This document shows positions 1 through 64,000 of a DNA stretch of 64,000 nt, one piece after another; positions within the stretch are counted from its first letter, which is position 1, and the number at the start of each line of letters is the position of its first letter. The stretch comes from Thermomicrobiales bacterium. Lineage in GTDB: Bacteria > Chloroflexota > Chloroflexia > Thermomicrobiales > UBA6265. The notes beneath the pieces were generated by a model that was given only the letters and a program-made list of their open reading frames with translations, had not been told where the DNA came from and searched no databases. The DNA is taken from NCBI GenBank assembly GCA_019637585.1, contig JAHBVL010000003.1:153827-217826 (forward strand). Direction: 5' to 3'. The position numbers were made by a program, and so were the translations under genes.

Positions 1-513
1 CCGGAGCGATACAAAGCCACCTACTGGAGCCGCTTCCCGGGTCTCTACTTCCCGGGCGATGGCTGCAAGCGGGATGAGGCGGGCTACTACTGGCTCCTCG
101 GCCGTGTTGACGATGTGATGAACGTCTCCGGCCACCGGCTCAGCACCACCGAGATCGAGAGCGCGCTTGTGGCCCATCCAGCCGTGGCCGAAGCCGCGGT
201 CGTCGGGCAACCGGATGAAGTCACCGGAGAGGCGATTTTCGCGTTCGTCATCGTCAAGAAGGAAATCGAACCGACCGACGAGCTGGGTCAGGAGCTGCGC
301 AAACATGTGGCGCGGGTGATCGGCCCGATCGCCCGGCCCAAGTCGGTCATGTTCACGCCAGACCTGCCGAAAACCCGGTCGGGCAAGATCATGCGGCGGC
401 TCCTCAAGGACATCGCCACCAACCGTCCCCTGGGCGACACCACCACCCTCGCCGATGCCGGTGTGGTCGACATCATCCAGTCGTCCGCCCGCGGCGGCAA
501 GGACGACGACTAG
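1..513 (+). CDS. acs: Acetyl-CoA synthetase, C-terminal part (5' end outside window)
   Basis: The frame is open from base 1, so only about the last 170 residues of a roughly 650-residue AMP-forming acetate-CoA ligase are present. The enzyme activates acetate to acetyl-AMP and then acetyl-CoA in the cytoplasm. Visible Acs hallmarks are [20 protein letters not shown], the hinge [14 protein letters not shown], and [19 protein letters not shown]. Near the end lies [13 protein letters not shown], whose lysine after SG is the catalytic lysine that Pat-type acetyltransferases acetylate in this family. The ending [13 protein letters not shown] matches Acs rather than other acyl-CoA ligases. A 10-bp hairpin follows the stop codon. 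Only the missing 5' end limits confidence. Confidence 0.95.
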
Positions 514-540
514 TCGCTGACATCATCGATCGAACGGAGG

Positions 541-564
541 CGCCGGCTGGACTTCCAGCCGGCG
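541..564 (+). terminator. Hairpin after acs
   Basis: A perfect 10-bp stem (CGCCGGCTGG / CCAGCCGGCG) with an ACTT loop starts 27 bases after the acs stop. No clear T-run follows, so it may end transcription with Rho or protect the 3' end. A second small stem (AGCTCA/TGAGCT, 570-588) lies just downstream. Confidence 0.55.
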
Positions 565-620
565 CTCTCAGCTCATATGGGCTGAGCTTCCGGGACACAC
601 CCTACCCGCGCAACCGCGAC

Positions 621-731
621 GCCGTAAACGGCTCCGCTCACGGTGCGATGCCCCTGGAGGGGCTCGATTTCAGGTCCGGAGGACCTTCGCACCGTGAGCC
701 CGGTCCGTTCACGGCCGGGCGGATCTCGCGG
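621..731. repeat. 111-bp palindromic element, copy A
   Basis: The outer arms 621-647 and 688-715 are an imperfect inverted repeat, starting GCCGTAAACGGC and ending CGTTCACGGC. Two small hairpins lie between them: CCCC-TGGA-GGGG (651-662) and AGGTCC-GGA-GGACCT (672-686). The element aligns without gaps to 24505-24615; by hand count 90 of 111 positions are identical. Both copies lie between convergent genes. No ORF inside looks real. It may be a REP/MITE-type repeat or a structured RNA. Confidence 0.75.
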
Positions 732-773
732 AACCGCGAGTGGCCCCGGACACACATCGTAGAGAAACCCCGC

Positions 774-1304
774 CTAGACGAATCTCTCGACAATCGACGC
801 CACAATCCCCCACAACAGCACGAGCACGATGCCGACCGCCAGCAGGACCGTGAACAAGCGCAGAAGGCTGGCCGTGGCGTGGCGGTCGTTCCTGCGGCGC
901 TCTTGCCGGTTCTGCTCTCGTGCCACGGCCAGAATCTCTTCGTAGACATCATTCCGGCCGCCGGGCACGCCAAAACCGCCGAAGTACCGGTTCATCACCT
1001 CATCCTGGATCGCTGCGCTCCGCCGGTTGGTGTCGTACTGGCGGCGCTCGGCGGGATCGGTCAGCACCCGATACGCCTCGTTCAGGAAACGCGCCATCCG
1101 CTCCGATTCGGCCTTGGCCTCCAGTGATGCCCGGTCGGGGTGGACGCGCTTCATGGCCGCCCGGTAGGCGCGCTTGATCTGATCGGGCGTCGCGGTTTCG
1201 GCGATACCGAGCGCACCGTAGTAGTCGGGCAGAGTGCTCGCCGATCTGTCGGGATTCCAGTTGTCCGAATTCGGTGACCCCACCAAGAACCTCTCTCGCG
1301 CCAT
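774..1304 (-). CDS. J-domain protein with C-terminal membrane anchor
   Basis: A DnaJ-type co-chaperone-like protein. The J domain includes DYYGALGIAETATPDQIKRA and the HPD signature (KRVHPDRASL) that stimulates DnaK ATPase in this family. It ends with LNEAYRVLTDPAERRQYD. The Gly/Phe and zinc-finger regions of true DnaJ are absent. After a charged linker rich in Arg and Gln, the last 28 residues form one hydrophobic helix (LLRLFTVLLAVGIVLVLLWG), so the J domain is probably tethered at the membrane facing the cytoplasm. The ATG at 1304 was preferred because GGCGGGTGG precedes it; the ATG at 1331 has no ribosome site. It diverges from the arginase-family gene. The client is unknown. Confidence 0.85.
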   Translation of the reverse strand: MARERFLVGSPNSDNWNPDRSASTLPDYYGALGIAETATPDQIKRAYRAAMKRVHPDRASLEAKAESERMARFLNEAYRVLTDPAERRQYDTNRRSAAIQDEVMNRYFGGFGVPGGRNDVYEEILAVAREQNRQERRRNDRHATASLLRLFTVLLAVGIVLVLLWGIVASIVERFV

Positions 1305-1422
1305 CCACCCGCCAGCGACCGGATGATCCATTCATTATTCTGCGCTGGCCGGCACAACGAGTACAATCGGCGCAATCGATGGTCAGTGTGATTCGCTGCA
1401 CGCAGCGCACGGGGATTTGGGG

Positions 1423-2310
1423 ATGGACGTCCAGCTCATAACGGTTCCATACCGCTACGACGAGTTGAATCAGGGTGTCGGGGGCGGTCCGAAAGCGCTC
1501 CTGGCCGCGGGGTTCGCCGACGATGCATCCAAAGCCGGCACACCGCTGACTACGGCCGGCGACGCATTTCTCGACCCCGCCGATCGTGAATCTGGCCGCA
1601 CCGCTATCAACATCGGAAAACTCGGTGCGTCGACCGCGGCGTTGATCGAGCAGGCACGCACCGCAGGACATCCCTGCCTCGTTCTGGCCGGAGACGACAC
1701 GGCCGCCATTGGCGTTGTTTCCGGGTTACAGGCCGCTCATGGCGCTGGCGCCCGGATTGGCGTCGTCTGGATCGATGCGCACGGCGACTTCAATACACCC
1801 GAAACCAGCTACAGCGGCATCCTCGCCGGCATGTCCCTGGCGATTGTGGCCGGTCTGGCCGGACCAAACTGGCGCGAAGCGGCCAAGCTGGCCGCGCCGA
1901 TCTCTACCGACAGGATCATTGTGGGCGGCGCTCGCGCGCTGGACGCCAAGGAGGCCGCCCTCCTGACGGTCACCGACGTGCGCCTCTTCAACACCGGCGA
2001 CCTCCGCGACAGCGAAGCCTGGACCGCCGCCATCACCCGGCTTGGCTCAGCAGTCGACTACATCGCCCTCCACGTCGATGTCGACGTGCTCGATCCACGC
2101 CTTGTACCGAGCTCCAGCACTCCGTCGCCCGATGGTCTGGAGATCCGCCAGGCCGTCGATGCCATCGGGACGGTTCTCTCCACCGGCAAAGTCGCCGCCT
2201 ACTCAGTGTGCGGCATCAATCCGGGCGGGGGATCGCGCGGCAAGCAGACCATCGAAACCGCCCGCCAGGTCATCGCCGGTTCCCTCACCTCCTGGCGAAC
2301 CGCTCCCTGA
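1423..2310 (+). CDS. Arginase/agmatinase-family ureohydrolase with altered metal motif
   Basis: A 295-residue ureohydrolase-fold enzyme that would hydrolyse a guanidino or similar C-N bond with a dinuclear Mn centre. Visible family motifs are WIDAHGDFNT (DAHxD) and LHVDVDVLDP (xDxDxxDP). The first metal motif, normally GGDHS with a metal-binding His, reads AGDDTAAIG, so that ligand is Asp or lost. This makes arginine as substrate uncertain. A TTG two codons upstream (1417) is possible, but ATG 1423 has GGGG at 1411-1414 at good spacing. It stands alone between the J-domain gene and a Com-like gene, and a 9-bp hairpin follows at 2366-2389. Confidence 0.8.
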   Translation: MDVQLITVPYRYDELNQGVGGGPKALLAAGFADDASKAGTPLTTAGDAFLDPADRESGRTAINIGKLGASTAALIEQARTAGHPCLVLAGDDTAAIGVVSGLQAAHGAGARIGVVWIDAHGDFNTPETSYSGILAGMSLAIVAGLAGPNWREAAKLAAPISTDRIIVGGARALDAKEAALLTVTDVRLFNTGDLRDSEAWTAAITRLGSAVDYIALHVDVDVLDPRLVPSSSTPSPDGLEIRQAVDAIGTVLSTGKVAAYSVCGINPGGGSRGKQTIETARQVIAGSLTSWRTAP

Positions 2311-2365
2311 CGTCGATTTTCCTCGCGCTGTCCTCTCCCGACCGCGACCGATTTCCCTCACCCTG

Positions 2366-2389
2366 CCCTCTCCCGACCGCGGGAGAGGG
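2366..2389 (+). terminator. Hairpin after arginase-family gene
   Basis: Stem CCCTCTCCC/GGGAGAGGG with a GACCGC loop, followed by TTCTTC. It fits an intrinsic terminator for the gene ending at 2310. Similar CCCTCTCCC hairpins are common dispersed sequences in GC-rich genomes, so it may also be part of a repeat. Confidence 0.45.
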
Positions 2390-2395
2390 TTCTTC

Positions 2396-2442
2396 GTCCC
2401 ATTTCCTATTTCCCATCTCCCGTCTCCCATCTCCCATCTCCT
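2396..2442. repeat. Degenerate heptanucleotide repeat
   Basis: Irregular 7-bp units of the type TCCCATC are repeated (TTTCCCATCTCCCGTCTCCC and on). A similar tract occurs at 55373-55447. It lies between the arginase terminator and the promoter of the next gene. Confidence 0.5.
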
Positions 2443-2444
2443 AT

Positions 2445-2473
2445 TTGACAGCCGCTCTCCCGCTCTGTAGAAT
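2445..2473 (+). promoter_or_regulatory. Strong sigma70-type promoter for the Com-like gene
   Basis: TTGACA (2445-2450), a 17-base spacer, then TAGAAT (2468-2473). This is one of the best consensus promoters in the window. Transcription would start near 2480, giving a leader of about 37 bases before the GTG at 2517. The AT-rich stretch 2469-2500 stands out from its surroundings. Confidence 0.8.
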
Positions 2474-2516
2474 TCAAATCAGAACATTTGTACTACTTTT
2501 ACGAGGAGGTAGCGGC

Positions 2517-2738
2517 GTGACAACGAAGTCGATCCAGGCGGACCAACCCGAACGCAACCGGCGGCTGCACCGGTGGGTCTGCGAATGCCAGGAGCCACCG
2601 GTCTTGCTGGCGACGTACGACGACACCGGGCGGGTCAATATCAAAGCCCGCGACCGTTACTGGCATTGCCAGGGACGCGTTCAGACGATCTGCCCCAAAT
2701 GCGGCCGCGAGCACGTTCTCGAACAACTCGCCAGCTAG
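2517..2738 (+). CDS. Small Com-like zinc-finger protein
   Basis: A 73-residue protein with a treble-clef-like zinc site: WVCECQEPPVLLATYDDTGR, then IKARDRYWHCQGRVQTICPK and CGREHVL. The spacing of the paired cysteines and the sequence between them resemble the Com zinc-finger family, named for the phage Mu translational regulator Com. Bacterial chromosomal members have no known role, so RNA or DNA binding is inference. The GTG start is chosen because AGGAGGT (2504-2510) sits 6 bases upstream. A near-consensus promoter at 2445 gives it its own transcript. No other phage-like gene is nearby. Confidence 0.7.
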   Translation: MTTKSIQADQPERNRRLHRWVCECQEPPVLLATYDDTGRVNIKARDRYWHCQGRVQTICPKCGREHVLEQLAS

Positions 2739-2875
2739 ATCCTTCTCCATCCCCCCCTCGAGCTCAGCGAGAGCCGCTCAGCGAATCACCGAACACAACC
2801 AGCGCTCAAGTCCTCCAACACCCGTGGTCCGGTATCGCGGCAGTCGTTTGTGTTCGATCACTCGAAGGGGTTTTC

Positions 2876-3529
2876 ATGTCTCGAGTTCTTCGTTTCCCCG
2901 CCGAACGGCGCACTACCTCGCCGGCGCCGCTCGTCCCGCTCGTTCCAGCCCGCGGCCGCGTACCCGACGACATCGACCGCACGCTCTCCGGCTTGGCCAG
3001 CGATCCGGACGCGCTCTCACCTCCAATCCGCAATGCCCTCTTCATCGCCTATGGTCCGATCCTGAACAGGATCGCCAGAAAGGTCTGGTGGACGTATGCC
3101 CGGCGACACTTCGTCGATCCGGACGACGTCGAAAACGAAGGCTTCATCGTCTTCGGCGAACTCCTCGCACGCTGGAGCGGCGACGGTTCGTTCACCCGCT
3201 ATTTGCTGGCTCGATACCCATGGCGATTGCGCGACCGCGTCTCCCACCTCAATGGCCGCACCTTGCCGGTGAGCATCGTCGAGTCGCTCGCGTTGTCGGC
3301 TACCGATTCATGGGAAGCGGAACGCGCACTGGCGCTCCTCGACGAGCTCCTCCAGCCACTCGCTCATTTCGACCGCACACTGGTGGTCATGCGCGTCGTC
3401 GAGCAACAACCAGCCCGCACCATTGCCGCTCAGCTCGGCGTTTCCACCTCGACGATCGAATCGCGATGGGCGACGCTTCGCATCGATCTCTATCGCAATT
3501 TACAGTTGTTGCTCAACAACTTCGAATAG
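2876..3529 (+). CDS. Sigma-70-like regulator (ECF-type architecture)
   Basis: A 217-residue protein with features of a short sigma factor. A region-2-like helical segment (NALFIAYGPILNRIARKVWW to DVENEGFIVFGELLARW) is followed by a linker and a region-4-like helix-turn-helix near the C terminus (EQQPARTIAAQLGVSTSTIE). Such proteins direct RNA polymerase to special promoters. The match is weaker than for standard ECF factors: the acidic DDVEN segment fits region 2.2, but the -10 recognition helix is divergent. ATG 2876 is chosen because GAAGGGG lies five bases upstream. No anti-sigma gene is adjacent, so how it is controlled is not visible. Confidence 0.7.
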   Translation: MSRVLRFPAERRTTSPAPLVPLVPARGRVPDDIDRTLSGLASDPDALSPPIRNALFIAYGPILNRIARKVWWTYARRHFVDPDDVENEGFIVFGELLARWSGDGSFTRYLLARYPWRLRDRVSHLNGRTLPVSIVESLALSATDSWEAERALALLDELLQPLAHFDRTLVVMRVVEQQPARTIAAQLGVSTSTIESRWATLRIDLYRNLQLLLNNFE

Positions 3530-3614
3530 CGCTCGTCTGCGTGCTACCCTAGTGCGAATTCGCGGCAGCGCCCTGACGCTGCCGCCTGCCTTGCTCTTTC
3601 TGAAAGGAACCGGT

Positions 3615-5072
3615 ATGGCCTCGTCCGACGCCACAACCGCCGAAATGCCTCCGACCCCGACCGTATCCTCCAGCGGCGAACCAGACATTCGGGCAAACGT
3701 TATCGATGCCATTGGCGAGACGCCGTTGGTCCAGCTGAACGGGGTCACGCGGGGTATCCGCACACCGGTCGTGGCCAAACTGGAAATGCTCAATCCCGGT
3801 GGATCGGTGAAAGACCGCATCGGCATCCGGATGGTCGCCGAAGCCGAAGAGCGCGGCTGGCTGAAACCGGGAGGCACGATCGTCGAACCGACCTCCGGCA
3901 ACACCGGCGTCGGGCTGGCCATGGCCGCGGCGGTCCGTGGCTACAGCTGCGTCTTCGTCATGCCGGACAAGGTCGCTCCGGAAAAAGTGGCTCTGCTACG
4001 TGCCTATGGCGCCGAGGTAGTGACCACGCCGACTGCGGTCGAACGCGACTCGCCGGAGAGCTACTACTCGGTCGCCGACGGGCTGACCAGAGAAATCCCC
4101 AACGCCTTTCAGCCAAACCAGTACTTCAATCCGATGAATCCTCGCACCCATTACGAATCGACCGGCCCGGAAATCTGGAGACAAACCGGGGGACAGATCA
4201 CCCATTTTGTCGCGGGCGTCGGCACCGGCGGCACGATCTCCGGTATCGGACGCTATCTGAAAGAGCAGAATCCGGAGATCAAGGTGGTCGGGGTCGATCC
4301 TGAGGGGTCGATCTATACCTCGCCCGTTCTCCACACCTACAAGGTCGAAGGGGTCGGGGAGGATTTCTGGCCCGGCACATTCGATCGCACCCTGGTCGAT
4401 GAGTGGGTCCAGGTGATCGATCGCGATGCCCTGGTCACCGGCCGCGACGTCACCAGAGAAGAGGGCATTCTCATCGGTGGATCGGGCGGCATGGCGGTCT
4501 GGGCGGCGCTGCAGGTGGCCGGACGGCTGGACGATCCCGGCGCCCTGGTCGTGGTGCTGCTCCCGGACAGCGGCCGCGGTTACCTCTCGAAGATGTACAA
4601 CGACGACTGGATGCGCGAGAACGGTTTCCTCTCCCGCTTCCGTGGTCCGAAGCGAGTCGCCGAGCTCGTCACCCACCATGGCCGGAACGTTCCCGACGTG
4701 GTCTGGGTTTCGAGCGAGGACACCGTCGCCCGAGCGATCGAAGTCCTCCGCGAGCACGACATCTCCCAGCTGCCCGTGGTGCGGCCGCCGGTCGAGGGAC
4801 CAATCGCCATTCAAACCGTTGTCGGGTCGATTCAGGAGCGGACACTCCTCGACCGGTTGTACGAAAACCCAGAGGTGCTCAGCGCCAAGGTGACGACGAT
4901 CATGGATGGCGCCTTCAATCTCGTCGATGCCGGGGAAGAGATCGAGCGCATCTTCCCGCTCTTCAGTTCTGGCGCTTCCGCCGTGTTGGTGCAGCGGGAG
5001 GGTACTCTTGTCGGTGTGGTCACCCGAGCGGACTTGCTCGAGTTCGCCGTACACCAACCCAAATCGTCGTAG
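3615..5072 (+). CDS. cbs: Cystathionine beta-synthase with C-terminal CBS-domain pair
   Basis: A 485-residue fold-type II PLP enzyme that would condense serine (or O-acetylserine) with homocysteine to cystathionine. The N-terminal catalytic domain shows NPGGSVKDRIG with the PLP lysine at about residue 66, then [20 protein letters not shown], and the glycine loop GVGTGGTISGIGRYLKEQNP. The last ~140 residues carry two CBS repeats (DTVARAIEVLREHDISQLPV and SGASAVLVQREGTLVGVVTR), a regulatory pair that binds adenosyl ligands in related enzymes. GAAAGGA precedes ATG 3615. The next gene starts 29 bases downstream and supplies the following transsulfuration step, so the two likely form an operon. 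Confidence 0.9.
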   Translation: MASSDATTAEMPPTPTVSSSGEPDIRANVIDAIGETPLVQLNGVTRGIRTPVVAKLEMLNPGGSVKDRIGIRMVAEAEERGWLKPGGTIVEPTSGNTGVGLAMAAAVRGYSCVFVMPDKVAPEKVALLRAYGAEVVTTPTAVERDSPESYYSVADGLTREIPNAFQPNQYFNPMNPRTHYESTGPEIWRQTGGQITHFVAGVGTGGTISGIGRYLKEQNPEIKVVGVDPEGSIYTSPVLHTYKVEGVGEDFWPGTFDRTLVDEWVQVIDRDALVTGRDVTREEGILIGGSGGMAVWAALQVAGRLDDPGALVVVLLPDSGRGYLSKMYNDDWMRENGFLSRFRGPKRVAELVTHHGRNVPDVVWVSSEDTVARAIEVLREHDISQLPVVRPPVEGPIAIQTVVGSIQERTLLDRLYENPEVLSAKVTTIMDGAFNLVDAGEEIERIFPLFSSGASAVLVQREGTLVGVVTRADLLEFAVHQPKSS

Positions 5073-5101
5073 ATCGCCGCAAAGCAAAGGAAGGATCACA
5101 C

Positions 5102-6283
5102 GTGAGCAGGAGCGACTGGTCAGACGCCCGATTCGAAACGCGAGCTATTCACGCCGGCCAGGACGCCGACCCGGCCACTGGGGCCGTCATCACCCCGATC
5201 TATCAGACAAGCACCTTCATTCAGGAAGATGTCGGCGTGCACAAGGGCTTCGAATATGCCCGGACCGACAATCCCACCCGCTCGGCATTGCAGGAAGCGA
5301 TCGCCTCGCTCGAAAGTGGATCCTGGGGTCTTTCCTACGCCAGTGGATTGGCGGCCACCCAGAATCTGCTCTATCTCCTGCGGCCCGGCGACCACATTCT
5401 CCTCTCCAATGACTGCTACGGAGGCACCTATCGCCTCGTGGCCAAAGTGATCGCCAACTACGGTATCGATTTCTCCCTCTGCGACATGAGCGATCCGGAA
5501 TCGGTGCGAGCGGGTCTCCGGCCGAACACCCGCATGGTCTGGGCCGAAACACCCACGAATCCCTATCTGAAGATCGTCGATATCGAAGCCGTCGCCGCGA
5601 TTGCCCATGGCGCCGGTGCTCGCTTTGTCGTCGACAACACCTTCGCCTCGCCCTACCTGCAGCGGCCCCTGGAACTGGGCGCCGATTTCGTCCTGCATAG
5701 CGCCACAAAATACCTGGGTGGACATTCGGACGTGGTCAACGGTCTGATCGTCGGCAACGACCGCGATGTCTACGACACGCTGAAGTACCTGCAGAACGCC
5801 GCCGGCGCCGTGCCAGGTCCCCATGATTGCTGGCTGGTGCTGCGAGGCATGAAGACGCTGGGCATTCGTATGGAACGCCATAGCGCCAACGCTGCCGCGG
5901 TCGCGGAGTACCTGCAGCATTCGTCGCTGGTCGACACCGTCTACTACCCAGGTCTGGCCAGCCACCCCGGTCATGACGTCGCCCGGCGTCAGATGCGGGA
6001 CTTCTCCGGCATGGTCTCCTTCACCGTGAATGGGGGATACGAGCTGGCCCGGGAATTCGTTGCTTCGACTGAGGTTTTCCAGCTCGCCGAGAGCCTGGGC
6101 GGTGTCGAGTCGCTTGTCGAGCACCCCGGCCAGATGACCCATGCCAGCGTGGCGGGAACGGGCGCGGAAGTCGCGGACAACCTGATCCGCCTCTCGGTCG
6201 GCATCGAGCATGTCGACGATCTCCTGTCCGACCTCGAAGCGGCGTTCAGTCGCGTCGGCGCCAGCAGACTCGCCGCCCGGTAG
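5102..6283 (+). CDS. Cystathionine gamma-synthase/gamma-lyase (Cys/Met PLP family)
   Basis: A 393-residue member of the Cys/Met metabolism PLP family. The motifs run in order from ETRAIHAGQDADPATGAVI, through YARTDNPTRSALQEAIASLE, to LHSATKYLGGHSDVV, where the PLP lysine is about residue 203. Next to cystathionine beta-synthase, the most likely reaction is cystathionine to cysteine, 2-oxobutyrate and ammonia (reverse transsulfuration). Sequence alone does not separate lyase from synthase. A strong ribosome site (AAAGGAAGGA) precedes the GTG start. A 10-bp GC hairpin follows at 6306. Confidence 0.9.
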   Translation: MSRSDWSDARFETRAIHAGQDADPATGAVITPIYQTSTFIQEDVGVHKGFEYARTDNPTRSALQEAIASLESGSWGLSYASGLAATQNLLYLLRPGDHILLSNDCYGGTYRLVAKVIANYGIDFSLCDMSDPESVRAGLRPNTRMVWAETPTNPYLKIVDIEAVAAIAHGAGARFVVDNTFASPYLQRPLELGADFVLHSATKYLGGHSDVVNGLIVGNDRDVYDTLKYLQNAAGAVPGPHDCWLVLRGMKTLGIRMERHSANAAAVAEYLQHSSLVDTVYYPGLASHPGHDVARRQMRDFSGMVSFTVNGGYELAREFVASTEVFQLAESLGGVESLVEHPGQMTHASVAGTGAEVADNLIRLSVGIEHVDDLLSDLEAAFSRVGASRLAAR

Positions 6284-6305
6284 TAGTCACAGCGTGACAA
6301 CACTC

Positions 6306-6329
6306 CCCCGGCATGGGCGCATGCCGGGG
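6306..6329 (+). terminator. Hairpin after the CBS operon
   Basis: Perfect stem CCCCGGCATG/CATGCCGGGG with a GGCG loop, 22 bases after the stop of the transsulfuration operon. No T-run follows, so intrinsic termination is not certain. Confidence 0.5.
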
Positions 6330-6378
6330 TGATGCGTAGCCTCGCCATTCAAGGCGCCAGCGTCATACCACCCCGACC

Positions 6379-6481
6379 GTCATCCTGAGCGACGCGAAGG
6401 ATCTCCTGCCGCAGCAGTCTCCAGGGAGACGACCGTCACGGCAGATACGACGAAGAGATTCTTCACTTCGTTCAGAATGAC
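6379..6481. repeat. GTCATCCTGAGC dispersed repeat, copy 1
   Basis: Starts GTCATCCTGAGCGACGCGAA and ends CACTTCGTTCAGAATGAC, so its ends are near-inverted copies. The inner GATCTCCTGCCGCAGCAG is shared with copies at 35029 and 44984. It lies between the convergent transsulfuration operon and a small minus-strand gene. No protein is encoded in it. Confidence 0.8.
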
Positions 6482-6530
6482 GGTTACGTGGGATGCGTCC
6501 GTGTGGGCATCTTCACCGCAGACAAAAGGA

Positions 6531-6556
6531 CCGGGATTGGCAGCCGCCAATCCCGG
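6531..6556 (-). terminator. Intrinsic terminator for the 37-residue membrane peptide gene
   Basis: Perfect 10-bp stem CCGGGATTGG/CCAATCCCGG with a six-base loop. Read on the minus strand it is followed by TCCTTTTGTC, a short T-run, 44 bases after the small gene's stop. Confidence 0.6.
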
Positions 6557-6599
6557 TACTCGTTTCTTCAGTTGTGGTATTCGCGGGCGGTGCGAGGTC

Positions 6600-6713
6600 C
6601 TAGACCATAAGCAGGAACGCCAGCGACCCAGTTACCAGTGCAAACACCGTGGCAATTCGCACTACGCAGTCGCGAAGGTCAAGAACCTCCGTCTGCTCGG
6701 GCCGGTCCCCCAT
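6600..6713 (-). CDS. 37-residue single-pass membrane peptide
   Basis: Reading the minus strand gives MGDRPEQTEVLDLRDCVVRI followed by a hydrophobic helix (ATVFALVTGSLAFLLMV) that runs to the C terminus. The charged N-terminal half and helix at the end predict a tail-anchored membrane peptide. Two ATG codons lie in tandem; the second is chosen because GGGGAGGGG is then at normal spacing. Support for a real gene comes from a near-consensus promoter at 6792-6821, a stem-loop leader and a terminator at 6531-6556, all on the same strand. I recognise no family. The role is unknown. Confidence 0.55.
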   Translation of the reverse strand: MGDRPEQTEVLDLRDCVVRIATVFALVTGSLAFLLMV

Positions 6714-6738
6714 CATCCCCTCCCCGGATGAACAAGCG

Positions 6739-6783
6739 CCACCCTGCAGCCAAGCGCGTCACGGTAGTGACGCATCAGGGTGG
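6739..6783 (-). promoter_or_regulatory. Two-tier stem-loop at the start of the small-peptide mRNA
   Basis: Outer stem CCACCCTG/CAGGGTGG (8 bp) encloses an inner stem GCGTCAC/GTGACGC (7 bp) with a GGTA loop on the plus strand. On the minus strand the transcript from the promoter at 6792-6821 would begin within a few bases of this hairpin. It could stabilise the 5' end or control translation. Confidence 0.5.
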
Positions 6784-6791
6784 ATAGAAGC

Positions 6792-6821
6792 AGTGTAGTG
6801 GCCAGTCTGACGCACTGTCAA
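6792..6821 (-). promoter_or_regulatory. Sigma70-type promoter for the small-peptide gene
   Basis: On the minus strand TTGACA (6821-6816), an 18-base spacer and TACACT (6797-6792). The start of transcription is expected near 6786, at the edge of the leader hairpin and about 73 bases before the ATG. Confidence 0.65.
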
Positions 6822-6913
6822 CGACTTTGAGGAACAATCGTGTGACACCAGGACCGGCAGTGTACGTTCACTCTTGCCCGTTTCGCCCCTTTTTCGGCGA
6901 TTGTTCGCTGAGA

Positions 6914-6942
6914 TTTACAGTCTCACCGGCAGGGACTATAAT
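6914..6942 (+). promoter_or_regulatory. Sigma70-type promoter of greA
   Basis: TTTACA (6914-6919), a 17-base spacer and TATAAT (6937-6942). Transcription from here would leave a leader of about 235 bases before greA. That leader (about 6949-7184) holds no ORF with a ribosome site and no riboswitch family that I recognise. Confidence 0.7.
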
Positions 6943-7184
6943 GACGGCGTCAGCAAGCTGAGGGCGACCGCCCTTGGCTTCTTTGTCAACTGGGCACAGC
7001 GAAGCCACTGTAGTCACATCAGCGCTTGGATCGGGTGATCCACAAAGTTCGGGCTCTTGCGGCCCGTTCCCGGCATTGCGCATCCGATTGACTTCGTTCG
7101 TTGCGGTCCCTAGAGCTGACCTGATGGCAGGGCCTGGCGCACAGTCTGCTGCGGCGCCATCCTCCGGAATGAAAGGTATTGGAC

Positions 7185-7652
7185 ATGGTTCGCGATAGAG
7201 TGGTTCAACTTACACCGGAAGGCCGGCAGCGGCTCGCTGACGAGCTCGAGAATTTGCGTGGCGTCAAACTTCCTGAATTGACCACTCGAATCCAGGACGC
7301 CAACGAACATGGCGATATCTCTGACAACAGCGAGTATGAAGAACTGAAAGAAGAGCTCGTTCTCACCGACGCTCGCATCCATGAACTCGAATTTCTGCTG
7401 GACAAAGCCGAAGAGATCGAACCTCCGGCCAAGGGCGTTGTGGGACTGGGCTCCTCGGTCACCATCCGTTCCGACGACGGTGAAGAAGACACCTGGAGGC
7501 TGGTCAGCCCCCAGGAAGCCGACACGCGGGTCGGCGCCATCTCCACCGACTCCCCCGTTGGACACGCATTGATGGGGCGCAAGGTTGGCGACTCGACATC
7601 CGTGGAAACACCGGCTGGCGTCCTCAACTACACCATTGTCAAGGTAAGCTAA
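7185..7652 (+). CDS. greA: Transcription elongation factor GreA
   Basis: A 155-residue secondary-channel factor that rescues backtracked RNA polymerase by stimulating transcript cleavage. The N-terminal coiled coil has the family tip EHGDISDNSEYEELKEEL, with the acidic Asp and Glu that act at the polymerase active site. The C-terminal FKBP-like domain ends in PVGHALMGRKVGDSTSVETP and GVLNYTIVKV. ATG 7185 is used because GAAAGG lies eight bases upstream; a TTG at 7179 would be too close. The length is normal for the family. lysS follows 70 bases later, a greA-lysS order seen in other bacteria. Confidence 0.95.
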   Translation: MVRDRVVQLTPEGRQRLADELENLRGVKLPELTTRIQDANEHGDISDNSEYEELKEELVLTDARIHELEFLLDKAEEIEPPAKGVVGLGSSVTIRSDDGEEDTWRLVSPQEADTRVGAISTDSPVGHALMGRKVGDSTSVETPAGVLNYTIVKVS

Positions 7653-7722
7653 TCAGGCTTCACTCCGGTGGCGCCGCACGAGTCATCCTGCTCGGCGGCG
7701 CCTTCAACCATGGAATCTGTTC

Positions 7723-9279
7723 GTGACCGAAGAACTGCCTGATCTCTCCGAGCTGCAGCACGTCCGCCTGGAAAAGAGCGCCGCGCTTCGGGCGCAGGGG
7801 CTCAATCCCTACCCGCTTCGCTCCCATCGCGACGGCATGACGACCGATGTCGCCGCACTCGTCGAAGCCGCGGAAGCGGGCGATGCGGCTGCCGCGGAAA
7901 AAGTGCTCACGCTCGCCGGCCGGGTGGTCAGCGTCCGGGACATGGGGAAAACCGCTTTCGCCCATCTCCGCGATGGCGAGGGGCAGGTACAGCTCTACGT
8001 GCGGCGGGACGAGCTGGGCGAGCAGGCGTTCGAAGACTTTCTGCGACTCGTCGATCTCGGCGACATTATCGAAGCGACCGGCACATCATTCCGGACGCGC
8101 ACCGGCGAACCGTCGTTGCGTGTGAGCGGTTACGGCATGCTGGCCAAAGCGCTGAATGCTCCTCCTGAGAAATGGCATGGCCTGCAAGATGTGGAGCAAC
8201 GCTACCGGCAACGCTATGTCGATCTGATCGCCAACGCCGAAGTGCGCGATGTGTTCCGCATGAGGGCGCGCATCGTCTCCGCCATCCGGCAATACCTTGA
8301 TGGTCTGGGCTACATCGAAGTCGAGACCCCGGTGCTCCAGCCACTCTATGGCGGCGCCGCGGCTCGTCCATTCACGACCCACCACAACGCGCTCGACCAG
8401 ATCTTCTATCTGCGCATCGCCGATGAGCTCTACCTCAAACGGCTCATCGTCGGTGGGTTCGAACGCGTCTACGAAATCAGCAAGGACTTCCGGAACGAAG
8501 GGATCGACCGCAATCACTCCCCCGAGTTCACCATGCTCGAGTTCTACGAAGCCTTTGCCGACTACAACATCGTCGCCGACAGAACGCGGGAACTCGTGCA
8601 GAGCGCCGCGGCGGCGGCGTTCGGTGGATTGACCTTCACATCGAATGGCCGCGAGATCGATCTCTCCGGTGTCTGGCCAAAGATCACCCTGGCGGACGCC
8701 ATTTTCGAGGCTTCGGGCATCGACTATGTCAAATACCCCGACGCCGCCGATCTGATCGCCGTAGCCCGCAAAGCGGGCGCGGATATCGAAACCGGTACGG
8801 TCTGGCCCCGCGTCGTCGATGAGCTGCTCAAGCAGTTCGTGCGGCCCAACCTCATCGAGCCGACCTTCCTGATCAACTACCCGGTGCAGCTTTCGCCGCT
8901 GGCCAAGCGGATTCCGGACGACCCCACCCATGTCGAGCGCTTCCAGCTCTACATTGGCGGCTCCGAGCTGGCCAACTCATTTACCGAGCTCAATGATCCA
9001 ATCGATCAGTGGCGGCGCTTCCGGGAGCAGCAAGCGGACCGCGAAGCCGGCGATGCGGACGCCATGCCCCTCGACGAGGATTTCGTCAACGCGCTGATGT
9101 ACGGCATGCCCCCAACGGGCGGCGTCGGTATCGGCATCGATCGCCTGACTATGCTCTTCGCTGACCAGGCCACCATCCGCGATGTGGTGCTCTTTCCGGC
9201 AATGCGGCGAATCGACCGTTCCTCCCGGCAGGATGACGACGACAGCACCACGGACGACGCAGAGGGTGCGCTAGAATAA
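7723..9279 (+). CDS. lysS: Lysyl-tRNA synthetase, class II
   Basis: A 518-residue class IIb aminoacyl-tRNA synthetase charging tRNA-Lys. The N-terminal anticodon-binding OB fold spans about residues 60-160 (GRVVSVRDMGKTAFAHLRDG). The catalytic core has motif 2, FRNEGIDRNHSPEFTMLEFY, and motif 3, GGVGIGIDRLTMLFADQ. The product lacks nothing expected of the family and ends in an acidic tail. The GTG start has no strong ribosome site, so translation may be coupled to or depend on upstream sequence; a nearby ATG at 7710 is out of frame. It sits directly behind greA, probably on one transcript. Confidence 0.96.
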   Translation: MTEELPDLSELQHVRLEKSAALRAQGLNPYPLRSHRDGMTTDVAALVEAAEAGDAAAAEKVLTLAGRVVSVRDMGKTAFAHLRDGEGQVQLYVRRDELGEQAFEDFLRLVDLGDIIEATGTSFRTRTGEPSLRVSGYGMLAKALNAPPEKWHGLQDVEQRYRQRYVDLIANAEVRDVFRMRARIVSAIRQYLDGLGYIEVETPVLQPLYGGAAARPFTTHHNALDQIFYLRIADELYLKRLIVGGFERVYEISKDFRNEGIDRNHSPEFTMLEFYEAFADYNIVADRTRELVQSAAAAAFGGLTFTSNGREIDLSGVWPKITLADAIFEASGIDYVKYPDAADLIAVARKAGADIETGTVWPRVVDELLKQFVRPNLIEPTFLINYPVQLSPLAKRIPDDPTHVERFQLYIGGSELANSFTELNDPIDQWRRFREQQADREAGDADAMPLDEDFVNALMYGMPPTGGVGIGIDRLTMLFADQATIRDVVLFPAMRRIDRSSRQDDDDSTTDDAEGALE

Positions 9280-9345
9280 GGCCGATTGTTCCTGAAGTGA
9301 TCGCATACGATCCGGCAGGTGAGGCAAAAGGTCCGGAGGTTTGGC

Positions 9346-9510
9346 ATGACTGAGCGATATGAAAAAAGTTTCGGGCCAGTTGATTCAGCGCGCGAGCGGT
9401 CCGGTCTCTACAAACTCGGATTCGATCCGGAGTCGCTGAAGGGATTCATGCTGCCGTGCATCATTGCCGCCGGCGGTGTGATCGGCGCCATCCTGATCTC
9501 TCGCCTCTAG
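9346..9510 (+). CDS. 54-residue protein with C-terminal membrane helix
   Basis: A short protein with a charged N-terminal half (MTERYEKSFGPVDSARERSG) and one C-terminal hydrophobic helix (FMLPCIIAAGGVIGAILISR). CCGGAGGT at 9333-9340 supports ATG 9346. It lies between lysS and the sortase gene and may share the lysS transcript. I recognise no family; the layout resembles the small membrane peptide at 6600-6713 but without sequence similarity that I can see. Confidence 0.6.
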   Translation: MTERYEKSFGPVDSARERSGLYKLGFDPESLKGFMLPCIIAAGGVIGAILISRL

Positions 9511-9534
9511 TCTCACTGGTTCCCCACAGCCGTC

Positions 9535-10740
9535 GTGCACGTTTCTCCCGCTCCTGCCACGACAGATGCCCGGGTCATATCCCCGGCCAGGGTGCTCTCT
9601 GGACGGGTTCCGGCGATCATTGCGCTTCTGCTCCTGCTGACCAGCTCGTTTGGGTTCGTCACACCGACCGCCCAGGCCGCGGCGCCAACTGAGTTCTACG
9701 TCGAAGCCACCGGTCATACGCTTGGGGGCGACTTCCTCCAATACTGGATCCGGAACAACGGCCGCGAAACACTCGGCAATCCGGTCAGCGAACCCATCTC
9801 CAACCCCGACGGCCAGATCCAGTACTTTCAATATGGCGTGCTGGCTCAATTGCCGGACGGAACGGTCGCCCGGGAGATGGCGGCACTTGCGCTACGCCAG
9901 CTCCAGCAGCATCCGGGCCAGCTGGTCGGCAGAGAGCTGGAAAACGTCCCCACATCCGCTGTTCTAAGCGAGATCACGCCACTCCGGGCCAGCACCGCCA
10001 TCGGCAGTGGTCATCCCTATCCTGTCGCCACCGGGATCCAGGCCTTCTATCACACCCTCGGCGGGCTGACGACATTCGGGAGAGCGCTTGCTCCCGCGGA
10101 ATCCACCCGTGGCGCGTCGACTCAGTGGTTCGAATTCGTTCGCGTCGATGTCAGCCCCACCGGGCCGGCCCTGGCGGAAGTCGGTCTCGAACTGGCGGAA
10201 GCCAGAGTTGTCGACACTGCCCGCCTGCCCAGAGGCGATCTCCCCGCATTCGATCCCAACCGGTATACCGACTTTTTCGGCGATGGCACCATCCCTGAAG
10301 CGGACACCCCATTCGCACCGACCCGCATTCTGATTCCGGCCATCGATGTCGACGCCACGATCGAACCAGTCGGTGTGGTTGGCGGCCAGATGCAGGTGCC
10401 GGTCGACGAATGGAATGTCGGCTGGTATCCGTCAATGGCCAGCCCAGGCGAGTGGTCGAATGTCGTCATGGCCGCGCACAAGGACTGGTGGGGTGTCGGT
10501 CCCGTCGTCTTCTGGAACCTGGACAAGCTGGCCCCGGGCGACAGGATTTACGTTATCGGGCCAACCGGCGCCGGCGCCACCTACGAAGTCACCGAAAGCT
10601 GGCAGGTCGACTCGACCATGTCGGCCGATCCGCTGATTGCCGACACCGGGTATGAAGCACTGACCCTGATTACCTGCGATGGGCAGTGGACAGGCGCCGA
10701 GTACAACCTCCGTCGCATCGTTCTGGCGAAACGCATCTAG
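9535..10740 (+). CDS. Secreted sortase with N-terminal surface modules
   Basis: A 401-residue exported protein. Residues ~20-50 form a signal segment (VPAIIALLLLLTSSFGF, cleavage near AQAAA). Two copies of a surface module follow: GHTLGGDFLQYW to GQIQYFQYGVLAQLP (about 57-105) and GIQAFYHTLGG to STQWFEFVRV (about 165-205). The last ~150 residues are a sortase domain with His in MAAHKDWWG (about 315), Cys in LITCDGQW (about 381) and Arg in NLRRIVLAKR, the expected catalytic triad. It may join or trim cell-surface proteins; no LPXTG-type substrate is seen in the window. Its last 4 bases overlap the convergent histidine kinase gene. Confidence 0.85.
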   Translation: MHVSPAPATTDARVISPARVLSGRVPAIIALLLLLTSSFGFVTPTAQAAAPTEFYVEATGHTLGGDFLQYWIRNNGRETLGNPVSEPISNPDGQIQYFQYGVLAQLPDGTVAREMAALALRQLQQHPGQLVGRELENVPTSAVLSEITPLRASTAIGSGHPYPVATGIQAFYHTLGGLTTFGRALAPAESTRGASTQWFEFVRVDVSPTGPALAEVGLELAEARVVDTARLPRGDLPAFDPNRYTDFFGDGTIPEADTPFAPTRILIPAIDVDATIEPVGVVGGQMQVPVDEWNVGWYPSMASPGEWSNVVMAAHKDWWGVGPVVFWNLDKLAPGDRIYVIGPTGAGATYEVTESWQVDSTMSADPLIADTGYEALTLITCDGQWTGAEYNLRRIVLAKRI

Positions 10741-12182
10741 TCTTTGGGCTGACCACTCGCCGGATGGGTGACGATCGGCAATCGCACCGTCATCGTCGTC
10801 CCCTCTCCTTCCACGCTGGCGACCTCGATCGTCCCGCCGTGTGCCCGAACGATCGCCTGGGCGATCGGCAATCCCAGACCAGACCCGCCACGTTGCGGTC
10901 CTCTCGCTGTATCGGCGCGATAGAAGCGTTCGAAGATGTGGGGAATGTCGGCTGCCGGAATCCCGGCTCCTTTGTCGACGACAGCGATCTCCGCCGTCTC
11001 GTTCGACGCCAGTACCCGAACCGACACCGGCATGCCCGCCGACGAGTGCAGCGCCGCATTGTCCAGCAGGATGACCAGCACCTGCTCCAGCCGCCCCTGA
11101 TCGGTTTGAATCGTCACCGGGGCTTCGACATCGATGCCAAACGGCGTCTCCGGGTGCATCGCCGACGCCGTGCGCACCGCATTGCGCACAGCCGGCATCA
11201 ACGGCGCCGCCGCCAGGTCGACCGGCGCCGCTCCGCCCGATTCCAGCCGGGCCAGCGTCAGGAGGTCGGTCACGAGGCGGGTCATGCGCTGGCTTTCGCG
11301 CCGCAGCTCGCCGATCGTTTCGGTTGTCTCCGGCGATTCGGCACCACGCCGTTCCATTTGCCGCTCCAGCAGATCGACATTCCCCTGCACGGCGGTCAGT
11401 GGCGTCCGCAGCTCGTGCGACGCATCTGCCACGAAACGCCGCTGGAGCTCCAGCGCGTCCTGAAGCCTGTCCAGCAGGCTGTTGAACGTTTCTCCGAGCC
11501 TGGCGATCTCGTCTCCCGTTTGCGGCGCTGCCAGGCGTGTTTCCAATGGCAGCGCATCCTCCGCCGCGGACGCGATTCGCCGGGCCGTGCTCGTCATCTC
11601 ATCAACGGGCCGGAACGCTCGTCTGGCGATGAACCAGCCACCCAATGCCGCCAGCACGGAACCGAAGACCGCCGCCACGATGAAGGTTCGTTGCAGATCC
11701 TCCAGCGTCTCGACGAGCTGGATCATCGGCTGCCCGGCCACGACCCACCCGAGCAATTGATCATTCACCCGAATCGGCTCGAAATGAACCCGAATCGTGA
11801 CGCCGTCCACCGTGACGGTATCGTTGTAGCGCCCACCGCGGGCGAGCTCCTCCGGATCGAAGGGCAGCGTTCGATTGCCCAGATTCTCGGAAGAGAAGCG
11901 GATCTGCCCAGTTGTGGTCATCACCTGGACCAGCTGGCTGGGAAACGTAAACGCGTCGGACGGCAGGAAAATCGTCGGGCGGCCCTCGATGAACGCCATC
12001 TCCACCTGCTCGCGCATCGCCTGCGCGGTTGACTGGAGACGGACATCGACATCGTCGCGGAGCTGCTGTTCGATTCTCCAGGCCACGCCGGCGCCAAGCA
12101 GCAGCATCGCCACCAGAAAGAGCAGGGCGTACCAAACGGTGAGCCGGCTGCGAATCGAACGCAGTTTCCAGACCGAAGACAT
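10737..12182 (-). CDS. Membrane sensor histidine kinase (HAMP, HisKA, HATPase)
   Basis: A 481-residue two-component sensor. TM1 is at about 15-34 (LTVWYALLFLVAMLLLGAGV), an extracytoplasmic sensor domain spans about 35-165, and TM2 is at about 166-188. A HAMP segment follows with RRAFRPVDEMTSTARRIASA. The phosphoacceptor His is about residue 256 in DASHELRTPL. The ATPase domain shows LLDNAALHSS (N box), DKGAGIP and GGSGLGLPIAQAI. Its start codon overlaps the response regulator stop by one base, so the two are translationally coupled. The signal is unknown; the htrA gene upstream on the same strand hints at envelope stress. Confidence 0.92.
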   Translation of the reverse strand: MSSVWKLRSIRSRLTVWYALLFLVAMLLLGAGVAWRIEQQLRDDVDVRLQSTAQAMREQVEMAFIEGRPTIFLPSDAFTFPSQLVQVMTTTGQIRFSSENLGNRTLPFDPEELARGGRYNDTVTVDGVTIRVHFEPIRVNDQLLGWVVAGQPMIQLVETLEDLQRTFIVAAVFGSVLAALGGWFIARRAFRPVDEMTSTARRIASAAEDALPLETRLAAPQTGDEIARLGETFNSLLDRLQDALELQRRFVADASHELRTPLTAVQGNVDLLERQMERRGAESPETTETIGELRRESQRMTRLVTDLLTLARLESGGAAPVDLAAAPLMPAVRNAVRTASAMHPETPFGIDVEAPVTIQTDQGRLEQVLVILLDNAALHSSAGMPVSVRVLASNETAEIAVVDKGAGIPAADIPHIFERFYRADTARGPQRGGSGLGLPIAQAIVRAHGGTIEVASVEGEGTTMTVRLPIVTHPASGQPKD

Positions 12183-12916
12183 CAGCGTTCGGGCGCCAGG
12201 CGGAGCACGTAGCCGACCCCGCGGACGGTCTGAATGATGCGGGCTTCGTTCTCCGCCTCCAGCGCACGGCGCAGGTTGGCCACGAAGACCTCCAGCACGT
12301 TCGAATCGCCCCAGTAGTTGTTGCCCCAGATCCGCTCCATGATCTGGTCTCGCGTCAGAACGATGTTGGGATTGCGCATGAAGTAGGCGAGCAGATCGAA
12401 CTCCCGCGGTGTCAGGTCGAGCCGCCGCTCCCCTCGCAAGGTCGTCCGGCTGGGCAGATCGACCGTGACATCCTCGAAGCCAAGTGTCTGGTCGCGCGCA
12501 CCTTCTTCCGCGGGTTGAGACCGTCGCAGCAGCGCGCGCACCCGGGCCAGCATCTCGTCGAGGGCGAATGGTTTGATCAGATAGTCATCGGCGCCAGAAT
12601 CGAGTCCCTTGACCCGATCGGAAACAGCGTCTCTGGCGGTGAGCATCAGTATCGGCAGGTGTGCCGCGGATTCATGATCCTCGCTCTCCCGCAACCGCCT
12701 GGAGACCTCGAACCCGTCGAACCCCGGAATCATGACGTCCAGAATCATCAGATCGGGAATCTCGACCGCGAGCGCCCGCATCGCTTCCGGACCGGACGCC
12801 GCCATCTGGACCCTATAGCCCTCGAAGGCCAGCGTTCGCCGCACGACGGCGGCGACACCGGGGTCATCCTCGACCACCAGAATGCGATGCGGCGGCTGAT
12901 TGCCTGGGTTCACCAT
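12182..12916 (-). CDS. OmpR-family response regulator
   Basis: A two-domain DNA-binding regulator of about 244 residues. The receiver domain has the acidic pair in ILVVEDDPG, the phospho-acceptor Asp in LMILDVMIPG (about residue 60), the switch Thr in MLTARD and the Lys in YLIKPF. The C-terminal winged helix includes LDLTPREFDLLAYFMRNPNI and NVLEVFVANLRRALE with RTVRGVGYVL-type ending. ATG 12916 is chosen; a TTG at 12949 would add 11 residues but has no ribosome site. It is the partner of the kinase whose gene starts at its stop codon. Confidence 0.93.
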   Translation of the reverse strand: MVNPGNQPPHRILVVEDDPGVAAVVRRTLAFEGYRVQMAASGPEAMRALAVEIPDLMILDVMIPGFDGFEVSRRLRESEDHESAAHLPILMLTARDAVSDRVKGLDSGADDYLIKPFALDEMLARVRALLRRSQPAEEGARDQTLGFEDVTVDLPSRTTLRGERRLDLTPREFDLLAYFMRNPNIVLTRDQIMERIWGNNYWGDSNVLEVFVANLRRALEAENEARIIQTVRGVGYVLRLAPER

Positions 12917-12972
12917 CTCTTCGGACCAATCCACGACATTTGCGGCCAACTCACTGCTGCAGAGTATGAAAC

Positions 12973-13001
12973 GGCCGGGCCCGGCAGTGCCGGACCCGGT
13001 C
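12973..13001 (-). terminator. GC-rich hairpin between htrA and the two-component pair
   Basis: An imperfect stem of about 12 bp around CCGGGCCCGGCA/TGCCGGACCCGG lies 30 bases after the htrA stop on the minus strand. There is no T-run. It may partly separate htrA transcription from the regulator and kinase genes. Confidence 0.4.
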
Positions 13002-13030
13002 GAAACGCATCGCTGTCGATGTGCCGATTT

Positions 13031-14209
13031 CTAGGAGACGACCTCGGTCGGGCGCTCACCCAACGTGATGTCGAGCGTCATCTGCTGCCCATTGCGCACG
13101 ATTTCGAGCGAAACGACATCACCAGGATTACGGTCGAAGAGCACGGTGTCCAGCGCCTCGTTCGGGTCGTTTCCGTCCACGCCCGCCACACCGGTGATCA
13201 CGTCACCGACCTGCAGACCAGCCTGTTCGGCCGGACCACCCGCCTCGAGACTGGCGATTTCGACGCCATACTGCGAAGCCTGCCCCCAGATACCCAGATA
13301 GGCGCGGTCGTAGTTGCCGTCAGCGATGATCGCGTCGACGATCTCTTTGGCGGCGTTCGACTCGATCGCGAAGTTGAACCCTTCGGCGGAAACGCTCCCC
13401 ATCGACTGGTTGTACGCCTTGGCCACATTGATGCCGATGACCTCGCCCTCGGCGTTGAGGAGCGGGCCGCCCGAGTTTCCGGGATAGATCGCGGCGTCGT
13501 GCTGGATCAGATGGGGCAAGCTGTACCCCGTCCCGGCGTCCAGACCGCGTTCCACGGCATTGACGATGCCGCTGGTCACGGTGTTCTCGTACTCCCCGTA
13601 TGGGGTACCGATGGCAATGACGGGATCACCCGCTCGCACCAGGTCCGAGTCGCCAAACTGAACGATTCCCGGCACCGACTGACCTGGCTCCAGATCGAGC
13701 TTCAGCACGGCAACATCCTGGAACGGATCGGTTCCGACCAGCGTGGCCGTGACGGTCGTGCCGTCATAGAACTCGACCTCGAAGCCCGAACCACCTTCGA
13801 CCACATGATTGTTGGTCACCACGTGACCCGCTTCATCCACGATGAACCCCGAGCCGCTGCCGACCGGAACGAGCTCGCCGTCGTCTGGCGTCGTCTGGCT
13901 CTCGCTGCCCGGAAGCTGGTTGCCGGGCTGATTGGGGATCTGCTGCCAGCCGTTCCCCTGAACGGTCGCAACCTGCTGCAAATTGACGATCGTGACCACG
14001 CCTGGGTTCGCTTGCGCGGCAACGTCCGAAAGCGTCTGCTCGGCCACGCTGCTCTGCGCCGCTACGCCGGAGGGCAACAGCGCCGCGTCGTTGGCCACGC
14101 CGATACCCAGCCCGAGAGCGAGAGCCAGGGCCAGCGCGATACCCGATCGCTTCACCCGGTCCGCCCAGCGCGGACTCTGATACTCCGACAAACCTGATGA
14201 AGGGGTCAT
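13031..14209 (-). CDS. htrA: HtrA/DegP-type serine protease with one PDZ domain
   Basis: A 392-residue envelope quality-control protease. A membrane anchor or signal lies at about 23-45 (GIALALALALGLGIGVANDA). The trypsin-like domain shows the triad His in VVTNNHVVEGG (about 135), Asp in DPFQDVAVLK (about 165) and Ser in IYPGNSGGPLL (about 246). A single PDZ domain follows (PAEQAGLQVGDVITGVAGVD). The insert of about 35 residues rich in Gln, Pro and Asn (QQIPNQPGNQLPGSESQTTP) before the active-site His is unlike compact HtrA proteins. AGGAAAGGAAAGGG precedes ATG 14209. It lies upstream of a response regulator and kinase on the same strand, which may control it. Confidence 0.92.
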   Translation of the reverse strand: MTPSSGLSEYQSPRWADRVKRSGIALALALALGLGIGVANDAALLPSGVAAQSSVAEQTLSDVAAQANPGVVTIVNLQQVATVQGNGWQQIPNQPGNQLPGSESQTTPDDGELVPVGSGSGFIVDEAGHVVTNNHVVEGGSGFEVEFYDGTTVTATLVGTDPFQDVAVLKLDLEPGQSVPGIVQFGDSDLVRAGDPVIAIGTPYGEYENTVTSGIVNAVERGLDAGTGYSLPHLIQHDAAIYPGNSGGPLLNAEGEVIGINVAKAYNQSMGSVSAEGFNFAIESNAAKEIVDAIIADGNYDRAYLGIWGQASQYGVEIASLEAGGPAEQAGLQVGDVITGVAGVDGNDPNEALDTVLFDRNPGDVVSLEIVRNGQQMTLDITLGERPTEVVS

Positions 14210-14380
14210 ACCCTTTCCTTTCCTCGTTGAATGTTCATTCCGTCCGGACCGCTCGCGACTGCGACGTCTGATCACGCAACGGCCGGTCCGAATCTGAGGA
14301 AATGCTCGTTCACCAACCTGAACGAACACTGAACGATTCATGAGGAGAAGGTGAAGCTGGAAACAATGGGGCACGAAAAA

Positions 14381-14402
14381 GGAGACGGCGGGGACCGTCT
14401 CC
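14381..14402 (-). terminator. Intrinsic terminator of sucCD
   Basis: Perfect stem GGAGACGG/CCGTCTCC with a CGGGGA loop. Read on the minus strand it is followed directly by TTTTT, about 40 bases after the sucD stop. This is the most classical terminator in the window. Confidence 0.75.
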
Positions 14403-14442
14403 TCTTCAGTCTCTTATCTAGTGAAGCACACCAGTCGCGATG

Positions 14443-15312
14443 TCAGGCGATGGCCGCTTTGACCAGCCCTGGCACATCCGACGGCTTGTTCGCCATGCTC
14501 ACACCCGCTTCGGTCATGGTGCGAATCTTCTCCGCCGCGGTGCCGGTGCCACCTGAGATGATCGCGCCCGCATGCCCCATCCGCTTGCCCGGAGGCGCCG
14601 TTTGACCGGCGATGAACCCGACCACCGGCTTGGTGACATGTTCCTTGATGTATGCCGCCGCGGTTTCCTCGTCGGTTCCGCCGATCTCGCCGATCATGAC
14701 GATCGCCGAGGTCTTATCGTCTGCCTGGAAGAGCTCCAGCGCGTCGACAAAGGAGGTGCCGATCACCGGGTCGCCCCCGATACCGACTGCCGTCGACTGA
14801 CCGAGCCCTGCCCGGGTCAGCGCATCGACCACTTCATAGGTCAGCGTGCCGGACCGGGAAACCAGACCGATCGAGCCAGGCTCGTGAATGAACCCGGGCA
14901 TGATGCCCACTTTTGCCTCACCGGGGGTGATCACACCGGGACAATTCGGTCCCAGGAGTCTCGCTCCCTTCTGCTTGACGTAGTCGTAGACCGGCACCAT
15001 GTCCAGAATCGGGATGCCCTCTGTGATGCAGATGACAAACGGGATACCGGCATCGACGGCCTCATAGATCGCGTCGGGCGCGAACCGGGCCGGCACGAAA
15101 ATGATCGAGACATTTGCCCCTGTCGCTTCGACTGCCTGATGCACGGTGTTGAAAACCGGGGCGCCGGCAACGGATTTTCCGGCCCCTCCCGGCGTCACGC
15201 CGCCGACCACGTTGGTTCCGTACTCCACCATCTGCGTGGTGTGGAACGATCCTTCCTTACCCGTGATTCCCTGCACCAGGAGGCGAGTGTCGCTGTTGAC
15301 CAGAATGCTCAC
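14443..15312 (-). CDS. sucD: Succinyl-CoA ligase, alpha subunit
   Basis: A 289-residue subunit of the TCA-cycle enzyme that converts succinyl-CoA to succinate with nucleotide triphosphate formation. The CoA-binding domain starts [20 protein letters not shown], with [20 protein letters not shown] in the middle. The phosphorylated active-site His is about residue 247 in [15 protein letters not shown]. The GTG start at 15312 is preferred because AGGAGGAG lies ten bases upstream and it matches the normal N terminus; the frame stays open further upstream. It follows sucC by 52 bases and ends before a strong terminator. Confidence 0.95.
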
Positions 15313-15364
15313 CGCGTTTGAACTCCTCCTGAACTCCCCTGTTCCATCAGTCGATTCTCGATCA

Positions 15365-16495
15365 TCAGGCGGCCGCAGCCACAACCTGCTGGGCGGCTTC
15401 GTCCATCGTGCCGTAGGCGGTCAGTCCCGCCTCCGCCAGCAATGCCCGTCCCTGCTCGGCATTCGTTCCCGAGAGGCGCACCACGATCGGCACTTTCACG
15501 TCGACCCGGCCGAGCGCTTCCCGGATACCCTGAGCGACGACGTCGCCGCGGGTGATGCCGCCGAAGATGTTGATCAGAATCGCCTGGACATTCTCATCGC
15601 TCGTCACCAGCTGAAACGCCGTCGCCACCTGATCGGCCGACGCTCCACCTCCGACATCGAGGAAGTTGGCCGGTTCGCCGCCGTGCAGCTTCACCGCATC
15701 CATCGTCGCCATGGCCAACCCGGCGCCATTCACAATGCACCCGATGTTGCCATCGAGTTTCACATAGGAAATGCCATGCCCCCGCGCTTCCAACTCGGTG
15801 GCATTCTCTTCGGCGAGATCGCGGAGATCTTCCAGCCCGGGATGGCGGAAGAGGGCGTTGTCGTCGAAGCTCATCTTCGAGTCGAGCGCCATCATCTCGC
15901 CGCTGCCGGTCACGATCAGCGGATTGATCTCGGCCAGGGTCGCGTCCATCTCGACGAATGCCTTGAACAATCGGGATGCGATGGCGGTGAACGGATTGAT
16001 CAGCTCTTTTTCGAGACCGAGCGCGAATCCAACATCCCTCGCCTGGAAGTCGCGCAACCCAAGGTAGGGATCAGCGCGGGCCATGATGATCTTCTCGGGA
16101 GACTCGGCGGCGACCGTTTCGATATCGACGCCACCTTCGGCGCTCGCCATCAGCACGGGAACCCGATTTGGCCGGTCGAGCACGACACCCAGATAGAACT
16201 CCCGGGCGATATCGACACCCGGGACAACCAGCACCTTGTTCACCGTGTGGCCGCGGATGTCCATTCCCAGAATCTGGGAAGCGGCTTCCTTCGCCTCCGC
16301 CGGCGTTTTCGCCAGCTTGATGCCGCCAGCTTTGCCCCGGCCACCGATGTGGACCTGCGCCTTGATGGCCACCAGCTTGCCGAACTCCGCGGCAATCGCC
16401 TCTGCTTCAGCGGGGGTGGTGGCGACCTTTCCCACATTCACCGGAATACCGCGAGCTGCCAGGATTTCGGCAGCCTGATACTCATGCACATTCAT
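15365..16495 (-). CDS. sucC: Succinyl-CoA ligase, beta subunit
   Basis: A 376-residue ATP-grasp subunit that pairs with SucD. It starts [20 protein letters not shown], the family N terminus, and has [20 protein letters not shown] for nucleotide binding. [20 protein letters not shown] and [13 protein letters not shown] form the phosphate-contact loops. ATG 16495 gives the expected N terminus; the open frame upstream is not conserved in style. It is first in a two-gene operon with sucD. Upstream (16560-16700) I see no clear promoter. Confidence 0.95.
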
Positions 16496-16705
16496 CCAAG
16501 GACATCCAATCTCCGGCCCGGAAGCGCCGGCGCCGCTCGGCGCCGCACACCTGTTCAACGCTGCCGCATCCTAGCACACCGGACCACGCTTTTTCGCCAT
16601 TTCCACCGCTGGGATCGCGCGTCGAGACTTCACCGGGCGCGCTGACACCGCGCTCGCCCACGCGACGCGGCCCGCATCATCAGGTGGGAAAATGCTTGCA
16701 GCTAG

Positions 16706-16733
16706 TTGACATTTCCATTTTTCATGATATATG
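16706..16733 (+). promoter_or_regulatory. Promoter in an AT-rich island before the zinc-ribbon gene
   Basis: TTGACA (16706-16711), a 16-base spacer and TATATG (16728-16733) lie in the most AT-rich stretch of the region. The mRNA would carry a leader of about 140 bases before the ATG at 16882, long enough for regulation, but no known RNA motif was recognised. Confidence 0.55.
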
Positions 16734-16881
16734 AGAATTGAGACGAATCCCCGGTACGCACACTTGATTCGAGTTCATCCGGTGAACGACGGTGACGTGT
16801 TTCGTTCCGCAGGTCGTGTCGCGTTTTCTTTTCTTTTCAGCACGTGCCGTGGATGAGCCATGGCGAGGAGTTTTCGGCGGC

Positions 16882-17271
16882 ATGAGTGAACAGACACTCA
16901 CCTGTCGTGATTGCGGAATGCAGTTCACATTTACCGAAGGAGAGCAGGCCTTCTATTCCGAGCGAGGCTTCTCGCCTCCCACTCGCTGTCCGCAATGCCG
17001 CCAGCGGCGGAAAGCGGAGCGCAATTCAAACGCCGGTGGGTATGACTCCGGCGGTTACGGCAATAACTATGGCTCAGGCGATTCGTATGGCAGTGGCGGT
17101 GGCGGTGGGGGTTACTCCAGCGGCCCACGCCAGCTCTACCCGGCTATCTGCTCGAACTGCGGTCGTGAAACCGAAGTGCCCTTCCAGCCTCGCACCGACA
17201 AACCGGTCTACTGCCGCGAGTGCTTCCAAACCATGCGCTCCAGCCAGCCCCGCTACTCCAGCGACTACTAG
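16882..17271 (+). CDS. Double zinc-ribbon protein (CxxC-x17-CxxC family)
   Basis: A 129-residue protein in three parts. The N-terminal zinc ribbon is LTCRDCGMQFTFTEGEQAFY followed by GFSPPTRCPQCRQRRKAER. The middle is a Gly/Ser/Tyr low-complexity linker (about 52-85). The C-terminal knuckle has CSNC, exactly 17 residues, then CREC, matching the CxxC-x17-CxxC family. Such proteins are small, often abundant and of unknown function; the basic and Gly-rich parts suggest nucleic-acid contact, which is inference. ATG 16882 begins right at the first ribbon, with GAGGAG upstream. It has its own promoter and a perfect 11-bp hairpin after the stop. Confidence 0.8.
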   Translation: MSEQTLTCRDCGMQFTFTEGEQAFYSERGFSPPTRCPQCRQRRKAERNSNAGGYDSGGYGNNYGSGDSYGSGGGGGGYSSGPRQLYPAICSNCGRETEVPFQPRTDKPVYCRECFQTMRSSQPRYSSDY

Positions 17272-17280
17272 CCCAAGTAC

Positions 17281-17304
17281 GGACCCGGGAACCTTCCCGG
17301 GTCC
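17281..17304 (+). terminator. Terminator hairpin of the zinc-ribbon gene
   Basis: A perfect palindrome, GGACCCGGGAA/TTCCCGGGTCC with a two-base centre, starts 10 bases after the stop codon. No T-run follows. Confidence 0.6.
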
Positions 17305-17312
17305 GAACCCAA

Positions 17313-17360
17313 GCAGTCGGCGGTCGGCAGTCGGCAGTCGGCAGTCGGCAGTCGGCAGTG
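17313..17360. repeat. Heptanucleotide tandem array (GTCGGCA)n
   Basis: About six and a half units of a 7-bp repeat (GCAGTCG phase), with one variant unit (CGGTCGG) at the left. It lies between the convergent zinc-ribbon and Cop-fusion genes. The array is not coding, and its unit length is the same as in the arrays at 2396 and 56043. Confidence 0.8.
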
Positions 17361-17419
17361 TAGTTCGGGCACCTGTGGCCCGGCGTCCTATCCGCCTCTC
17401 CGCCTTTTCGCCTCTCCGC

Positions 17420-19738
17420 CTAATTCCCCTCCTGCAACTCCCTCACATACCGCACCAACGCCCATCGCTCCTCATCTGTGAGCGCTTCGTCGAATGCGGG
17501 CATATCGGTGGAGGGAACGCCTTCGCTGATCCAGGTGAAGAGGTCGCCGTCGGTTTGCCGGCGCGTCGACGCGCTGGTCAGGTCGGCGTCGTCCGGTGAG
17601 TGGGACATACCGGGCGCCGTCGATCCTCGGCCATCCGCGCCATGACAAAGGAGGCAGTTGGCGGCAAAAAGCGACTCCCCCTGCTGCAATGTGATCGCAT
17701 CCCCTGGAAGTGGGTTGACCAGTGCCTGCCCGGACGTCACCGGCACCGTCTGCCGGGTCGCTGACACGAAAAACCCCGCCGCGATCAAGACACACATCGC
17801 CAGAATCACGCCACTGGCGACCGGTTCCATCCCCGTGAGCCGCCGCATACCGGTCAACCCGGCCAGCACGACCGCCACCGCCAGCAGACCGAATCCCCAG
17901 GCCGCGGGAGTCATCGCCGGCAGTCGCCAGCTATCGTCCACCAGGCGCGGCGCCCCTGCTGCTGTTCCCGTCGTGTCGATCTGCAACCCGGCTTCGACAT
18001 CCTCCACCCCGGCCCGCCGGATCACCACATTGACCGCCCACTCACCCTCGATGCCCAGACGGGTCGCAGGGAATGTGAACTGGCCGGAGCTCCCCTCGCT
18101 CGCTTCGGCATCGAACCGGTCACCCAGACCCGCATCTGCGCCGGTCAGCAGCTCGGTTTCGATGATGACCCGCTGCAGATTGTCCGGAGCAGAACCATCC
18201 GCGGTTCGCACCGTGATGACGTACTCGTCGCCCGGATTGCCTCGGAGTTCGGCGGAAATGCCGATCTCGAGGTCACCAGCCTGCAGCGTCTCTTCGAGAA
18301 TCATGGCCCGGCCAGCGACATCGACCGGCAATGGATAGTCGGCCGGCGCCAGCACTGTCAGGATCGACGTCGCCAGCAGAATCAGCGACGCCACAGCCAC
18401 TTCGAACATGGCCACGTACCGCGTCGATCGCAGATGCCTTCCCGCGCTCTCCACCTCACCGCGTGCGAGAAAGGTCCGAATCTGCGGGGTCAACACCAGC
18501 AGATTGATGGCCGCGGCAACCAGGACGACAACCAGCAGGGTGATCTTGGCCAGCAGCGTGAGACCGTAGTCTTCGGTTCGCAAAGAACGAAATCCGCCGA
18601 CGTGGAACGACGCGCTGGCGATACCGGTGGCGATGATCGTCGCCATGCAAAAGAGGGATGTCCGGGAGTGATTGCGCACCAACCTCGCGCTGGTGGTGGC
18701 AGCTTCCGCTTCGCTGCCGGCGACGGGTGGTCGGATCGCCTGTATCAGTGCGACCAATCCGCCGATCCACAGTCCAGCGCAGCTCATGTGGACGATATCG
18801 ATCAGCACCGCCAGCCATCGGCGCGATTCCGCGGCGGCATGACCCGTCGCCGAAATCGAGCCGATGGCGACCACCGCCAGGAGCGACATGACAACCCAGG
18901 TCCACCGCTGCCGGAGTTGAGGAGCCAGCCCAAGCGCCACGAGGAGCAACACACCAACCGTCAGGCGCAACAGCCATCCCCGGCCGTAGTCGGTGTCGAC
19001 CAGTACATCCCCCATCGCTGCTGCATCGGGAAGGGTCAGCGTCGTTTCACCGGCCACTCGCAGGCTCTGCGCCACGATGCCGCCGATCATGCCGGCCAGC
19101 GCCAGGGTGAAAGCGAAAAACCAGGCGGCTTTCCATCGATCGATCGTCTGGCGGCGCCAGGCGCTGTCTGCTGTCTGCATCACCCGGGTGTTGATCGCGC
19201 CAAACATGGCCAGCCCGGCCAGAAGCGCCCAACCACTCAGCTCGAACCAGCGAGGGATGACCTGCCACCAGGGCGGACGAGCCTGCGAATCGCCCAGCGC
19301 CCCGATGTCAGGAGCCTGGCCAGTGCCGACACTGAACGGCACCGAACCATTCGTCACATGTCCATCGACCGCCGACAGCACCCGCCACACCAGCGTGTAG
19401 ACGCCTGGAGGCGCATCGGCGATGTCGATCGGAATCGTCAGTTTGACCGGGTCGGATGGGTCGGGAATCACGGCGCCGACAGGCAATCGCTCGCCCTCCG
19501 CATTCGTCAGCTGAAAATCGCTCAGTCCCAGATCGAAGGCTTCATTGAACACGAGCTCGATCGATTCGGGCGTTGCCGTGAGGGCGCTTCCCGCCGCCGG
19601 GCTCGACGCCGTCAGCCGGGCATGCGCGGTGGCCAATCCGGGTAGCAGGAGAAGCACCACCCATGCACACAGCACCGCGACAACCGCGCGGCGGAGACGC
19701 TGATGACATGGGAAGTGGCGCTGGGAGGCTGTGGTCAT
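17420..19738 (-). CDS. CopC-CopD-cytochrome c fusion protein
   Basis: A 772-residue membrane protein of three units. After a signal segment, a CopC-like copper-binding beta domain begins HARLTASSPAAGSALTATPE, whose His after cleavage is a typical CopC ligand. A CopD-like multi-helix region follows (about 165-450), with HMSCAGLWIGGLVALIQAIR. An extra soluble beta region and a short helix pair precede a C-terminal cytochrome c domain with NCLLCHGADGRG (heme motif about 696-700) and a likely Met ligand in STDMPAF. It is probably involved in copper uptake or handling linked to electron transfer. ATG 19738 or GTG 19741 could start; TATAAT lies seven bases upstream. Confidence 0.88.
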   Translation of the reverse strand: MTTASQRHFPCHQRLRRAVVAVLCAWVVLLLLPGLATAHARLTASSPAAGSALTATPESIELVFNEAFDLGLSDFQLTNAEGERLPVGAVIPDPSDPVKLTIPIDIADAPPGVYTLVWRVLSAVDGHVTNGSVPFSVGTGQAPDIGALGDSQARPPWWQVIPRWFELSGWALLAGLAMFGAINTRVMQTADSAWRRQTIDRWKAAWFFAFTLALAGMIGGIVAQSLRVAGETTLTLPDAAAMGDVLVDTDYGRGWLLRLTVGVLLLVALGLAPQLRQRWTWVVMSLLAVVAIGSISATGHAAAESRRWLAVLIDIVHMSCAGLWIGGLVALIQAIRPPVAGSEAEAATTSARLVRNHSRTSLFCMATIIATGIASASFHVGGFRSLRTEDYGLTLLAKITLLVVVLVAAAINLLVLTPQIRTFLARGEVESAGRHLRSTRYVAMFEVAVASLILLATSILTVLAPADYPLPVDVAGRAMILEETLQAGDLEIGISAELRGNPGDEYVITVRTADGSAPDNLQRVIIETELLTGADAGLGDRFDAEASEGSSGQFTFPATRLGIEGEWAVNVVIRRAGVEDVEAGLQIDTTGTAAGAPRLVDDSWRLPAMTPAAWGFGLLAVAVVLAGLTGMRRLTGMEPVASGVILAMCVLIAAGFFVSATRQTVPVTSGQALVNPLPGDAITLQQGESLFAANCLLCHGADGRGSTAPGMSHSPDDADLTSASTRRQTDGDLFTWISEGVPSTDMPAFDEALTDEERWALVRYVRELQEGN

Positions 19739-19748
19739 CACGCCGGCG

Positions 19749-19754
19749 ATTATA
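19749..19754 (-). promoter_or_regulatory. TATAAT box just upstream of the Cop fusion start
   Basis: On the minus strand a perfect TATAAT ends seven bases before GTG 19741 and ten before ATG 19738. Transcription would then start at or within a few bases of the start codon, giving a leaderless or nearly leaderless mRNA. No good -35 box is present. Confidence 0.4.
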
Positions 19755-20036
19755 GAGTCCTCGTTTGCAGGCGAATGTTCCCCGCCAGCCCTGTTTCTAT
19801 AGAAATCGTTGGTGTTTCGTCATAATTGGGGCTGGTATAGTCAGCCATCATTCGGGCCAGTGTCGCCGCCATTCAGATCGAATGCCCCGGACGACCGATC
19901 AGGGACCGGTCAGACAGGGAGCTGGCGAACCTTGCGGAGATGGTTGGAACAGATCAGGCGGGTTTTCGGTCTCTCGCCCCGGTCCGCCATATCCGAACGC
20001 ACGTTCCGGAATAGCGAGATTCAGGCGCGACAACCG

Positions 20037-20645
20037 ATGTCGGACACGAGTTCACCGCAACAAGGGGAGATCATCCGGGAGGGGGACAAGGTGCGGCTCC
20101 GCCGGCATGTGCCAGCCAACCGTGAGACCTTCCAGCGCTGGTATGCCGATGAGGAGGTCGCCCGCCTCCTCCGCCACGATCTTCGCCCACTCAACGAGCG
20201 GCAGTCGCGCAGCTATTTCGATACGCTCATCCTGCCGATGTCGGCACGCGGACTCGCCTTCGCCATCCACGACAAGGAATGCGACCGTCTGATCGGCACC
20301 ACAGCACTCACCGAAACTGCAGACTACGCGCCAGACGCTCGCCTCTTCCGCATCGCCATTGGGGAAAAGGAGTTCTGGGATAGAGGCATGGGGACTGACG
20401 CAACCGCGCTCGTGCTCGATCAGGGGTTCGAATGTCTGCCCATCCAGGAAGTCCGGCTGGAGGTGTTCGCCCACAATCCGCGCGCCATCGCCGTCTACGA
20501 GCGAATCGGCTTCTCACGAACCGGCGAACACTACGAAAACCTCGGTCCGAACCGTCCACAGCTCCATGTATTCGAGATGTCGATCGATCGCGATCGCTGG
20601 CTTTCCGGGCGAACACCGGGCGCGACGCTGCCGCCCGGAGTTTGA
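20037..20645 (+). CDS. GNAT-family N-acetyltransferase
   Basis: A 202-residue acetyl-CoA-dependent acyltransferase of the RimJ/RimL-like GNAT group. VRLRRHVPANRETFQRWYAD starts the fold. The acetyl-CoA loop region is IAIGEKEFWDRGMGTDATAL, where RGMGT fits the R/Q-x-x-G-x-A/G motif. EVRLEVFAHNPRAIAVYERI is the usual C-terminal motif. The substrate (a protein N terminus, amino acid or drug) cannot be told. ATG 20037 was chosen because the open frame upstream has no GNAT character, although no strong ribosome site is seen. The long structured gap before mgtE follows. Confidence 0.78.
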   Translation: MSDTSSPQQGEIIREGDKVRLRRHVPANRETFQRWYADEEVARLLRHDLRPLNERQSRSYFDTLILPMSARGLAFAIHDKECDRLIGTTALTETADYAPDARLFRIAIGEKEFWDRGMGTDATALVLDQGFECLPIQEVRLEVFAHNPRAIAVYERIGFSRTGEHYENLGPNRPQLHVFEMSIDRDRWLSGRTPGATLPPGV

Positions 20646-20679
20646 CGGCATCCGCCACGTTCTCTAGAATTGCTCAGCC

Positions 20680-20693
20680 GCCACCATGGTGGC
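20680..20693. repeat. Perfect 14-bp palindrome after the GNAT gene
   Basis: GCCACCATGGTGGC, 35 bases after the GNAT stop. It may form a short hairpin in RNA or bind a dimeric protein. It is not followed by a T-run. Confidence 0.4.
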
Positions 20694-20760
20694 ATCGTCA
20701 TGTGAGCGAGCATCTTTTGCTCCAGGGCTCACATTCGGTTCAGTGAAGGGAGCGGCGTTG

Positions 20761-20908
20761 GACGCCGGCAGTTCTACAACACCTGAACTTGCCAGTCCGG
20801 TCTCCCGGTGGCGCAGAACCGAGTAACTCCTCAGTTCTCCTCAACGCGAGATCAGTGCCTTTCTGGCGGGTTCGGGTGCAATCCCAAGGGGACATCGTGT
20901 CCCGAACC
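20761..20908 (+). promoter_or_regulatory. Candidate structured leader of the mgtE operon
   Basis: Four hairpins are stacked in about 150 bases: GGCAGTTC/GAACTTGCC (20767-20793), CCGG-TCTC-CCGG, AGAACCGAG/CTCAGTTCT (about 20815-20838), and GGTTCGGG/CCCGAACC (20869-20908) with an inner TCCC-AA-GGGA. The last stem ends just before the ribosome site GAGAGGAAGAG of the small ORF at 20927. Upstream of an MgtE-type transporter this could sense Mg2+, but I could not match the M-box consensus. Confidence 0.42.
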
Positions 20909-20926
20909 TGAGAGGAAGAGCCTGAT

Positions 20927-21139
20927 ATGCACAAATCCGTGCGCTACTACATCACGGAGTCAAACGATCAGCCTGTCGTGCGCAGTGTCCAGATCACTGC
21001 CCGCCAGGAACCGGTCGAAGGCGAGACCCCGATTCAGGGTCAGCACCCCATTCCAACCGTATCGACCTCCCGGCGGATCTCACGCCGCAGGTTAACCAGC
21101 AGACTCAAGCCGGGACGGTCCACCGACACCACCGCCTGA
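20927..21139 (+). CDS. 70-residue basic, proline-containing small ORF before mgtE
   Basis: It starts MHKSVRYYITESNDQPVVRS behind a strong ribosome site (GAGAGGAAGAG). The second half is rich in Arg, Ser and Pro (HPIPTVSTSRRISRRRLTSR). No family is recognised. It ends 25 bases before mgtE. It may be a leader peptide whose translation tunes mgtE, as known Pro-rich leader peptides do for mgtA in enterobacteria. That role is analogy only. It may also simply be a small protein of unknown function. Confidence 0.45.
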   Translation: MHKSVRYYITESNDQPVVRSVQITARQEPVEGETPIQGQHPIPTVSTSRRISRRRLTSRLKPGRSTDTTA

Positions 21140-21164
21140 TGCGGACCGCAGGCGGACCATCCTG

Positions 21165-22541
21165 ATGGAATCGACTCGCGGAGCGGTTCTCGAAATCGAG
21201 AACATCGCCGAGCAGCTCCATGCTGCGCTGACCAGCCGGGACTCCGCGCTGGCGCGCACCCTTGTCTGGGAAATCGACGACGACGAAGCTGAACAGCTCT
21301 TCGAGATGATGTCGGAGGAGGAGGTCGACACCCTCTTCCAGCTCATCGGCAACGACCGATTCGCCGATCTCCTCGTCCGGCTCGAAGACCAGCAGGCGGC
21401 CGACGTTCTCGAACAGTTCCCGGTCGACCGGGCCGCCGATCTTCTCGAAGAGATCGACCCCGACGACGCAGCCGACATCTTCAGCGAGATCGACGAGTCG
21501 GTCAGCGGCGAGATCCTCGTCGCCATGGAGCCGGACGAAGCCGCGGAGATGCGCGAACTCCTCGCCTGGCCGCCGGACACGGCGGGCGGCATCATGACGC
21601 CCGCCTTTGTGGCGATCAGTCCCACCCTAAGGGCCGATCAGGCGATCGCCGCTCTTCGCAAAGTCGCCGAAGAAGCGGAAACGGTCAACTACGTCTATGT
21701 CACCGATCCGGAAGACCATCTGCTCGGCGTGCTGTCGCTGCACAAGCTGGTGTTGACCCGGCCGCAAACACCAGTCGGCGAGCTGATGTACACCCGGCCG
21801 ACCACCGTTCTGGCCAACGCCGATCAGGAGGACGCGGCGAAGACGCTCGTCGAAAACGACCTGCTGGCCATTCCCGTCGTCGACTCTGACAATCACATCC
21901 TCGGGATCATCACGGTCGACGACGTCGCCGAAGTGCTCGAACGCGAAGCGACGGAAGACATCGAGCGCCTCGGTGGATCAGCGCCACTGACTGAACCCTA
22001 TCTGCTGGCGTCCCCCCTTCACCTCTTCCGGAAGCGGGTGGTTTGGCTCTTCCTCCTGTTCATGGCCCAGTTTCTGACGGTGTCGGTGATCGGTCACTAC
22101 GACACCCTGCTCACGCAATTCACGATTCTCAGCTTTTTCATCCCGATCCTGATCGGCACTGGCGGCAATATCGGTTCGCAAACGGTCACGACGCTGATTC
22201 GCGCCATCGGCGTCGGCGAAGTGGGGCCGCGTCACGCCGCGCTTGTCTTCTGGAAAGAACTCCGCACCGGCATCCTTCTCGGATTTGTCATGTCGCTGCT
22301 GATGTTCGGCCGGGCGCTGATGGTCGGGAACAGCACGACGGAAATCGCCATCACCGTCGGCGTGGCGGTCCTCGCCATTGCCATCTGGGCGGCGTCGGTC
22401 GCTTCGATCCTGCCTTTGATTCTCTTTCGCCTCAAAATCGATCCGGCCGTCGTTTCAGCACCCCTGATCAGCAGTCTCGTCGACGCCACCGGGCTGATCA
22501 TCTACTTCTCGGTCGCCTCGTTCATGCTCGACATCACCTGA
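21165..22541 (+). CDS. mgtE: MgtE-type magnesium transporter
   Basis: A 458-residue Mg2+ channel/transporter. The N-terminal superhelical domain is very acidic (DDDEAEQLFEMMSEEEVDTL, residues ~15-130) and holds Mg2+ in related structures. Two CBS domains follow (about 140-260, with TVNYVYVTDPEDHLLGVLSL and AIPVVDSDNHILGIITVDDV). The C-terminal pore has five helices with the signature FFIPILIGTGGNIGSQTVTT. In this family cytosolic Mg2+ closes the pore through the N and CBS domains. Length and order are normal. A structured leader and a 70-residue ORF precede it. Confidence 0.94.
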   Translation: MESTRGAVLEIENIAEQLHAALTSRDSALARTLVWEIDDDEAEQLFEMMSEEEVDTLFQLIGNDRFADLLVRLEDQQAADVLEQFPVDRAADLLEEIDPDDAADIFSEIDESVSGEILVAMEPDEAAEMRELLAWPPDTAGGIMTPAFVAISPTLRADQAIAALRKVAEEAETVNYVYVTDPEDHLLGVLSLHKLVLTRPQTPVGELMYTRPTTVLANADQEDAAKTLVENDLLAIPVVDSDNHILGIITVDDVAEVLEREATEDIERLGGSAPLTEPYLLASPLHLFRKRVVWLFLLFMAQFLTVSVIGHYDTLLTQFTILSFFIPILIGTGGNIGSQTVTTLIRAIGVGEVGPRHAALVFWKELRTGILLGFVMSLLMFGRALMVGNSTTEIAITVGVAVLAIAIWAASVASILPLILFRLKIDPAVVSAPLISSLVDATGLIIYFSVASFMLDIT

Positions 22542-22612
22542 CCGGCTGGCCCGGTGTACCTCAACCGCTGTAAGATCACTGCGTGACATCTCGACACAAG
22601 CTTGGGGCGTGT

Positions 22613-23020
22613 ATGTACGCGGATCTTATGGAATCTCACCCGACATCCCGTGACAGTGTGGCCGCGATTTTCCGGGAGGATCAAACCGCCCAGGTGCTGT
22701 CAGCGATCCACCGCGCCGGTCACGGGCACCATGCCCGCCTGATTCGCGAAACCGGAACCGCTCTGACCGAGCGGCTGCGCCGCACCGGACTGCCCGGACC
22801 ATTCCAGGAATCAGCGTCGGGACAGACCAGCGCCGTCGTTCTGATCGTCGATGCACCCCATCAGGCGCAGCGGGTCAGCGAGCTCCTTCTCGGACTCGGG
22901 GCGATGCGCGTCGAAAGGTTCCAGGCGGCGTCTGTCTCCTCGTCGGTCCTCTCCTTCGACAAAGCGGCGCTGGGCGAGCGCCGATCCCACCGCCGCCACG
23001 GATCGGGATTGCCCCGGTGA
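22613..23020 (+). CDS. Hypothetical protein, 135 residues
   Basis: A soluble protein with two parts: TAQVLSAIHRAGHGHHARLI, then a beta-alpha segment with SAVVLIVDAPHQAQRVSELL and LGLGAMRVERFQ. The second part looks like a ferredoxin-fold or general-stress-protein (YflT-like) half, but I cannot assign it firmly. The tail is basic (GERRSHRRHGSG). ATG 22613 has GGGG at normal spacing; a GTG at 22583 would extend it by 10 residues but lacks a ribosome site. Its stop overlaps the solute-binding protein start by four bases (GTGA), so the two are cotranslated. Confidence 0.6.
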   Translation: MYADLMESHPTSRDSVAAIFREDQTAQVLSAIHRAGHGHHARLIRETGTALTERLRRTGLPGPFQESASGQTSAVVLIVDAPHQAQRVSELLLGLGAMRVERFQAASVSSSVLSFDKAALGERRSHRRHGSGLPR

Positions 23021-24465
23021 GGGCGGGCCGGCTCAGTCGTCGCGGTCTTCTGCTGTCAGGGGCCGGGCTTCTTGCTGGATCGTCCGCCACACGCGCTCAG
23101 GATGCCGCCGACATCCGCATCCTCGTTCCCAACACCCTCCTGGGAGCGACCGCGCAACAGATGGCAAGCCGGTTCACCGAAATGACCGGCGCGACCGCCG
23201 CGTTTCTCACACTGCCACCCGAAACGATCGAATTTCGGTTGCGCGAGGATGTTCGCACCGGCGCCAATCTCTACCACGGCGCCATTGTCTCGATGTGGCA
23301 TCTCGGAGGATATGTCGTCGACAACATCATTCTGCCCCTCGACGATCTGATCGCGGCGATAGAGACGCCAGTACCGCCGGATGCCGAGTTCCCCGCCATC
23401 TTCCTGTTGCGGTCGCTGGAGAGCCGTCGATACGCCCTCCCGATCGACGGCGACTGCCAGCTCCTCTACTTCCAGAACGACGTTCTGGAGTCGGACGAGA
23501 TCGCTGCTGCTTTTCAGGCGGAGACCGGAAAGACGTGGTCGATTCCCGGCGCCTGGACCGACCTGATCGACATGGCCACCTGGTGGTCGGCACGCGGCCA
23601 GAATGGCGTCGCGCTCGGACTGGCGCCAGTGAGCATGGCGGCATTCCCATTCCTGGCGATGGCGGCGCCATACGCCACGCCGGCCGACGATCCCGGGCTC
23701 TTTTGGTTCTCGCGAGAAGACTTCACGCCACGCATCGATTCCGCCGTGCACCAATCCGCGCTGCAGAACTTCGCCACGCTGGCCGGCACCGGCGATGCCG
23801 GGCAGTGGTCCTGGCACGCCCCTCAGGCATGGCTGGCGTTTCTCGACGGCGACGCGCTCTTCACCATCGCCGGACCAGACTTGCTGACCTCAGCAATCGA
23901 CTGGGATCACCCCCGGCGCGACCAGATCGGCGTCGCGCCGTTGCCGGCTTCCGATCAACCATCCGGCACACCCGTCGCCGGTGACCGAGCATTTGCCGCC
24001 GGCAACGTGCTTGGTCCAAACTGGGGCGGCGTGGTTCAGGCAAACGCCTCCGATCCGGAATTGACCTTCCAGTTTCTGGCGTTGCTCTCCGATCCGGTCT
24101 TCCAGCGAGACCTCGGTTGGACCGTCGACGACGGTATCGACCCATCCCGCGCCGGCCAGCTTCCCGGTGTAGACCAGATCTCCCAGGATCACTACACCGC
24201 AGCTGGATTCACGGAAACGCAGGCCAGACAGTTTGGCGATGCCATCGCCGCGACCCTGGGAGCGCCCGTCCAGCTTCCCTACCTTCGCATTCCGGGCGCC
24301 TTCGACTACCTGACAGCCCTCGACAACGCCATCACCGGCTACCTGGCGGGAACATTCGCCTCACCAGCCGCCGCTTTGGAGTCGGCCGCGGCGGCGTTCA
24401 CCGCGTTGTCAACGACCCACGGGGTCGAACGGCAGCATCATCTCTATTTCTCGAATCTGGATTAG
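23017..24465 (+). CDS. Orphan ABC-type solute-binding protein, Tat-like signal
   Basis: A 482-residue periplasmic-type extracellular solute-binding protein. The N terminus LSRRGLLLSGAGLLAGSSAT has the twin arginine and hydrophobic stretch of a Tat signal, without a clear lipobox Cys. The mature part shows a two-lobed binding-protein pattern with IRILVPNTLLGATAQQMASR at the start and ARNDV-like YFQNDVLESDEIAAAF in the hinge region. The sequence is weakly similar in style to sugar-binding family 1 proteins. No permease or ATPase gene is nearby, so the transporter partner is elsewhere or the protein works as a sensor. It is coupled to the small gene at 22613. Confidence 0.78.
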   Translation: MRAGRLSRRGLLLSGAGLLAGSSATRAQDAADIRILVPNTLLGATAQQMASRFTEMTGATAAFLTLPPETIEFRLREDVRTGANLYHGAIVSMWHLGGYVVDNIILPLDDLIAAIETPVPPDAEFPAIFLLRSLESRRYALPIDGDCQLLYFQNDVLESDEIAAAFQAETGKTWSIPGAWTDLIDMATWWSARGQNGVALGLAPVSMAAFPFLAMAAPYATPADDPGLFWFSREDFTPRIDSAVHQSALQNFATLAGTGDAGQWSWHAPQAWLAFLDGDALFTIAGPDLLTSAIDWDHPRRDQIGVAPLPASDQPSGTPVAGDRAFAAGNVLGPNWGGVVQANASDPELTFQFLALLSDPVFQRDLGWTVDDGIDPSRAGQLPGVDQISQDHYTAAGFTETQARQFGDAIAATLGAPVQLPYLRIPGAFDYLTALDNAITGYLAGTFASPAAALESAAAAFTALSTTHGVERQHHLYFSNLD

Positions 24466-24504
24466 CCGGGGCCGTGAGAAACGCTGTCTCCACCACACCG
24501 CGGC

Positions 24505-24615
24505 GCCGTAAACGGCGCCGCTCAAGGTGCGATGCCCGTGCCGGGGCGGGCCGACAGGTCCGAAGGACCTTAGCCATGTGAACCCGGCCCGTTTACGGCC
24601 GGGCGGGTCCCGCGG
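24505..24615. repeat. 111-bp palindromic element, copy B
   Basis: Gapless partner of 621-731. It keeps the arm ends GCCGTAAACGGC and CGTTTACGGC and the AGGTCC-GAA-GGACCT hairpin (24556-24570), while the middle arm differs. It lies 40 bases after the solute-binding gene and 55 bases before the end of the convergent HdeD-like gene. Confidence 0.75.
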
Positions 24616-24670
24616 AGCCGTAGATGACCTGCGCCCACATGGCGTGAGGCAGCAAGTGGACGATCCGGGG

Positions 24671-25258
24671 TTATCCCAGCGCTCCGCGCAGCGACCGCAG
24701 CTGGAAGCCGCTGACGATCTGACCCACGCCCCAAACGATTGCCAGCAAACCAAGCACCCAGATCGAACCAAGTATTCCGGCGCCGGGATTCACCACCAGA
24801 TAGATGCCGGATATCGCCCCCAGAATACCCAAAAGCGCCTGGAGCCAGGGCTTCATCAGATGTCCGTCGGACGTGAACGCCGAAACGACCAGGAAGATAC
24901 CGACCGACAGCGCCCAAACGCCGATGATGACCATCAGGGTGATAGCGCCAAGACCCGGAGCGAACCAGATCACGATACCGCCGACGATCTGTGCGAGACC
25001 CCAGAGCCCGAGCAGAACCCGGCGCCCCCAGCTCAAATCACCGAACGCGAACATCCCCACCACGTCGAGAACACCGTCGGCGATGATGTAGGCGCCCAGC
25101 ACCCAGATCAGCGTCGTGATGGTCAGACCCGGCCAAACCCAGGCCGCCACGCCAAACGCGACCGCCAAAATCCCCTTGACGACCCACAACCACCAGAGAT
25201 CGAGGACCTCTTTGGCGATCGTTGTCAACGACTCCTGCATGGGACTCGCCACTGCCAT
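24671..25258 (-). CDS. HdeD-family membrane protein (DUF308)
   Basis: A 195-residue integral membrane protein of six predicted helices arranged as paired repeats: WWLWVVKGILAVAFGVAAWV, LTITTLIWVLGAYIIADGVL, and later LMVIIGVWALSVGIFLVVSA and ISGIYLVVNPGAGILGSIWV. The repeated pairs of Trp, Gly and Pro before each helix are typical of HdeD proteins, which in enteric bacteria help with acid tolerance. The role here is not known. GGGGGAG precedes the ATG. It lies opposite the Gly-rich exported protein's strand partner and shares an upstream region with none. Confidence 0.82.
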   Translation of the reverse strand: MAVASPMQESLTTIAKEVLDLWWLWVVKGILAVAFGVAAWVWPGLTITTLIWVLGAYIIADGVLDVVGMFAFGDLSWGRRVLLGLWGLAQIVGGIVIWFAPGLGAITLMVIIGVWALSVGIFLVVSAFTSDGHLMKPWLQALLGILGAISGIYLVVNPGAGILGSIWVLGLLAIVWGVGQIVSGFQLRSLRGALG

Positions 25259-25374
25259 GAATCACACTCCCCCAACAACCCAATCGGCACACATAATGTC
25301 GATGCCTATGAGGATACAACCTGAGGAAGAGGGCGTGCGAGTCACGACCCGCAACCGATCCATCACAATGCAAA

Positions 25375-25400
25375 CGAGCGGCCCGAATCCGGACCGCTCG
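25375..25400 (-). terminator. Hairpin after the Gly-rich exported protein gene
   Basis: CGAGCGG/CCGCTCG stem with a 12-base loop. On the minus strand it is followed by TTTG, 27 bases past the stop codon. Confidence 0.45.
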
Positions 25401-25427
25401 CAGAGGATCGAGTTCGTTGTCGCTGTT

Positions 25428-26132
25428 CTACCAGGGGGTGATGGCCGTCCACATTTCGTCGAGCTCTTCCGAGCTCAGAGCGACCAACGGACCGGCCACG
25501 TTGCCCGATTCGCCAGCTGTCGCGGAGCCGTCCGACCCAGACCCGGCGCTACCCGAACCTGCAGCCGCCGACGCCGCGCCGGAGTTGCCGCTACCGGAAC
25601 CGCCGCCTGAACCACTGCCGCCGCTCCCACCAGGGTTCGCTCCACCCTGACTGGCGCCGCCGCCCGAACCACCCGTCGCGGTGGCGCTGCCGCCACCCGA
25701 ACTGCTGGATGAGGAATTTCCGCCATTACCGCCCGTGGCGCCGCCACTGACTGCACTGCCGCCGTTGCCACCATTGCCGCCGGCGCCGCCCGGGCCGCCA
25801 CTGGCCGAGCCTCCGGCAGCCGTTCCGCCACTGCCGCCAGTACCACCGCCGCCGACACCCTCGCCGCCAACGCCAGCACCGCCACCCGCGCCGGTGTTTC
25901 CACCACCGCTCGTGTTGCCGCCTGTCGCCCCGCCGCCGCTGGCGCCACCACCAGTGCCGCTGCCGCTCGAAGCGTCGCCGCCGGAACTACTTCCGCCTTC
26001 ACCGTCGCCACCGCCGCTTCCCTCTGCCAGGACAGAGCGACCAGCGATCAGTGACGCGCCTGCGGCCACTGCGACCAGACCCGACTGCAAAAGACGCCGC
26101 CGACTATAGAGTTCACGTTCTGACTGCGACAT
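25428..26132 (-). CDS. Tat-exported Gly/Ser/Ala-rich low-complexity protein
   Basis: A 234-residue protein. The N terminus ELYSRRRLLQSGLVAVAAGA is a Tat-type signal with AEG cleavage site near residue 37. The next ~165 residues are almost entirely Gly, Ser, Ala, Thr and Asn in short irregular repeats (GGGASGGGATGGNTSGGG). The last ~25 residues return to normal composition and are acidic (VALSSEELDEMWTAITP). Because folded proteins normally use Tat, a disordered Gly-rich cargo is odd. The antisense frame is also open due to GCC/GGC codons, but it lacks a start context. No family is assigned; a surface or biofilm role is speculation. Confidence 0.72.
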   Translation of the reverse strand: MSQSERELYSRRRLLQSGLVAVAAGASLIAGRSVLAEGSGGGDGEGGSSSGGDASSGSGTGGGASGGGATGGNTSGGGNTGAGGGAGVGGEGVGGGGTGGSGGTAAGGSASGGPGGAGGNGGNGGSAVSGGATGGNGGNSSSSSSGGGSATATGGSGGGASQGGANPGGSGGSGSGGGSGSGNSGAASAAAGSGSAGSGSDGSATAGESGNVAGPLVALSSEELDEMWTAITPW

Positions 26133-26245
26133 TCATCGCCTCCCATTCCTCGTAGAGACGGCCATCAGCTCCGATGCGCGCGACAACCCCTGCCGTCTCC
26201 AGCCACCTGATGTCACCCTATCACGCTGACCATGCGCTCCGCAAG

Positions 26246-27772
26246 TCAACTGAGGCGGGAGAGCGCATGCAGTACCCCCTCGGTTTGAGTCTGAAGTTCC
26301 CGGTAGAGAGCGTACAACTCTCCGTAGAGCGCCGCGTGTTCCGCTCGGGGCTCGATCACTTCGCGGACTGTCACCCAGTCGCTGAGCGCGGCCCGGTTAG
26401 GCAAAACGCCGCTGGCCAAGCCGGCGAGAAAGGCGTCGCCATAGCATGCCCCGATCGTCTGGTTTGGCAAGACCTGAGGAACCTCGCAGACGTCCGAGAC
26501 GATCTGCATCCAGACGGGATTCTGCGCTCCCCCACCGACCGCCACCAGCCGCCGGGGAGTCGCACCCATACCGGACATGACCTCGAGGTTGTGTCGCACC
26601 CCGAATCCGGCCCCCTCCAGCACGGCCCGGTAGCAATGCCCTCTCGTGTGGGCCAGCGTCAAACCGGCCAGGACGCCGCGGGCTTCGGGATCGTTGATGG
26701 GGGTGCGCTCGCCACTCCAGTAAGGAAGGCAGATCACCCCATCCGCCCCCGGCGCTGTCTGCGCCGCTTCCGCGGCGAGCACTTCATACGCGTTGGGACC
26801 GCCGGCTCGCTCGGCATCGACAAGATCTGCGGCAAATGTGTCTCGAAACCAGCGGGTCAGCGCTCCAGTCGTCGACATGCCTCCCGCAATGTCGTGCAAC
26901 CCTTCGAAAAGGTACGCGGTCGACCACATTCGCCGGTCGGGAATCGGTTGTGCCGCGACCTGGATGAAGAACATCGTGGTGCCGTACATGACCATCATGT
27001 CGCCCACGTCAGCGACGCCCACGCTCACCGCTTCGGCGGCGGCGTCGATGGTTCCTGTTGTCACCGGTGTCCCGGCGCGGAGGCCGGTTTCCCTCGCAGC
27101 CGCTGCCGTAACCATGCCGGCGATCTCGTCCGGCCATAGGATGCGAGGCAAACGCTCGGGATCGCAAACGTCGTCCGCCCACCGGTCCGACCAGCCCTGT
27201 CGATGCCGGTCGTACAGCGGATTGAAGTAAGACGCAGTGTGATGATCGATAACCGCTTCGCCGGTCAGCTTCAACACCAGGTAGGAAGTGGAGGTCATCA
27301 ACCCGGTTGCCCGGGCGTCGATGTCTGGTTCGTTTTTCCGCAACCAGCGAATCTTCGGGGCGATCGATTGACTGGTCAGCACCATGCCGCCCGATTCGAG
27401 GAGCGCATCCTCGCCGATCAGGGAGGTCAATTCCTCGATCTCGACGGTGGCGCGTGTGTCGATGCCATAGAGAATGCCAGGTCGCAAAGCCCTGCCTTGC
27501 GCATCGACCGGCAGCAGACAGGGGCCGATGGCGCTCACCGCAACTGCGGCGACGTCCTCCCCCGTGAATCTACCGCTTGTCAACCGGCGAATCAGCGCCG
27601 CGCAGTCGTGCCACCAGACCGCATCGGCATCCTGCTCGGCCCACCCCGGACGCGGAATCGACAGATCATGCTCGATCGTTTCGGTCGCCAGGACATCCCC
27701 TTCCGGAGAGCACAGCACCGCTTTGCTGCTGAATGTCCCGACATCCACTCCCAGGAGCAATGAACCGGCCAC
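26246..27772 (-). CDS. FGGY-family carbohydrate kinase (xylulokinase-like)
   Basis: A 508-residue sugar kinase of the FGGY superfamily. The N-terminal ATPase lobe has LLLGVDVGTFSSKAVLCSPE and a substrate-site segment GPCLLPVDAQGRALRPGILY with Asp after GI. The C-terminal lobe has VICLPYWSGERTPINDPEAR and VAVGGGAQNPVWMQIVSDVC. PGWAEQDADAVW is typical of xylulose, gluconate and ribitol kinases. The sugar is not clear. The GTG start lies behind AGGCGGG. It is divergent from the 3-hydroxyacyl-CoA dehydrogenase-like gene, with about 120 bases between the starts. A second, different FGGY kinase is at 49410. Confidence 0.88.
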   Translation of the reverse strand: MAGSLLLGVDVGTFSSKAVLCSPEGDVLATETIEHDLSIPRPGWAEQDADAVWWHDCAALIRRLTSGRFTGEDVAAVAVSAIGPCLLPVDAQGRALRPGILYGIDTRATVEIEELTSLIGEDALLESGGMVLTSQSIAPKIRWLRKNEPDIDARATGLMTSTSYLVLKLTGEAVIDHHTASYFNPLYDRHRQGWSDRWADDVCDPERLPRILWPDEIAGMVTAAAARETGLRAGTPVTTGTIDAAAEAVSVGVADVGDMMVMYGTTMFFIQVAAQPIPDRRMWSTAYLFEGLHDIAGGMSTTGALTRWFRDTFAADLVDAERAGGPNAYEVLAAEAAQTAPGADGVICLPYWSGERTPINDPEARGVLAGLTLAHTRGHCYRAVLEGAGFGVRHNLEVMSGMGATPRRLVAVGGGAQNPVWMQIVSDVCEVPQVLPNQTIGACYGDAFLAGLASGVLPNRAALSDWVTVREVIEPRAEHAALYGELYALYRELQTQTEGVLHALSRLS

Positions 27773-27895
27773 CCCGCCTCGCCTTTCCGACTGATACCGA
27801 CCGCGGCCCGATGATAGCAGAGGGTCACAGGATCATTGATCCCGTACCATTGCGCGCATCAGATACGACTTATGGAAGGGGAGCAACGACGCGCT

Positions 27896-28798
27896 ATGAC
27901 CCAGGAAACAAGCGGCATCGAACGAGTCGCCATCATTGGCGCCGGAACGATGGGCGGGCAGATCGCCGCCAGGTCGGCGCTGGCCGGTAAAGAGGTGACG
28001 ATGTTCGATGCGCTGCCTGGCGCGGTCGACCGCTGCCGCGAACGGCAGGAGCGCGACATCCTTCCCGCGTTGGTCGCCACCGGGCAGTTCGGCGACACGG
28101 CTAGTGACGCGCTCAGCCGCATCAGACCGGCAACGTCGATGGCTGACGCGGTCGAAGGCGCTCAACTGGTCGTCGAAGCGGTGCGGGAGGATCTCGCAGT
28201 CAAACAGGAGGTCTTTACCGAGCTCTCCCACCTGACTGATGCCATTCTGGCGACCAACAGCTCATCCCTTCCGTCGTCGCTTCTAGCCAGCGCTACGGAG
28301 AATCCTTCCCGCCTGGTGAACATGCACTTTTTCGCACCGATCTGGGTGCGGACCATGCTCGAAGTCATGAGCTGTGGCCAAACCAGCGATGAGGTGTTCG
28401 ATGCAGCGATGGCCTACGGCCGCGACCTGAAGCTGACCGCGGCAGCGGTGCGCGTGGAGAGCAAGGGATTCATCATCAACCGCATCTGGCGAGCGATCAA
28501 ACGGGAGTCGCTGCGAGTCGTCGATGAGGGGGTCGCGGATCCTCACGATGTCGACAGACTCTTCATGATCTTCTTTCAATCCGGGTATCCCCCGTTTGGG
28601 ACAATGGACATGGTCGGTCTCGATGTCATCGAGGATATCGAGACGTCATACCAGAACGTGTCGCTCGATCCGACCGACACACCGTCGGCGGTGCTGCGGG
28701 CTATGGTCGAGGCCGGCACACTTGGCGAGAAAACCGGATCGGGTTTCTACCAGCACCCGACCCCCGCCTATCGGCAGAAGAGTTTTCTGGAGGTGTAG
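27896..28798 (+). CDS. 3-hydroxyacyl-CoA dehydrogenase-family oxidoreductase
   Basis: A 300-residue NAD-dependent enzyme. The Rossmann motif is VAIIGAGTMGGQIAARSALA at residues ~10-29. AQLVVEAVREDLAVKQEVFT and ILATNSSSLPSSLLASA match the family. MHFFAPIWVRTMLEVM replaces the usual HFFNPPxxMxLVE, with NP changed to AP. The C-terminal domain has SKGFIINRIWRAIKRESLRV and ends GEKTGSGFYQHP. The altered motif suggests a substrate other than 3-hydroxybutyryl-CoA, for example a hydroxy acid. ATG 27896 follows GGAAGGGGAG. The EthD-like gene overlaps its stop by one base. Confidence 0.85.
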   Translation: MTQETSGIERVAIIGAGTMGGQIAARSALAGKEVTMFDALPGAVDRCRERQERDILPALVATGQFGDTASDALSRIRPATSMADAVEGAQLVVEAVREDLAVKQEVFTELSHLTDAILATNSSSLPSSLLASATENPSRLVNMHFFAPIWVRTMLEVMSCGQTSDEVFDAAMAYGRDLKLTAAAVRVESKGFIINRIWRAIKRESLRVVDEGVADPHDVDRLFMIFFQSGYPPFGTMDMVGLDVIEDIETSYQNVSLDPTDTPSAVLRAMVEAGTLGEKTGSGFYQHPTPAYRQKSFLEV

Positions 28799-29121
28799 TG
28801 GTGTTCTATGTCGTCTTTCTGGTCAAGAAAAAAGAGGGAATGTCGCAGGAGGAGTTCGTCCGCTACTGGATCGGCGAACACACGCCATTCACGGCGAAAG
28901 TGCCCGGTCTGCGTGAGTACCATTGCTATCCCATGATCGGGTTCGACGGCGCCACGCCGCCGGTCGATGCCATTGCCTACATTGGATTCGATGACGAAGC
29001 CGCCTGGCGCGTCGCGGAAAAGAGCCCCGAGCTGGCCGAGTCGCTTGCCGACGCGCCGAACTTCCAGGACGTGAGCAGAACCTTCGCGTTTTGCGCGGAG
29101 AAGCACGTGATCGTTGGATAG
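28798..29121 (+). CDS. EthD-domain protein
   Basis: A 107-residue ferredoxin-like dimeric alpha/beta barrel protein. VFYVVFLVKKKEGMSQEEFV and RYWIGEHTPFTAKVPGLREY show the EthD pattern, with the WxxxHTP segment. EthD proteins help degrade ethers in some actinobacteria, but many family members have other roles. It starts at GTG GTG overlapping the upstream stop (28796-28798), with GGAGGTG nearby, so it is translationally coupled to the dehydrogenase and probably acts in the same pathway. The substrate is unknown. Confidence 0.8.
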   Translation: MVFYVVFLVKKKEGMSQEEFVRYWIGEHTPFTAKVPGLREYHCYPMIGFDGATPPVDAIAYIGFDDEAAWRVAEKSPELAESLADAPNFQDVSRTFAFCAEKHVIVG

Positions 29122-29141
29122 GTGGCAAGGCCACTCTTGCC

Positions 29142-29258
29142 GTCATCCCGACCGTAGCGCAGCCAAGTGGAGGGATCTCTCGTTCAGGCCCAGCCACTCC
29201 GCAAATGAGCGAGCTGCCAAACGCGAACGAGAGATCCCTCGACTTCGCTCGGGATGAG
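29142..29258. repeat. GTCATCC dispersed repeat, copy 4 (variant interior)
   Basis: Starts GTCATCCCGACCGTAGCGCA and ends CGACTTCGCTCGGGATGA, so the ends are inverted copies. GAGGGATCTCTCG and CGAGAGATCCCTC in the interior make a second inverted pair. It fills the gap between the convergent EthD-like and GTPase genes. Confidence 0.75.
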
Positions 29259-29273
29259 GGCCCGTAGTTCCTC

Positions 29274-29852
29274 TTACACGCGTCTGACGACCTCACGGGC
29301 GATGGCTTCCAGCGTCTCGACCACCCCGCGCCGCTCGAGTGCCGAGGCATACATCGCCGGGACGCCGTCACCGGCGATGGCGGCGATCAACTCGCCGGGC
29401 ACTGCCCTGTCCGCCACATCGAGCTTGTTGAACTGAACGACGACCGGCACGGCATCCCCCTCGCCGGGGTGAAGCGCTGAGAGCGCATCTCGCAGCTCCT
29501 GCATGCTCTGCGCGTTTTCGCGCTCTCTTCCCTGGCTGGCATCGGCAACAAAAACCACCCCATCAGCGCCGGTGAGCACCGCCATGCGCGCATCGTGCCG
29601 CCCCTCCTGGCCGGAAACGGTGTAGAGACGCAGGGTGATATCGAATCCGCTGCCATCGCCCAGCTCGAGCGGGACATAGTCGAAAAACACCGTCGGTTCG
29701 CCCTCGGAATCGAATTCCGCCAGCGGACCCCGTTGCGCTTCCGGAAGCGCCTGATAGAGCGCCCGGAGGTTGGTGGTTTTCCCACTGCGCGCCGGCCCGA
29801 AGTAGACGATCTTCGCCACGATCGATCGGGATTCGAGATCGATGAGCGCCAT
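29274..29852 (-). CDS. MglA-like small GTPase
   Basis: A 192-residue Ras-like GTPase. The P loop is YFGPARSGKTTNLRALYQ (about 17-34), with TVSGQEGRHDARMAVLTGAD for the G3 and switch II region and QFNKLD (about 140-145) for guanine recognition. The pattern matches the MglA group, which sets polarity and motility in Myxococcus with the partner MglB. No MglB or roadblock gene is adjacent. It is the last gene of the relA-to-purM operon, 11 bases after purM. Its role here is unknown; a polarity or signalling function is inferred from the family. Confidence 0.85.
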   Translation of the reverse strand: MALIDLESRSIVAKIVYFGPARSGKTTNLRALYQALPEAQRGPLAEFDSEGEPTVFFDYVPLELGDGSGFDITLRLYTVSGQEGRHDARMAVLTGADGVVFVADASQGRERENAQSMQELRDALSALHPGEGDAVPVVVQFNKLDVADRAVPGELIAAIAGDGVPAMYASALERRGVVETLEAIAREVVRRV

Positions 29853-29863
29853 GAATCGGCTCC

Positions 29864-30946
29864 TCAGTGGTCGCCCGTCACGCCGGCGATGACAATCTTC
29901 GCGGTTCCAGTGCTGCGGCCGACTCGTCCGATCACCCGTGGGTCGCCGGCGCCGAGCAGCGACCGGGCCGCGTCAGCTTCACTGACCGCCACCACGAATC
30001 CGATCCCCATGTTGAAGGCCCGGTAGCGATCGACGGGGTCGACATTGCCACGCAGGTTGAGATGATCGATCAGCGACGGCACGCTCCACGTCGACGGGTC
30101 GACCTCGGCTCGCAACCCGTCCGGGATCATGCGCGGAACGTTGTCCAGCAGTCCGCCCCCGGTGATGTGGGCCATGCCATGCACGATTCCACCATCGAGG
30201 AGCTGGCGAACAGCGGGTTGATAACTCGGGTGCGGCGCCAGGAGCGCGTCTCCCAGCGTCAGCCCGTCCGCATCGGACAACGGCTGATCGAGCAGCGCTC
30301 GGTCGTGCTCTCCTTCTCCGGTCAGACCAACGATTCGTCTGGCCAGGCTGTAGCCATTGGTGTGGAGCCCAATCGAGGGGAACCCGATCAGGACATCCCC
30401 TTCCGCCACCGCCGAGCCATCGATGTAGCCGAAGGGATCGACCTCGCCGACGATGAAGCCGGCCGCGTCGTACTCCCCGTCGCTGTACAGACCAGGCATC
30501 TCGGCCGTTTCCCCGCCGATCAGCGCCAACCCATTTTCGCGGCAAGCCTCGGCCATCCCCTCGACCAATCCCTCGAGTGCCTCGGTATCGAGTTTGCCCA
30601 TCGCGATGTAGTCGAGGAAAAAGAGAGGCCGGGCGCCGCAGGCCAGCAAGTCGTTGACGCAATGGCGAACCAGATCGCCGCCCACCCGGGCATGCGCGCT
30701 GCCGCCAGTCGCGAACGCCAGTTTGATCTTGGTGCCGATCCCATCGGCACTGGCCACCAGCAAACGGTCAGGCCCGGCCGGGAGTGGATAGACGCCGCCA
30801 AAGTGCCCGATTTCGCCCGTGCCGGCCGCGGATCCCAGCGTCGACCGGGCCATCTTGCCGATCGCGGAGAGGGAAGCCGCCGCCCGGTCGATATCGACCC
30901 CGGCATCCCGGTAGGTCAGACCCGTGGAAACGCCGTCGCCAGCCAT
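29864..30946 (-). CDS. purM: Phosphoribosylformylglycinamidine cyclo-ligase (AIR synthetase)
   Basis: A 360-residue enzyme of purine synthesis that closes FGAM to AIR using ATP. GLTYRDAGVDIDRAAASLSA is the usual N terminus. GHFGGVYPLPAGPDRLLVAS, DGIGTKIKLAFATG and HCVNDLLACGARPLFFLDYI are diagnostic, and GGETAEMPGLYSDGEYDAAG gives the ATP/substrate loop. Length is normal. Its ATG overlaps the hflX stop codon by one base (TGATG), so it is coupled. No other purine gene is in the operon, which is an unusual setting. Confidence 0.95.
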   Translation of the reverse strand: MAGDGVSTGLTYRDAGVDIDRAAASLSAIGKMARSTLGSAAGTGEIGHFGGVYPLPAGPDRLLVASADGIGTKIKLAFATGGSAHARVGGDLVRHCVNDLLACGARPLFFLDYIAMGKLDTEALEGLVEGMAEACRENGLALIGGETAEMPGLYSDGEYDAAGFIVGEVDPFGYIDGSAVAEGDVLIGFPSIGLHTNGYSLARRIVGLTGEGEHDRALLDQPLSDADGLTLGDALLAPHPSYQPAVRQLLDGGIVHGMAHITGGGLLDNVPRMIPDGLRAEVDPSTWSVPSLIDHLNLRGNVDPVDRYRAFNMGIGFVVAVSEADAARSLLGAGDPRVIGRVGRSTGTAKIVIAGVTGDH

Positions 30947-32241
30947 CAGGCCGCCGACTCCGGCGACTGGCGGGACTCGGCCACAGACGAAACGCCCTCT
31001 CCCCGGATCACGACAAAGGGTGAGAAACCGGTCAGCGCTCGCTCGGGCAACACGCCGGTCAGCACCGACCCCTGCTCGTTGTACGACGTCTCCTCGACCC
31101 GTCCGACCCGGTGGAAGAGATCGACGAGCTCCGATTTGGCGTAGGGAATGGTTACCTCGACCGGCACGAACCGCTGCTCGTCTTCGAGTGCCGCTTCGAT
31201 CTGTTCCAGCAGCTCCGGAATACCGTCGCCGGTCAAACCGGAAATCGCGGCAACCCGGTTGACGAGTTTCATCTGCTGCACGAACGCCGGGGGGTTCTCC
31301 TGGTCGGCCGGCAGCTGATCGATCTTGTTCATGGCCAGGACCACCGGTTTGTCATCATTCCCCAGCTCTTCGAGGACTTCCTCGACCGTCTGGGCTTGTT
31401 CTCGTGCGTTCGGATGGGTGACGTCCAGCACATGCACCAGCACGGTGGCTTCGCTGATCTCCTCCAGCGTCGCCCGAAACGCGGCGATGACCATCGTCGG
31501 CAGGTTATTGATGAATCCCACCGTGTCGGTGACCAGGACCTCCCGGCCGCTGGGCAGGAGCACGCGGCGCGTCGTCGGATCGAGCGTGGCAAAGAGCTTG
31601 TCCTCGGCCAGTACCAATGAACCGGTCAACGCATTGATCAGTGTGCTCTTTCCGGCATTCGTGTATCCCACGAGCGCCACAACCGGCATTCCCTTGTCTC
31701 GCCGGTGCTCGCGATAGAGCTCCCGGTGCCGGTGGACATCCGCCAGTTGCGACTTGATGAAGGCGATCCGTTTGCCGATTTCACGACGGTCCGATTCGAG
31801 CTGGGTTTCACCAGGACCGCGCAGACCTACCCCGCCCTGTGTCTGCCGGGAAAGGTGCGTCCACATACCGGTCAGCCGGGGCAACCGGTATTCCAGCTGC
31901 GCCAGCTCGACCTGCAAACGGCCCTCATGCGTCTGGGCGCGAGCGGCGAAGACATCGAGGATGAGCGCCGTACGGTCGAGAATCTTGGTGTCGAGCGCTT
32001 TCTCGAGATTGCGTTGCTGCGACGGTGAAAGCTCATCGTTGAAGATGATCAGGTCATAGTTCAGCGTCTCACGCAACGCATTGATTTCCTCGAGTTTGCC
32101 TTTGCCCACATAGGTGCCGGCAAGGGGATGAGTCAGCTTCTGCGACACCGACCCGACGATTTCGACTCCAGCCGATTCAGCCAGCCGGGCCAGCTCTTCC
32201 AGCGAGTCTTTCACGTCCCAGTCGTCGCGAAACGCCTGCAC
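30946..32241 (-). CDS. hflX: Ribosome-associated GTPase HflX (true start uncertain)
   Basis: A GTPase that binds and can split stalled ribosomes. The N-terminal part has [20 protein letters not shown] and [20 protein letters not shown]. The [20 protein letters not shown] linker is diagnostic. The G domain has [16 protein letters not shown] (G1), [11 protein letters not shown] (G3) and MNKIDQLP (G4). The first possible start is GTG 32241, but the frame upstream encodes EQALLVAV right before it, which matches the conserved beta strand at the start of HflX proteins. No ATG, GTG or TTG is in frame there, so a rare start (for example ATT at 32304) or a sequence change is likely. Confidence 0.9.
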
Positions 32242-32367
32242 GGCGACGAGCAGGGCCTGTTCACGTGGTTTGGCGGTTTCGCGTGCTTCCTGAGGTATGG
32301 GAATCTGTCCTTGCGTGACTGCGATGCGAACGACGTTACAGGGTATGAGGATACCGCGTCCGCCAGG

Positions 32368-33795
32368 TCAGGACACGCCCTCCGGCGTCCGGGAGCCAGC
32401 CAGAGCCATGGCGTCGTTCCACCGTTGCTGCAACCCGTCGACCGACGTCTTGCGCCGCTTGACCGATGCCGTTTCGTGGGTCAGCCAGTCGCGCATGGCG
32501 CTCGGAGCGGGCGCGCCGTCCGCGGTGCGACCCTCGATGAAACGCCGGGGCGCCAGGTACTTGCTCAGCGTTTCGAACTCGATGCCGATTTCCCGTCCGA
32601 GAACCAGTAATCCGGCGGCATCGATCATGTTTCTGTCGATCGCCGCGATTTCCAGTCCGTTGACGCGCAGGTGAGCCAGCACTCGCGCCGCGATGATCCG
32701 CGCATCGGCTGGACTGATGCCCTCCTCGATGACCAGGAAGTCGACGATATCGCTCGAGGTCAGATGTCCCTTGCCGGAACGATTGCCGAGCACCGCCCGG
32801 TTGATCTCGAACCCGCCTGAGAAGAGATCGGTCAGCAGGCTCAGAAGCTCGCGGGTGACGGAAATGGCGTCCAGGCAGGCATCGAGCGGTTCGTCGATCT
32901 CGAGTTGCGGTCCCACCGGGACCGTCGCCGCCCACTGCCGGACGCCACTGGCCGAATGCCGAACCCGCCTCACCAGCGAGAATCCGGCATCCACCTGCCG
33001 CGGACGGCGATACTGCGGCACGTCGGGCAACCTGCCCGAGCCTTCATCGGGAAACACAAACGCGTCTGGCTGGGTCAGCAGGACCTGGTTCACCAATTGG
33101 AGCGCCATTTCCCCGGCAGACGCGACACTTTCAGCGGCGGACGCTGCCGTCGCCAGATAGTCGGTGGCCGACACCGCGTCGAACACGCTGTTCACCGGCT
33201 TGTCGAATCCCAGCGCCGCCGCCAGCTCCGCCCGGTCGGGGGCGAAACGACTCGAGGCTCCGATGCCACCACCCAACGGCGACTGATTGACCTGCCCAAT
33301 CGCGAACTCACAGACATCGACGCCCCGCGCCAGCCTGCCGACCGGTCCGCCCAGGAGTCCAGCGAGCGTCGTCGGCTGAAGGGGTTGATTCCCGGCCCAG
33401 ATCGGCAACATGGTGACCAGATGAACGCCGGCCATTCGCAACAATGCGTCGGAGAGATCGAGCGCCGCTCTGGCCGTTTGAGTGAGCTCCGCCCGAATCA
33501 TCAGGCGAGCAACACCATGGCAGATCTCCGCCGACCCGCGCCCCATCGATGCGACCCCCTTCAGCTGGGAAGGGACCAGGGCATCGAGGTGCTCGTCGAA
33601 GGCGATTACCGCATCGAGCAGAGATGGCGCGTCGGGAATCGAGCGGGAAATATTGTCGCAAGCGCCAATCAGCGTTTCGCGGACCTCATCGTCGAATGAT
33701 CCCTGTCCGGCAAGCCCGTGAACGTGCGCGGCGGCGATCGCGCCGAGTGCCTGCCAGCGCTGCTGGGCTCGCGTCGTCGATTCAGCGTCAGTCAT
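32368..33795 (-). CDS. Argininosuccinate-lyase-like protein lacking catalytic motifs
   Basis: A 475-residue helical protein of the aspartase/fumarase superfamily. NQSPLGGGIGASSRFAPDRA and NSVFDAVSATDYLATAASAA match the mid-domain of argininosuccinate lyase, where NPLG-x-GA and NSLDAVSDRD are normal. The C terminus (VIEEGISPADARIIAARVLA and a following ~60 residues) matches the ASL C-terminal domain. But the signature loop GSSIMPQKKNPD is replaced by a segment around GSGRLPDVPQYRRPRQVDAG, and the THxQ-AQP segment reads GNQPLQPTTL. It therefore probably does not make arginine. Its start overlaps lgt by eight bases. Confidence 0.7.
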   Translation of the reverse strand: MTDAESTTRAQQRWQALGAIAAAHVHGLAGQGSFDDEVRETLIGACDNISRSIPDAPSLLDAVIAFDEHLDALVPSQLKGVASMGRGSAEICHGVARLMIRAELTQTARAALDLSDALLRMAGVHLVTMLPIWAGNQPLQPTTLAGLLGGPVGRLARGVDVCEFAIGQVNQSPLGGGIGASSRFAPDRAELAAALGFDKPVNSVFDAVSATDYLATAASAAESVASAGEMALQLVNQVLLTQPDAFVFPDEGSGRLPDVPQYRRPRQVDAGFSLVRRVRHSASGVRQWAATVPVGPQLEIDEPLDACLDAISVTRELLSLLTDLFSGGFEINRAVLGNRSGKGHLTSSDIVDFLVIEEGISPADARIIAARVLAHLRVNGLEIAAIDRNMIDAAGLLVLGREIGIEFETLSKYLAPRRFIEGRTADGAPAPSAMRDWLTHETASVKRRKTSVDGLQQRWNDAMALAGSRTPEGVS

Positions 33796-34624
33796 TCGTG
33801 GCGTTCACACTCTGGAGGGGAATATCGGCAACAATCGCACCTGGCCAGATCGACCGGCGCATCATGAAGAGCACGCCCCCGGCCAGAATCAGTCCGCCGC
33901 TCACCCAATACGCGGCGGGCCAGGGCCCAATATACAGGCTATCGGTCCGCATCCTCTCGATGATGAAACGAACCACCCCGTAGAGGATCATGTAGATCCA
34001 GATCGCATCCCCCTCCCGCCAGAAGCGGTTCGCCGGCATGCGTCGCACGATCGCGATCAGGACCAACGCGATGCCGATGTCCAGGATCGACTCGTAGAGA
34101 AAAGTGGGATGAAAGGTCTCAGCGTTTTCGAATCCGGGTGGCCGGCGGCCCGGGTCGATTTCCACGCCCCAGGGGAGATCGGTTGGCCGGCCAAAGGCCT
34201 CCTGATTGGCCCAGTTTCCCCAACGGCCGATGGCCTGTCCGATCGGTACAACCGCGATGATCAGATCGCCCCAGGTCAGGAATCGCTGCTTGCGATAGCG
34301 ACAATAGAGATAGAGCCCCAGCGCTCCACCGGCCAGCGCGCCATGCACCGTCAGTCCACCCAGCCGCACATTCACCGCCTGGTCGGGATTGCCCAGGTAG
34401 TAGTCGGGATCGAGCGCCAGGTAGTAAAGCCGCGCACCGAGCAATGCCAGGAGCACGATCCAGGGCGCCACATCGAGGGGGAAATCAGGATCGAGATGCC
34501 GTTCGCGGGCCAGTTGCCGCAGGACAGCGATCGCGCAAAGCACCCCCAGCAGAATGAAGACCGCATACCAGCGAATCTCCAAACCGAACAGCGCAACGGC
34601 AACGGGATCGGACGGACTTGGCAT
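33788..34624 (-). CDS. lgt: Prolipoprotein diacylglyceryl transferase
   Basis: A 278-residue inner-membrane enzyme that adds diacylglycerol to the lipobox Cys of prolipoproteins. WYAVFILLGVLCAIAVLRQL is the first helix region. GRWGNWANQEAFGRPTDLPW is the Lgt signature with the essential Arg, and RFIIERMRTDSLYIGPW is the conserved C-terminal motif. Seven helices are predicted. The ATG at 34624 overlaps the kinase stop (TTGATG). A client lipoprotein with a lipobox lies at 56775. It is in an operon with relA and hflX, and the next gene overlaps its end by eight bases. Confidence 0.94.
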   Translation of the reverse strand: MPSPSDPVAVALFGLEIRWYAVFILLGVLCAIAVLRQLARERHLDPDFPLDVAPWIVLLALLGARLYYLALDPDYYLGNPDQAVNVRLGGLTVHGALAGGALGLYLYCRYRKQRFLTWGDLIIAVVPIGQAIGRWGNWANQEAFGRPTDLPWGVEIDPGRRPPGFENAETFHPTFLYESILDIGIALVLIAIVRRMPANRFWREGDAIWIYMILYGVVRFIIERMRTDSLYIGPWPAAYWVSGGLILAGGVLFMMRRSIWPGAIVADIPLQSVNATND

Positions 34625-35757
34625 CAATCCCTACCCTGCCCAGCGAGGAACGATTCGATCTGGGCTCTGGTTGGAAGTGAGCTCATGGCGCCAGTCTGCG
34701 TGGTTGCCAGCGCACCGGCCGCCGCGGCGAACCGCAAATCCTCGCGGTCGAATCCGCGCCAGTTCCGTTCGATCGACCGATGAACCACCGCCGCCATGAA
34801 CGCATCCCCCGCTCCTGTCGGGTCGACGGCGGATACCGGGAACGCGGGGACGAAAGCGGTCTCAGACGCACTAGCTCCCCCCACCCACGCTCCTCGTGCC
34901 CCATCGGTCAGAACGACAAGCGGACCATTCCCTGTGCGCAGCGCGTCACGGTCACTCTGGAGCGAATCGAATTCGTCATCCTGAGCCACCATGCCGGGAT
35001 CGGCATCAGCGCGGCATGAAAAAGCACTGTCATCCTGAGCGAAGCGAAGGATCTCCTGCCGCAGCAGCTCTCGCGTGGACGGCGATCGCGGACTACCCCG
35101 AACGAGAGATTCCTCACTTCGTTCAGAATGACGATTGTCCTGAAGACCCAGTCCCGCGACATCATCCAGACTGACCTTGATCACACTGGCCGCATCGAGA
35201 ATCGGCTGACAGGCATCAATGATTGACTGACGGTCGGGCCAGAGCGTTGGCCGCACATTCACGTCGAAACAGACCGGCACACCGTGCGCTTTGGCGATCT
35301 CCACCGCCCGGTAGATCGCCGATCGCGATGGCTCGGCAGCAAGTGAAACCGATCCGACCACGATCGCCGCCGCCCTGTCGATGCCGGCGTTGTCGACATC
35401 CTCCGGCCCGAGCATGACGTCTGCCATCCGCAGGAAGCGAAAGTGCCCATCGCCGCGTTCGTCTTTCCAGGCGAAGGCCAGCGATGTGTGCTGGTCGGGA
35501 TCGGACCGGAGTGGCGATGTGTCGACCGACGCTCGTGCCAGTGTCCGCCGCAGCCGGACGCCGAACGAATCATCGCCAACCACACCACAGAATGCCGAGC
35601 GAACCCCGAGTCTGGCCAGCCCCACGGCCGCATTTGCCGGCGCGCCCCCGGAGCGGATAGCGAAGCTCTCTGCTACTTCGAGAGAGTCGCCGTTGGAGGA
35701 GATGAGATCGATGAGGATTTCGCCGATGCAGATGACCGAACCCGGTGCGGCCGGCAT
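34624..35757 (-). CDS. PfkB-family sugar kinase carrying an in-frame repeat insertion
   Basis: A 377-residue ribokinase-fold kinase. VICIGEILIDLISSNGDSLE, RSGGAPANAAVGLARLGVRS and the C-terminal VDPTGAGDAFMAAVVHR (catalytic Asp in GAGD) are intact, typical of fructokinase or KDG kinase. Between DDVAGLGLQD and GNGPLVVLTDGARGAWV lie about 60 extra residues. They include RHSERSEESLV and EILRFAQDD, peptides that a GTCATCCTGAGC repeat gives when translated. The DNA there is a repeat copy (34975-35132). The frame is kept open, so the protein may still fold with a surface loop. The length excess over ~315 residues agrees. It follows relA by two bases. Confidence 0.87.
   Translation of the reverse strand: MPAAPGSVICIGEILIDLISSNGDSLEVAESFAIRSGGAPANAAVGLARLGVRSAFCGVVGDDSFGVRLRRTLARASVDTSPLRSDPDQHTSLAFAWKDERGDGHFRFLRMADVMLGPEDVDNAGIDRAAAIVVGSVSLAAEPSRSAIYRAVEIAKAHGVPVCFDVNVRPTLWPDRQSIIDACQPILDAASVIKVSLDDVAGLGLQDNRHSERSEESLVRGSPRSPSTRELLRQEILRFAQDDSAFSCRADADPGMVAQDDEFDSLQSDRDALRTGNGPLVVLTDGARGAWVGGASASETAFVPAFPVSAVDPTGAGDAFMAAVVHRSIERNWRGFDREDLRFAAAAGALATTQTGAMSSLPTRAQIESFLAGQGRD
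34975..35132. repeat. GTCATCCTGAGC repeat inside the kinase gene, copy 2
   Basis: A full copy runs from GTCATCCTGAGCGAAGCGAA (35029) to TTCGTTCAGAATGAC (35132). A second GTCATCCTGAGC at 34975-34986 suggests a nested or partial copy. The interior shares GATCTCCTGCCGCAGCAG with copies 1 and 3. It is read in frame by the PfkB gene on the minus strand. Confidence 0.85.
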
Positions 35758-35759
35758 TG

Positions 35760-38042
35760 CTAGTTAACTCCGAACGCCCGGGCTCCCGTCGTATCCCGGC
35801 GCACCTCGAAGACTCCCTGGATGCCATCCAGTTTGTGCAACACGCGGCTGAGTTGACCGACATCGGTCACCTCGACCGTGATGTCGATGGAGACCTCGCG
35901 GTCCTCGTGGGTACGGGTGTGGGTATAGAGGATGTTGACCCGTTCGTCGGCCAGCAGACTGGAGATGTCCTTGAGCAGCCCCACTCTATCGAACGCCCGC
36001 AGCACCACCGGCACCGGGAAGGTGTCGTCTTTGTCCCGGTCGTCCCAGGAAACCGGGATCAGGCGTTCCTGGTCGGTCAGATTGACGATGTTCGGGCAAT
36101 CGGCGCGATGCACGGTGATGCCGCGTCCCCGGGTCACGTAGCCAATGATCGGATCCCCGTTCACCGGCCGGCAGCATGCCGCCAGGTTCATCAGCAGATC
36201 GCCGGCCCCTCCAGCCACCAGACGCTGGGGAGCTTTCGGTTTGGCGATGTGCGGATTGGCCGTCAGGACATCCTTGGCCCCGTTTTCTCCCAGCTTTGCT
36301 GCGATCGATTGGGCAGAGACCCCTCCATAGCCGATTGCGGCAAGGAAATCGTCCAGCTTGGCGAAGCGAGGGAAGTGGCTGAGGATGTCTTCCGGTTTCA
36401 TCTCCAGACCGAGGCGGCGCAGCTCCTTGTCCAGGATGTCTTTGCCCTGCGCGACATTCTCGTCACGCTGCTGACGGCGGAACCATTGCCGGATCTTGTC
36501 CCGGGCGCTGGCCATCGTCACATAGCCGTTTTCTTCCTGGAGCCAGTCGCGGCTCGGCCCCATCTTGGAACGGCTGGTGACCACTTCCACCACGTCGCCA
36601 TTCTGCAGTTTGTGGTCGAGGCGGATCATCCGGTCGTTGATCTTCGCCCCCACGCAGTGGTGACCGACTTCCGTGTGAATGCGATAGGCGAAATCGAGGG
36701 GCGTCGCTCCCGCTGGCAGCTCGATGATGTCGCCACGCGGCGTGAAGACATAGATCTGGTCTTTGAAGACGTCCGACTTGAGCGATTCGACGAACTCCTC
36801 GGCGTCGTTCATCTCTTCGCGCCACTCCATCAGCTGACGGAGCCAGGCGATCTTGGCTTCGGCTCTGGCGTCGGCTTTGCGGCCCTCCTTGTAGCGCCAG
36901 TGCGCGGCAACCCCATACTCGGCGCTTTCGTGCATCTCCTCGGTGCGAATCTGGATTTCGAGCGCGTGCCCTTCCGGACCGATCACCGCGGTGTGCAAAC
37001 TGCGGTACATGCTCTCCTTCGGCGTGGCGACGTAGTCGTCGAACTCGCCGGGAATCGGATGCCACATATCGTGGATCACGCCGAGGGCGCCGTAGCAATC
37101 CCGCTTTTCCTCCACGATCACTCGGATGCCGATGACGTCGTAGATCTCGTCGAGCGTGCGGCGCTTCAGATTCATCTTTCGATAGATCGAATAGATGTGC
37201 TTAGTCCGTCCGGTGAGGCGCGCTTCGATACCCTGCTCTCGCAGCGCCTCCTCCAGAATGACCTTAACCCGCTCCACATAGTCCTCGACCGCTTTGCCCC
37301 GGGTCTGGAGCTGATCGCGAATCTTTCGGTACTCATGTGGTTTGAGGTACTTGAACGAGAGGTCTTCCAGCTCGGTCTTCAGGGGCCAGATGCCAAGCCG
37401 GTTGGCCAGCGGCGCGTAGATCTCCAGCGTCTGCTGGGCGATCTTCTGTTGTTTTTCGAATGGCATGTACTGGAGCGTGCGCATGTTGTGCAGGCGATCG
37501 GCCAGCTTGATCAGCACCACGCCGATATCGTCGGCCATCGCCAGAAACATCTTGCGCAGGCTTTCGGCCTGCGCATCGTTCTCTCTGGCGGATTGGTCCG
37601 ATTCACCAGACCAGGGAAGACGGCTGAGTTTGGTGACGCCGTCGACAAGCGTAGCCACGCGCTTGCCAAAGGTCTCCTCGATCTCTTCGAGGGTGACCCC
37701 ACTGTCCTCCACGACATCGTGCAGCAGCGCTCCGGCCACCGTTTCGGCGTCCAGGTTGATTCTGATCAGAATCGCGGCCACTTCGATCGGATGCAGGATA
37801 TAGGGCTCGCCGGAGCGACGGATATCGCTGGCATGCGCCTTGAAGGCGAACTGCATCGCCCGATCGATCAGATCGACATTTGCATCGGAAAAGCCATGGT
37901 CGCGCGCCAGCGCCAGCAGTTCCTGGCACAACGACTCGACGGCCGCGTCACACCCTTCTTGCCCAGCCGCAACCAGTGGCCCGTCTTCGGGCTCTGGCGT
38001 CAGCAGGGCATTCTCCGCCCGTGAGGACTTGAGTCGTGGCAT
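35760..38042 (-). CDS. relA: Bifunctional (p)ppGpp synthetase/hydrolase RelA/SpoT
   Basis: A 760-residue long RSH protein. The HD hydrolase domain has YILHPIEVAAILIRINLDAE, ALLHDVVEDSGVTLEEIEE and LIKLADRLHNMRTLQ, all intact, so hydrolysis is expected. The synthetase domain has GRTKHIYSIYRKM, YDVIGIRVIVEEKRDCYGAL and RSLHTAVIGPEGHALEIQIR. The TGS domain (VFTPRGDIIELPAGATPLDF), a zinc-finger-like region with AACCRPVNGD, and a C-terminal ACT domain complete the family layout. It heads the seven-gene minus-strand operon. The start overlaps no other gene; moeA diverges 187 bases away. Confidence 0.96.
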   Translation of the reverse strand: MPRLKSSRAENALLTPEPEDGPLVAAGQEGCDAAVESLCQELLALARDHGFSDANVDLIDRAMQFAFKAHASDIRRSGEPYILHPIEVAAILIRINLDAETVAGALLHDVVEDSGVTLEEIEETFGKRVATLVDGVTKLSRLPWSGESDQSARENDAQAESLRKMFLAMADDIGVVLIKLADRLHNMRTLQYMPFEKQQKIAQQTLEIYAPLANRLGIWPLKTELEDLSFKYLKPHEYRKIRDQLQTRGKAVEDYVERVKVILEEALREQGIEARLTGRTKHIYSIYRKMNLKRRTLDEIYDVIGIRVIVEEKRDCYGALGVIHDMWHPIPGEFDDYVATPKESMYRSLHTAVIGPEGHALEIQIRTEEMHESAEYGVAAHWRYKEGRKADARAEAKIAWLRQLMEWREEMNDAEEFVESLKSDVFKDQIYVFTPRGDIIELPAGATPLDFAYRIHTEVGHHCVGAKINDRMIRLDHKLQNGDVVEVVTSRSKMGPSRDWLQEENGYVTMASARDKIRQWFRRQQRDENVAQGKDILDKELRRLGLEMKPEDILSHFPRFAKLDDFLAAIGYGGVSAQSIAAKLGENGAKDVLTANPHIAKPKAPQRLVAGGAGDLLMNLAACCRPVNGDPIIGYVTRGRGITVHRADCPNIVNLTDQERLIPVSWDDRDKDDTFPVPVVLRAFDRVGLLKDISSLLADERVNILYTHTRTHEDREVSIDITVEVTDVGQLSRVLHKLDGIQGVFEVRRDTTGARAFGVN

Positions 38043-38171
38043 CAGGTGAACCGTCTATGTCGTGCTTGGTCAACAGGTCAACGTCGGGGTGACACGGCAA
38101 ATCGTGCATTATGTCAGTATGATCGACGACCCCTCCGGCGTCAATCGCTGGCGCCCCTGACCAGGATTTGG

Positions 38172-38187
38172 CGCATGGTACCATGCG
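38172..38187. promoter_or_regulatory. 16-bp perfect palindrome between relA and moeA
   Basis: CGCATGGTACCATGCG sits in the 187-bp divergent gap, 42 bases before moeA. Perfect dyad symmetry and position between two divergent starts suggest an operator for a dimeric regulator. No known regulator box is matched. No clear -10/-35 pair could be placed next to it. Confidence 0.35.
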
Positions 38188-38229
38188 ATTTGGCCGTTTC
38201 GCCCACATCGCGGCGAGTTTTCACACCCA

Positions 38230-39477
38230 ATGAGCACTGAACTGGCATCTCCCATGACCGATCTTGACCGAATGCGCCACCCAGCCGAGGCGCTCGAGCT
38301 GGTTGTCGCCCACAGCGCTCCCCTTCCCGTCGAGCAGATCCCGCTCCGCGCCTGCGCCGGCAGAGTCCTGGCAGCCGATGTCACCGCCCCGGAAAATCAC
38401 CCTCCATTTCCGGCATCGACGATGGACGGATTTGCCGTCAATTCAGAGGATGTCTCCCCCTGGAGAGAGATCGTCGGGGTGCAAAACGCCGGTCCCGTCC
38501 TCGATCTGGAAGTGACGCCCGGTATGGCGGTGCGCATCATGACCGGCGCTCCCCTTCCTCCCGGCGCCGACGCTGTGGTGCGCATCGAGAACACGGAACT
38601 GGCCGACGATCACGTGATCATCAACCAGGACGTCATCAACTCAGGCGACAACATCCGGCCAATCGGCAGCGACATCGCCGCCGGAGCAACCGTTCTGGAA
38701 ACGGGCGTCTTTCTCGGCCCCTCCGAAATCGGTTTGCTGGCCAGTCTCGGCATCGATCCGGTATCGGTCTATCGAAAACCGCGCGTCGCCGTCATTTCAA
38801 CCGGGGATGAGCTGGTCGAACCAGATCAGCCCCTCGCGCCGGGTATGATCCGTGACTCGAACCGGTTCAGTCTCCTCGCGGCGCTGGGCCAATTGCCGGT
38901 CGACGTCGTCTGGGCAGGCAAAGGTCCCGACGATCGCGTCCACCTCGAAACGCTGCTGCGCGAGCGAATCGCCGATTGCGATGTCGTGCTGACCACCGGC
39001 GGTGTGTCGATGGGCGATCTCGACCTGATCAAAGCCATTCTCGGCGACCTGGCGGACGTCCATTTTCGGCGGGTCTTCATGAAACCGGGCAAACCGCTCA
39101 ATTTCGCCACCTCGGGCCAGACCCTGCTCTTCGGGTTGCCTGGCAACCCGGTTTCGGCGCTGGTGGGATTCGAGCTCTTCGTCCGGCCGGCGCTGCGCAT
39201 CCTGGGAGGGCACCAGGAAGCGGTGCGTCCGCGCCTGCTCGTTCACCTTGCCCACGATATCGAGCCCACCGACCGCATCGACCATCAGCGCGCCTGGATC
39301 GCCCAGAACGACGCGGGCCAGCTGGTCGCATCGACAACCGGCGCACAGGGATCGTCCCGCCTGGCATCCTTCACCGGCTCGAACGGACTCGTGATCGTGC
39401 CTCCCCGCGACCGGCGATATGTCGCCGGTGAGGCAGTCGAGGGGATCTTGCTCGGTGATCTGGCCCGAATTCCCTAA
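38230..39477 (+). CDS. moeA: Molybdopterin molybdenumtransferase MoeA
   Basis: A 415-residue enzyme that inserts molybdate into adenylylated molybdopterin. ALRACAGRVLAADVTA-type start (IPLRACAGRVLAADVTAPEN), FPASTMDGFAVNSEDV, and GMAVRIMTGAPLPPGADAVV are diagnostic. VAVISTGDELVEPDQPLAPG and TTGGVSMGDLDLIKAILGDL are in the MogA-like domain, and FGLPGNPVSALVGFELFVRP follows. Length is normal. No good ribosome site precedes ATG 38230; ATG 38254 is the alternative. It works with the moaD-moaE fusion at 40770, and the molybdoenzyme at 47226 is a possible client. Confidence 0.94.
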   Translation: MSTELASPMTDLDRMRHPAEALELVVAHSAPLPVEQIPLRACAGRVLAADVTAPENHPPFPASTMDGFAVNSEDVSPWREIVGVQNAGPVLDLEVTPGMAVRIMTGAPLPPGADAVVRIENTELADDHVIINQDVINSGDNIRPIGSDIAAGATVLETGVFLGPSEIGLLASLGIDPVSVYRKPRVAVISTGDELVEPDQPLAPGMIRDSNRFSLLAALGQLPVDVVWAGKGPDDRVHLETLLRERIADCDVVLTTGGVSMGDLDLIKAILGDLADVHFRRVFMKPGKPLNFATSGQTLLFGLPGNPVSALVGFELFVRPALRILGGHQEAVRPRLLVHLAHDIEPTDRIDHQRAWIAQNDAGQLVASTTGAQGSSRLASFTGSNGLVIVPPRDRRYVAGEAVEGILLGDLARIP

Positions 39478-39499
39478 CCCGGATGACTCCTTGTAATCC

Positions 39500-39645
39500 G
39501 TAGCTGCAGACCCCCGTGTCTGCTTTCTTATCGGAAACGCTCTCATCCGCGGCCACCGAGGACATTGCCCCTGGCTGATGCACGCGCATGCACCCAATTG
39601 ATGCCGCCCTCGCGAGATTCGGCAGACACGGGGGTCTGCGACTAC
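39500..39645. repeat. 146-bp inverted-repeat (MITE-like) element
   Basis: The 24-bp ends (39500-39523 and 39622-39645) are inverted copies with two mismatches; the core is GCAGACCCCCGTGTCTGC and its complement. The 98-bp middle contains a GCACGCGCATGC tract and no ORF. It lies between the convergent moeA and acetyltransferase genes. I see no flanking target duplication that I can be sure of. Confidence 0.65.
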
Positions 39646-39702
39646 GAGTCGGAAGGCACGCTCCCGGGCCGGACTGACGATTACGCCTGGCGAATGTTCG
39701 GG

Positions 39703-40659
39703 CTAGACGGCGTCGGCGTCGATCGTCTTCACGTAGAGCGCCGTGACCATCACCGGCGCCATGCCGACCCGTTCGTAGAGGCGTCCGGGGTCGCTCAGAT
39801 TGGTTTGATCGAAGCCCAGGCCGATTCTCGTCACGCCGGCCTTCCAGTATCGAGCGAACTGGTCGAGCATCAACGCTCTGCCGATGCCGGCCCGCCGGTG
39901 CTTCTCCCGCACCCCGACCCAGCGAATCCACCCCTCACCGAAGTCATTCAGTCCGATCGCGATGCCAACCCGCTCACCTCCGTGGAACACCTGAGACCAG
40001 TGATTTGGGTCGTATCCCGATCCCAGAGCGGCTTCCTTCCAGTTTTCGAAGGTGCGGGGCGCGATCGACCATTGATCGCGAAATGCCTCTTCGACCACCG
40101 AATAGAACCCTTCCAGATCGGGCTCGCCAGAGAACGTCTCCAGCCGGAATCTTTCGGGGAGCACAGGAGTCTCTGGTTCACCCTCCAGATCGATGCGCAT
40201 CCGCACGAAATTCTTCTGCAGCTCGAATCCGGTGGACAGGAGAAGGTTTGCTGCCGCCAGATTGGCGCCATTTGTCGCATGCACCAGACGGTGTCCCTGC
40301 TCGCCGGGTGGATTCTCCTGAATGCGCCGCTCCGACCATTCCACGAGCGCCCGGCCCAGCCCCTGGCCGGTATGGTCTGGGTGCACATATCCACTGCCCA
40401 GGTGCGCCCCACCCGTGTAGCCGCCGACCTGGATGGCGCCGGTGATCTGACCGTCTTGGCCGAGAATCAGCACTACATCGCGACCGATTTCCAGCTCCTG
40501 CCATTCAGAGCGGACTTCCTCTTCGCTGTAGTCCGAAACACCGGAATCGGCGATTTCGCAGATGTTGTAGAGCGCCGTTGTTGCCGGCAGGTCCTCGATC
40601 GTGGCGAACCGGGAGCGATATCCGGTTGGAAGACCGGGTATGGGAGCGTCTTGTGACAT
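39703..40659 (-). CDS. Tandem-GNAT acetyltransferase (MshD-like layout)
   Basis: A 318-residue protein of two fused GNAT domains. The first has VGGYTGGAHLGSGYVHPDHT and GQGLGRALVEWSERRIQ, with the acetyl-CoA loop intact. The second has EGWIRWVGVREKHRRAGIGR and ALMLDQFARYWKAGVTRIGL, also intact, ending YERVGMAPVMVTALYVKTI. Two-domain GNATs include mycothiol synthase MshD, but the substrate cannot be told. ATG 40659 is chosen because upstream residues are Arg-rich and unlike the family. It faces the moaD-moaE gene, with about 110 bases between starts. Confidence 0.82.
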   Translation of the reverse strand: MSQDAPIPGLPTGYRSRFATIEDLPATTALYNICEIADSGVSDYSEEEVRSEWQELEIGRDVVLILGQDGQITGAIQVGGYTGGAHLGSGYVHPDHTGQGLGRALVEWSERRIQENPPGEQGHRLVHATNGANLAAANLLLSTGFELQKNFVRMRIDLEGEPETPVLPERFRLETFSGEPDLEGFYSVVEEAFRDQWSIAPRTFENWKEAALGSGYDPNHWSQVFHGGERVGIAIGLNDFGEGWIRWVGVREKHRRAGIGRALMLDQFARYWKAGVTRIGLGFDQTNLSDPGRLYERVGMAPVMVTALYVKTIDADAV

Positions 40660-40769
40660 CGATCGCCTATCCTCATCTGCACGAAATGCGGGCAGTTTCG
40701 CGACCACCCGCGATCTGTCGATCCACCGGAAGCGTCGCCTTCGGGACGGAAGTGCAGGGAACAATAACG

Positions 40770-41468
40770 ATGCTGATACGAATTCGCTACTTCGCGTCGG
40801 TGCGCGAGCTGATGGGGACCGGCGCCACCTCGATCGAGCTGCCTGATGGCTCCACTGTCGCCGACGCCTTCGCTGTCCTGGCCAATGGCAATGACCGGGC
40901 CAGAACGGCGTTCGCTCACTGCCTGCCGATGGTCAATCAGGACTACGTCTCGACCGATCACCTGCTCGCCGATGGCGACGAGCTGGCGCTCATCCCACCA
41001 GTGAGCGGAGGATCTCCTCCCCTCTACCGGATCACGGAGGACCCGATCGACACGGCCGAAGTCGAGCGATTCGTCGCCGAACCAGGCGCCGGAGCCGTCG
41101 TCACATTCGTGGGAACGGTGCGAAATGTGGCACGCGGGCGCTCCGTGATTCGGCTCGACTACGAGGCATACGCACCCGCGGCCGAGAAGATGCTCGAACG
41201 CATCGGCGACGAGATGTTCGAATTCTGGGAAGTCAGTCAGATCGCCATCGTCCACCGCACCGGATCCCTGGCGGTCGGCGAAGCCAGCGTGGCGATCGCG
41301 GTCAGCTCGCCCCACCGGGCAGCGGCGTTCGACGCCTGCCGCCACGCGATCGAGCGAATCAAGGAGATCGTGCCGATCTGGAAAAAGGAATGGTACGAGG
41401 GAGGATCGGTCTGGATTGGCAGCGAAGCCGACTACCAGCATGAGGCGGCCGCAGAATCCACGGCGTAG
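40770..41468 (+). CDS. MoaD-MoaE fusion, molybdopterin synthase
   Basis: A 232-residue fusion of both subunits of molybdopterin synthase. Residues 1-81 are MoaD (MLIRIRYFASVRELMGTGAT to ALIPPVSGG). The Gly-Gly at 80-81, normally the free thiocarboxylated C terminus, is internal and followed by SPPLYRITEDPI. Residues ~85-232 are MoaE (VVTFVGTVRNVARGRSVIRL and EIVPIWKKEWYEGGSVW). MoaX of Mycobacterium is a known fusion that is cut after Gly-Gly to work, so cleavage is likely here too. AGGGA precedes ATG 40770. Confidence 0.9.
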   Translation: MLIRIRYFASVRELMGTGATSIELPDGSTVADAFAVLANGNDRARTAFAHCLPMVNQDYVSTDHLLADGDELALIPPVSGGSPPLYRITEDPIDTAEVERFVAEPGAGAVVTFVGTVRNVARGRSVIRLDYEAYAPAAEKMLERIGDEMFEFWEVSQIAIVHRTGSLAVGEASVAIAVSSPHRAAAFDACRHAIERIKEIVPIWKKEWYEGGSVWIGSEADYQHEAAAESTA

Positions 41469-41497
41469 ACCCGTCCGGCGGTCATTTCTCAACTTCT

Positions 41498-41526
41498 TTG
41501 ATAAAGAACTCAGGTTTCGGTACTCT
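41498..41526 (+). promoter_or_regulatory. Promoter of cysK
   Basis: TTGATA (41498-41503), a 17-base spacer and TACTCT (41521-41526), 39 bases before ATG 41565. The stretch 41488-41511 is AT-rich relative to its flanks. Confidence 0.6.
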
Positions 41527-41564
41527 ATCGTCAGCGAAATTCGATTCATCATGGAGCAAGAGCA

Positions 41565-42554
41565 ATGGCACAACTGACACGCCGAAACCGACCCCTGATC
41601 GCCGCCGATGCAACGGAACTGATTGGCAACACACCGCTGGTCAGCCTGGCCCGGTTCGCCCCCAATACTCCGGGCAAGCTCGTGGCCAAACTGGAGGCCT
41701 TTACACCCGGTTTCTCGGTGAAGGACCGGATCGGCGTGGCCATGATCGACGATGCTGAAAAGCGCGGTCTGATCACGCCGGGCAAGACGGTGATCGTCGA
41801 ACCCACCAGCGGCAATACCGGTATCGCGTTGGCCTGGGTCGCTGCCGTGCGCGGCTACCGGCTCATCCTGGTCATGCCCGATTCCATGAGTCTGGAGCGG
41901 CGCGTTCTGCTCCTTGGCTATGGCGCCGAACTGGTGCTGACCCCGGCTGCCGGGGGAATGGCGGGTGCTGTCGAGGGAGCGAAAAAGATCCTGGCGGAAA
42001 CCGAAAATGCCTGGATGCCCCTCCAGTTCGCCAATCCGGCCAATCCGGAGATTCATCGCGCCACCACTGCCGTCGAGATCTGGGAGGACACCGCTGGCGA
42101 AGTCGACATCGTGGTTGGCGGCATCGGCACCGGCGGCACCATCACCGGCAGCGCCCAGGTGCTCAAACCATTGAAAGCCGGACTCCAGATCATTGCCGTC
42201 GAACCGACCGAATCACCCGTTCTTCAGGGAGGCACACCGGCTTCCCACAAGATTCAGGGTCTCGGCGCCAACTTCGTCCCCGATGTGATGGAAGTCGATC
42301 TCGTCGACGAAATCGCCCATGTCAACAGCGAACAGGCGATCGAAGCGGCTCGTGAGCTGATGCTGAAGGAAGGCATTCTGGCCGGTATCTCCGGCGGAGC
42401 GGCGGCGCAGGCCGGTCGCGAGATCGCCCAGCGTCCCGAAAACGAGGGCAAACTGATCGTCACCGTACTGCCGGACACCGGCGAGCGCTATCTGTCGACG
42501 ATTCTCTTCACCGAACTGCGCGAAAAAGCAGCCGCAATGACGGCAGCTTCCTAG
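41565..42554 (+). CDS. cysK: Cysteine synthase (O-acetylserine sulfhydrylase)
   Basis: A 329-residue fold-type II PLP enzyme making cysteine from O-acetylserine and sulfide. [40 protein letters not shown] (PLP Lys about 53), [20 protein letters not shown] and [16 protein letters not shown] are the family motifs. There is no CBS pair, unlike the paralogue at 3615. The C terminus [17 protein letters not shown] is typical. So the organism has both direct sulfhydrylation and transsulfuration. The last four bases overlap the convergent MqnA-like gene. Confidence 0.94.
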
Positions 42555-43342
42555 TCCGCGGAAGGCTCTTCACCGGCAAGCGAGGGCCGGGTCAGCGGCA
42601 GGTAACTACTGCCCCCGGCCCCTCGCACATAGAGCGCCACCAGCGCTTCCCGTGCTTCATCATCGAGGACGTGGCGCTGGGCGCTCAGGTACCCGACCAG
42701 CCGCTCCCGTTCCACCCCATACCGTTCATCGAACGAGAGGCGAAGCTCGCGCCGTCGTTCGTACGACGTGGCCAGCGCGCTTTTGAGCAGCCCGACGATC
42801 CCCTCCCGTTCCTCGTCCGGTGCGCCAGTGGGAGCCGCCAGCACATGGGTTACCACCGGCATCCCGGTCATCACGAACCAGGAGCGCCCCAGATCGAGTG
42901 AATGCCCGGCTTCGGGCTCCTGCAACGCGGCGGCCCCCTCCACGATCGTGATCTGGGCGTCGGCGGCCGGTCCCACGGTCCAATCGGTGGCGGTGATGCC
43001 GAAAAATGGCCAGATCAGCGATCTGGCCAGCAGCTCGGCGGTCGCCGATGTCTCATAGAGGACGACGGCTGACGATTCGATCTCATCGGGCCGCACCGGT
43101 GTCCGCATCGCGATCGCTGATGATGGCCCGTCGATCACCGCCACGTCCGGGACGATCTGATGCGTTCCGGCCAGCAGCGTGAACTCGGGCGAGGGCAAGA
43201 GCGCATAGACCTCGGCGCCAATCTCCACCGCCTCGACCGACGGCGCGAACGTGATCTCGATCTCATGGTCGATCCATTGACGCCGCAATGGCTCGACCAG
43301 ATTGGCCGTGGTGAGCGAGTCGTGCAGCAGGAGCCGGGTCAT
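42551..43342 (-). CDS. MqnA/periplasmic-binding-fold protein, possible menaquinone enzyme
   Basis: A 263-residue protein. Segments [40 protein letters not shown] and [20 protein letters not shown] follow the pattern of MqnA (chorismate dehydratase of the futalosine menaquinone route), where a family member has SxTSxxLLR and DLGExWxxxTGxPFVFA. The match is moderate. The usual GDAAL motif reads VEGAAAL, so the function may differ. Its ATG overlaps the pheA stop by four bases (ATGA), so it is coupled to prephenate dehydratase, another chorismate-branch enzyme. An alternative is a general two-lobed binding protein of unknown role. Confidence 0.6.
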
Positions 43343-44223
43343 GCGTCGGCCGGCCGGTTGGCGCTGCGGGAGAAATCCCCCAGAAACCCGAGCGTCTCCA
43401 CCGGAAACGCCGGATACGAACCAAAGACCTTGACCATTTCACAGAGGTCGGTCAGCTCGGCGATAGCCCGGGCCACCGGTTCGTCCTGATGGTGACCGAG
43501 AAAGTCGAGCAGGAAGACATATTCGAAGAGCCAGAGCTTGGTCGGGCGGCTCTCCAGTTTGGTCAACTGAATTCCGGCGCGGGCAAACGGCTCCAGCACC
43601 GCCGCCAGGATACCGGGGATGTTCTTTTTCACGGTGAAGCAGAGCGACGTCTTGTCTCTGCCGGTCGGCGGTCTGTCCTCCGCGGCAAGCACCACAAAGC
43701 GGGTGACATTGGTGTGCACATCCTGGATGTCGCTCGCCAGCACCTGCCCGCCGTAGAGCGCCGCGGCCCGGCCAGGACCGATGGCGGCTTTGGTCAGGTC
43801 GGTGCTCGTCGCCACCTCCTCGACCGCTCCCGCCGTGCTCAGCGACGCGATCTGCGCTGCATTGGGCAGACACTGTTCGAGGAACTTCCGGCATTGACCG
43901 AGTCCCTGCGGGTGCGACATGACCGTCGTGATCTGACTCAGCTCAGCGCCGGGCGCCGTGACCAGAAAATGCCGGACCGGCACCATCACCTCCGCGCTGA
44001 TCTTCAGCGGCGTCTGGTGGATGAGGAGATCGAGCGTGACGGCGATAGCGCCCTCGATCGAGTTCTCGATCGGCAGCACGGCTTCCGTACAGAGACCTGT
44101 TTCCACAGCCTCCGTCAACGCCGGTATCGAGGCGAACGGTGTCCGCGACGAGTTTTCCCCGCCATGCAGAATCGCCGCATCTTCGCTGAATGTGCCCCGT
44201 GGTCCCAAAAAAGCGATCGACAT
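43339..44223 (-). CDS. pheA: Prephenate dehydratase with ACT domain
   Basis: A 294-residue enzyme converting prephenate to phenylpyruvate for phenylalanine. IAFLGPRGTFSEDAAILHGG starts the catalytic domain. EAVLPIENSIEGAIAVTLDL and MSHPQGLGQCRKFLEQCLPN, then STAGAVEEVA, give the active-site region. The C-terminal ACT domain (KKNIPGILAAVLEPFARAGI, LTKLESRPTKLWLFEYVFLL) binds phenylalanine for feedback inhibition in the family, with ESRP intact. AAGGAGCG precedes ATG 44223. No chorismate mutase domain is fused. Confidence 0.94.
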   Translation of the reverse strand: MSIAFLGPRGTFSEDAAILHGGENSSRTPFASIPALTEAVETGLCTEAVLPIENSIEGAIAVTLDLLIHQTPLKISAEVMVPVRHFLVTAPGAELSQITTVMSHPQGLGQCRKFLEQCLPNAAQIASLSTAGAVEEVATSTDLTKAAIGPGRAAALYGGQVLASDIQDVHTNVTRFVVLAAEDRPPTGRDKTSLCFTVKKNIPGILAAVLEPFARAGIQLTKLESRPTKLWLFEYVFLLDFLGHHQDEPVARAIAELTDLCEMVKVFGSYPAFPVETLGFLGDFSRSANRPADA

Positions 44224-44294
44224 CAGATCACGCTCCTTCGCGGCGTACCGTACAGCCGGTGCGCCAGTGCCGTCCAATGTCTGTGTTGCGCCCC

Positions 44295-44300
44295 TATACT
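44295..44300 (+). promoter_or_regulatory. TATACT box just upstream of thpR
   Basis: TATACT ends six bases before ATG 44307, with no ribosome site between, so the mRNA is likely leaderless. There is no clear -35 box. This matches the pattern at the Cop-fusion gene. Confidence 0.4.
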
Positions 44301-44306
44301 CCCGGA

Positions 44307-44957
44307 ATGAGCAAACGTCCCAAGCGCGCAACCCGCCCAGCCGAATCACCACCCGTCGCTGTCAATCGAGAAGAGTGGCGGCTCTTCGTGGCGATCCCGC
44401 TGCCGGCCGAGGTGACATCCCTTCTAAGTTCGTTGCAACAGACGCCTGCGATCGCCGGTCTCCCCCTCCGAATGGTCGATCCGGGTATCGCCCACCTCAC
44501 ACTCAGTTTTCTCGGCGATACGGCGCCCGAACGCGCTGAGTTGCTTTCGATGTCGTTGCAGCCAACGCTCAGCCAGCAACGCACCTGCAGACTGCGGACC
44601 GCGAATCTTGGCGTGTTCCCCAACGAACGCAAACCCCGGGTGCTCTGGATCGGTCTGGCCGGCCAGACCGATGGCCTGATCTCGATCCACCGCACGTTGA
44701 CAGCGTCGCTGCAGAAACTCGGATTCGCTGTCGAGGATGGTCCCTTCCAGCCCCACATCACCATCGGCCGGGTGCGCGACGGCTCTTTTCCCAATCTCCC
44801 ATCCGACATCAAGGCGGTCTTCGGAGACGCCGAGATCAGGCGCCTGCTGTCCGATCCGGTCACATTCGACGTCCGGGACGTGCACCTCATTCGCAGCCAC
44901 CTGGAAAAGAGCGGTCCCCGATACGAGACCTTGCGGGTGGCGAAGTTGAAGCCCTAG
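44307..44957 (+). CDS. thpR: RNA 2',3'-cyclic phosphodiesterase (2H family)
   Basis: A 216-residue 2H phosphoesterase. The two catalytic motifs are HLTLSFLGD (about 68-76) and PHITIGRVRDG (about 148-158). EEWRLFVAIPLPAEVTSLLS is the usual start of the domain, after a ~25-residue basic extension. The enzyme opens 2',3'-cyclic phosphate ends in RNA; its biological role in bacteria is unclear. No ribosome site precedes the ATG, and a TATACT box lies six bases upstream, so a leaderless transcript is likely. It diverges from pheA. Confidence 0.9.
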   Translation: MSKRPKRATRPAESPPVAVNREEWRLFVAIPLPAEVTSLLSSLQQTPAIAGLPLRMVDPGIAHLTLSFLGDTAPERAELLSMSLQPTLSQQRTCRLRTANLGVFPNERKPRVLWIGLAGQTDGLISIHRTLTASLQKLGFAVEDGPFQPHITIGRVRDGSFPNLPSDIKAVFGDAEIRRLLSDPVTFDVRDVHLIRSHLEKSGPRYETLRVAKLKP

Positions 44958-44983
44958 CCAGCAACGCGATATGAAACGACATC

Positions 44984-45088
44984 GTCATCCCGAGCGCAGC
45001 CGAGGGACCTCCTGCCGCAGCAGTTCTCAGGGAGACGACGGTCGTGGCAGAACGCGGCGGTGAGATTCTTCACTTCGTTCAGAATGAC
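44984..45088. repeat. GTCATCC dispersed repeat, copy 3
   Basis: From GTCATCCCGAGCGCAGCCGA to CACTTCGTTCAGAATGAC. The interior CTCCTGCCGCAGCAG and GGGAGACGA agree closely with copy 1. It lies between thpR and prfA, which point the same way. Confidence 0.8.
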
Positions 45089-45254
45089 GCGTGAGTGGTG
45101 CCGCGTAGTCTCGCCATTCATGGCGATTTCCCCCACATCCGCTCGAGATCGAGGGATTCACGGGCCGCGTGCAGTAATATGGAGAGTCGCCCGGCGAGCA
45201 TGTCGCCGCCGCACGCCCGACTCGACTGATCGATACGACTGATACGACACACCC

Positions 45255-46352
45255 ATGAGCAAGCTTGTCCAGACACTGACCGAAATCGACCGCCGCTACC
45301 AGGAGCTCGACGAGCTGCTGGCCGATCCGGCCAATGCCACCGATCCCACCAAGCTGCAGGAAATCGGTCGCGAACGAGCCGAGCTTCAGGATGTCGTCGA
45401 CGCCTTTTCCTCCTATCGCAGCACGGAGGCCGCGCTGGAGGAAACCGAGATCCTGGCCCAGGAGGACGATCCTGAGCTGGCCGCGATGGCCGAAGACGAG
45501 ATCCGCACCTTGAAGAGCCGCCGGGATGAGCTCCTCAACCAGATCAAAACACTCCTCGTGCCCAAGGACCCCAACGACCAGAAAAACGTCATCGTCGAGG
45601 TCAGGGCCGGCACCGGTGGAGACGAAGCGGCGCTTTTCGCCGCCGATCTCTTCCGCATGTACACCCGCTATGCCGAACGGCGTCGCTGGAAAACCGAAAT
45701 CCTCTCCGCGACCGATACCGACGGCGGCGGCTTCCGGGAGGTGATCTTCGAGGTCTCCGGCAAGGGCGCCTACAGTCATCTTCGCTATGAAAGCGGTGTG
45801 CATCGCGTGCAGCGCGTGCCAGTCACCGAGAGTCAGGGGCGCATTCACACCTCGACGGCCAGCGTCGCGGTGCTTCCGGAAGCCGAAGAGGTCGACATCA
45901 AGATCGACGATGCCGATCTGCGCATCGACGTCTACCGTTCGACCGGTCATGGCGGACAAAGCGTCAACACGACTGACTCGGCAGTTCGCATCACGCACCT
46001 GCCGACCGGTCTCGTGGTCACCTGCCAGGACGAGAAGAGCCAGCTGAAGAACAAGCTGAAAGCGATGACCATTCTCCGGTCGCGCCTGTTCGACCAGGAA
46101 CAGGAACGGCTCGCGGCGGAGCGGGGCGACGCGCGACGGTCGCAGATCGGCTCGGCGGCCCGCAGCGAGAAAATCCGCACCTACAACTTCCCTCAGGACC
46201 GCGTCTCCGATCACCGGATCAAGGTCAACCTGAGCAATATTCCCGGCATTCTGGATGGCCAGATCGATCACCTGATCAACGAGCTGCGCGCGGCCGATGA
46301 GGCGCAACGGCTTGCCGATGCTGGTCTCGACGAAGCCGACACCGCCGCCTGA
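45255..46352 (+). CDS. prfA: Peptide chain release factor 1
   Basis: A 365-residue class I release factor for UAA and UAG. The codon-recognition tripeptide is PVT in [20 protein letters not shown] (PxT of RF1). The GGQ loop is [20 protein letters not shown], where the residue before GGQ is His. An acidic N-terminal domain ([20 protein letters not shown]) and the C-terminal [20 protein letters not shown] are as expected. The next gene, prmC, methylates the Gln of GGQ in this family, and it starts eight bases after the stop. Confidence 0.95.
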
Positions 46353-46359
46353 TCGAGTC

Positions 46360-47229
46360 GTGACGCAGGAGACGGTCCGGTCCGCGCTGGCCTGGGGGGC
46401 CACGCGGCTTCGCCAGACGCCATCCTCAACGCCAAGGCTGGATGCCGAGCTCCTCCTCTCCCACGCGACGGATCGCACCCGCACGGCGCTGCTGGTCTGG
46501 CCCGATCACGCGCTGACATCTGACCAATCCGCCGAATTCTCCCGGCTCATTGAAGAGCGGGCATCCGGTGTGCCGGTGGCGTATCTCGTGGGAGAGCGGT
46601 CGTTCATGGAATTCGATCTGGCGGTCGGACCCGGAGCGCTCGTCCCTCGCCCGGAAACCGAGTTGCTCGTCGAGTGGAGCCGTCGCTTGCTGTCGGAGCG
46701 GAGCGGCGGCGTGGTCGTCGATGTTGGCACAGGTCTCGGCACAATCATCCTCGCCCTCGCCAGTCATCTGCCTTCAGGCGACTACGCCTTCATCGGTTCG
46801 GATCCTTCGCCCGATGCACTCGCGTGGGCCAGGCAGAACCGGACCTCCCTGAACTCGAACGCGACGGTGCATCTCGTCCAAGGCGATCTGCTCACATGGT
46901 TTGGTGGCAAAGCCACGCTCGTCACCGCCAACCTGCCCTATCTCCGTCCCGACCAGATCGACGGCAACTGGGAACTGGCGAACGAACCCCGTCTGGCGCT
47001 CGATGGCGGCGCACAGGGTCTCGAGCTCATCGAACGACTCGTGGTGTCGATGCCAACGAAACTGAAACGCCTGGGCGCACTGGCGCTGGAGATCGATCCC
47101 TCCCAATCGAAAGCGGTGGTCGAATTGCTCCAACGCCACCTGCCATGGTTGAATGCGGAGGTACACCAGGATCTGGCCGGTCTCGATCGATTCGTGACCG
47201 CTTCGCCCATCGCGGAGAACCAGCGATGA
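46360..47229 (+). CDS. prmC: Release factor glutamine methyltransferase
   Basis: A ~289-residue SAM-dependent enzyme that methylates the GGQ glutamine of release factors. LDAELLLSHATDRTRTALLV and VPVAYLVGERSFMEFDLAVG lead to LVPRPETELLVEW, a PrmC hallmark. SAM binding is VVDVGTGLGTIILALASHLP. The catalytic NPPY motif reads NLPY (VTANLPYLRPD), an uncommon but tolerated change. The start is uncertain: GTG 46360 keeps the gene off prfA, while ATG 46318 would overlap it. The ATGA overlap at its end couples it to the molybdoenzyme gene. Confidence 0.9.
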   Translation: MTQETVRSALAWGATRLRQTPSSTPRLDAELLLSHATDRTRTALLVWPDHALTSDQSAEFSRLIEERASGVPVAYLVGERSFMEFDLAVGPGALVPRPETELLVEWSRRLLSERSGGVVVDVGTGLGTIILALASHLPSGDYAFIGSDPSPDALAWARQNRTSLNSNATVHLVQGDLLTWFGGKATLVTANLPYLRPDQIDGNWELANEPRLALDGGAQGLELIERLVVSMPTKLKRLGALALEIDPSQSKAVVELLQRHLPWLNAEVHQDLAGLDRFVTASPIAENQR

Positions 47230-48245
47230 CCATTCCTGACAAAGACCCCCGTCTCACGCCATACGGAACTACCAATCTGGGCATGGACCTGGGGTTGATC
47301 GACTCGCTGATCGTCCCCAACGACCTCTTTTTCGTTCGCTCCAATGGCGCCATCCCCAACATCGACCGCGACTCATGGTCGCTGACCATCGACGGAGCGG
47401 TGAGCAATCCACTGACGATCGATTTCGCCACGCTCGCCGGGATGCCCTCGCGTACCCTCACCGCGTTTCTCGAATGCACCGGAAACGGCCGTACCCGTTT
47501 CGCGCCCGAAGCCGAGGGAACGCCATGGCTGAACGACGCAGCCGGCAACGCAGTTTGGAAAGGGGTGTCGCTCGCCTCCCTGCTCTGCCAGGTCTGTCTG
47601 CTGGATGAGGCCGTCGATGTGGTCTCCCAGGGAGCCGATCTTCCGGATATGCGGCGGGGACTGCCGTTGCAGGATGCGCTCGATCCCGATGTGCTGCTGG
47701 TCTACGAGATGAACGGTGAGCCGCTCCCTGCGGCGCATGGCGGACCAGTCCGTCTGCTCGTGCCAGGTTGGGCAGGCATCGCATCGACCAAATGGCTGAC
47801 TCGTCTGGAAGTCTGGGATAGACCATTCACTGGCGAATACCAGGGCAATCTCTACGTCGTCTACGACGAAAATGGCGATCCCGTTGCCCCGATCACCCGG
47901 ATGCCCGTCAAGTCCGTCATCCGGTCGCCCCGTGAAGGGGATCTGGTCGCGCCGGGCACCATGCGTGTCGACGGATTCGCCTGGTCCGGCTATGCAGCGA
48001 TCGATCGCGTGGAAGTGACCTCCGACGGCGGCGCGACATGGCAACCGGCTTCCATCACCGACTCGGCGGGTCCCCATTCCTGGTGCCGGTGGGAAGCATC
48101 CGTCTCGTTGCCCGCCGGGACACAGCAGCTCTCGGTCCGGGCCACCGATCAGCGTGGCATCCGGCAGCCATGGGAAGCTCGCTGGAACCAGAAGGGCTAC
48201 CAGATGAACGCCATTCACACGATCACCCTGCGGGTCGCGGAGTAA
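47226..48245 (+). CDS. Sulfite-oxidase-fold molybdoenzyme
   Basis: A 339-residue oxidoreductase of the sulfite oxidase family. LTAFLECTGNGRTRF contains the molybdenum-ligating Cys (about residue 84). VWKGVSLASLLCQVCLLDEA and MNGEPLPAAHGGPVRLLVPG, with GWAGIASTKWLTRLEVWDRP, complete the cofactor domain. The C-terminal dimerisation domain (VDGFAWSGYAAIDRVEVTSD) is present. There is no signal peptide, heme domain or Tat motif, so a cytoplasmic enzyme is expected, which is unusual. The Moco genes at 38-41 kb would serve it. The substrate may be sulfite or another oxyanion. Confidence 0.88.
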   Translation: MTIPDKDPRLTPYGTTNLGMDLGLIDSLIVPNDLFFVRSNGAIPNIDRDSWSLTIDGAVSNPLTIDFATLAGMPSRTLTAFLECTGNGRTRFAPEAEGTPWLNDAAGNAVWKGVSLASLLCQVCLLDEAVDVVSQGADLPDMRRGLPLQDALDPDVLLVYEMNGEPLPAAHGGPVRLLVPGWAGIASTKWLTRLEVWDRPFTGEYQGNLYVVYDENGDPVAPITRMPVKSVIRSPREGDLVAPGTMRVDGFAWSGYAAIDRVEVTSDGGATWQPASITDSAGPHSWCRWEASVSLPAGTQQLSVRATDQRGIRQPWEARWNQKGYQMNAIHTITLRVAE

Positions 48246-48299
48246 CCCGCCTCATGGGGCAGATTCGATCACGAACTCAAAGGCCGGTGACCCGCACCA

Positions 48300-48500
48300 A
48301 CCCCAATCCCCTGACCCCTTGCCCCTCTGCGGAGGGGTAAGGGGAACAATCGTGGTCAACTGGGACTCCTCCTTCCCCTTCGCAAAGGGGAAGGAGGCTG
48401 GGAGGAAGGGGTTGGTCCGGGGCGACGACGCTTCGAATCCCGGACGGTTGCGCCATACCTACCCCTGTCAGCTCCGCAGAGGGGCAAGGGGCCGGGGGAT
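48300..48500. repeat. Cluster of G/C-rich hairpins
   Basis: Three related elements. 48315-48344 pairs CCCCTTGCCCCTC with GAGGGGTAAGGGG. 48368-48397 is a perfect 13-bp stem, CCTCCTTCCCCTT/AAGGGGAAGGAGG, with a CGCA loop. A partial third unit CAGAGGGGCAAGGGGCCGGG lies at about 48477. The gap 48246-48588 holds nothing else that I can support, apart from a GGACTACGGACCA tract (about 48512), also seen at 56144. Confidence 0.6.
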
Positions 48501-48588
48501 TGAGGTTGCTCCGGACTACGGACCACTGCCCCCAATCTGCTATGGTGCTGTTTGACGAAATCGGGTTACTCGCAACGGACGGATATAT

Positions 48589-49413
48589 ATGACAAATACA
48601 AACTGGCTTCAGGACTTGACGGGCAAACCACGCACAATCATCGGGATGGTCCACCTCCCGGCATTGCCGGGCACGCCGCTCTATGACACGGCGGGCGGTA
48701 TGCAGGCGATCCGGGACTGGGTGGCCCGCGATCTGGAGGCATTGCAGGCCGGCGGCATCCACGCGGTCATGTTCTGCAATGAAAACGACCGTCCCTATCG
48801 TCTCGATGCCGACATGGCGTCGGCCACCGCCATGGCCGATGTCGTGGCATCGGCCCGGGGAGAGCTCTCGGTGCCGTTCGGGGTCAATGTCCTCTGGGAC
48901 CCCAAAGCCACCCTGGCCGTCGCCGCTGCCACCGGCGCCTCGTTCTGCCGCGAGATCTTCACCGGCGCCTTTGCCGGCGATTTCGGGCTCTGGGTGCGAT
49001 CGGCGGGAGATGCGTTCCGCTATCGCCGGGAGATCGGCGCCGAATCGGTCAAGCTGATCTTCAACATCAATGCCGAGTTCGCCGCGCCGCTGGCCCCCCG
49101 GCCGATCGGTGAGGTAGCCAAATCGGTGGCCTTTTCCTCCGCACCTGACGCCATCTGCGTCTCCGGACCGATCACCAGCCAGCCTGCTGATGCGTCGAGT
49201 CTGGCCGAGGCGGTCGACGCCATCGACGGCACCGGCGTCCCTGTGCTGGTCAACACCGGCTTCAAAGTCACCAATGCAGCCGAGTTGCTGCAGTATGCGG
49301 ACGGCGCGATCGTCGGTTCGAGTCTCAAAGTCGACGGCATTACCTGGAACCGGGTCGACCGAGACCGCGTGGCCCAGTTGATGGCCGAAGTCGATCGGGT
49401 GACCGGCGCGTGA
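48589..49413 (+). CDS. BtpA/SgcQ-family protein
   Basis: A 274-residue TIM-barrel-like protein. TIIGMVHLPALPGTPLYDTA, LEALQAGGIHAVMFCNENDR and VPFGVNVLWDPKATLAVAAA match the BtpA/SgcQ family, first linked to photosystem I stability and to a sugar-catabolic operon (sgc). GVPVLVNTGFKVTNAAELLQ is like a phosphate-binding loop of a barrel. The natural reaction is unknown. It leads a five-gene cluster and its last codons overlap the FGGY kinase start (GTGA). Its leader has TATATATG just before the ATG with no clear ribosome site. Confidence 0.85.
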   Translation: MTNTNWLQDLTGKPRTIIGMVHLPALPGTPLYDTAGGMQAIRDWVARDLEALQAGGIHAVMFCNENDRPYRLDADMASATAMADVVASARGELSVPFGVNVLWDPKATLAVAAATGASFCREIFTGAFAGDFGLWVRSAGDAFRYRREIGAESVKLIFNINAEFAAPLAPRPIGEVAKSVAFSSAPDAICVSGPITSQPADASSLAEAVDAIDGTGVPVLVNTGFKVTNAAELLQYADGAIVGSSLKVDGITWNRVDRDRVAQLMAEVDRVTGA

Positions 49414-50915
49414 GTGAAACGCAGCTCATCGGCGTCGATATCGGCACCACCGGAGTCAAAGCGGCCCTGATCGACAATCAGGGCGCGCTGCTTTGTGACC
49501 ACACCGTTCCGCACGATCTGCATTCTCCCCACGCCGGATGGGCGGAGGAAGATCCGGCGGACTGGATCGCCGGGGCGGAAGCAGCATTGCGGGGTGTCAG
49601 CGCGCATCCGGCGTTCGATGCCGCATCGCTGGCCGGCATCGGCGTCAGCGGTATGGTCCCGGCGATGGTCATGCTCGACGGGGAGGGTCGCCCCGTCCGC
49701 CCCTCGATTCAGCAGAACGACGCTCGCGCCTTTGCCGAAGCGGATGAGCTCCGGCAGGAAATCGATCAGGACTCCCTCTTCGCCCGCACCGGCGGATTCA
49801 CCAACCAGCAGCACATCGCTCCACGACTTCGCTGGGTGCAACGGCACGAACCCGACGCATGGACGAAAACCACGACGCTCCTCGGGTCGTACGACTTCGT
49901 CACCGCCCATCTGACCGGCAAACCGCCGGCCAACTGCTCCCTGGAGATCAACTGGGCGATCGAAAGTGGTCTTTTCGACCTGCATACCGGTCGATGGGCG
50001 CCCGATCTTATGGCGGCGGTCGATCTGGACGAAGGCTACTTCCCGCCCGTTCGGCAGCCCGTCGAGATCGTTGGTGAGACAACCCAAGAGATCGCCGCTC
50101 GGACCGGATTACCCGCCGGCATCCCGGTGGTGGCCGGCAGCGCCGATCATGTCGCTTCCGCATTCGCCGCTGGACTGCGCGACGACGGCGACACGCTGAT
50201 CAAATTCGGAGGAGCGGGAGACATTCTCTACTGCTCATCGAACCTGATCACCGACCCGCGCCTCTTCATCGACGCCCACGACATCCCTGGCATGTATCTG
50301 TTGAACGGCTGCATGGCCGCCAGCGGCTCGCTGGTGAAGTGGCTGGTGCAGGACATCCTGGGCCGCGAACCGAACAAGGCGAACCTGATGGCGCTCGATG
50401 CCGAAGCGCTGGCCATTCCGGCTGGTTCCGACGGTGTGATCGTCCTCCCCTACTTCCTGGGCGAGAAAACGCCGATTCTCGATCCGCACGCCCGGGGCGT
50501 GATCTTCGGACTCGACCTCTCCCACCGGCCCGCTCACCTCTTTCGGGCCGTTCTGGAAGCGGTGATCTACGGATTTCGCCATCACGTCGACGTGCTCGAA
50601 TCGGCTGGACATCATCCCCGCCGCTATCTGGCGACCAACGGCGGCGTCAGCAGCCCGATCTGGCGACAGATTGCCGCCGACGTGCTTGGCGCGGATGTCA
50701 CCTCGTTTCAGGGACATCCAGGTTCGTCGCTGGGCGTCGCGTTTGTCGCCGGGATGGCCACCGGCGCGTTCGATGCATGGTCGGATATCGACCGTTTCCT
50801 CCAGAACCGTGTCGTCAACGAACCGAACCCGTCGCACCGGGCCATCTACGATCAGCGCTACGCCACCTATCGTGAGCTCTACGAGCGGCTTCGTGATCTC
50901 TTCCCTCGCGGGTGA
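49410..50915 (+). CDS. FGGY-family sugar kinase
   Basis: A 501-residue kinase. LIGVDIGTTGVKAALIDNQG (ATP lobe), GWAEEDPADWIAGAEAALRG, and GVSGMVPAMVMLDGEGRPVR with the substrate Asp region are typical. The C-terminal lobe shows VIVLPYFLGEKTPILDPHAR and YLATNGGVSSPIWRQIAADV. It differs clearly from the kinase at 26246 (for example QQNDARAFAEADEL instead of GIDTRATVEIEEL). The substrate is probably a sugar, polyol or sugar acid made or used by the neighbouring genes. Its GTG overlaps the btpA-like stop by four bases. Confidence 0.88.
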   Translation: MSETQLIGVDIGTTGVKAALIDNQGALLCDHTVPHDLHSPHAGWAEEDPADWIAGAEAALRGVSAHPAFDAASLAGIGVSGMVPAMVMLDGEGRPVRPSIQQNDARAFAEADELRQEIDQDSLFARTGGFTNQQHIAPRLRWVQRHEPDAWTKTTTLLGSYDFVTAHLTGKPPANCSLEINWAIESGLFDLHTGRWAPDLMAAVDLDEGYFPPVRQPVEIVGETTQEIAARTGLPAGIPVVAGSADHVASAFAAGLRDDGDTLIKFGGAGDILYCSSNLITDPRLFIDAHDIPGMYLLNGCMAASGSLVKWLVQDILGREPNKANLMALDAEALAIPAGSDGVIVLPYFLGEKTPILDPHARGVIFGLDLSHRPAHLFRAVLEAVIYGFRHHVDVLESAGHHPRRYLATNGGVSSPIWRQIAADVLGADVTSFQGHPGSSLGVAFVAGMATGAFDAWSDIDRFLQNRVVNEPNPSHRAIYDQRYATYRELYERLRDLFPRG

Positions 50916-51142
50916 TCCGTGGCTGCCCAGTCCCTGGGTAGCGGCGATCCCTTGTGGTCGGTCCTGAGCGAAGTCGAAGGATGGCCCGAAGGGCCATAAC
51001 CACCGCAATCCGCCGGCTTCTGCCGGATGGTTGCGGCCGGTTTTCAACCGGTGGTCTCGTGCTCCACCGATTCCCGACCGGCGCGAAAAAACCCGCGAGG
51101 CGATAATGTGGGAAGCGGTACATTCCGCCGGAAGGAGCAACC

Positions 51143-52420
51143 ATGCCCAACGAGTCAGCGTTCACGCTTGACACCTCAGCGATCAAGTTCGGTCCAGGCG
51201 TCACTCGGGAGGTCGGCGCCGATCTGGCCAATCTCGGACTCAAGCGCGTGCTGCTGGTGACCGACCAGCAATTGCGCGATGGCGTGGCCGTTCAAACGGC
51301 ACTCGAGTCGTGCCAAACCGCGGGACTCGAGGTCGAGATCTTCGACAACATCCGCGTCGAACCGACCGATGAATCGTGGGCCGAAGCGGTCGATGTGGCC
51401 AACGAAGGGAAGTTCGATGGTTTTCTGCCCGTTGGCGGCGGATCGGTCATCGACACGGCCAAAGCGGCCAACCTCTACAACTGCTATCCCGCCGATCTGC
51501 TGACCTATGTCAATGCGCCGATCGGTCGAGCCGAACCGGTGCCCGGCAAACTGAAACCCCTGATCGCGGTGCCGACCACCGCCGGAACCGGCAGCGAAAC
51601 GACCGGCGTGGCGGTATTCGACTACAAAGCGCTCAACGCCAAAACCGCGATCGCCAACCGGGCCCTGCGCCCGACGATGGGCATCCTCGACCCGATCAAC
51701 ACGCTGACGATGCCGGCGATGGTCACCGCCAGCTCAGCGCTCGACGTCCTCAGCCACGCCATCGAGTCCTTCACCGTCATCAGCTACACGTCCCGCCCGG
51801 CGCCCGATTCGCCAAAGTTGCGACCCTCCTACCAGGGTTCCAATCCGATCAGCGACATCTGGAGCTCGAAAGCGATGGAAATGGTCGCCAGCACGATCGT
51901 GACCGTCATCCAGGAACCGGACAATCTCGATGCGCGGGGCACGATGATGCTCGCCGCGGCCTATGCCGGCATCGGTTTCGGCAACGCCGGCGTCCATCTG
52001 CCGCACGGCATGTCCTATCCCATCTCGGGCAAGGTGAAAAGCTACATTCCCCCCGGCTACCCGGACGATCATCCGATGGTGCCGCATGGCATGTCGGTGA
52101 TTCTGACGGCGCCGGCCGTATTCCGCTGGACCGCGGAAGCGAACCCGGAGCGGCACCTCGAAGCGGCCCGGCTCCTTGGCGCGGAAACAGGGGACGTACC
52201 GCTGGAAATGGCGGGCGCGGTGCTCAGCCAGCGGCTCATCGAGATCATGAAACTGACTGGTATGCCCAATGGCCTGGCGGAGCTCGGATTCGGGGAAGCC
52301 GATCTCGATGCGCTGGTTGCCGGCACCACCCCGCAGCACCGCGTCACCAAACTCTCGCCCCGCCCCGCCAGCGATGACGATCTGAAAGAGCTCTTCCGCA
52401 GCTCGATGACCTATTGGTAG
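51143..52420 (+). CDS. Iron-dependent alcohol dehydrogenase, hydroxyacid-oxoacid transhydrogenase type
   Basis: A 425-residue group III metal-dependent dehydrogenase. GGGSVIDTAKAANLYNCYPA, PTTAGTGSETTGVAVFDYKA and SALDVLSHAIESFTVISYTS carry the iron-site and cofactor features, and NAGVHLPHGMSYPISGKVKS adds the further metal His residues. The close run of AYQGSNPISDIWSSKA-like sequence and the ending TPQHRVTKLSPRP match ADHFE1, the hydroxyacid-oxoacid transhydrogenase that oxidises 4-hydroxybutyrate with 2-oxoglutarate. A four-carbon or similar hydroxy acid is thus a plausible substrate. GAAGGAGC precedes the ATG. Confidence 0.88.
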   Translation: MPNESAFTLDTSAIKFGPGVTREVGADLANLGLKRVLLVTDQQLRDGVAVQTALESCQTAGLEVEIFDNIRVEPTDESWAEAVDVANEGKFDGFLPVGGGSVIDTAKAANLYNCYPADLLTYVNAPIGRAEPVPGKLKPLIAVPTTAGTGSETTGVAVFDYKALNAKTAIANRALRPTMGILDPINTLTMPAMVTASSALDVLSHAIESFTVISYTSRPAPDSPKLRPSYQGSNPISDIWSSKAMEMVASTIVTVIQEPDNLDARGTMMLAAAYAGIGFGNAGVHLPHGMSYPISGKVKSYIPPGYPDDHPMVPHGMSVILTAPAVFRWTAEANPERHLEAARLLGAETGDVPLEMAGAVLSQRLIEIMKLTGMPNGLAELGFGEADLDALVAGTTPQHRVTKLSPRPASDDDLKELFRSSMTYW

Positions 52421-52442
52421 TCAACAGGAGCAATTGCCAGCA

Positions 52443-53111
52443 ATGCGCTATCTCGACATTACCGGCACGATGGCCGAGGGAATGTGGTCGTACGGTGCGA
52501 CGATGGAGGGCGTCCCACCCTTCGAGCACCGTCGCTGGGCCACTATCGACGGGCGAGGTTTCGAGAACGATTGGTTCGCCTTCCCGACCCTGTCCGGCAC
52601 CTATCTGGAAACAGCCAAGCACCTCTTTGCCGACGCGCCGAGTATCGAGCAGGTACCGGTGGAAAGACTCTTTCTCAATGCCTCAATTGCGGTGATCCCC
52701 AAGGGATCGCTGGAGCACATCACCGTGTCCGACCTCGAGGCGAATGTGCATGGCCTGGAGCGAGGGGACGCGCTTCTCTTCACTACCGGCTGGGAAAAGC
52801 ACTGGTGGGACGACGGCAAGATCTTCGTCGGAGAGAGTCCTCATTTCGATCTCCCCGCCATGGAATGGATCGTGGACAAAGGGGTGTCGATCCTGGGTGG
52901 CGACGTTCCTTGCTTCGACGATCCCCGCGCTGAGGAGGGTCAGGGTGTGAACACACCCTTCTTTGGCAGTGGCGCGCTGATTCTGGCGCCACTGGTCCGG
53001 CTCGCCGAGTGGGGCGAGCCTCGCGCCCGGTTGACCGTTTTGCCTGTTCCCCTGCGCGATTCGTGTGGCGCGCCCTGTCGCGCCGTTCTCTCGTCGATCG
53101 AAGGAGTCTGA
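52443..53111 (+). CDS. Cyclase/kynurenine-formamidase-fold metal hydrolase
   Basis: A 222-residue protein of the cyclase family. YLDITGTMAEGMWSYGATME is the N terminus. The usual HxGTHxDxPxH metal motif is changed: TLSGTYLETAKHLFADAPSI, where His is replaced by Ser/Tyr and Asp by Glu/Thr. DALLFTTGWEKHWWDDGKIF and FDLPAMEWIVDKGVSILGGD are typical of the family. The enzyme may hydrolyse an amide, lactone or ester, but the metal site is non-standard. AGGAG is 12 bases before ATG 52443; a TTG at 52434 is closer. It lies 22 bases after the transhydrogenase gene. Confidence 0.82.
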   Translation: MRYLDITGTMAEGMWSYGATMEGVPPFEHRRWATIDGRGFENDWFAFPTLSGTYLETAKHLFADAPSIEQVPVERLFLNASIAVIPKGSLEHITVSDLEANVHGLERGDALLFTTGWEKHWWDDGKIFVGESPHFDLPAMEWIVDKGVSILGGDVPCFDDPRAEEGQGVNTPFFGSGALILAPLVRLAEWGEPRARLTVLPVPLRDSCGAPCRAVLSSIEGV

Positions 53112-53115
53112 TTCC

Positions 53116-54204
53116 ATGCCCACACCCGACTGGACCCGTTCCGATACCGTCGTTCTCTATCGCACCCCGAGTGACTATCCCTACCCGGGCAGCACCTTCT
53201 ATGAAGCCTCCCGATCGGTCATGGACGCGCTCGGCGTGGCCATCGACAAACCGAAAGTGACCCTGAAACCGAATGTGGTCAGCGGTGTGTCTCCCGACTC
53301 GGGCATCACCGTTCATCCCGAGTTTCTGCGAGGCATCATCGATCACCTCACCGATCGCGGGATTGCGCCGGGAACGATCTCGGTCGCCGAGGGGGGCGGT
53401 GGTGAAGAAGCGCGGGATATGTCGGTTCACTACAACAAGGTCGGATTCGATCTCGTTGCGGAGGAAACCGGCGTGAATCTCGTCGATCTGAACGCCGACG
53501 ACTTCGTCCGCGTCGACATTCCGGAGGGTCGCGTTTTCCAGCAAATGCCGATCGGCAAAACGGTCTGGGATCCGGATGCCTATTTCATCAACATTCCCAA
53601 AATGCGCACCCACAATTTCGGAATCACCACCATCAGCCTGAAAAACCTGCAGGGTATCGTGGTGCCGCTCGAAGAACGGCACATGTGCACCATGTTCCCG
53701 CGATATCCGGGCGACAAGGGAGGCCCGGAAGTCAGCACCGGGGAAATCGACACCCACGAACGCTGGGCACACAAAATCTGCGACATCTCGGTGGCTCGTA
53801 CGCCCGACCTCAACATCGTCGATGCCCTCGTGCCACGGGATGGAACCGGTTTCAACAATGGCACCAACCGTCCGATGGGCATCACCCTGGCCAGCACCAA
53901 TCAAACCGCCGTCGATACGATCGGCACGGCGCTTCTCGGCATCGATCCGCTCGAAGTGACCTATCTGCGTGTCGCTGGTGAACGGGGCATGGGTCCGAAC
54001 AGGGTGGAGGATATCCGCGTCCTGGAGCTGGTTGGTGGGGAATTGAAGGAACGTCCGCTGATCAGCGATCTCGTGGCCGATCCTCCCTTCCGGGTCACCC
54101 TTTCCAAGGGACTCCGTTACAAGACCTACGAGAACGTCGCCTACAACGACCCGGACGTCGAAGAAGGACACCAGCGCATGCTGGAGCGAGCAGGCGCCGC
54201 CTGA
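53116..54204 (+). CDS. DUF362-family protein
   Basis: A 362-residue protein of the DUF362 family, which lacks the Cys-rich ferredoxin part found in some members. KVTLKPNVVSGVSPDSGITV, SVAEGGGGEEARDMSVHYNK and FINIPKMRTHNFGITTISLK are the conserved stretches; KNLQGIV follows with the typical KNxxG motif. Function is unknown, although DUF362 proteins occur with iron-sulfur and dehalogenation genes. AAGGAG precedes ATG 53116, four bases after the cyclase stop, so it is the last gene of the catabolic operon. It ends two bases before murI on the other strand. Confidence 0.85.
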   Translation: MPTPDWTRSDTVVLYRTPSDYPYPGSTFYEASRSVMDALGVAIDKPKVTLKPNVVSGVSPDSGITVHPEFLRGIIDHLTDRGIAPGTISVAEGGGGEEARDMSVHYNKVGFDLVAEETGVNLVDLNADDFVRVDIPEGRVFQQMPIGKTVWDPDAYFINIPKMRTHNFGITTISLKNLQGIVVPLEERHMCTMFPRYPGDKGGPEVSTGEIDTHERWAHKICDISVARTPDLNIVDALVPRDGTGFNNGTNRPMGITLASTNQTAVDTIGTALLGIDPLEVTYLRVAGERGMGPNRVEDIRVLELVGGELKERPLISDLVADPPFRVTLSKGLRYKTYENVAYNDPDVEEGHQRMLERAGAA

Positions 54205-54206
54205 TC

Positions 54207-55034
54207 TCAGGCAAAGGGCATCGCCAGCATCTGCGTGGCTTGCCTGACGACTGGCGACGCATCCGGCGAGCTGGTCAACAACGAGAAGTGTGGTTCGGGG
54301 AGGGCATGCTCGGCGAGCATGCCCTCTTCATCCAGTATCTGGCGGGTGCGACGAGCGATCGCGGCGCCACTGTCCACGATCGCCACTTCGGGACCGGCTG
54401 CTTCCCGGATAAGACCTCCCAGAAACGGGTAATGGGTGCAACCGAGCACCAGCACATCGGCGCCTCGCTCGATGGCAGTCCGCACCAGCGATGTCACCGC
54501 ATTGCGGGCGTCGTCCGTCGCAATCTCGCCCCGTTCGACGATTCCCGCCCAGTCGGGCGCCGCAATCAGTTCGACGGCGCACCCCTGACCATAGCGCGCC
54601 ACCAGACTCGCCAATCGCTCGCTGGCAATCGTTCGGGGTGTGGCGAAAACAGCAATGCGGCCGGTGCGAGAAAGCGCCACGGCCGGTTTAACCGCCGGCT
54701 CGAGACCGATCACCGGCACACTGGCCTCCTGCCGCACGGTATCCAACGAGGCCGCGCAGGCGGTGTTGCAGGCGATCACGATCGCCTTGGCGCCTTGCTC
54801 CTCCAGCGTAGTGGCGATCGAAAGCGTCCGCTGCCGGATGAATGCGTTGTCCCGCTCGCCATAAGGGCAAAACGCGGAATCCGCGTAATAGAGGATCCGT
54901 TCATTCGGCAGCGACGACTGCAGCGCCCGCACAATGCTCAATCCGCCCAGACCCGAATCGAGCACCCCAATCGGCGCATCAGCGCGCACAGTCCGGCCGG
55001 AGGTTGTCGTTCTCGTCGCGATCGTTGCAGCCAT
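54207..55034 (-). CDS. murI: Glutamate racemase
   Basis: A 275-residue cofactor-independent racemase that makes D-glutamate for peptidoglycan. PIGVLDSGLGGLSIVRALQS is the usual N terminus with the active-site Asp. The two catalytic cysteines are in IVIACNTACAASL (about 89) and VLGCTHYPFLGGLIREA. DSAFCPYGERDNAFIRQRTL is typical. ATG 55034 is chosen, leaving a ~20-residue N-terminal extension; an ATT/ATG further upstream at 55082 is unlikely. It supports a peptidoglycan wall, in line with the L,D-transpeptidase at 63082. Confidence 0.93.
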   Translation of the reverse strand: MAATIATRTTTSGRTVRADAPIGVLDSGLGGLSIVRALQSSLPNERILYYADSAFCPYGERDNAFIRQRTLSIATTLEEQGAKAIVIACNTACAASLDTVRQEASVPVIGLEPAVKPAVALSRTGRIAVFATPRTIASERLASLVARYGQGCAVELIAAPDWAGIVERGEIATDDARNAVTSLVRTAIERGADVLVLGCTHYPFLGGLIREAAGPEVAIVDSGAAIARRTRQILDEEGMLAEHALPEPHFSLLTSSPDASPVVRQATQMLAMPFA

Positions 55035-55194
55035 CCAGTTCCCCAGCCCACGGCCCCTGTGTCCGGACAGGGATGCTATCACGAGAGACTGAATCCATCA
55101 ATCATCGTCATTCCCACAATGGCGCTTCCCACCACAATCATTCTTCTCTTTGGCGCTCACAACCGAAAGTCATCCTTGTCAAGAGCATCCGTCA

Positions 55195-55447
55195 CCTCAC
55201 GCCCGGGCTGGTCCCCGTGCCAGCCCTCCGCAACCCCAACGCCCATTGTCGGAAGCCGTGGATGCCGCTGGACTTGCCGGCTTCCGATCACCCCCGCTGA
55301 TGACGAGAAGGGCACCCACAGTGGGGTGCCCGTGCGGGCTGGTCTCTATGCCAGCCCGGGCATCGTCGACGCCCATTCCATTTCCCATCTCCCATTTCCT
55401 TCGCCCTTGCCCTTTGCCTTTTGCCCTTCGCCCTTTCCCCTTTGCCC
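55195..55447. repeat. Palindromic and pyrimidine-rich repeats before DUF1684
   Basis: The gap 55035-55496 has no gene. It holds two related hairpins, GGGCTGG-N8-CCAGCCC (about 55205) and GGGCTGG-N8-CCAGCCC (about 55337), and GGGCACCC/GGGTGCCC (55310-55331). After that comes a C/T-rich tract of 6-7-bp units (CCCATTT, CCCATCT, GCCCTTT) at 55373-55447. The two flanking genes diverge, so promoters must also be here, but I could not place one. Confidence 0.6.
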
Positions 55448-55496
55448 ACACAGTATCCTTACCCCCAGACAGAATCCCTCCCCAAGGAGACTCCCC

Positions 55497-56021
55497 GTGG
55501 CACGATCCAGACTCGCTGATTTCCGCAAACACAAGGACGACTACTTCCGCGACGGCGCCAACTCGCCGCTCGATATCGACGACATCGAAGACTTCGAAGC
55601 GCTCGATTACTTTCCTGAGAATCCGGCGCTGTCATTCCTGCTGGAGATCGACACTGACGCGCCCGGCACCCATGAGGTCGTGCCGCTCGACACCAGCGAC
55701 GGACTCGTCGTCGAATTCGCCAGAGCTGGCAAGATTCACTTTCCGGTGGATGGAGAGGAGTACACGCTGACAGTCCTGAGGGACCTCGATCGGGGTCGCT
55801 TCTTCCTCCCCTTCACCGACGCCACAACGGGAACCGACACCTACGACATCGGACGCTACATCGACCCGCAGCAAAACCCCGACGGACACCTCATCGTCGA
55901 TTTCAACTATGCCTATAACCCGTATTGCGCCTATGGGGAAGGCTGGTCATGCCCTATCCCACCGGCAGAAAACGCACTGCCCGTGCGGATCGAGGCGGGA
56001 GAGAAGAGGTTTGGGAAGTAG
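55497..56021 (+). CDS. DUF1684-family protein
   Basis: A 174-residue soluble protein. LADFRKHKDDYFRDGANSPL, FARAGKIHFPVDGEEYTLTV, GRFFLPFTDATTGTDTYDIG and the C-terminal YNPYCAYGEGWSCPIPPAEN are the DUF1684 hallmarks. The family is widespread but unstudied; the conserved NPYCAYG-W-CP segment looks like an active or binding site. AAGGAGA precedes the GTG at 55497. No partner gene is adjacent. Confidence 0.9.
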   Translation: MARSRLADFRKHKDDYFRDGANSPLDIDDIEDFEALDYFPENPALSFLLEIDTDAPGTHEVVPLDTSDGLVVEFARAGKIHFPVDGEEYTLTVLRDLDRGRFFLPFTDATTGTDTYDIGRYIDPQQNPDGHLIVDFNYAYNPYCAYGEGWSCPIPPAENALPVRIEAGEKRFGK

Positions 56022-56042
56022 GAAATGGTTGGCTGGCCGGCG

Positions 56043-56136
56043 ACTGGTAACTGGTAACTGGTAACTGGTAACTGGTAACTGGTAACTGGTAACTGGTAAC
56101 TGGTAACTGGTAACTGGTAACTGGTAACTGGTAACT
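56043..56136. repeat. Heptanucleotide tandem array (ACTGGTA)n
   Basis: About 13 almost perfect copies of ACTGGTA. It lies 22 bases after DUF1684 and before the convergent hypothetical gene. It is followed by a CGGACTACGGACC tract (56142-56170) in 8- to 9-bp units. Such runs can change copy number by slippage, so the number may vary between strains or reads. Confidence 0.9.
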
Positions 56137-56183
56137 AGCTTCGGACTACGGACCACGGACTTCGGACTACGTCCCAGCCCCCA

Positions 56184-56648
56184 TCACCGATACCCAATCC
56201 TCGGTCGCGACCGGCTTTCGTCGATCGTGTGACCGAAGTTGCGCACCAGCCAGTCGTTGAGCAGGGAGGAGGCCCGAGCGACTTCCTCGAAACCGGAGGC
56301 AAGGGTCCGGCTCAGCAGCGCGCCGATCGCTTCTCGCTCGAGGTCGTATGCCGCCCGGCGTATCTCGACATAGCGACATGTCGCCGGGTCGAACTGCAGT
56401 TCCGCCACGCTCCAGATACCGGCATCCTCATCGAGAAGAAGCACGCGCAACCCATGCTGCCAGCAAAATGGACTGTTCGCCCGGCCAATGACGACCCGAA
56501 GAATATCGTCATCCCCCTCGCTGAACGGTTCTGGCCGAACCGACATCTTGGGAAACTGCGCGCCAGGATCAAAGGCGGGGAAGTCGTCCACGGTACGTTG
56601 GATTCCTCGAGAACGAAGCAGCTTGACGGACACGACCGAGCACCACAA
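56184..56648 (-). CDS. Hypothetical protein, start and 5' frame uncertain
   Basis: A minus-strand frame of up to 154 residues. The core VSVKLLRSRGIQRTVDDFPA, DDILRVVIGRANSPFCWQHG and LRVLLLDEDAGIWSVAELQF looks like a real folded protein. No family is recognised. The TTG start (56648) has no support. Upstream, another frame reads NWEPEPPNVVVEPASRAFRI and GAEIPVVVL, which looks like the missing N-terminal part, so a one-base frameshift near 56640 is possible. It lies after the lipoprotein gene on the same strand. Confidence 0.45.
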   Translation of the reverse strand: MWCSVVSVKLLRSRGIQRTVDDFPAFDPGAQFPKMSVRPEPFSEGDDDILRVVIGRANSPFCWQHGLRVLLLDEDAGIWSVAELQFDPATCRYVEIRRAAYDLEREAIGALLSRTLASGFEEVARASSLLNDWLVRNFGHTIDESRSRPRIGYR

Positions 56649-56774
56649 CCGGGATTTCCGCCCCGATTCGGAACGCTCGTGAGGCTGGCTCGACGACGAC
56701 GTTCGGAGGCTCCGGTTCCCAGTTTGGCGACAAACTCTACCACCCGGTAGGGGTTTTGACGAGCATATTCTTCA

Positions 56775-57395
56775 TCAAGAACTGGAGTTTTGGCCCGGGC
56801 GAACAACCTGAACCGACCCGGTGGCGATCAGCACACCAGCCGTCGTCAACGCCACGCCATACTCCCCGTCCGGCCAGACCTCATCAGTCGTCCGTTCGAG
56901 ATGAAACTCCAGATATCCGCCAATCTGGTCGCGTGGGGTCGTGAGCTCGGCGCCCACGCCGTCGATCGCCTCGCCATTCAGCGACCAGATCGCCCGGATC
57001 GGCGTGTTCGCCGCCAGGCGCTCCACCGGGAAGACTGCATAGATGGTCTGGACGTCTACCGTGAACTGCGCGACTGGGGCAGTTGGTTCGTTACTATCGG
57101 GAGCGATCGCGGTCGTCCAGACAACCGGTCCCAGCACTGGCGGACCAGTCACCGCCGCGCTGTTTTCCGATGTCGGTGTGACATCGGTTTCCGGCGCGCT
57201 CCCCGAATTCGAGCCACAGCCGGTCGCCAGCATCACCAGAAAAACCGGCAATGCCCCACGCAGCAGCGCTCGCCGGGAGATGACCGCTGACCGAATCAGG
57301 GCGGTATCGCTCCACGGATAACGCTCGTTCACCTGCTCACCCGCGTTGGTCCGTTGTCGTCTGTCATCCGCTCTGTTCAGTGGATCGAGCCTCAT
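56775..57395 (-). CDS. Lipoprotein with twin-arginine signal, unknown function
   Basis: A 206-residue protein. SAVISRRALLRGALPVFLVM then LATGC gives a signal with twin Arg and a lipobox Cys (about residue 55), so it is probably a lipoprotein exported by Tat or Sec and modified by Lgt (33788). The mature part is a beta-rich domain (QFTVDVQTIYAVFPVERLAA, ELTTPRDQIGGYLEFHLERT and WPDGEYGVALTTAGVLIATG). Its design resembles Ig-like or carrier domains of surface proteins. ATG 57395 avoids the overlap with the LOG gene start. No family is assigned. Confidence 0.7.
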   Translation of the reverse strand: MRLDPLNRADDRRQRTNAGEQVNERYPWSDTALIRSAVISRRALLRGALPVFLVMLATGCGSNSGSAPETDVTPTSENSAAVTGPPVLGPVVWTTAIAPDSNEPTAPVAQFTVDVQTIYAVFPVERLAANTPIRAIWSLNGEAIDGVGAELTTPRDQIGGYLEFHLERTTDEVWPDGEYGVALTTAGVLIATGSVQVVRPGQNSSS

Positions 57396-57482
57396 GGTAC
57401 ATCGTCGGGTACAGTCTACCCGGAGCGCACGTCTGTCACGGAAGGAATCGCCAGCCGGCTGCCTGGAGGAGAACACAAACGG

Positions 57483-58292
57483 ATGAGCGACGAGGTCAAA
57501 CCTGGCTACACACCGGCTGGGAATATGATTCCCAACCCCTGGCTGAGCCGATCCGCATTTCAGGGGCGGCAAACCGAAGACGCGCAGCTGCTGCGACGGT
57601 CGATCGCCGCGCGCGAGCGCGACACCCAGTTTCTGCATAGCGATCCGTGGCGCGTGCTACGAATCACCGGCGAGTTCGTCTCCGGGTTCGATGCGCTGGC
57701 CGACCTGGGTCCGGCGGTGACGATCTTCGGGTCGGCTCGCATCGGCGAGGATCATCCCTGGTACTCGGCGGCCCAGCAGACGGCAAAACGGCTCGCCGAA
57801 ACCGGCTTCGCCGTCATCACCGGCGGTGGCCCGGGCGTGATGGAGGCGGCCAATCGTGGCGCGTTCGAAGCGGGCGGAGTGTCGGTGGGCGCCAATATCG
57901 AGCTCCCCCACGAACAGGGGATGAACCGGTTCGTCAACGTACCGCTCAACTTCCGCTACTTCTTCGTCCGCAAAACCATGTTCATCAAATATGCCGAGGG
58001 GTTCATCATCTTTCCGGGCGGATTCGGCACGCTGGACGAGCTGTTCGAAGCGCTGACGCTCATTCAAACCGGCAAACTCGGCAATTTCCCGGTCCTGCTC
58101 TACGACACCGCATTCTGGACGCCGCTCATCGACTGGGTGCGCATGACGCTCCTCGACGGGGGGCTGATCAGCCCGAACGACCTCGATCGGCTGACGGTGA
58201 CCGACGACATCGAATTCATCGTTCACCGCCTTGCAGATTGCTATCAGGCCAATTGCGCTGTTTCCGACCCGGCGCCCCTCGTCGATCGATAG
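57483..58292 (+). CDS. LOG-family protein (TIGR00730 type)
   Basis: A 269-residue Rossmann-like protein. AVTIFGSARIGEDHPWYSAA, FAVITGGGPGVMEAANRGAF and YAEGFIIFPGGFGTLDELFE carry the PGGxGT motif that binds phosphoribose in LOG proteins. These release cytokinin bases or nucleobases from nucleoside 5'-phosphates. In bacteria the real substrate may be a purine nucleotide. The N-terminal ~60 residues are specific to this subgroup. GGAGGAG precedes ATG 57483. The stop is followed at once by the inverted repeat before lon. Confidence 0.9.
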   Translation: MSDEVKPGYTPAGNMIPNPWLSRSAFQGRQTEDAQLLRRSIAARERDTQFLHSDPWRVLRITGEFVSGFDALADLGPAVTIFGSARIGEDHPWYSAAQQTAKRLAETGFAVITGGGPGVMEAANRGAFEAGGVSVGANIELPHEQGMNRFVNVPLNFRYFFVRKTMFIKYAEGFIIFPGGFGTLDELFEALTLIQTGKLGNFPVLLYDTAFWTPLIDWVRMTLLDGGLISPNDLDRLTVTDDIEFIVHRLADCYQANCAVSDPAPLVDR

Positions 58293-58294
58293 AT

Positions 58295-58317
58295 CGTACG
58301 GACAAGTGTTCCGTACG
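58295..58317. promoter_or_regulatory. Inverted repeat (SOS-box-like) before lon
   Basis: Perfect arms CGTACGGA/TCCGTACG with a 7-base centre. The middle reads CGGACAAGTGTTCC, which agrees with 13 of 14 positions of the Gram-positive LexA consensus CGAACRNRYGTTYC. A TATACT box follows at 58339-58344, so the repeat is just upstream of the likely lon promoter. It may be a LexA-type or heat-shock-type operator. Confidence 0.42.
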
Positions 58318-58491
58318 TACAGAAATCGGACAACTTGATATACTTCGAGTCCGGGCAGCACCAGCGACGAGTCGTAGGCGTGTCCGGCCTGTGTTTTCGC
58401 ATCGGTACTCACGGTGACTTCCCGACAACGGTCGCCGTCCTGAGGCGCCTCGTTTCATGACCGACACCCGCAGCGAGAGAGAAGGGCAAGA

Positions 58492-60936
<2,445 letters not shown>

Positions 60937-60950
60937 TAGACTGTCTACGT

Positions 60951-61034
60951 CGGGCTTGATCGCCTTGGTGGGAGAATTGCTGCCCACACCGAAAGGTGAG
61001 CTCCACTACGGCGAGTGGAGAGGTGATCAACCCG
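60951..61034. ncRNA. Candidate four-helix structured RNA or terminator between lon and recJ
   Basis: P1 pairs 60951-60964 with 61022-61034 (CGGGCTTGATC/GATCAACCCG with one bulged C, then two more pairs and a G-U). Inside are three helices: GTGGG/CCCAC (60968-60987), CACC-GAAA-GGTG with a GNRA tetraloop (60987-60998), and CTCCAC/GTGGAG (61001-61020). This is a closed four-way junction. AATTTCTTTTC follows on the plus strand. I recognise no known RNA family (not tRNA, SRP, glycine or c-di-AMP riboswitch). Strand is uncertain because the design is symmetric. Confidence 0.5.
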
Positions 61035-61116
61035 AATTTCTTTTCATCCCCTCTGGAAATCTGAAACGAGCCTCATCCCAAATTCGCGAAAACGCGGCTC
61101 CGTCGCCCTGCTGAGA

Positions 61117-61135
61117 GGGCGCACGCCGTGCGCCC
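61117..61135 (-). terminator. Hairpin at the end of recJ
   Basis: GGGCGCAC/GTGCGCCC stem with a GCC loop, directly next to the recJ stop (61136-61138). On the minus strand it is followed by TCTCAGC, not a T-run. Confidence 0.5.
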
Positions 61136-62887
61136 CTACTGATCGCCCGATGCCCGAAAGTCCAGGACCTTCACGTCGGGCCGTATCACTCCCTGCCAGC
61201 GGTCCACCGAAAGCGTGCAGGCCACGTCGATCCGGCGCCCGATCGACAACTCCCTCGCTCGCCAGGCGGCGCCGAAAAAAGGAGCTCGCACCTCCCCCGT
61301 CGGTCCTCTCCAGACGAGTCGCAGGTGAGTGTTGTCCTTGCCCAGCGGTTCGGCCCGGACGATGGGGACATTCGGCACGACAAACACCGGTTCCGGATTG
61401 GCGGCGCCAAATGGGCTGAGCCGCATCACGAGCCGGGCGATGTCGAGGTTGATGTCGGCCACCGACAGTTCAGCGTCGATACGCAGCTCCGGCTCCAAGG
61501 GGAGAGCCATCGCCGCAAGCACCGCATCACCGACGAGCGCCGCACGGAATTCGTCGATCGCCTCCCGGCGAATGGTCAAACCGGCCGCTTGGCTGTGCCC
61601 ACCGTGCCGCTCCAGCAGCGCTTCGTGGCGTTTCAGCAATTGGGCGATGTGCAATCCGGAGACCGACCGGCACGACCCAACCGCGACGCTCCCCTCTTCC
61701 CGGAGCAGGATCACCGGCCGCCCCAGGAGCTCGACAAGTTTGCCAGCCGCCAGACCGAGCACGCCTGGTCGCCATGTGTCGCTGCTCTCCACGAGTATCG
61801 GTGCAGCTTCGAGCGCCGGGTCTTCATCGAGCCTGGTCAGCACATCGTGGAGCACCTGTTCGGTTTCCGCCCGCCGTTGATGATTGAGCCGGTCGAGCTC
61901 GGAGGCCAGCGGGTATGCGGCCACCTGATCGGGAGCCAGCAGGAGCTCGAACCCCAGCCTCGGGTCGGCCATCCGGCCGGCCGCATTCAAGCGCGGGGCG
62001 ATCCCATAGCCGATGTTGACCGAGTTGACTGTGGAGAGATCGATCGTGGCCACAGTGCAGAGCGATTTCAAACCTGGACGAGGCTCCCGGCGCATCGCCC
62101 GAATGCCTTCCCGGACGATCTGCCGGTTGTATCCCGTCAGTGGCGCTACATCCGCCACCAGGCCAAGCGCCGCCAGATCGAACAGCTGCCCCGAGCCACC
62201 CTGTTCGCGAAATCGCGAAAAGGAGGGAAGGTCCTGCAAGGCATGCACGACCAGCAACGTCAAGCCGGCCGCGGCCATCTCATGAAAGTGGCCGCCATCG
62301 GGTCTGGCCGGCGACACGGTGATCGCACCCGCCGGACCGGTTGTGGTCATGTGATGGTGGTCGATGATGATCACATCGATCCCGTGTGACCGGGCGATCG
62401 TCACGCCCTGTTCGTCGGTCGACGCGCAATCGACCGCGATCAGCAGATCGACACCGGCATCGGCGAACTCCTGCAGCGCGACGCGACTCAGCCCGTACCC
62501 CTCATCCCTGGTTGGCAACCGGACAATCAGCCGGGATGGGTCGGGCATCGCCTGCTGGAGGGTCAAGGTCATGATCGCGGCCGAGGTCATGCCATCGACG
62601 TCGTAATCGCCAAACACCGCGATCGTTTCGCCATGCCGAACGGCCTGGTCGATGCGCGCGAGCGCCATGTCGAGATCGGGCAACAACCCCGGATCGGGCA
62701 ACACAGAAGTGGAGTGATCGAGAAACGCCTCGGCCTCGGCGCGGCGCCGGAACCCCCTGCCCGCCAGCAGGGCGTGCAGGAGCGAGTGCTCGTGGAGCTG
62801 TTCGCAATCGAAGCGCGGCGGTTGGGGCATGAGCCACGTGCGAGGCGCGGCTTTGCTTCTGATGGAACGCGGCGCGGTTGCCGTCAT
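61136..62887 (-). CDS. recJ: Single-strand-specific exonuclease RecJ
   Basis: A 583-residue DHH-family 5'-3' exonuclease of recombination and mismatch repair. Motif I is VFGDYDVDGMTSAAIMTLTL, motif II DLLIAVDCASTDEQ, motif III IIIDHHHMTTTGPAGAITV. The DHHA1 part has GLGLAAGKLVELLGR-like sequence and the RHGGHSQAAGLTI motif, and the C-terminal OB domain is present. In motif II the usual DxG reads DCASTD, a small change from VDCGIT. The size is typical. It converges with lon. Confidence 0.94.
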   Translation of the reverse strand: MTATAPRSIRSKAAPRTWLMPQPPRFDCEQLHEHSLLHALLAGRGFRRRAEAEAFLDHSTSVLPDPGLLPDLDMALARIDQAVRHGETIAVFGDYDVDGMTSAAIMTLTLQQAMPDPSRLIVRLPTRDEGYGLSRVALQEFADAGVDLLIAVDCASTDEQGVTIARSHGIDVIIIDHHHMTTTGPAGAITVSPARPDGGHFHEMAAAGLTLLVVHALQDLPSFSRFREQGGSGQLFDLAALGLVADVAPLTGYNRQIVREGIRAMRREPRPGLKSLCTVATIDLSTVNSVNIGYGIAPRLNAAGRMADPRLGFELLLAPDQVAAYPLASELDRLNHQRRAETEQVLHDVLTRLDEDPALEAAPILVESSDTWRPGVLGLAAGKLVELLGRPVILLREEGSVAVGSCRSVSGLHIAQLLKRHEALLERHGGHSQAAGLTIRREAIDEFRAALVGDAVLAAMALPLEPELRIDAELSVADINLDIARLVMRLSPFGAANPEPVFVVPNVPIVRAEPLGKDNTHLRLVWRGPTGEVRAPFFGAAWRARELSIGRRIDVACTLSVDRWQGVIRPDVKVLDFRASGDQ

Positions 62888-63081
62888 CCTGACTCCGGGA
62901 GGTCACACCCGGGGCAGCGGGTGGAATGCGGGTTTTCTCCTGCACGTTCAGCTATGCGCCGGAGCGCATTTTCGCTACTATAGTCCACGACGTGGTCATT
63001 CCCGACGGGAAGAGCGAGAAGATCGACGCTGCTCGTTCATGTTCCCGCCACGTTTGCACGGGAAGAAGAAGAGGGGGACCT

Positions 63082-64000
63082 GTGCGTACCCGCACGCTTC
63101 GGGCGTGGACGTCGGCAATTGCAGTTGCTGCCGTCACACTCGTTATTTCGGCCCTGGCGCCCGCCATGGCTCTCGCTCAAGATTGGAGCCCGCCCAGAAC
63201 AGTCTGGGTCGAGGAATCCGGCCACACCGTCGACGGATTTTTCCTCGACGAATGGCGCGACAATCCGGACCTGCTGGGCAACCCGATCACGGAAGAAGCC
63301 GAACGGCCGGTGCTGATCCCGGGGCTGCCGGCGGACAATCGCATCGTCCAATACTTCGAAAACATCGCCATCGCCTACGTACCGGAAGCGGAGAGTCGCG
63401 AGCTGATGGTCCGCGCGTTGCCCCTTGGCGAAGACAGCCTGCAGCGCGACCGAAAGAAATTCAGCCACATCGATCTCCCGGACAAAGCCGGATGCGAGAC
63501 GGTCTCGTCGACCTGTCACGAGTTCGAAGAGTCGGGGTTCAGTGTCGCCGGCGACTTCTATGCGTTCTGGGTCGACCATGATGGCGAACGCCTGATTGGC
63601 GAAGCGATCACCGGCGCGTTCAAAACGCCAGATGGTTACATCACCCAGTACTTCACCAACGCGGTGCTCCACCAGAAAGAGGGCGAAGAGGTCGAGGCGC
63701 GTCCGATCGGCAAAGAAACGACCACCTTCCTTCGCCTGGCCACCGCAGCCATCCCCCAACCAGCATCGATCCCGCTTTACGACGAGACGTTGTTCGTCGA
63801 ACCAGCACCGGTGATCGTTGCGCAGACGATCCAACAGGCGGACAACGGTCTGGGTGGCGTGGTTGGGTCCAATGCCTACTCCGGTCCCGGACCGCAGCAG
63901 GGCGCCAGCAAGGAAATCGTCGTTTCGATCTCCCAACAGTCACTCTGGGCGTACGAAGGTGGCCAGCTGGTCGTCTCGACCCTGGTCAGCACCGGCACCG
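63082..64000 (+). CDS. Secreted L,D-transpeptidase with N-terminal surface modules (3' end outside window)
   Basis: Frame open to the window end; about 306 residues are visible. A signal sequence (AIAVAAVTLVISALAPAMAL, cleavage before AQDWS) is followed by two copies of a module: SGHTVDGFFLDEW to RIVQYFENIAIAYVP, then SGFSVAGDFYAFWVDHDG to GYITQYFTNAVLHQ. The same module starts the sortase at 9535. The last residues KEIVVSISQQSLWAYEGGQL are the start of a YkuD L,D-transpeptidase domain, which makes 3-3 peptidoglycan links. The catalytic Cys would be beyond base 64000. GTG 63082 follows GAAGAGGGGG. Confidence 0.82.
   Translation, partial: MRTRTLRAWTSAIAVAAVTLVISALAPAMALAQDWSPPRTVWVEESGHTVDGFFLDEWRDNPDLLGNPITEEAERPVLIPGLPADNRIVQYFENIAIAYVPEAESRELMVRALPLGEDSLQRDRKKFSHIDLPDKAGCETVSSTCHEFEESGFSVAGDFYAFWVDHDGERLIGEAITGAFKTPDGYITQYFTNAVLHQKEGEEVEARPIGKETTTFLRLATAAIPQPASIPLYDETLFVEPAPVIVAQTIQQADNGLGGVVGSNAYSGPGPQQGASKEIVVSISQQSLWAYEGGQLVVSTLVSTGT

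What the first reader, a model, noticed from the sequence alone, without database searches (positions are those of the whole stretch)
60951..61034. Four-way-junction RNA-like element between lon and recJ
A single 84-base stretch closes a long outer stem around three inner helices, one capped with a GAAA tetraloop, followed by a T-rich run. That is far more structure than a terminator needs. It fits no family I know. It could be a small RNA made from the lon transcript, a bidirectional terminator, or a mobile cruciform.
Basis: partly seen in the sequence, partly recalled or inferred. Interest (0 to 1): 0.68.

Follow-up and report, generated by a model that had tools for sequence, protein, structure and literature searches.

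The report
Orphan RNA of a toxin-linked family
The folded stretch after the lon gene is a real small RNA of a previously undescribed family, whose relatives in neighbouring bacteria mostly sit against the end of a small gene that looks like an RNA-cutting toxin, so it is probably an RNA antidote.

Summary
60951-61034 folds into a four-way junction on the + strand (z about -5.2, 0 of 3000 shuffles). It is not conserved at lon-recJ, but it is conserved elsewhere. A covariance model built from this one sequence found relatives in other genera, and iteration gave 25 copies in 10 genomes (8 genera) of one Thermomicrobia-like family. No match turned up in the 400 phylum genomes scanned. All four helices are backed by compensatory changes, and loops 2 and 4 form a covarying kissing interaction. 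Each of the 23 RNAs examined has a -10 box just 5' of P1. Rfam has no match.

Nineteen copies abut the 3' end of a 130-190 aa gene, convergent in 16 of 17 loci, with the stop codon often 8 nt inside the RNA. The link was tested independently: 10 of 10 usable genes found by protein profile alone had the RNA. The protein meets no Pfam cut-off but resembles phage MuF C-terminal domains (BECR RNase fold in the literature) and keeps the His...Ser/Thr pattern.

Best reading: a protein-RNA toxin-antitoxin module, like type III in logic but different in toxin, RNA and layout. The window copy is intact but has no toxin beside it. Toxin and antitoxin roles are inferred.

The parts
60934..60942 (+). extended -10 promoter element TG-A-TAGACT; its TG is part of the lon stop codon
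   Evidence: sequence; a -10 box of at least 4 of 6 in 23 of 23 family members (background 23%), TGnTAnnnT in 15 of 23 (background 0.6%)
60951..60965 (+). P1, 5' strand (RNA start predicted near 60949-60951; transcription start is inferred)
   Evidence: fold; all 14 P1 pairs with compensatory change across 23 RNAs
60967..60968 (+). invariant junction GG after P1 (G60968 probably pairs with C60987)
   Evidence: G in 23 of 23 RNAs at both positions; alignment fold pairs the second G
60968..60987 (+). P2 hairpin, stem 60968-60972 with 60983-60987
   Evidence: 4 of 4 modelled pairs with compensatory change, 97.8% paired; extra outer pair
60977..60982 (+). P2-loop half of the kissing interaction, UUGCUG
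   Evidence: matched loop pairs -6.6 against -4.1 kcal/mol when permuted between RNAs, 0 of 20000 permutations
60988..60997 (+). P3 hairpin with GAAA loop
   Evidence: P3 94% paired over 23 RNAs
61001..61020 (+). P4 hairpin, stem 61001-61005 with 61016-61020
   Evidence: 5 of 5 pairs with compensatory change, 98.3% paired
61009..61014 (+). P4-loop half of the kissing interaction, CGGCGA
61021..61034 (+). P1, 3' strand; in relatives the convergent gene's stop codon lies here
   Evidence: stop to RNA-edge distances
61037..61044 (+). U-rich tail (TTTCTTTT), probable 3' end or terminator tract
   Evidence: sequence; L301 has TTTTTTT at the same place, other relatives vary
58492..60936 (+). lon, upstream neighbour; not part of the module
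   Evidence: ORF and Lon relatives
61136..62887 (-). recJ, convergent neighbour; not part of the module
   Evidence: ORF and RecJ relatives

Best explanation
The element encodes a small RNA of about 90 nt with its own extended -10 promoter, folded into a four-way junction locked by a kissing interaction between loops 2 and 4. It belongs to a previously undescribed family whose members normally sit tail-to-tail with a small gene for a predicted BECR-type RNase. The most likely mechanism is that the RNA binds the protein and keeps it inactive, as type III RNA antitoxins do, and that the protein attacks cellular RNA when the RNA fails. Shown here by computation: the RNA family, its secondary and kissing structure, strand and promoter, and its tight linkage to the protein. 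Inferred: RNA-protein binding, RNase activity, toxicity and neutralisation. The window copy has no toxin gene within about 1.5 kb. It is an intact orphan that may act in trans on the toxin elsewhere in the same genome (G000:C1:687306-687680) or may be a leftover antidote.
For: Single-sequence model finds homologs in other genera; three-sequence model extends the set; final model gives 25 credible copies in 10 genomes. Covariation: 29 of 30 pairs with double changes, 173 cells against 53 in shuffles and 14-31 when slid; sequence-only alignment recovers the same junction with 19 of 21 pairs supported. Kissing loops 0 of 20000 permutations. Promoter box in 23 of 23. G.U 45 against A.C 8 fixes the + strand. 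Protein linkage: profile of seven neighbours finds 18 genes; the RNA adjoins all 10 testable genes not used to find it; convergent in 16 of 17, stop at -8 nt in 8 of 17. Protein: BrnT (a BECR RNase toxin) is the best Pfam lead at E 0.025, below cut-off; hhalign score to MuF C-terminal domains 40.5 and 24.1 against at most 18.4 for 400 decoys. Mu MuF has a C-terminal PBECR domain, and PBECR domains have His in the first helix and a C-terminal Thr/Ser (PMC5512222); here His 16 of 18 (2 Arg) and Ser/Thr 15 of 17.
Against: No experiment; no RNA-seq, toxicity or binding data. The protein passes no curated family cut-off and its structure was not predicted. Six of 25 RNAs, the window's included, have no intact toxin gene beside them, so the RNA might have another role. 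Relatives are confined to one family of mostly metagenome-assembled genomes.
Confidence: 0.6

Rival explanations
1. RNP effector or RNA-processing pair: the protein uses the RNA as a cofactor, guide or substrate rather than being silenced by it, for example a nuclease that processes or is targeted by this RNA.
For: Tight linkage, a highly structured RNA with invariant junction bases, and an RNase-like protein fit any stable RNA-protein complex.
Against: Six RNAs without the protein are structurally intact, the window's included; no further effector gene is consistently adjacent. These facts fit an antidote better but do not exclude a cofactor.
Confidence: 0.22
2. Type I-like antisense: the convergent RNA silences the toxin mRNA by pairing with its 3' end.
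For: Convergent layout with the stop codon inside the RNA's P1 in most loci.
Against: Overlap is usually only about 8 nt; one locus (L301) has the RNA on the same strand as the gene, so no antisense is possible; structure is maintained by compensatory changes, which antisense does not need; intact orphans exist.
Confidence: 0.07
3. Bidirectional terminator or 3'-end stabiliser for the convergent genes (lon and recJ here, the toxin gene elsewhere).
For: U-rich tail in the window and TTTTTTT in L301; location between convergent genes.
Against: Own -10 box in 23 of 23, kissing loops and invariant GG exceed what a terminator needs; most copies lack a long U-run; ten other convergent lon-recJ pairs have none; the terminator scan found none here.
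Confidence: 0.07
4. Mobile cruciform DNA or chance fold.
For: Copies lie at unrelated loci in different genomes.
Against: No DNA-level second copy in the genome; G.U-biased covariation and promoter show the RNA strand matters; chance excluded.
Confidence: 0.02

Closest known systems
Type III toxin-antitoxin systems (ToxIN, CptIN, TenpIN)
   Same: Structured noncoding RNA with a loop-loop or pseudoknot tertiary fold next to a small predicted endoribonuclease gene; the RNA is expected to act by binding the protein (PMC5086642).
   Different: There the RNA is a tandem-repeat array upstream of, and co-transcribed with, a ToxN-fold toxin and folds as an H-type pseudoknot. Here it is a usually single four-way junction with kissing loops, its own promoter, a convergent gene and a BECR-like protein.
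AbiF / RCd22 of Clostridioides difficile
   Same: A conserved structured RNA neutralises a toxic protein by direct RNA-protein contact, in cis and in trans (PMC12373285).
   Different: AbiF is an Abi_2 protein with links to Cas13 ancestors; RCd22 lies upstream, has two abiF motifs, and is thought to be co-transcribed with the toxin gene.
PBECR / MuF C-terminal RNase domains and BrnT
   Same: The convergent protein resembles MuF C-terminal domains by profile comparison and keeps the His...Thr/Ser pattern described for PBECR (PMC5512222).
   Different: It is a free-standing host-encoded protein paired with an RNA. Published BrnT has a protein antitoxin, BrnA (PMC11980606); MuF is a virion protein. 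No Pfam cut-off is met.
Type I antitoxins of convergent layout (TxpA/RatA kind, from memory)
   Same: Convergent RNA and toxin genes overlapping at their 3' ends.
   Different: Overlap here is usually about 8 nt, one locus is same-strand, and the RNA is held by a conserved tertiary fold.

Membership tests
Type III toxin-antitoxin | Antitoxin is a structured or pseudoknotted noncoding RNA | tested here: met
   Four helices and a covarying loop-loop contact
Type III toxin-antitoxin | Antitoxin is a tandem array of short repeats | tested here: not met
   One RNA per locus in 15 of 17 toxin loci, two copies in L298 and L306; one copy in the window
Type III toxin-antitoxin | RNA upstream of the toxin in one operon with a terminator between | tested here: not met
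   RNA downstream and convergent in 16 of 17, with its own promoter
Type III toxin-antitoxin | Toxin of the ToxN/CptN/TenpN families | tested here: not met
   No such Pfam, NCBIfam or PADLOC match and no PDB match by sequence
Type III toxin-antitoxin | RNA binds the toxin and neutralises it | not testable with these tools
   Needs co-expression and binding assays
BECR-fold RNases (PBECR) | Sequence-profile membership in a curated family | tested here: not met
   No Pfam cut-off reached; BrnT E 0.025 is below its cut-off
BECR-fold RNases (PBECR) | Remote homology to known members | tested here: inconclusive
   MuF C-terminal domains score 40.5 and 24.1 against a decoy maximum of 18.4; their PBECR label rests on literature, as Pfam names only their N-terminal part
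BECR-fold RNases (PBECR) | His (or Arg) in the first helix and a C-terminal Thr/Ser | tested here: met
   His 16 of 18 and Arg 2 of 18; Ser/Thr 15 of 17; that the sites correspond to the active site is inferred
BECR-fold RNases (PBECR) | BECR three-dimensional fold | not tested
Any Rfam family | Score above the gathering threshold | tested here: not met
   No match for the window or for 20 loci with relatives
This RNA family, as defined here | Four-way junction, kissing loops 2-4, UGG after P1, -10 box just 5' of P1 | tested here: met
   R3 gives 76.3 bits, E 3e-15 in the window, though the window sequence is one of its 23 training rows; kissing 6 pairs, two of them G.U; TAGACT ends 8 nt before P1
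This RNA family, as defined here | Adjacent convergent toxin-like gene | tested here: not met
   None within about 1.5 kb of the window copy; an orphan, as are five other copies

The most novel reading that the evidence does not exclude
A new class of protein-RNA toxin-antitoxin system: a free-standing BECR-fold RNase silenced by a single, independently transcribed four-way-junction RNA with kissing loops, encoded tail-to-tail, with orphan antidote RNAs scattered in the chromosome that protect against toxins in trans.
Probability: 0.5. Interest if true: 0.88.

Novelty: new variant of a known kind. Interest (0 to 1): 0.78.

Why it matters
RNA antitoxins that act by binding a protein are known for few toxin folds (ToxN-like, Abi_2, the AvcD deaminase). 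A BECR RNase, the fold of RelE, BrnT and colicin D, under control of an RNA would join one of the commonest toxin folds to RNA-based control. The four-way junction with kissing loops would be a new antitoxin architecture and a tractable RNA-protein recognition problem. The module is small (about 0.6 kb) and can be tested in E. coli. The orphan copies allow a direct test of whether bacteria keep stand-alone RNA antidotes.

Tried and rejected
DNA BLAST of the element in its genome and 60 relatives: only itself plus short chance matches; the best, G016:C442, lies in what reads as a permease coding sequence. Orthologous lon-recJ intergenic regions: 10 other genomes keep the convergent pair within the locus, spacers 0-323 nt, no such element. 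RecJ search of GTDB contigs found no congener. Weak R1, R2 or R3 hits in G047, G034, G000:C33, G136 (inside a larC-like coding sequence), G157 and G019 were set aside. A pattern scan of viral contigs gave 120 loci; R3 on 80 of them found none. Viral, phage and plasmid searches with the protein found no homolog apart from one weak MuF-like match. The 131-aa ORF beside the G008:C172 RNA was first taken for the partner; the profile does not match it. A sliding z-score scan of the window timed out. No structure prediction was run because of the tool's source rule.

Full report
OBSERVATION. The window stretch 60951-61034 folds on the + strand into a four-way junction: P1 closing three hairpins, the middle one capped GAAA, with TTTCTTTT after it. 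MFE is -42.9 kcal/mol, z -5.2, 0 of 3000 shuffles as low. It lies between lon (58492-60936, +) and recJ (61136-62887, -). Rfam gives nothing at gathering score for the window and only a meaningless E=3 hit locally. There is no tRNA.

NOT A LON-RECJ FEATURE. Convergent lon-recJ order is kept in ten other genomes of the family, but their spacers (0-323 nt) hold no such element. DNA BLAST finds no second copy in the genome.

A REAL RNA FAMILY. A covariance model from this single sequence hit G002:C23 (E 3.7e-7) and G008:C172 (E 1.2e-5), both away from lon. These share the stretch UGGUGGGAGAAU while P1 and P4 are largely rewritten by compensatory changes: 13 pairs changed on both sides among three sequences, against 4.8 in shuffles. 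A three-sequence model over 158 class genomes and then a 23-sequence model over the 32 family genomes gave 25 credible copies in 10 genomes of 8 genera. A 26th hit, G019 at E 0.035, was set aside. No other copy appeared in 400 genomes spread over the phylum, with stricter filters.

STRUCTURE. On the model-fitted alignment 29 of 30 pairs have a double change, with 173 such cells against 53 in shuffles and 14-31 when slid. That alignment leans to its own structure, so I also folded a sequence-only MAFFT alignment: it gives the same junction, 19 of 21 pairs with double changes. Loops 2 and 4 are complementary in the same RNA far beyond loops taken from different RNAs (mean -6.6 against -4.1 kcal/mol, 0 of 20000 permutations). 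In the window this is 60977-60982 (UUGCUG) with 61009-61014 (CGGCGA), six pairs of which two are G.U. Shared ancestry could inflate that test somewhat, but the register and the alternation of CG, GC, UA and AU at these positions argue for a real contact. G.U pairs outnumber A.C 45 to 8, so the + strand is the functional RNA. Two junction G residues are invariant in 23 of 23 RNAs.

PROMOTER AND END. All 23 RNAs have a -10-like hexamer of at least 4 of 6 near P1 (background 23%), and 15 of 23 have TGnTAnnnT in the last 30 nt examined (background 0.6%). In the window it is TG-A-TAGACT at 60934-60942, beginning in the lon stop codon. The 3' end is often pyrimidine-rich, and L301 has seven T directly after P1. 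Start and end of the transcript are inferred.

LINKED PROTEIN. Seven neighbours of the first RNAs were aligned; the profile found 18 genes in 9 genomes. Eleven were not known from the RNA search; one runs off its contig, and the RNA adjoins all the other ten, E 3.5e-9 to 3e-4 within 31 kb. Over 17 loci the gene is convergent in 16; the stop codon lies at -8 nt relative to the RNA edge in 8, within -27 to +7 nt in 15, and in L297 the frame reads through the RNA. In L301 the RNA follows on the same strand with its own TATACT box. Two loci carry two RNAs. RNA and protein distances correlate (Mantel r 0.35, 5 of 10000 permutations).

WHAT THE PROTEIN IS. There is no Pfam, NCBIfam, PADLOC or PDB-sequence match and no convincing PHROGs match. 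The family consensus has BrnT, an RNase toxin of BECR fold, as its only Pfam lead, below cut-off, and the C-terminus of a MuF-like head protein as its only plasmid hit. hhalign scores to two MuF C-terminal domains are 40.5 and 24.1; 400 decoy ORFs reach 18.4 at most. The polyvalent-protein study PMC5512222 describes the MuF C-terminal domain as PBECR and gives the PBECR active site as a helix His (Arg in one family) and a C-terminal Thr/Ser. This family has His 16, Arg 2 of 18 and Ser/Thr 15 of 17 at matching places. BECR membership is therefore likely but not established.

THE WINDOW COPY. tblastn with all family proteins finds no toxin or remnant within about 1.5 kb of it. Five other copies are also orphans: G000:C1:418669, two in G008, G020:C400 near a contig end, and G003:C33, which may keep a short toxin remnant (weak, E 0.003). 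The genome's one detected toxin gene, G000:C1:687306-687680, has its own RNA. The window RNA keeps every helix, the kissing loops and the promoter, which argues against long decay.

MECHANISM. Most likely the RNA binds and silences the RNase, as RNA does in type III systems (PMC5086642) and for AbiF with RCd22 (PMC12373285). Linkage and structure are shown; binding, toxicity and neutralisation are inferred. Antisense is unlikely because overlap is about 8 nt, one locus is same-strand, and the fold is maintained. An RNA cofactor or substrate role is the strongest rival. It is not a type III member by definition: no repeat array, no operon, a different toxin.

Noticed in passing
window 61116-61138: Palindrome GGGCGCACGCCGTGCGCCCCTAC just past recJ's stop is a genome-wide repeat: 28 matches at up to 3 mismatches (a few are the same palindrome read on both strands), several in clusters about 75-120 nt apart; REP-like.
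   Followed up: partly
L302, L307, L309, L311, L303, L275, L301, L277, upstream of the RNA: A TTGAC motif lies about 7-10 nt before the -10 box in eight RNA promoters, too close for a usual -35; possibly an operator or an unusual promoter element.
   Followed up: no
L293:2863-3051 (G008:C374): An orphan RNA copy lies beside the end of a CRISPR-like array (repeat GTTTCAATCCCCACCCCGGCGAGAGCCGGGGTGCAAC, spacing 71-72 nt).
   Followed up: partly
G000:C1:418669-418755 (L325): A second orphan RNA in the window's own genome, flanked by GGCAAAGGGCAAAAGG-type direct repeats.
   Followed up: partly
G003:C54:11842-12367: A toxin-RNA module lies about 5 kb from that genome's lon C-terminal part; the window's orphan also sits at lon. 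Perhaps coincidence.
   Followed up: no
L292 (G007:C89), upstream of the RNA pair: A gene resembling 2'-5' RNA ligase (ThpR-like, read from sequence only) ends directly before two tandem RNAs.
   Followed up: no
five RNAs (L307, L303, L311, L306 second copy, L279 first copy): Four carry an inserted extra hairpin of about 15-20 nt in loop 2, and the MAFFT alignment places one there in L279 too, while the kissing segment is mostly kept.
   Followed up: partly
window 56043-56136: Perfect 7-nt tandem repeat ACTGGTA, 13.4 copies.
   Followed up: no
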